A DNA stretch of 20,219 nucleotides, taken from a virus. The position numbers and the translations under genes are program-made. The notes beneath the pieces were generated by a model that ran no database searches, was not told the origin of the DNA, and saw only the letters and a list, made by a program, of their open reading frames with translations. Every line of letters begins with the position of its first letter. The first letter of the stretch is position 1. Shown here one piece after another: positions 1-20,219 of the stretch. The stretch is from positions 1-20,219 of the IMG/VR virus record IMGVR_UViG_3300017957_000102; one strand, written 5' to 3'.

Positions 1-2514
1 AGCAGCGATACTACGTTTAATAACAGGAGCAAATGCGCCAGCAGAATAGTTGCCTGCAAGTTCCATGCTGTTAAACATAAAGCGTGGGAACGGAACAACA
101 GCAGTCAAACCACTGCGTGTAATAAACGATGTAATCTGTCTAAACACAGGCACTTCAGGCTGCTTTGCATATGTAATGTCTAGTGCTTTGTCTGTAGCGT
201 CTGCTACCAAGTCATTAAATGACCGCTTACCTTTAGGTACAAGGTCAGAGGCATCATTCATAAGGTCAGGCAGTCTTCCATTATTTAATGCCTGTACTAA
301 ATCAATGCCGTATTCTCTTTGCACAAGGCGTTCTAGTTCACCTGTAAAAGCACCCCTGCGTATAAGAAACTCCTGCCACCTGTTTGGCAAGTTCAGGATG
401 TCAACACCTGCTTCAGCTTTATTTAATACAGCATCTACACCTCTACCAAACTTTGTTTTTGCCTTACCTGCGCCTGTGCTTTTACGAATTTCGTTAATAG
501 TATTAAACATCATGTCAAATTGTGATGCATATTTGTCGTTGCTTAACACAAAATCAGTTATCTGTTTAGAGTCACGCATCTTTGTAGGGTCAAACATATA
601 ACGCATATGTCTAAAGCTACCTGTCCAGTTACCTTCACCCGGTTTAAATGTTTTAAGACCAGCAGCTAGACTGGTTGCTGGTCCTTTTGCGTTACTAAAA
701 TTATATAACGCAGTATCCATCATGTTACCTAAACCTTCAAGAGGCGCACGTGCAACAGCAGATGACAGGTTTCTACCTGCAGTAGCTAACTGCGATACCA
801 AGAGTCCTCGCCTAATGTTTTCCACACGCACGATAAACTTCTGAAACCCATTCATGCTATCGAAGAATGCTTTTTCTTCTGCTGCACGTTTGGCACTGGC
901 AGGTTTTACACGTTGAGAGATTTGAGAGAACTTGTTTAGTACTCTACCTGCTTCAGAAGCAGAGCCTAGCATCATTGTAGCATACTCTTCAAAGTTAATA
1001 TCATACTTGTTGAGCAAGTCTAACAATTCATCTGCTGGTATGATGTCCTTGTTAACAGAAAACTCAAACAGATTATCCACCAAACCCTTTGACGGGTCAT
1101 AAAGTTCTGGTTTTCTGTCCAATAACTCTTTAGCAATAGCTGTAAAAGAGTCTAGGTTCTCTGCTTTAATAATAGGTATAGTGAGTTCGCCATCATCGTT
1201 GATAAGAAAATCAGGAATGTCATCTTCTGGCGCATCTTTAAGACCAAATGCTTCCAACGCTCTATCGCTACGCTTACTAGAGCCATACTCAGCTAACTTT
1301 TTACGAGCAGCTTCTTTGGCTGCAGGATTGTCTAACTTAATTACACCATCATCTGTTATAGATATAAGTAAGTCCTTATCAATGATTACGGGATTACCTG
1401 CAGCATCATATGCATCTTTACTACGTGCGCCAATTGCCTGTTCAAAACTCATAATGAGTTGCTCACGTATTGCTTGATTTTCGTCAGCTACTTTTTTAGC
1501 TTCGCCACGCTTTATTTTTTTCTGTTGTGCTGTGTTAGCTGTGGCTAATCCAAGGTTAAACCTTTTATTATTAGCTATTTTCTTAGCCTCTGCTGTAGCA
1601 GCTTTTGCTGCATTTTTATACTGCCTACCTAATGTGGACACAGAACCCAATACAGGAATAGCCTCTAGCATGGTAAAGAAATTTATCATTTCTCTACCCC
1701 ATTGTTCTGCTGCATTTTTAGGACTTTGTTTAGCACCTGCAGCTATATATTCATTAAAAAAATCATAGCTTGCTTCGTTGGTTTCTTTCCATGTTTCAAA
1801 GAATGACTGAGCAGCATCTACACTCGCAGCACCCGCTTGTTGCATAGACATGCCTAAAGAAATCATAGCATCAAATGCATCAGCACCACCGTAAGCTATA
1901 AAGTCTTTGAGTGGACCATCATCCATCTTAGGTATGACTAATGTTTCAATAGCTTTATCTCTACGAGCATTGTTTACAATTACATCTTCATCTAAGTCTA
2001 TTTCTGGCAACGCAAAGTCTAAACCCGTCCTGCCAATCATGGCTTCCCGTATTTCTGCTTGCTGTCTAGCCTCTTCTATTGCCGCCTGCTCCTCTTCATA
2101 AGAGAAATCAACAGCCATTGCAACTTCGTTCAACATTGCTTCTGTGCTATCAGCTTCGGCTACTGCTTTCTCATAACGAGACAGTGCTTCTGTATCAACA
2201 GGCTGTTCAGGCTCAGTAGGACGTAGCACTAAAACAACCTCGCCCTCATCATTAAACTGAGGAATCATTGGATCTTTTTCGGCACGGTCTTGTGGTGGGA
2301 CGTAAGTATCTACAGGTTCAAAAGAGTTGTTTATTAGCTGATTTAACTCATCGTCTGATTGAGGTTCTACTTCTTTTTCTTGCACTACAGGCACATTAGG
2401 AGTGACAACAAGATCAGGTTGAACATCATTATCAATCTGATTTTGTACTTCAAATTGTTGATTAATTAACGCCTCAAGTTCTGCGTCAGTCTGACTTTGT
2501 TGTTCTAAGGTCAT
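1..2514 (-). CDS. Large ejection (internal virion) protein, 3' end beyond window
   Basis: An open frame of 838 codons begins with ATG at 2514 and runs without a stop to base 1, so the C-terminus is missing. Its start overlaps the stop of the upstream gene as ATGA. The first 150 residues are acidic and low in complexity. Conserved-looking blocks follow: VENIRRGLLVSQLATAGRN near residues 565-582, LPNRWQEFLIRRGAF near 708-722, and VVPFPRFMFNSME near 806-818. I recall this trio (RRGLxVSQxATAxRN, NRxQEFxIRRxxF, PFPRFMxNS) from very large structural proteins of marine podoviruses. Size and position as the last gene of the ejection cluster suggest the counterpart of the large T7 core protein gp16, forming the DNA-translocation channel. 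No lytic transglycosylase motif is visible in this part. The family match is from memory; the ejection role is inferred. Confidence 0.75.
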   Translation of the reverse strand, partial: MTLEQQSQTDAELEALINQQFEVQNQIDNDVQPDLVVTPNVPVVQEKEVEPQSDDELNQLINNSFEPVDTYVPPQDRAEKDPMIPQFNDEGEVVLVLRPTEPEQPVDTEALSRYEKAVAEADSTEAMLNEVAMAVDFSYEEEQAAIEEARQQAEIREAMIGRTGLDFALPEIDLDEDVIVNNARRDKAIETLVIPKMDDGPLKDFIAYGGADAFDAMISLGMSMQQAGAASVDAAQSFFETWKETNEASYDFFNEYIAAGAKQSPKNAAEQWGREMINFFTMLEAIPVLGSVSTLGRQYKNAAKAATAEAKKIANNKRFNLGLATANTAQQKKIKRGEAKKVADENQAIREQLIMSFEQAIGARSKDAYDAAGNPVIIDKDLLISITDDGVIKLDNPAAKEAARKKLAEYGSSKRSDRALEAFGLKDAPEDDIPDFLINDDGELTIPIIKAENLDSFTAIAKELLDRKPELYDPSKGLVDNLFEFSVNKDIIPADELLDLLNKYDINFEEYATMMLGSASEAGRVLNKFSQISQRVKPASAKRAAEEKAFFDSMNGFQKFIVRVENIRRGLLVSQLATAGRNLSSAVARAPLEGLGNMMDTALYNFSNAKGPATSLAAGLKTFKPGEGNWTGSFRHMRYMFDPTKMRDSKQITDFVLSNDKYASQFDMMFNTINEIRKSTGAGKAKTKFGRGVDAVLNKAEAGVDILNLPNRWQEFLIRRGAFTGELERLVQREYGIDLVQALNNGRLPDLMNDASDLVPKGKRSFNDLVADATDKALDITYAKQPEVPVFRQITSFITRSGLTAVVPFPRFMFNSMELAGNYSAGAFAPVIKRSIAA

Positions 2515-3797
2515 ATAAATTTATATCCTGTCCACAATAATTTTACGGTACCTACTTGTCCATCTGTATTTGTTGTTGTAAATTTAACAACAGCATTTTT
2601 ACTAAACTCACCAGCGTTAGCACGTTCCTTTAAACTGCTCATAGTAACATTTTGTTGATTAGTTAAGTCTACAAATTTTGTATAACCAGACCCAACTAAA
2701 TTGGGGTCTTCGTTACGCAATTTGTTATAATTTACCTCTGCTTTATTTTTAAAAGCTAAAATTTGCCTATCGACAGAGGCTATAGCGGCTCTTGCGTTTT
2801 GATGCAACAAACCAAACTTTGAAGCATCTGCATATCCCGTATCTATAATTTCTTGATACGCTGATTTTTCTAAGTCAAATGCTTCGCCTTCGTTACCAGC
2901 TATGACAGTAGTAATTTTACCATCAATACCTTTTACTGCAAATTTAGACATTGCAGTATCCGCATAGCTTTTGATAATAGTGGGTATGCTTGTCACCAAA
3001 TCTTTATCAAACTGACCTGCAGAGTCAGTGGCACCGCCTTCTCTTAATTGAAACTCTAGCCATTGTGTGTGGGCTTCTTTACGTTTTTTCGTTAAGTCAT
3101 CAATTAACTGTTGATTAGGATTAGGCTTATCTTGTTCTGCCATTATCCGTTCAGTTAACTCAACGTGCAATGCGGTATATGTTGTATTTCTTTTCTTTTT
3201 GTTGGCATCGCTTATTTTAGCCTGACCTTCAAGACCAGCTAACAAACCTTTTCTATCAACCGTTGCTTGACCAATATTAAAGGATTGTCTAGTTTGTGCA
3301 GTAATAGGAACCTGCTGATTAATCCGTTCAGATAAATCTACCCCCTTTAAAAAGCCTGTACCTACGACATCACCTGCACCTAACGGTTGCATAGACGTAC
3401 CTGCAGGACGCATACTAGATATTAACTCTGGAAGAGTTGCCGAATCTGTCCCCTGAGAAAATTTAACAAGTGTACTAACATCAATACCTGCATCTGCACT
3501 TTCAGTAAATGCTTTGTATGCACGTTCTGCACCAGCTAAATTACCACCATAATCTTTAACAATCCTAACGGCATCTGTATAGGTAGCGTTTGGGCCTAGA
3601 GTAGATTGGATACCTTCAACGTATGTTGTCATCGCTTGATCAAACTCTTCTTCTTTTGCTTTTTGGGCTTCTCGTTTTAATCTACGCTCTTTAGCCACGT
3701 TTTCTGCACGTTCTTCTGTACGCCGCATATCATCTTGCAAACGCTGGTCTAAACTTTTAGCAGCACCGCCAATTACATCAGCCAATCTAATCTTCAT
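2511..3797 (-). CDS. Putative internal virion (ejection) protein, 428 aa
   Basis: No specific family is recognised. Residues about 15-60 are highly charged (RLQDDMRRTEERAENVAKERR and on) and look like a long helix or coiled coil. The rest is mixed helical, with no signal peptide or membrane span. The start ATG shares one base with the stop of the 167-aa gene upstream (TAATG), and GGAG lies just before it, so the two genes are probably translationally coupled. Its own stop overlaps the next ATG. It sits between a coiled-coil virion protein and the very large ejection protein, which matches the place of middle-sized core proteins such as T7 gp15. Role is inferred from position only. Confidence 0.6.
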   Translation of the reverse strand: MKIRLADVIGGAAKSLDQRLQDDMRRTEERAENVAKERRLKREAQKAKEEEFDQAMTTYVEGIQSTLGPNATYTDAVRIVKDYGGNLAGAERAYKAFTESADAGIDVSTLVKFSQGTDSATLPELISSMRPAGTSMQPLGAGDVVGTGFLKGVDLSERINQQVPITAQTRQSFNIGQATVDRKGLLAGLEGQAKISDANKKKRNTTYTALHVELTERIMAEQDKPNPNQQLIDDLTKKRKEAHTQWLEFQLREGGATDSAGQFDKDLVTSIPTIIKSYADTAMSKFAVKGIDGKITTVIAGNEGEAFDLEKSAYQEIIDTGYADASKFGLLHQNARAAIASVDRQILAFKNKAEVNYNKLRNEDPNLVGSGYTKFVDLTNQQNVTMSSLKERANAGEFSKNAVVKFTTTNTDGQVGTVKLLWTGYKFI

Positions 3798-4300
3798 TAT
3801 TGTCTCCGTGCCATTAATCCAGTTGAAGGCTCTTCAGTTTCTTGTTCTTCTTCGTCTGGTGTCTCATCATTTTTCTTAACACTGTCCATATTCTCTAGTT
3901 TTCGCAGTGTTTTTTCTACGAGGCTGCGTCTTACCCTGTCTTTATCTGGATTGTCTTCTAAACCAGATTCATATTCTACACCTGCACTGTCTCCTATAAG
4001 CATCATCATTTCTGCTAACAAAGGCATTACAAGAATACCCACATCAATTGTATGTACACCTTCCATAACTGCACCAAGCTGCAGTGTATTTGCTACATCA
4101 GCTACAGGAACACCCATTTCCATTACATCAATTAATTGGTCAGTAAAATCATCGTTAGACATGCGTTCAAGGTAATACTCAATAGCATCATCTACTGATG
4201 CAATTTGTGGTGGAGATTGCCAAGGTCTAGCACCAAACTCTGCAGTTAAAGACATACCGGGTATTGGAGCATCAAATGAAAAATCAGTACTACGAGCCAT
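3797..4300 (-). CDS. Conserved-looking hypothetical virion-cluster protein, 167 aa
   Basis: Function not recognised. The N-terminus carries a GARPWQSPPQ motif (about residues 23-32). A helical central region follows, with a hydrophobic stretch around IDVGILVMPLLAEMMMLIG (residues 85-103). The C-terminal 40 residues are very acidic (DEEEQETEEPS). The hydrophobic stretch could be amphipathic or buried; a true membrane span is uncertain. The gene overlaps the 72-aa gene upstream by 11 bases, and its ATG is preceded by AAGGAAC, a fair ribosome binding site. It lies inside the overlapping ejection cluster, so it is probably a minor virion component or an assembly factor for the ejection proteins. 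Confidence 0.6.
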   Translation of the reverse strand: MARSTDFSFDAPIPGMSLTAEFGARPWQSPPQIASVDDAIEYYLERMSNDDFTDQLIDVMEMGVPVADVANTLQLGAVMEGVHTIDVGILVMPLLAEMMMLIGDSAGVEYESGLEDNPDKDRVRRSLVEKTLRKLENMDSVKKNDETPDEEEQETEEPSTGLMARRQ

Positions 4301-4508
4301 TTATTTCGTTCCTTTTATCACGCAATATTTTAAAGTGTGAAGCAACACGCATTACTGGACTATCCATATCATTTTCTTTTTGTTCTTCTTTACGTCTAGG
4401 CGCAAGAAGCCCACTTAAAGTTTTCTTTGGTTCTTTAACGTGAGACATTTCTTCTACTTGCTTTGATATTGTTTTGTACGTGGATAGTACAGGATTATAC
4501 GTACGCAT
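4290..4508 (-). CDS. Small basic hypothetical protein, 72 aa
   Basis: Function not recognised. The protein is short and strongly charged (KEPKKT, RRKEEQKEND, LRDKRNE) with no membrane span. The start at 4508 lies 14 bases inside the end of the 703-aa gene and has AAGGGTG a few bases upstream. An internal ATG at 4448 with AGAAGAA before it is a possible alternative start, giving a 52-aa product and removing the overlap. The start at 4508 fits the tight overlaps seen along this cluster. Likely a minor virion or assembly protein co-translated with its neighbours. Confidence 0.5.
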   Translation of the reverse strand: MRTYNPVLSTYKTISKQVEEMSHVKEPKKTLSGLLAPRRKEEQKENDMDSPVMRVASHFKILRDKRNEINGS

Positions 4509-6606
4509 TTTGTTTCACCCTTTTTCTTTCTACAATAATATCCATTGCTTTTTTGGTAAGCCATTTAAGTGCAGGCTTGTTGCTAATAAACTTAGCATAT
4601 GCTTGACCGTGTTTCTTATATAATTTTTGTAACCACTCTGGTGCGTCATATCGCATCCATGTACGGAATACAAACCAACGTGGATCTCCTTTACCATATA
4701 CTTCACGAGCCACCCAACAAAACAGATTACCAAAACCGTATTGAATACCAGCACCCAAGACCGTACCAATCAAACCACCAACAGCCTGACCATTTGAAGT
4801 GCTTGATCTTTCTTCTTCAACTTCTTTACGTGTCTTAGCATCTAACTCTGCTATAGCCATATCAACAATTCTGTCTTGAGAATTTTCTGCAGCAGTTACC
4901 GCCCACTCCATCGTATCAGCATAAAAGTTCCATAGGTTATCATAAGCCTGTTTACCTATGTCTAACGTAGCTGCAGCGTTTAATTCATTGACTCTGTTAA
5001 GTGCGGCAGTATCTGCAGTGGCTAATTGTCTACGCCATTGCACATTTGATTGAGCAATTACAAGCTGGTTTTGTGCATTAAACTGGTCACGTTGGTTATT
5101 TAACTCTGCGTTAAATCTGTTAATTGTATTAGCTTGCCCTGCATTAAACTGCGATTGTGCGTTTTGCTGAGTAGCATTAAACTGTGCTACCTGACTGGAT
5201 AGATTAGCAAAGAATTGATCGACTTGATTTTGGCTAGATGCATTAAATTGACGTGCTGCATTTTCTGCAGCTTGGTCAGTAAACATTGCTTGCACACGTT
5301 GCTGCGCACGAAACAATTCAGTTTGTTGTCTATTAGATAAGTTAGCCATATCAATTTGCAAGAATGATTGCGCATTTTGTACTGCAGCTTGTTGTCTATT
5401 GGATAGGTTAGCTGTGTCTAGCTGTGCTAATGCAGATGCTTCAGCCATAACCAATGCTTGTTTATTTGATAGGTTCTGTAGGTTCACTGTGTTAGCGGCA
5501 CGAGAGTTTTCTAACTGTACCTGCTGTTCTGCTGTAAAGTTTTGATTAGCAATATCACTAATCTTACTAGCATTCATTACTTTCATTTGAAACGCTTGGT
5601 CAAACTCTTGACCCATAAACCTAGCACGTTGTTCCGCTGCAAGCATTGCAGACTGCTGCCTGTTAGATAAGTTCTGTGCTTCAAAAGCAGCAACAGTTTT
5701 TGCATCTGCCATTGCAATAGGCATTGCAGACTCCATAGCGGCCTGTACAACGGCTTGACCAGCAAGAGATGATGCACCTAGCCCACGTGCCGCCATAGCT
5801 GATGTAGCGGCTCTCATGGCCCCTGCAGCCCATGCTGGTGTAGCACCGCCTTGGAACTGTTGCATTAATCCATCAAGTTGTGTAGCCACCATAGTTTGAG
5901 CAGATGGATTAGCCGTAGCTGCTGCAGCTTGTGTTTGTGCAGCTACTTGTGCGGCTTTAGTAGCATCCACACCTGTACCACTAATCAGTTCACCTTGTTG
6001 TATCTGACGTTGTACAGGATTGTTAATAAGTATTGCGTTACCCTGTGCTGCTTGTAAATTACCTACAGACGATTGTGTTTGCTGTGCGGCAGTGACTTGC
6101 AGTCTTGGGTCATTTGGGTCTGACTGTGCTGCTTGTGTAGCAGATACAGCAGCATCTACGTCAGCAGCAGCAGTGTCTGCTTGCACTAAATTAGCTGTAG
6201 TTTGTCCGGGTTGTTGCGCTTGGGCTGTCAATGCCATAGCTGTAGGTGTTTGCACTTGTCCTGTTACTGTTCCAGTTCCTGCAGCAATATCTTGAGATGT
6301 ATCGTAAGGAATAAACTGTGCCTTTGTAATTTGATCTTCTGTTAGTTTAGGATCATACATTTGCTGTACACTAAAGTCAGTTACACCCGACATTTGAGAT
6401 TCAGATTGTGGTGTACCACCTGTCTGCATTTTAACCACACCACCTTTAGCCATTTGCATAGCTTTGTTTGTGTAGTCATTCATCTTCTGCTGTCGCATAG
6501 GGTCTTGTGCAAGGAAGTCTTGGAACCCCTGCATATTACCTTGATAGCCCATAGACCGTGCTATCTTCTCCATGCCACTAGGTTTAAATGCTTTAAACAT
6601 TGCCAT
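4495..6606 (-). CDS. Ejection/internal virion protein with hendecad-repeat coiled coil, 703 aa
   Basis: The N-terminus (MFKAFKPSGMEKIARSMGY, then a QMAKGG motif near residue 55) resembles the start of virion proteins I recall from marine podoviruses. Residues 60-310 are low-complexity and rich in Ala, Gln and Thr. Residues 312-553 form about 22 unbroken 11-residue repeats, many starting with Asn (NLSNRQQ and QFNA motifs). A Gly-rich hydrophobic segment at about 607-628 (VGGLIGTVLGAGIQYGFG) could insert in a membrane. The C-terminus is a compact domain beginning FCWVAREVYG (629-638). ATG at 6606 has AGTAGGGAA upstream and follows the previous stop by one base. As the first long gene of the ejection cluster it is a candidate for a T7 gp14-like or core protein. 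The helical repeats and Gly-rich segment fit a periplasm-spanning or membrane-inserting ejection role, which is inferred. Confidence 0.7.
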   Translation of the reverse strand: MAMFKAFKPSGMEKIARSMGYQGNMQGFQDFLAQDPMRQQKMNDYTNKAMQMAKGGVVKMQTGGTPQSESQMSGVTDFSVQQMYDPKLTEDQITKAQFIPYDTSQDIAAGTGTVTGQVQTPTAMALTAQAQQPGQTTANLVQADTAAADVDAAVSATQAAQSDPNDPRLQVTAAQQTQSSVGNLQAAQGNAILINNPVQRQIQQGELISGTGVDATKAAQVAAQTQAAAATANPSAQTMVATQLDGLMQQFQGGATPAWAAGAMRAATSAMAARGLGASSLAGQAVVQAAMESAMPIAMADAKTVAAFEAQNLSNRQQSAMLAAEQRARFMGQEFDQAFQMKVMNASKISDIANQNFTAEQQVQLENSRAANTVNLQNLSNKQALVMAEASALAQLDTANLSNRQQAAVQNAQSFLQIDMANLSNRQQTELFRAQQRVQAMFTDQAAENAARQFNASSQNQVDQFFANLSSQVAQFNATQQNAQSQFNAGQANTINRFNAELNNQRDQFNAQNQLVIAQSNVQWRRQLATADTAALNRVNELNAAATLDIGKQAYDNLWNFYADTMEWAVTAAENSQDRIVDMAIAELDAKTRKEVEEERSSTSNGQAVGGLIGTVLGAGIQYGFGNLFCWVAREVYGKGDPRWFVFRTWMRYDAPEWLQKLYKKHGQAYAKFISNKPALKWLTKKAMDIIVERKRVKQNAYV
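4948..5673 (-). repeat. Tandem 11-residue (hendecad) protein repeat, about 22 units
   Basis: Residues 312-553 of the 703-aa protein divide exactly into 11-residue units with no phase shift. Asn occupies unit position 1 at residues 312, 345, 356, 367, 378, 400, 411, 422, 455, 477, 488, 499, 510, 521 and 543. Two sub-types are visible: NLSNxQQ units spaced 22 or 66 residues apart, and QFNA-type units each 11 apart (residues 453-509). Such hendecads normally form right-handed or straight coiled coils or long amphipathic helices. Confidence 0.85.
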
Positions 6607-6607
6607 T

Positions 6608-6835
6608 TTACAGTTCCCTACTCAATACTTTATCTAGTTTATCTTCCACACGATGCAGTGCGTCCATAACCTTATTCATATCATCACGTAATTCCATGCG
6701 AGTTGCATAATCTTCACGTGTTTTGTTCAGCAAAATACCTATGCGCTTTTGTTCTTTGCTGTGTTCATTAAGAAACCAAGCAACACCAGCTACTACAACA
6801 CCAAGCAATAAATCAATAAGGTTTGTCATTTCCAT
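6608..6835 (-). CDS. Small one-span membrane protein with coiled coil; candidate holin, 75 aa
   Basis: Residues about 5-23 (NLIDLLLGVVVAGVAWFLN) form one clear membrane span. The rest is highly charged and heptad-like (MELRDDMNKVMDALHRVEDKLDKVL), probably a coiled coil. It starts two bases after the stop of the 190-aa gene and ends one base before the ejection protein gene. An internal ATG two codons in is an alternative start. In T7 the holin gene 17.5 likewise follows the fibre gene, so a holin or other lysis-accessory role is plausible. A membrane-anchored virion-assembly protein is the alternative. No endolysin gene is visible beside it to strengthen the lysis call. Confidence 0.6.
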   Translation of the reverse strand: MEMTNLIDLLLGVVVAGVAWFLNEHSKEQKRIGILLNKTREDYATRMELRDDMNKVMDALHRVEDKLDKVLSREL

Positions 6836-6837
6836 GA

Positions 6838-7410
6838 TTAAATCTCGTCAGGCCAGTCGTTAATAGGAGCATTACCAGTTGGATTTCCATCAGCATCTAC
6901 AGGCACATCGAACAATGCAATGAAAGCATCCAAGTCTGCAGCATTGTCTATGGCAGTTTCTATTGTGTTGCTGGCTGTGCGTACTGCTGCACGATAAGTT
7001 GTGATTGTGCTGGGTACAGTATACCCGGATACTTCAGCAGCCTTTACGACATGCCAGTCAGTTGGCGAAAGAAGTGAACCTGCTGTTTCTTTTGTCTTTG
7101 CTTTATGTATAGACTTGAGGCCAAGCGTTATGACTTGATTACCATCTTCATCTAAAACTGGATTGTTATTGTCATCAACTTCATTGATGTCAGTTAGTGA
7201 TCTTGGTATTAATGTGCCATCAAGATCACGCCCCCAATAGAAACGATTGTCGAAGGGTGCTGCGCTTGCAGGTGGCTCTTCCCAAATGATGTTGTACCTC
7301 GCTTTTGTTTGGTCAGAATAACGCATCCACAATGCCGAATGCAACCGACCTTCCGTGTCTGTCCAAGCCTTTCCCGGCTTTAAAGTTAGTAGTTCGTGTT
7401 TCCAAGGCAT
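6838..7410 (-). CDS. Fibre-assembly/chaperone-like protein, 190 aa
   Basis: The protein has an N-terminal part with GRLHSALWMRYSD and a Trp-rich FYWGRDLDG. A loop of the form DDNNNPVLDEDGNQV follows, then a C-terminal region with LLSPTDWHVVKAAEVSG (about residues 113-129) and TYRAAVRTASNTIE (138-151). A TDW motif followed by a YRxxVR helix is characteristic of tail-fibre assembly and chaperone-like proteins, and similar proteins sit next to fibre genes in many phages. The start at 7410 has a good TAGGAG site. It lies directly downstream of the two fibre genes and upstream of the candidate holin. The alternative is a minor tail protein. Family assignment is by motif recall and is moderately secure. 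Confidence 0.55.
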   Translation of the reverse strand: MPWKHELLTLKPGKAWTDTEGRLHSALWMRYSDQTKARYNIIWEEPPASAAPFDNRFYWGRDLDGTLIPRSLTDINEVDDNNNPVLDEDGNQVITLGLKSIHKAKTKETAGSLLSPTDWHVVKAAEVSGYTVPSTITTYRAAVRTASNTIETAIDNAADLDAFIALFDVPVDADGNPTGNAPINDWPDEI

Positions 7411-7422
7411 ATTTATATTCTC

Positions 7423-10400
7423 CTATCGTGCATTGGCATATTTAAATGGGGTTTCGGCAAAGGCGAGGTAGATAAAATTATGTCCAGCGGCGGCGTTTGT
7501 TTCGCCATAGGAGGCGTTTCTAATCTTAAAGCCGTTGCTTAAAAAATCTACTTTCAAAACAGTGCTTGCGCTTTCTGCACCACCTGTATTTGGATATAAA
7601 AAATCGTTCATTTCATTAAACGTGCTTCTATCTGTGTCCAGTATTAACCAATTTACTGACCCATTGTTTGTGTTTTTTATCATAACCCATGCTGGCCTAA
7701 ACCCTGTGTAGGTAAAAGGGCCATCTGCACTATTGTTGGCGACATATAAACCAGTCTTGCTGAAGCCATCCACGCTGTGGAAGCAGTAGGCTATGAAATC
7801 GCCGCCGCTAATATTCGTTCTGTTTGAATAGCCAGTTGTGAAAACTGTGCTAGTTGGGTTTGCACCCCATTCATCTGCCCACGTTGTTGCTGGCGCACCT
7901 GTGCTATCTAAACTATAAACATTACTTGTTGTAAAGTTGCCAATATCAGTGCTTCCAACCGACCAGCTTTGTGCATCGTTTAGGCGTTTGCATATGATTA
8001 GTTCAGGTGCCGAAGCAAGGCCGTGACCTATTGTTGATGTTTGCCCAGTGGTAGTATTTACACCTGAATAACTGACCACGCTAAACCCTGCATCCTGACT
8101 AGCTGATACAACAGACTGTATAGAACCTTTAAAATTTGATGACCCGTGTGTTTCTGTAGTGTTAGCTTGTCCACCCATACCACTATGTGTTGAACAATAG
8201 TAGTACAAAGTTGGCGCACCTGCAGCTACAGTTATAACTGTTTTTGCGCCAGCAGAACCCGGTGTTCCCGAAGTTGTTACGCCTACTGTATACTCTGAGC
8301 CACTGTTGTGTGTTCCATCTGATGTAGTAGAAAAGCGAAGTGGATGTGTGGCATTACTACTGTCTGATTGGTCAAATGTATATGTGCCACCTTCTTGTAA
8401 ACTTAATGTTACTGCACTTGTTCCAAAATCATCAAACCTGAATTTGTTACCACTGTCGGATACAACTTTTACTGTATATGTTTGTGTAGGAGAAGGACCA
8501 CCAGCTTTCCAAGTCCAAGCTACATAACTATTACCACTTGTATTAGTATCTCCTAATGCTCCAATTGTAAAACCATTGTATTCAAGTTTTGTACCATTAT
8601 TTGTATTTGTACTTTCTATGGCGTTTGAATTTGATATTAACTGCTTATAATCACCTCTAACAGAATCTACAAGATAATGGTCTGTTGAAGCAGTGGTTCT
8701 ATTTTTAATCCACACTAAATCCGGCGCAACTATACCTTCTACTGGAATGTTGTCATCTACTATTGCTAATGCATCAGTAGGTGGCGTGTAGTAAAAACTA
8801 CCATAGCCATTAGCATCTGAAGCTGCTGCTGACCCTGATGTTTTACTTCCAGCAAAAGTATCATCAGCACCAAAGTTAAATGTACTAATTCCAGTTCCTG
8901 CACCGGGGGACATAGTAAATGGTCTATAAGATCCGGGTGCAATAGTAAATGGACTACCTAAAGATACACCATTCTTATATATAGTCATTACTTCATTTTT
9001 TATTTGAAAACCAATTATATCTCCAGTTGTTGCAGTAGTACCTATCCAAGCATCAGATGTTCCATAAGGATTTTCTGATCTATAACCATTTTGAGGATAC
9101 CAAAAATATCCATTAATGCTTCCAGCACCTGTACAGCTTTGGTTTGCATCAACTATACCCATCCAAGCAGTAGATAAATTAGTTAGGTCTACTTCCCAAT
9201 ACCAGTTACCAGAAGAGTTAAAAGCTAAAGTAGTAGTATGGTGTCCATTAGCACCATCATGAGTATATCTTAAATTACCTTCTGAAAGACGTGAGCCACT
9301 ACTATAAGAGTTTTTAGGGTCAAATGTATTAAAGTTCTGTGTAGGGCTATCTGTTTTTACATCGTGTGAATCAATTGTGCTACCTATAATACCAAAATTT
9401 CTTCCCGATCCTGATTGGTCATCACCAATATTTGTTTGCGCTGTTGTACCATCCGCTGTGGTAGCCGTTCCTGTTCCTTCATATGTTAATCTAAAACCTG
9501 TACTACCATATGTTCCACTATACGCTTTAGGTATCCAATACCCGTTAGACCCTACTTGTCCAAATTCTTCTGGACCATATGCTTGTCCATCTACAAAAAT
9601 AGTATCTGCTAAGTATGCATCTAGCCCATACCCTGTTGCAGAAGGATGCACACCAAGATTATGTTCAACAGCCGCATTTACTGCTTGATCTCCAGATAAA
9701 GATAATCTGTTGTCAGTAGCAAACGATGTTATTTCTGTACCGTCTACGTATAAACGCATTTTTTCAGCATCAGTTGCATTGTCTGTATCTAACACCCATA
9801 CAATATGATACCAATCACTGACACTTTGAAAAGATTTATTAGACTTTAACCACAATGTTGATTGACCAGTAACTGTTAAAGCATCCGTTGCTCTCCAAAC
9901 TAACATCATAAAAGTGCTATCGGCAGCACCTGTATTTGTACCAAATATATAATGATCATTTCCACTTGCTAAAAGATCAGTTCGTTTCATCCAAGTGCTA
10001 AATGTCCACTTTCGTCTATTGCCACCTGAACCAAATGTTCTAGCTAATTCGTGTTCACCTGCTCTATCAAATAGAAGACCATTAGCAATAGTAGTAACAT
10101 CTATAGGATGTTGTGCGCCACCTGAACCAATGTGTTGTGTTGCACCGTTGCCTGTGTAAAGTATAGTTTCAAAGTAATCGTCAGCTTGTTCACTTTTGTT
10201 GGGGCCAATAATTGAATCTGGAAGGTTGGCTGTGCATAAGGCTAATGCACCTGTTGGCGGTTGCCATTTGAAATCACCATAGCCATTTGCATCTGAATAT
10301 CCACCAGATGTTGTTTCGCCAGCGAATGTGCCATCTTGCCCAAAGTTAAAAAATCCCACTTCACTTGAAGTGCCGCCGCCCATACCGACAAATGGTATCC

Positions 10401-12297
10401 AATCAATATCTGTTCCAGACGGTATAGTTACTGCACTACCTAATGAGCCGCCATTTACTGTCCAAGCAATAGTTCCAGCATCTGCATCAAATACAACTCC
10501 ACATCCTTCATTTTCAGCCCAGCCTGTTATAGAATCGTATGCTGTTCTAGTTCCTTCAACATTCTTTTGACCATTTCTGGACGAAAGAGTTACACCAGTA
10601 TCCCAACCACCCCTGCTTCCATCTATATCAACAGTCGGTACATTGATGCCTACAGCGTGCAATTCGTTATCAGTTGAGTAGTTAAAAGATTTTGACCAAT
10701 GCTCCCAATACCACTTACCAGACTTAGGCAAAAGAATGTTGGCAACAACACCTCTATTATTTGTTGATGTTGTATGCCGCAAATTTCCTTCGCTAAAAGT
10801 CATATTAGCGTGTGGGAAAACTGAATTTATTGTTGGAAAATTATTAGTCGGGCTATCCGGCACGACATCATTTTCATCTAAATTATATGCAGTCCAGTGA
10901 TTTCCATTACCAGACGCATCATCATAAAAATTGCTAGTCGTAAATGGGCTATCATAACTTAAAGTTGGAGAACCACTTGTAGTACCATCATTATTTTCGG
11001 TGCTGATGTCATCGCCAAGTGTAGCATTTACAGCAGTTAATAATTTAGTGCCAGTAACTGCTGTTAAAGTTGTTGTTGGAACAGTAATGTTATTATCGTC
11101 ATCAGCATAAACAGTGTTGCCAATAACATATCTAACATTGCTTAGTGACCCACTCATACCTTGCCCATGTGGATCGCCTAAAATAGTATCGTTTGAACTA
11201 TAGGCTTTGTTAAAATTTGTTGCCTTTCCATCTGATAAAGTCCAGCTAGAAGATACATTTGAAATAGACGTTAACCTTGTACCATCAATATATGCTCTTA
11301 ATGTTGTGCCATCTCTTTGAAATACCATATGATGCCAAGTGCCGTTAGATAAAGTAACGTTACCAGCTACAGCCCAAGCTAATGATTGCCCATTACCTGA
11401 GTAAAAATAAATATTTCTAGTTGAACTTCTAAAATCATAACCAATTAAGTGATAACTTGTTGCATAATCACCCATAAAATTACCGTAGTTAGCACCTACA
11501 TCTTGTGTCTTGAAAAAGAACTCAATAGTAAAATCATCTGATGCACCAATGACAAAAGAGGCGGCATCCGAATAAGTAACTGCAGCAGTACGGGCTGTTC
11601 CAAAGTTTATACTATTTCCACCTGTAACATCTTGTGTAAATGGAAGATACCAACCGTTGTTGCCGTAAGTAATTCCCGATGTTTCTTTAGGAACCCACAC
11701 TCCATCTATTGTTTCAGCAAAAGTGCTAATAGGTACAATTGAACCGTCTATAAAATGTGCTTCGGCAAGATATAAGTCTAAATATGTGGATGCATTTGAT
11801 TTACGGACAATTCTTTGTAATTGACCATTAACACCAAGTTTACCTAAATCTGTTGATTGTGAGGCTTCATTGTCTAATTCACCATTAACATAAATTTTAA
11901 CTTTAGACTCTCCGTCTGCATCATAAGTTACATATAGATGATACCAAGCTGATGGGTCACGCCTAACGGCGTTACCAGTAACTGCTGTTGTACCATTACG
12001 AGCAAATGTAAAGTTATTTAGGCTTTGATATCCAACGCCATCAATGTAACTAGAGCCAGCAGACAAGATATACCCATCACCTATCCCAGAACCCCACGTT
12101 TTAACCCACGTTGAAAAGGTCATCTTGCTACTATCCGTAGCAGCACTGCTTGGTGTAAATTCTAGGTATGAAGTACTACCATCAAATCTCAAGGATTGAT
12201 TAATAGCATAACTACCTAAAAGCGCACCACCAGCAAGTGCGCCACCGGGATCACCAGCACCGCCTAGTCCAGCACCGTTAGCTTGAAGAATGCTCAT
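7423..12297 (-). CDS. Giant multi-domain fibre/adhesin with LamG-like, SPRY-like and cupredoxin-like modules, 1624 aa
   Basis: Apparent modules in order are: a Gly/Ala-rich N-terminus (1-30); LamG-like folds at about 34-190, 226-395 and 738-905 (SLRFDGSTSYLEF, FTIEFFFKTQ, KWTFSTWMKR, with W(Y/H)H and xYVDG/xYIDG strands); SPRY-like modules at about 500-655 and 1003-1145 (GNLRHTT...GKWYWEHW and GNLRYTH...GNWYWEV); a PDLVWIKNR block at 1190-1267; a cupredoxin-like domain at 1268-1386; and a C-terminal block from APELIICKR (1431) to the final FKYANAR. I recall the PDLVWIK/FKYANAR blocks from marine phage structural proteins (DUF7483-like, unverified). LamG and SPRY folds bind glycans or proteins, so host-surface adhesion is likely. 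The gene starts one base after the preceding fibre gene stops. Its ribosome binding site is weak (GGGG far upstream), suggesting coupling. Confidence 0.75.
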   Translation of the reverse strand: MSILQANGAGLGGAGDPGGALAGGALLGSYAINQSLRFDGSTSYLEFTPSSAATDSSKMTFSTWVKTWGSGIGDGYILSAGSSYIDGVGYQSLNNFTFARNGTTAVTGNAVRRDPSAWYHLYVTYDADGESKVKIYVNGELDNEASQSTDLGKLGVNGQLQRIVRKSNASTYLDLYLAEAHFIDGSIVPISTFAETIDGVWVPKETSGITYGNNGWYLPFTQDVTGGNSINFGTARTAAVTYSDAASFVIGASDDFTIEFFFKTQDVGANYGNFMGDYATSYHLIGYDFRSSTRNIYFYSGNGQSLAWAVAGNVTLSNGTWHHMVFQRDGTTLRAYIDGTRLTSISNVSSSWTLSDGKATNFNKAYSSNDTILGDPHGQGMSGSLSNVRYVIGNTVYADDDNNITVPTTTLTAVTGTKLLTAVNATLGDDISTENNDGTTSGSPTLSYDSPFTTSNFYDDASGNGNHWTAYNLDENDVVPDSPTNNFPTINSVFPHANMTFSEGNLRHTTSTNNRGVVANILLPKSGKWYWEHWSKSFNYSTDNELHAVGINVPTVDIDGSRGGWDTGVTLSSRNGQKNVEGTRTAYDSITGWAENEGCGVVFDADAGTIAWTVNGGSLGSAVTIPSGTDIDWIPFVGMGGGTSSEVGFFNFGQDGTFAGETTSGGYSDANGYGDFKWQPPTGALALCTANLPDSIIGPNKSEQADDYFETILYTGNGATQHIGSGGAQHPIDVTTIANGLLFDRAGEHELARTFGSGGNRRKWTFSTWMKRTDLLASGNDHYIFGTNTGAADSTFMMLVWRATDALTVTGQSTLWLKSNKSFQSVSDWYHIVWVLDTDNATDAEKMRLYVDGTEITSFATDNRLSLSGDQAVNAAVEHNLGVHPSATGYGLDAYLADTIFVDGQAYGPEEFGQVGSNGYWIPKAYSGTYGSTGFRLTYEGTGTATTADGTTAQTNIGDDQSGSGRNFGIIGSTIDSHDVKTDSPTQNFNTFDPKNSYSSGSRLSEGNLRYTHDGANGHHTTTLAFNSSGNWYWEVDLTNLSTAWMGIVDANQSCTGAGSINGYFWYPQNGYRSENPYGTSDAWIGTTATTGDIIGFQIKNEVMTIYKNGVSLGSPFTIAPGSYRPFTMSPGAGTGISTFNFGADDTFAGSKTSGSAAASDANGYGSFYYTPPTDALAIVDDNIPVEGIVAPDLVWIKNRTTASTDHYLVDSVRGDYKQLISNSNAIESTNTNNGTKLEYNGFTIGALGDTNTSGNSYVAWTWKAGGPSPTQTYTVKVVSDSGNKFRFDDFGTSAVTLSLQEGGTYTFDQSDSSNATHPLRFSTTSDGTHNSGSEYTVGVTTSGTPGSAGAKTVITVAAGAPTLYYYCSTHSGMGGQANTTETHGSSNFKGSIQSVVSASQDAGFSVVSYSGVNTTTGQTSTIGHGLASAPELIICKRLNDAQSWSVGSTDIGNFTTSNVYSLDSTGAPATTWADEWGANPTSTVFTTGYSNRTNISGGDFIAYCFHSVDGFSKTGLYVANNSADGPFTYTGFRPAWVMIKNTNNGSVNWLILDTDRSTFNEMNDFLYPNTGGAESASTVLKVDFLSNGFKIRNASYGETNAAAGHNFIYLAFAETPFKYANAR
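8140..8496 (-). other. Cupredoxin-like domain with complete type-1 copper ligand set (within the 1624-aa fibre)
   Basis: Residues 1268-1386 read as a beta-sandwich: YTVKVVS, then GGTYTFDQSDSSNATHPLRFS, then TVITVAAGAPTLYYYCSTHSGMGG. His1318 and the Cys1368-x2-His1371-x2-Met1374 cluster match the four type-1 copper ligands. The C-x2-H-x2-M spacing is as in amicyanin, and the 50-residue His-to-Cys distance is in the plastocyanin range. The domain is placed directly after a WTWKAGG motif and before SVVSYSGV, as if inserted into the block shared by related fibres. Confidence 0.65.
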
Positions 12298-12298
12298 C

Positions 12299-14845
12299 TT
12301 ATGTTAATGCCCCTGATACAGAAACCAAAACTCTATTGTCACCTGTTGCAGCTTTTACAAAGTATGCTAGGTGATATACGCCAGCAGTAGCTAATGCTGT
12401 TAAGGCATCTGCGTTAATAGCTACCATAGCGTTAGCACTGATTGTGCCACCACCAGTAGTTAAGAAGATATTGCCTGATTGACCAGCTACAGTATTGCTA
12501 AAGGTAAGTTCATCATCACCTGTTGTGGTAGCTTGGAAATTGGTGTTGTCAGTCAAATCAAAAGTGATGACATTGGCACTTGGTGAGTCGGTTGTTATAG
12601 CGTCAGTTCCATCTGAACTTAAAGCACGTCCTGTTACCGTTACACCTGCAGCATCAATCTCTACTACAGTAGACGAAGTATCTTGTATTTTGATACTACC
12701 TTCACTCGTAGCATTATCAATAATACTGTCTGTACCATTGTGATAAATTTCTAAATCATTACCTGTACCAAACCGCAAGCGGTCATCTGTTGCTGCACCA
12801 CTGTCATCAAACTCAATGTTAAAGCCATCAGCAGTAAGTGTACCACCCAAAGCAGGTGATGTGTCACTTGATATACTTGTTCCCGGTAATGCTTCAAGTT
12901 GTATTTTACCACCAGTATTATCATATGTCAACACATAATTATCTTGACCTACGCCTACACTTTGATCTGCGTCAAAAGTAAACACACCTACGTTAACATC
13001 ACCTGTTCCGTTAGGCGTAATAGTAACATTACCATTGAGGTCTGTGCTTGATATTGTGTTTCCATCAATTTGAATATTATCTACACGTAAATCGGTTACA
13101 GCACTATTTGTACCAATGGTTACACCATCAATAGCACCACTATCAATGTCAACCTTGCTAATATCAACTTCACCTGTACCATCTGGTGTCAGTGTAATGT
13201 TGCCGTTTGTATCTGTTGATGTGATAGCATTACCGTTGATGTTGATGTTATCTATCTGTGCTTCAGTAACCGGGCTGTTTGTACCTAATGTGATACCATC
13301 AATAGCACCGCTGTCAATGTCGACTTTGCTAATATCAACTTCACCAGTTCCGTTTGGTGTAAGGGCAATATTGCCGTTAGCATCCGTGCTTGTAATAGCG
13401 TTACCATTAATGTTAATGTTATCAACATCAAGGTCTGTGTTAATTACAACTGTACCAGTTCCATTTGGTGACAGGTTAATATCACCATTGGTGTCTGTAC
13501 TACTAACCGTGTTACCATTTACATTAACATTACCAACGGTAGCACCAGAAGCATTTAACTTCAAGCGTTCTGCAGCAGCAGCACCAGATGACATGGTTTT
13601 AAATATGAGGTCAAATTCTTCAGAACCCGGAGTTAATCCAGTAGTTACAGATTCAACTACACCGCCTGTTTCAAGCGTTCCTGAAGCAGTTTCTGTAGAG
13701 AACTCAATACCAGTACCAATGCCCACAGCAGGTGTACCACTGCTTTGTGCTTGCAGTTTAAGAACGTCAGTAACAGCATTGGTGGTAGAGTTTTCTACAT
13801 TAAGTGTAAGACCAGTATCTGCTACGTGGGTAAGTGTTACATCAGTAGGGGCTGCACCAAAATTAATTATAGCACCATCTGATGATAACGTAACATCATC
13901 ACCAACATCTAAGTCACCAGTAATATTAACATCTGTGCTAACATCAATCTGCCCAGTTACATTTATACCGTCTGCGTCCGTATCAAATTTCTTTACATTG
14001 TCATGGTATATTTCTACCGCACCATTAACGTCCATAGCAATAAACTGTTCAGTTCCTGTGTCACTACGCAAAGTAATGTTATCGCCCTGAACATATAATT
14101 CACCTGTGTTGTTTTCAATGTAGCTATTAGTAGCATCATGGTATATTTCTAAATCGGGTGCAACACTATTACCAAATGTAGCTTTTTCAGTATCGTCAAG
14201 ATGTATACCATCTAGTGCAAGACTACCTGTAATTGCAACACCCGTTGATGTTGTTTCAAATTTCTTGCTGTTATCATAATATAATTCTACTGCACCATTT
14301 ACATCTGCTGCAATATAAGTTTCTGTACCTGTGTCACTACGAAGTGTAATGCCATCACCTTGTACAAAAAGTTCGCCAGTATTATTTTCAATATAACTAT
14401 TTGTTCCATCGTGGTATAGCTGCAAATCATTGCCTGTACCAAACACACCTTTAGCACTATCCGCAAACTCCAGTGCATTATCGCTGGCATCAAATACTAC
14501 GTTATTAGCTGCGCCTGTAAGAGTAACATCGCCAGTAGTAGTCACATTTACAAGATTAGCTGTACCAGCAAGGTGAAGGTCTTTATACTCAAGAGAAGAT
14601 GTACCAAGGTCTAGTGTGTTAGTCGTCTTAGGACGCATTTCTGTAGACGACACAACCACATCTTGCACAGGACCAACCACCGTAATTGGCCCACCTTCTG
14701 CAGCAGTACCATCGTGCGTATGTCCTGTGGTAGCATTAAAGGCTGCTTCAATGGCATCATATTCGCCATCAAAGTCAGCAGCGTTAATTACGTTACCGTC
14801 AGCAATATTATTAGCTGTATCGTTTCTAGTGTATCCTGTTCCCAT
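12299..14845 (-). CDS. Repeat-built tail fibre protein, 848 aa
   Basis: The N-terminus (MGTGYTRNDTANNIADGNVI, then GHTHDG and ITVVGPVQD) is a conserved-looking anchor that I recall from marine phage fibres and that probably attaches to the nozzle or tail hub. The shaft is repetitive. Two 91-residue repeats start with DLQLYHDGTNSYI (140) and DLEIYHDATNSYI (231), with a degenerate copy near 697. A Gly/Asn/Thr-rich ladder occupies 439-620, with units such as NININGNAITSTDANGN. Predicted structure is all beta, consistent with a trimeric beta-helical fibre. The C-terminal YHLAYFVKAATGDNRVLVSV shows no visible catalytic or autoproteolytic chaperone motif. ATG at 14845 has AAGAAGG upstream. Host recognition is likely but inferred. 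Confidence 0.8.
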   Translation of the reverse strand: MGTGYTRNDTANNIADGNVINAADFDGEYDAIEAAFNATTGHTHDGTAAEGGPITVVGPVQDVVVSSTEMRPKTTNTLDLGTSSLEYKDLHLAGTANLVNVTTTGDVTLTGAANNVVFDASDNALEFADSAKGVFGTGNDLQLYHDGTNSYIENNTGELFVQGDGITLRSDTGTETYIAADVNGAVELYYDNSKKFETTSTGVAITGSLALDGIHLDDTEKATFGNSVAPDLEIYHDATNSYIENNTGELYVQGDNITLRSDTGTEQFIAMDVNGAVEIYHDNVKKFDTDADGINVTGQIDVSTDVNITGDLDVGDDVTLSSDGAIINFGAAPTDVTLTHVADTGLTLNVENSTTNAVTDVLKLQAQSSGTPAVGIGTGIEFSTETASGTLETGGVVESVTTGLTPGSEEFDLIFKTMSSGAAAAERLKLNASGATVGNVNVNGNTVSSTDTNGDINLSPNGTGTVVINTDLDVDNININGNAITSTDANGNIALTPNGTGEVDISKVDIDSGAIDGITLGTNSPVTEAQIDNININGNAITSTDTNGNITLTPDGTGEVDISKVDIDSGAIDGVTIGTNSAVTDLRVDNIQIDGNTISSTDLNGNVTITPNGTGDVNVGVFTFDADQSVGVGQDNYVLTYDNTGGKIQLEALPGTSISSDTSPALGGTLTADGFNIEFDDSGAATDDRLRFGTGNDLEIYHNGTDSIIDNATSEGSIKIQDTSSTVVEIDAAGVTVTGRALSSDGTDAITTDSPSANVITFDLTDNTNFQATTTGDDELTFSNTVAGQSGNIFLTTGGGTISANAMVAINADALTALATAGVYHLAYFVKAATGDNRVLVSVSGALT
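12989..13531 (-). repeat. 57-residue (171-base) tandem repeat ladder in the fibre
   Basis: Units begin at residues 439 (NVNVNG), 476 (NININGNAIT), 533 (NININGNAIT) and 590 (NIQIDGNTIS). Spacings are 37, 57 and 57 residues. Each carries SSTDxNGx or TSTDxNGN followed by xPxGTGxV. The two full copies also share VDISKVDIDSGAIDG and are highly similar in DNA, 171 bases apart. Confidence 0.85.
13952..14431 (-). repeat. 91-residue (273-base) direct repeat in the fibre shaft
   Basis: Residues 139-229 and 230-298 repeat the same unit: D-L-x-(L/I)-Y-H-D, then NSYIENNTGEL, a VQGD motif, ITLRSDTGTE, DVNGAVE and a KKF motif. The period is exactly 91 residues. A third, diverged copy (DLEIYHNGTDSIIDN) lies near residue 697. 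Confidence 0.85.
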
Positions 14846-14850
14846 AGTTT

Positions 14851-17031
14851 TTACCTTCTTGAGTTAGTGGCATACTCTACCGTTAATGCGTCAAGGGAAA
14901 ACGGCGGTGCCTCTGTAGCAGAATCAAACAAGAATGAAACTGCAAATCCTGAACCAACAACTTGACTTTCAAATAGTTTAACTAGCTTGGCTCCATATGA
15001 TGTTACACCAAATGTGCCTTGTCCGAAGAAACCAACAGTACCTTGTGTGTTTTGAATGTTAATAGGTGCTGGTTGTATTATGCCAGATTCGTCAAAATCT
15101 AGCTTTAGACTTAAATCAAATGCCACACTACCTTGCGGGTCTGTGTACAAAAATATCTTGTAAAAAGTTTTTCGTACACGTGGATCTTCAATTGGAATAA
15201 ATGGCGTAGCAAAAGTAATTGTAATTGCTGTACCATCAAAATCACTTCCCGACTCCATTTGATACAAGTAGCCATCATTATTAGCAAAGACCACGACTTC
15301 TGTATTTAAGTGGTAGTTACTGTCTGCTACATATGCTCGTATGCCTCTTGTTTCCGCATACTGCATATTTGCACCACCCTGCTCTGCAAACTGCGTAGCA
15401 ATAATACCTTGGGCATTCTCTTGTGTAATATTGTTGTTGTATCCTAATATTCTATACTGTGATTTTTCTCTGATAACACAGCTTGAAAAATTTGTGTTTG
15501 CCGAAATAAATGTAGTTAAGTTATCCTGTATAGCCTTAGATACAACGCCTAATCCAAAGTCGCCAATTCTATCTGTTGCACTCAACAGTCGCAGACCATC
15601 AGGTGCCAAGAACATAATGTCACCACCGACTTCTTGAATGGTGTCACTTTCAATACAGCCAATGTCGTTTGTTACTGGTTGTAATGTAAAGTCTGCAATA
15701 GTGTTACCAACTAATCTTTGTATAGATACTTCAGTAAAAATAATTAGCTGGTCACGAAACACTTCTAATCCAGTAATGGGTGAACCTATATTAATTGCAC
15801 CTGCGCCGTTGGCTACTGAAAAGTCATTATCTGTATACGGTGCAGTAAAATTAAGGTTAGTTCCTTTACCAAAGAACAAAGCATTTTTAAAGTTACTTAC
15901 AAAAGATGCGCCTTTTACATCTGCCGGAGCGTCATTTAATACTGTAAATGTGCTATCATCATACGTGGCTGGTGCATTAGCACCGTCAACTATAGCAATC
16001 TTTTGTGTACCATCGTAGTTGTACTTAGCAAATCGTGTGCGTGAGGCACCTTCTCTACTGGTAGATATAAACGTAATAGCGGCATTGTCTGCTGGGCTAG
16101 AGTTAAGTGCCGGGTCTATGCTAATGGTCGCTGCACCCGATGTAACTGTAGGTGCTGCCGTAACTGTGTATACTAAGTCTACACCTGCAATAGTAAACTG
16201 GTCTTGTGCTTGCGGCGTAGCGTCTAAACCATCTACTGCTAAAGATGAACCTGTTTGACTTCCACCGTTTACTAATACCGTACCATAACTAGGAACATTT
16301 ATTTTAGTATAGCCAGTACCTGTAGTACTATATATGTCATCATTTTTAGCAACAATGGCTTGGCTTTCCCAACTTGCTACGCCTAGTGCTAAATAGTTTA
16401 GTACAGTAGATACAAACGTAACATCATCTTGATCTGACGGATTAACCACCATTGTCTGGTCAAGTGTTAATGTTGCTCTGTTTACGCTTGCAGAAAAACT
16501 TACACCACCTGTGGCTATACTATATCTAAAACTAAGAACAGCATTATCTGCTGGAGTAACTGCTAGTGTTGGTGTTATTGTAAGCGTAGATGCTGTACCG
16601 ACAAGAGCCGTTGCTGCGCTTACTGTATATACAGTTGTGTCACCTGCTATAGTAAATGTATCGCTTGCGGATGGTGCTACATCTAATCCATCTACGTCTA
16701 GTGATGTACCTGTCTGTGATCCACCTGCTACTGCACCACCTGTAAATGTTAACACATCACCTGCGACTGGTGTTTGATGTATATTCGCTATTGTAAGTGA
16801 TGTGCCGCTTTGACTACCGCCGTGTACCTTTGGTGCGCCATAAGGCGGAATTATATTACTGTCGTATTTGTCATAGCCCTCAATTCTACGATAGCCACCC
16901 TCAACAGACGGTTCAAAGTTACGTAGTATTCTTGCGCTACCCGGTGCGTTAATACCTTGCTGTAAAGGTGATAGATTACTAATAAGACCACCACGAAACT
17001 CAACGGCATAGGTTTTCCATGCGTCAGCCAT
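14851..17031 (-). CDS. Tail nozzle protein (T7 gp12 / tail tubular protein B-like), 726 aa
   Basis: The N-terminus has GGLISNLSPLQQG, a typical nozzle start, and RILRNFEPSVEGGYRRIEGY, where an ordered list of values begins. The core (about residues 330-620) has propeller-like strands: KNALFFGKGTNLNFTAPYTD, ITGLEVFRDQLIIFTEVSIQ, GGDIMFLAPDGLRLLS and DGYLYQMESGS. These are the features by which nozzle proteins are recognised. Residues 70-325 contain inserted repeats that look foreign to the propeller. It follows the adaptor gene by nine bases; AGGGG precedes the ATG at 17031. In the virion it should form the hexameric tube tip below the adaptor ring and hold the fibres. Confidence 0.8.
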   Translation of the reverse strand: MADAWKTYAVEFRGGLISNLSPLQQGINAPGSARILRNFEPSVEGGYRRIEGYDKYDSNIIPPYGAPKVHGGSQSGTSLTIANIHQTPVAGDVLTFTGGAVAGGSQTGTSLDVDGLDVAPSASDTFTIAGDTTVYTVSAATALVGTASTLTITPTLAVTPADNAVLSFRYSIATGGVSFSASVNRATLTLDQTMVVNPSDQDDVTFVSTVLNYLALGVASWESQAIVAKNDDIYSTTGTGYTKINVPSYGTVLVNGGSQTGSSLAVDGLDATPQAQDQFTIAGVDLVYTVTAAPTVTSGAATISIDPALNSSPADNAAITFISTSREGASRTRFAKYNYDGTQKIAIVDGANAPATYDDSTFTVLNDAPADVKGASFVSNFKNALFFGKGTNLNFTAPYTDNDFSVANGAGAINIGSPITGLEVFRDQLIIFTEVSIQRLVGNTIADFTLQPVTNDIGCIESDTIQEVGGDIMFLAPDGLRLLSATDRIGDFGLGVVSKAIQDNLTTFISANTNFSSCVIREKSQYRILGYNNNITQENAQGIIATQFAEQGGANMQYAETRGIRAYVADSNYHLNTEVVVFANNDGYLYQMESGSDFDGTAITITFATPFIPIEDPRVRKTFYKIFLYTDPQGSVAFDLSLKLDFDESGIIQPAPINIQNTQGTVGFFGQGTFGVTSYGAKLVKLFESQVVGSGFAVSFLFDSATEAPPFSLDALTVEYATNSRR
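16057..16824 (-). repeat. Inserted Ig-like/beta repeats in the nozzle, two full copies plus partials
   Basis: Full copies occupy residues 103-172 and 255-325 of the nozzle protein. Both read GGSQTG(T/S)SLxVDGLD, then FTIAG, VYTV, and PADNAxxxF at the end. A half copy at 70-101 keeps only GGSQSGTSL and GDVLTFTGG, and a more diverged one lies at about 174-209. Copies are about 70 residues each. Confidence 0.8.
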
Positions 17032-17040
17032 AAATTACCC

Positions 17041-17769
17041 CTATGTTATCGAAGAATATCCGTATCTAAGTCCACCACCTGTGTTTTGCGGAATCATATA
17101 AGAACGTACATACCGTGTACGATTAATCAACATTGAACGCATATATTTAATGCCTTCATCAAACTTTTCTTTCATTACCAATGCGTCTTGTGTATTACCA
17201 CGGAACAAATATGCATAGTGCATAGCACCGTCTACAATTACGTGAACAAACCTATCTGGTATTACTATTGTATCGCTGTTTGCAGACAAGTCTGATGAAA
17301 AGTTAAAGTACTCGTACACTAACTCATACGCAGCGTTTGGTTCTGGTGTTAAAATAAATTCAAGGGAAGGGGCATGTACTACACGGGTGGGAACACCTTG
17401 AAAACTGGTGTTGTTATATTCTTGTGCTACAAATTTATCTAAGTATTCTTCATATGTCATAGGCAGTATACGTGTAGTAGAATTACCTAATGAACTATTT
17501 TCTTTAATTCTAAAAGTATCAAAGTTAATTACTTTACAGTCAGCAGGAAAAGAATAACGGCTCTGATTAGCCGTTAGTGTGGTAGTCTGTGTATTGTGAT
17601 TAAAAGGCCACTCAAATTCAGATTGATTTATATATCTAATAGATGCATTAACTGCATCCTTTGCATGTGCATAAAAACCTGTCGCACTTGCAAAGTTTGC
17701 GGAAGTTAGTTCAACTTCATTCAAACGTCTGTTTACTTGATTTACTAATTGTAAAAATGTTGTAGCCAT
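17041..17769 (-). CDS. Head-tail adaptor protein (T7 gp11 / SU10-type adaptor-like), 242 aa
   Basis: Features of the adaptor family visible here are an N-terminal helical part (LVNQVNRRLNEVELTSANFA, then AKDAVNASIRYINQSEFEWPFN), a beta part with QSRYSFPADCKVINFDTFRI, and a C-terminal helical part (IVDGAMHYAYLFRGNTQDA, FDEGIKYMRSMLINR). The W-P-F-N motif followed by strands and PADC is what I recall from adaptor/tail tubular protein A homologues, as is the roughly 200-240 aa length. ATG at 17769 has GAGG upstream. It is the first gene after the predicted capsid terminator and is followed by the nozzle gene, matching the order of assembly: portal, adaptor, nozzle. Confidence 0.8.
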   Translation of the reverse strand: MATTFLQLVNQVNRRLNEVELTSANFASATGFYAHAKDAVNASIRYINQSEFEWPFNHNTQTTTLTANQSRYSFPADCKVINFDTFRIKENSSLGNSTTRILPMTYEEYLDKFVAQEYNNTSFQGVPTRVVHAPSLEFILTPEPNAAYELVYEYFNFSSDLSANSDTIVIPDRFVHVIVDGAMHYAYLFRGNTQDALVMKEKFDEGIKYMRSMLINRTRYVRSYMIPQNTGGGLRYGYSSIT

Positions 17770-17781
17770 TTAAGGTTCCTC

Positions 17782-17819
17782 AAAAGAAAAGTGAAGGGGC
17801 AAGTTGCCCTGCCCCCTCA
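17782..17819 (-). terminator. Intrinsic terminator after the decoration gene
   Basis: On the plus strand TGAAGGGGCA (17792-17801) and TGCCCCCTCA (17810-17819) pair as a 10-base-pair stem with one G-U-type mismatch around an 8-base loop. Read on the minus strand the stem is followed by CTTTTCTTTT. It begins five bases past the stop of the decoration gene and ends before the adaptor gene start region. Orientation and T-rich tail fit minus-strand termination, possibly partial. Confidence 0.75.
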
Positions 17820-17824
17820 ACTAT

Positions 17825-18310
17825 TTAGGCAAGAGTGTCACGATCTACTTCAGCAGCAGTCAGTGAACCGGGATCAGTACAATCCATTAGGATTGCCCAA
17901 ACACGGAACTTACCTGTTGACAATGTGCCTGTAAGAGTTGCAATCTTCAGGTCAATGTTGTCATCAGCTACAGCCATTACTGGCTGGTACACTGCTGGGT
18001 TCTGTGCTACAACACCTGCTGCAGATGTGCCGTCAAAGCCATCTACAAAAACGTCAGCATCTACGCCTGTACCCAAATCAAGGGTCAGAGCAGAAGCAGA
18101 AGTTTGTGCTGTATCAACTTCGATACCTGCATTCAAAATGCAAGTACCTTTTGGAACCGCAATTGCAGGAATTACATCAGCAGCAGCAAGAGCAGAACCC
18201 TTGTCTGACAATGCTGTTGCAATGTCTACAATTGTTGACACAAAGTATGGGTTACGACCACGCTGTGAATTACCACGTGCGGCCTGAAGAGTATTATCAC
18301 CTAAAGCCAT
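17825..18310 (-). CDS. Probable capsid decoration (head) protein, 161 aa
   Basis: The protein is small and beta-rich, with no signal or membrane segment. It has a short N-terminal arm (MALGDNTLQAARGNSQRGRN), alternating strand-like stretches such as VPKGTCILNAGIEV and ALTLDLGTGVDADVFVDGF, and ends with STGKFRVWAILMDC. No catalytic motif is visible. The gene follows the major coat gene by 13 bases and has the strongest ribosome binding site in the window (AAAGGAGATT). It lies inside the same promoter-terminator cassette as the coat gene. High expected expression, size and position suggest a cement or decoration protein on the capsid surface. The alternative is a head-completion protein. Function is inferred from context rather than from a recognised family. 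Confidence 0.55.
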   Translation of the reverse strand: MALGDNTLQAARGNSQRGRNPYFVSTIVDIATALSDKGSALAAADVIPAIAVPKGTCILNAGIEVDTAQTSASALTLDLGTGVDADVFVDGFDGTSAAGVVAQNPAVYQPVMAVADDNIDLKIATLTGTLSTGKFRVWAILMDCTDPGSLTAAEVDRDTLA

Positions 18311-18323
18311 GATTTAATCTCCT

Positions 18324-19400
18324 TTACGCTAAGTGGTAAATGGCGTTGACAAGAGCCTCTGGACGGAGAATCTTGCGACCATACAAATGCATTCCCCGAA
18401 CAATGTCGGCAAAGCTATCAGGATCACGGTAAGTTTCAGTCTTGTTGATCTGTTCTGCAGTAGCAACAGCAGAAGAGTGACCAGCAACAATCACACCGTA
18501 GTTGGTTGAACTGTTCGCACCAGCGAATGATGGACCAGTACCAACTGAAGGCAAGTTGTTAGACTGATAAACTTGGAAGCCGTGGATTTGGGTAGCAATC
18601 TGACCATTTTGCAGACCAGAACCACCAAAATCAGCATTGAACAGACGAGAATCTTCGTCTTTCAATACTTCCATGAACACTGGGTCAAGCACAATCCAGC
18701 GACCTTGTGAGTCCACGTTTTGCTGGTCAAGAAGACGAGCCATACGTGCAATCAAAGTCAATGGGTGTGTATCACCAGCAGCAGGAGTTGCGTCAGTTGC
18801 GCCACCAGTACGAGGCTGGATAGCAATGGCTTCACCTGCGTTACCTACTGTACCTGCACCGTCAGAGAAGTCAGATGCGTCCAACTTCATTGATGCAAGC
18901 AGTTCATCTGTACCAGCAGTTGATACAGCAACAGAACCATTAATGGTTGTGTTTACTGTGTCAGCATTGCTGTGCAGTGCAGACTGTTTGTATCCTGACA
19001 TGTAACCAAGAACGTCTTGGTCAAATTGGTCAGCCAAACGGTACGCAGCACGATCACTTGCCAGTGACTGGAAGTTTACGTGGCTGTGTGCCTCTTCAAT
19101 GTCGTCAACCTTAAATGCAAAGTAGTTAGCTTTGTCAATTGTCAGGTTGAAGTCTTCATCGTCAAGGTCTTGCGGAGTGATGGTTGTACCACGCTCGTAA
19201 GCCTTAACTGTGATTTCGGGTTCTTTAATGATCCGAACGGAATCACCCATTTGCGCAATTTCACCAAAGTAGTCGTTATTGGTGATTGCTTCAGCAACAG
19301 CAGACTTGCGGAAAGCAAGTTGCACCTGTTTGCTGTAAATTACGGGTGAAAAATTACCGTTAGGAAGATTGCCATACCCCGCTGCGGAAGTAAATGCCAT
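18324..19400 (-). CDS. Major coat (capsid) protein, 358 aa
   Basis: The product begins MAFTSAAGYGNLPNGNFSPV. It carries a run typical of phage coat proteins: DYFGEIAQMGDSVRIIKEPE (about residues 43-62), RGTTITPQDLDDEDF, IDKANYFAFKVDDIEEAH, then DRAAYRLADQFDQDVLGYMSG, which resembles the spine-helix region of HK97-fold coats. The later GRWIVLDPVFMEVLKDED motif is also usual. I recall near relatives from marine podoviruses. Length fits a coat subunit. ATG at 19400 has TAGGAG seven bases upstream. It lies directly downstream of the scaffold gene, separated by a leader with its own promoter, and is followed by the probable decoration gene. HK97 fold is inferred from family knowledge. Confidence 0.85.
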   Translation of the reverse strand: MAFTSAAGYGNLPNGNFSPVIYSKQVQLAFRKSAVAEAITNNDYFGEIAQMGDSVRIIKEPEITVKAYERGTTITPQDLDDEDFNLTIDKANYFAFKVDDIEEAHSHVNFQSLASDRAAYRLADQFDQDVLGYMSGYKQSALHSNADTVNTTINGSVAVSTAGTDELLASMKLDASDFSDGAGTVGNAGEAIAIQPRTGGATDATPAAGDTHPLTLIARMARLLDQQNVDSQGRWIVLDPVFMEVLKDEDSRLFNADFGGSGLQNGQIATQIHGFQVYQSNNLPSVGTGPSFAGANSSTNYGVIVAGHSSAVATAEQINKTETYRDPDSFADIVRGMHLYGRKILRPEALVNAIYHLA

Positions 19401-19408
19401 TTTTAAAT

Positions 19409-19413
19409 CTCCT
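19409..19413 (-). promoter_or_regulatory. Coat gene ribosome binding site (AGGAG)
   Basis: AGGAG lies eight bases before the ATG at 19400. It fixes the coat start and is the possible target of the upstream CCUCCU stretch. Confidence 0.8.
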
Positions 19414-19448
19414 ATTTTAGCATTTTACAGATACAAACTCGCAAGACT

Positions 19449-19464
19449 AATCAGGAGGCTGATT
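19449..19464 (-). repeat. Leader hairpin with CCTC loop
   Basis: AATCAG and CTGATT are perfect inverted arms of six bases around a four-base loop (CCTC on the minus strand). The loop and the first stem bases create CCTCCT, complementary to a Shine-Dalgarno core. Confidence 0.55.
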
Positions 19465-19555
19465 CACTTGGGTGCGTATTCTAGTAAGGTGGCCGCCCTA
19501 CTATTCAACGGGCCATGTTCGTCAGGTAATCCGTAAGACTTGGCTGTTTGCGAAT

Positions 19556-19592
19556 AACAGTGTAACTAGGTGCGCAATAAAGTTACACTATT
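19556..19592 (-). repeat. Inverted repeat at predicted transcript 5' end
   Basis: AGTGTAACT (19559-19567) and AGTTACACT (19581-19589) are perfect nine-base arms around a 13-base loop. With one mismatch the arms extend to 12 bases each. On the minus strand this lies directly downstream of the expected transcription start near 19595. It is followed by no T-run, so it is not an intrinsic terminator. Confidence 0.7.
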
Positions 19593-19601
19593 CTGACTAT
19601 A

Positions 19602-19629
19602 GTTATACTTACAAATAACTATTTGTCAA
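19602..19629 (-). promoter_or_regulatory. Sigma-70-like promoter for the capsid cassette
   Basis: The minus strand reads TTGACA (19629-19624), a 16-base spacer, then TATAAC (19607-19602). The -35 is a perfect match and the -10 matches five of six bases of the bacterial consensus. It begins seven bases past the scaffold stop and points into the coat gene about 200 bases away. An ACTATAG stretch overlapping its downstream edge resembles the core of T7-type phage promoters, so a phage RNA polymerase is an alternative reader. Confidence 0.65.
19611..19626. promoter_or_regulatory. Operator-like dyad inside the promoter spacer
   Basis: ACAAATAACTATTTGT has perfect seven-base arms around a two-base centre. 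It fills most of the promoter spacer and overlaps the inner half of the -35 hexamer, the usual position for a repressor binding site. No regulator gene is present in the window. Confidence 0.5.
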
Positions 19630-19636
19630 CACTTTT

Positions 19637-20219
19637 TTATCTAGCAGAGCCAGATATATCATAGATAAACTTTCCACTACGGATAGCTTCCATGATTTCG
19701 TCAGACCGTTTTTCGTATTCAGACGGTGACATCTTTTGTACTGCAGACTCTTTGAGATATGAGTTCGCTTCATTATCTTGCGGTTTACTACGTGAGTCTT
19801 TTGTAGATACCGATTTAGCTGCAGCTTTATCTGACTTAGGCTTTTCTTTACTAATGCCCATGTCAGCTTTGTACAAGTCAATGGCTCTAGCAGCAGAACG
19901 TGCATCATTGTCATTGTCATACAGTGCGTCTTGTACCCACTTAGGCTGTTCTTCTGCCCAGTCGTGAAACTCATCACTGTCACGGATTTCACCAAAGTCT
20001 GGGTGTAACCGCATTAGTTCTGCTTCAGCTTTTTCTTTTGAAGCACTAGACTGCAACTCATCAATTGCTTTCATACGTTCTTCAAGCGCAGTAGCTTGTT
20101 CACGTGCTTTCTTCATTGCAATTGTTTCAACGATAGCTGCCACATCTGGGTATTCCTTTGCCCACTCTTCAATGTCCTCATCGGACTTAGGAAGTTTCAT
20201 TTCTTTTTGAGCAGCTTCG
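19637..20219 (-). CDS. Capsid scaffold protein, 5' end beyond window
   Basis: The frame stays open to the window edge, with six further codons upstream of an internal ATG at 20200, so the true start is outside. The visible 193 residues are acidic and mostly helical. They include SDEDIEEWAKEYPDVAAIVE, HPDFGEIRDSDEFHDWAEEQ, then PKWVQDALYDNDNDARSAAR, a charged linker (KEKPKSDKAAAKS), and the C-terminal SPSEYEKRSDEIMEAIRSGK followed by FIYDISGSAR. The HPDFxEI / QPxWVQxALY pattern with a basic, short C-terminal helix is what I associate with scaffold proteins of T7-like and marine podoviruses. Location immediately upstream of the coat gene supports this. The scaffold would guide procapsid assembly and then leave. 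The stop lies seven bases before the coat promoter. Confidence 0.75.
   Translation of the reverse strand, partial: EAAQKEMKLPKSDEDIEEWAKEYPDVAAIVETIAMKKAREQATALEERMKAIDELQSSASKEKAEAELMRLHPDFGEIRDSDEFHDWAEEQPKWVQDALYDNDNDARSAARAIDLYKADMGISKEKPKSDKAAAKSVSTKDSRSKPQDNEANSYLKESAVQKMSPSEYEKRSDEIMEAIRSGKFIYDISGSAR

Follow-up and report, generated by a model that had tools for sequence, protein, structure and literature searches.

The window analysed here (i.e., the whole stretch of DNA, 20,219 nucleotides in length) contains on its minus strand a gene for a repeat protein of 703 amino acids (4495..6606), which is the orthologue of HMO-2011 gp25 (phage1322_25) and is 62.6% identical to it over residues 1-702, such that the similarity extends over the full length. 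The virus behind this 20.2-kb window is an HMO-2011-type podovirus, and ocean viruses of this kind are very common. Orthologues are present in phages of Roseobacter, Pelagibacter, Rhizobium, Sinorhizobium, Vibrio, Aeromonas and Pseudoalteromonas (among them Roseobacter CRP, Pelagibacter HTVC, Sinorhizobium phiM6 and Vibrio CHOED), and several hundred virus contigs of environmental origin have one as well. Because bacterial genomes returned just two matching contigs, both of them metagenome-assembled, the family looks phage-specific at the sensitivity of that search. Nearly all records annotate the orthologue as a hypothetical protein (one calls it "huntingtin", and one leaves it unannotated); the 703-aa protein itself matched nothing in Pfam or NCBIfam and nothing significantly among the PHROGs, and searches of the PDB by sequence and by fold (Foldseek) gave no useful match.

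Around its repeat array, the protein is made up of several recognisable parts. A conserved domain precedes the array (residues about 240-300; 5709..5889, minus strand), with the pattern W..GA..R..AARGLGASSLAGQA...PIA and near-invariant columns at 257-302 in an alignment of 80 sequences, and it supplied the N-terminal anchor for our spacing measurements. The array is followed by a segment that is helical in the AlphaFold2 (AF2) secondary structure and has a conserved Trp (residues 554-602; 4801..4947, minus strand), in which W559 and R579 are invariant in the same alignment, and then by the Gly-rich hydrophobic segment that the initial annotation of this DNA had placed there and that is indeed present (residues about 609-630, GQAVGGLIGTVLGAGIQYGFGN; 4717..4782, minus strand); many relatives have a comparable Gly-rich tail. 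The C-terminus is a cap domain beginning CWVAREVYG (residues 631-703; 4498..4716, minus strand), modelled with a pLDDT near or above 90 for the greater part of 631-690. Within the phage collection this cap matched HMO-2011 only, and relatives either lack it or have an S74-type domain in its place. In certain other phages, genes soon past the repeat gene (L095 3741-4085, L093 4814-5785 and L084 8425-9684) encode Gly-rich or strongly cationic N-termini (e.g., MIGDIVRGAVSAAGAWAGNLIAGPKGAAVG and MSFLSKAWKGIKKVVKKSAFGIKKLAKKVI), and the repeat protein of those phages has no Gly-rich tail; judging by these sequences, fission of a membrane-active part into a separate gene is possible.

Three neighbouring genes follow on the minus strand. 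The first encodes 167 aa (3797..4300), with the pattern DAPIPGMSLT...PWQ.PP, and occurs in 26 phage records, from those groups that also have the repeat protein; the second encodes 428 aa (2511..3797) and occupies the position of P22 gp20 and T7 gp15, an assignment made from size and gene order; and the third (1..2514), which is cut by the window end after 838 aa, occupies by size and order the position of P22 gp16 and T7 gp16 and corresponds to a protein of 1128 aa in HMO-2011, to which it is 44.8% identical across 62% of the query. Order and size are the basis on which these three are taken as putative ejection genes. Nearly all relatives have, after the repeat gene, a gene of about 150-210 aa, one of about 365-930 aa and a large gene (800-1300 aa), with small inserted genes sometimes lying between the repeat gene and the next gene of the cassette, and these genes lie at the end of the structural module. 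This arrangement resembles the order of the P22 late region (26-14-7-20-16), and the cassette order resembles that of ejection operons with a gp14/15/16-like cluster (PMC8954989). In Pelagibacter phage HTVC115P (L084), a gene annotated as a toxin-activating lysine-acyltransferase (7994-8443) sits between the repeat gene and the remainder of the cassette.

Elsewhere in the window, a 1624-aa protein (7423-12297) with concanavalin-A-like lectin, SPRY and DUF7483 domains is probably, from its sequence, a receptor-binding or glycan-binding fibre. The adjacent fibre-like protein of 848 aa (12299-14845) contains a tandem duplication at 13107-13423, with a 171-bp (57-residue) unit and 81% matching. 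A further protein of 726 aa (14851-17031) matches phrog_5107, which is labelled amidase (E 4e-50); from its location behind the adaptor gene we would read it as tail tube B, so that the amidase label may mislead.

Register and length of the array

The initial annotation had described residues 312-553 as 22 units of 11 residues with Asn at the first position of 15, and both counts are confirmed: the array (window 5673-4948, minus strand, an exact match) keeps a single register, and none of 20,000 shuffles reached 15 Asn-first units. Array length was taken as the distance between the PIA motif (residue 296), which lies before the array, and Trp524, at the WRR site near its end, with profile HMMs of these anchors applied to 295 family proteins and the spacing measurable in 289. 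A register broken in relatives had been named as grounds for doubt, and all 289 measurable relatives are in register, their spacing differing from that of the window protein by an exact multiple of 11. Relative to this protein, the shorter or equal classes lie at -77, -66, -55, -44, -22, -11 and 0 residues and the longer ones at +11, +88, +110, +220, +308, +330, +418 and +440, and a second C-terminal anchor site gave the same multiples of 11. That all 15 length classes, which span about 15 to 62 hendecads, fall on multiples of 11 is not due to chance: the array lengthens and shortens by increments of exactly 11 or 22 residues.

As a rule for array length, the further suggestion that the array is long enough to span the cell envelope is not borne out. 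A straight array of 15-62 units would measure some 25 to 102 nm, the longest being far beyond any envelope or capsid interior, and the phages of Pelagibacter and of Roseobacter each fall into several length classes. Envelope width is therefore rejected as the cause of array length.

Two halves of the array

While the single register stands, the uniformity of the hendecads does not. The first half (residues 312-443; 5278..5673, minus strand) consists of six 22-residue units with the consensus N-L-S-N-x-Q-Q-..., as recognised from a motif in the odd hendecads, from length steps of 22 and from the AF2 model of a long relative (L237); the second half (residues 444-553; 4948..5277, minus strand) consists of ten QFNA-type hendecads with Phe at unit position 11, as recognised from length steps of 11, an 11/3 periodicity and AF2. 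With Asp444 as a third anchor dividing the two, the length changes on its N-terminal side are -88, -66, -44, 0, +66, +110, +220, +286, +330, +396 and +440, all multiples of 22. The exception is a change of -11 in two small groups, whose members, where examined, retain six whole 22-residue units and have only a shorter preceding linker. On the C-terminal side, the changes are multiples of 11 (-22, -11, 0, +22, +33, +44 and +132).

The motif in question resembles a helix cap, with a large hydrophobic residue followed by Ser, Thr, Asn or Asp at unit positions 2-3. In the first half of the window protein it is present in 6/6 odd and 0/6 even hendecads, and across 172 gapless relatives in 1011/1032 odd hendecads, 0/1032 even ones and 15/1376 units of the second half. 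Taken together, the steps of 22 and the restriction of the cap-like motif to odd hendecads indicate that the first half is built from 22-residue units.

The number of these units ranges from 2 to 26 per relative, with six in the window protein and two in the CHOED version, and the two halves vary independently: in one relative (L224) the hendecad half is longer by 132 residues (12 extra hendecads) and the 22-residue half is short. Relatives with 26 modules include L237, L232, L184 and L182-L186. In L237 and L184, the modules form a 110-residue (5 x 22) super-repeat, with lag-five identities of 0.50 and 0.44 against about 0.26 at neighbouring lags, a pattern which suggests growth by duplication of 330 bp.

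Composition and predicted structure

The array is rich in Ala, Gln and Leu and has few glycines, and its content of Asn, Gln and Arg is 37%, as opposed to 18% in the rest of the protein. Proline, which makes up 5.05% of residues outside the array, does not occur once among 37,279 residues of distinct array units, nor at the putative loop positions of 1236 distinct repeats. In the second half, bulky hydrophobic residues recur with a period of 11/3 (power 8.7; 0/5000 permutations as high), and the corresponding stripe in the first half is not significant (p = 0.087). An arrangement of the first half as a two-faced helix, giving a barrel with an amide-lined inside, fits by eye a helical wheel that suggests two hydrophobic faces, but fails an 11-point permutation test (p about 0.2) and is suggestive at most.

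The AF2 model of the window protein (a single chain, with 80 aligned sequences) is all-helical across the array and contains no strands, in line with the helical rather than non-helical or disordered structure that the initial annotation expected. It has an unbroken helix at 425-602 (pLDDT about 64-79 within 440-550), and a first half of low confidence, with breaks near 331-336, 356-362, 370-373 and 423-424 and with helix running across the unit boundaries at 378 and 400. In the model of L237, each 22-residue unit forms one helix of about 16 residues, with short loops between (pLDDT about 80-89), and the hendecad part forms one long helix. Predicted helices start just past the Ser/Thr/Asn/Asp position of the cap-like motif, and some breaks in the window protein fall at the same places as in L237. 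Single-chain models cannot show oligomers (pTM 0.27 and 0.49 for these two), and AF2 can be over-confident on repeats, with a known error in the direction of beta-solenoids (PMC11795689).

The direction of that error bears on the possibility that the array is a beta-solenoid of 22-residue coils with Asn/Gln ladders. Although the strictly conserved repeat length and an alternation of residues with a component near 2.2 residues would suit such a fold, AF2 placed no strand in a protein of the sort for which it tends to err toward strands, and an array rich in Ala, Gln and Leu, free of proline and poor in glycine is ill-suited to it; we regard a beta-solenoid as highly improbable. That the array is helical is well supported by the models, and a continuous helix across 444-602 is likely. 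The first half is predicted either way, as a hinged or as a continuous helix.

The initial annotation had suggested one unbroken helix of 242 residues, 22 hendecads and about 36 nm if fully extended, in an envelope-spanning bundle that lines or inserts the conduit for the DNA. Several features are in its favour, including the single register across both halves, the restriction of all length changes to multiples of 11, the absence of proline even from putative loop positions, the unbroken helix at 425-602 together with the low-confidence helix across 378 and 400, and the precedent of the phiX174 H tube. However, because a cap-like motif recurs every 22 residues and the AF2 models break there, the idea of one 36-nm helix lacks support as regards the first half: the motif is confined to the odd hendecads of that half, the breaks of L237 are predicted with good pLDDT, and a relative with 62 units would reach about 102 nm. 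We consider this model as a whole unlikely.

Another possibility is that the first half is a static alpha-solenoid, i.e., a permanent stack of helices of about 16 residues that acts as a scaffold or internal head spacer and has no extended state. The model of L237, the cap-like motif of each unit and the first-half steps of 22 all agree with this, but loop positions devoid of proline do not, and a permanent stack gives no reason why a repeat of 2 x 11 should be in phase with the hendecads that follow. Foldseek found no solved structure close to either AF2 model; among the nearest to the 22-residue repeats were designed, and hence artificial, helical-repeat proteins (best E 6e-3, TM below 0.3), and known alpha-solenoid families (TPR, HEAT, ARM and others) gave neither a Pfam match nor a close natural solenoid by Foldseek. 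Given also that AF2 may be over-confident on repeats (PMC11795689), we consider a static stack quite unlikely.

A further reading is a spring-loaded ejection rod. The first half could be pleated inside the head, as short helices hinged every 22 residues, and straighten after ejection into one hendecad helix, a distinctly unlikely reading in our estimation. The hinges would be the NLSN sites, which are never proline, and the straightened array would be in register with the second half. If true, such a rod would account jointly for the cap-like motif of every 22-residue unit, for an array free of proline and for length changes restricted to multiples of 11, and versions with 62 units could fit a capsid.

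A possible role in DNA delivery

Our preferred reading, to which we give a probability of roughly 0.45 with the whole of the mechanism proposed below included, is that the repeat protein belongs, as a long helical element, to the virion DNA-delivery (ejection) cassette. This role is argued from gene order, from a C-terminal domain that relatives share with annotated ejection proteins, and from the Gly-rich tail or, in some relatives without one, an adjacent small gene of Gly-rich or cationic type. Also in its favour are the predicted helix, the lack of proline and the Asn, Gln and Arg content of the array, which is similar to that of the phiX174 H tube. The shared domain, Peptidase_S74 (PHROG 6121, head and packaging), is at the C-terminus of the CRP-3 group and was not found by a Pfam search in the window protein; the CRP-3 version is matched by the C-terminal parts of two proteins, gp20 of Salmonella phage 7-11, an annotated DNA ejection protein, and gp11 of Pseudomonas phage AH02, whose next neighbour is a P22-like injection protein.

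The earlier assignment to an ejection cluster holds insofar as the gene fronts an apparent ejection-protein cassette, but apart from the S74 tail of CRP-3 we detected no profile similarity to known ejection proteins or to the family at the gp7 position. Alignments by hhalign to T7 gp14/15/16 and to P22 gp7/14/16/20/26 had probabilities below 3%; comparison with proteins of phages 7-11, AH02 and DB virus 2 gave no similarity beyond the S74 tail; and a profile of homologues of the S74 protein of Octadecabacter DB virus 2 showed none to the repeat family. We found no virion proteomics or experiment on the repeat protein in the literature.

S74 domains are found on tail fibres too, which raises the alternative of an external fibre, whisker or tail needle, in which a three-stranded coiled coil would stand outside the tail with the S74 or CWVAREVYG caps as trimerisation or tip domains. 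The S74 (chaperone of endosialidase) domain of the CRP-3 group, the variable length and exchangeable tips (as in tail needles) and a location past the tail genes, which also fits P22 gene 26, would be in keeping with it. Nevertheless, the window has separate fibre genes (7423-14845), annotated ejection proteins carry S74 as well, the protein has a Gly-rich hydrophobic tail, and needle-like rods of 50-100 nm would be predicted in micrographs. We assign this alternative a low probability.

As a delivery component, the protein would be carried in the head in several copies that exit through the tail ahead of the DNA. The sequence itself shows an array of two helical materials in one register, first the 22-residue modules and then hendecads with layers of Phe. 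With the Phe face as contact, its continuous helices may assemble into a stalk or tube, the Gly-rich tail may enter a host membrane, and the amide-rich, proline-free helices could build or support the passage. The 22-residue modules, which may be hinged at each unit N-terminal of about residue 425, might serve as a spacer that can fold, and their gain or loss would leave the rotational register intact. As a candidate for a DNA-delivery stalk or tube of HMO-2011-type phages, the protein lends itself to testing. Its array, free of proline and variable in length solely by quanta of 11 or 22 residues across a four-fold span of repeat number, is in effect a natural experiment, and a clean one, on long assemblies of helices.

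Comparison with known systems

With HMO-2011 gp25 and its orthologues, the 703-aa protein shares its gene family, gene order and 11-residue register, and it differs from them in repeat number, N-terminus and C-terminal cap. Beyond this family, the closest counterparts by position are P22 gp7 and T7 gp14, which likewise lie ahead of larger ejection-like genes (here with the 167-aa gene between). P22 gp7 has, like the repeat protein, a Gly-rich hydrophobic C-terminus, and gp7-position proteins of other phages have the S74 tail in common with the CRP-3 group; however, the repeat protein is about three times longer than gp7 and gp14, which lack a hendecad array. The P22 gp26 tail needle, whose gene occupies a neighbouring position akin to that of the repeat gene, is a helical coiled coil of variable length with an exchangeable tip. 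We know of no Gly-rich membrane-like tail on this needle, and comparison of gp26 with the repeat family produced no meaningful profile alignment.

The best functional parallel is the tube formed by the phiX174 DNA pilot protein H, which is ejected, contains hendecads and has a lumen in which 18 of 23 residues are N, Q or R (PMC7354561). Hendecad helices with a high content of Asn, Gln and Arg are common to the H tube (PMC7354561) and the array, but phiX174 is an unrelated virus and H has only three hendecads followed by heptads, whereas the array, known here from single-chain models, has no heptads. The resemblance is one of working principle and not of membership, and we view the repeat protein, with a mechanism that we infer, as a new variant among the long helical proteins of podovirus late cassettes.
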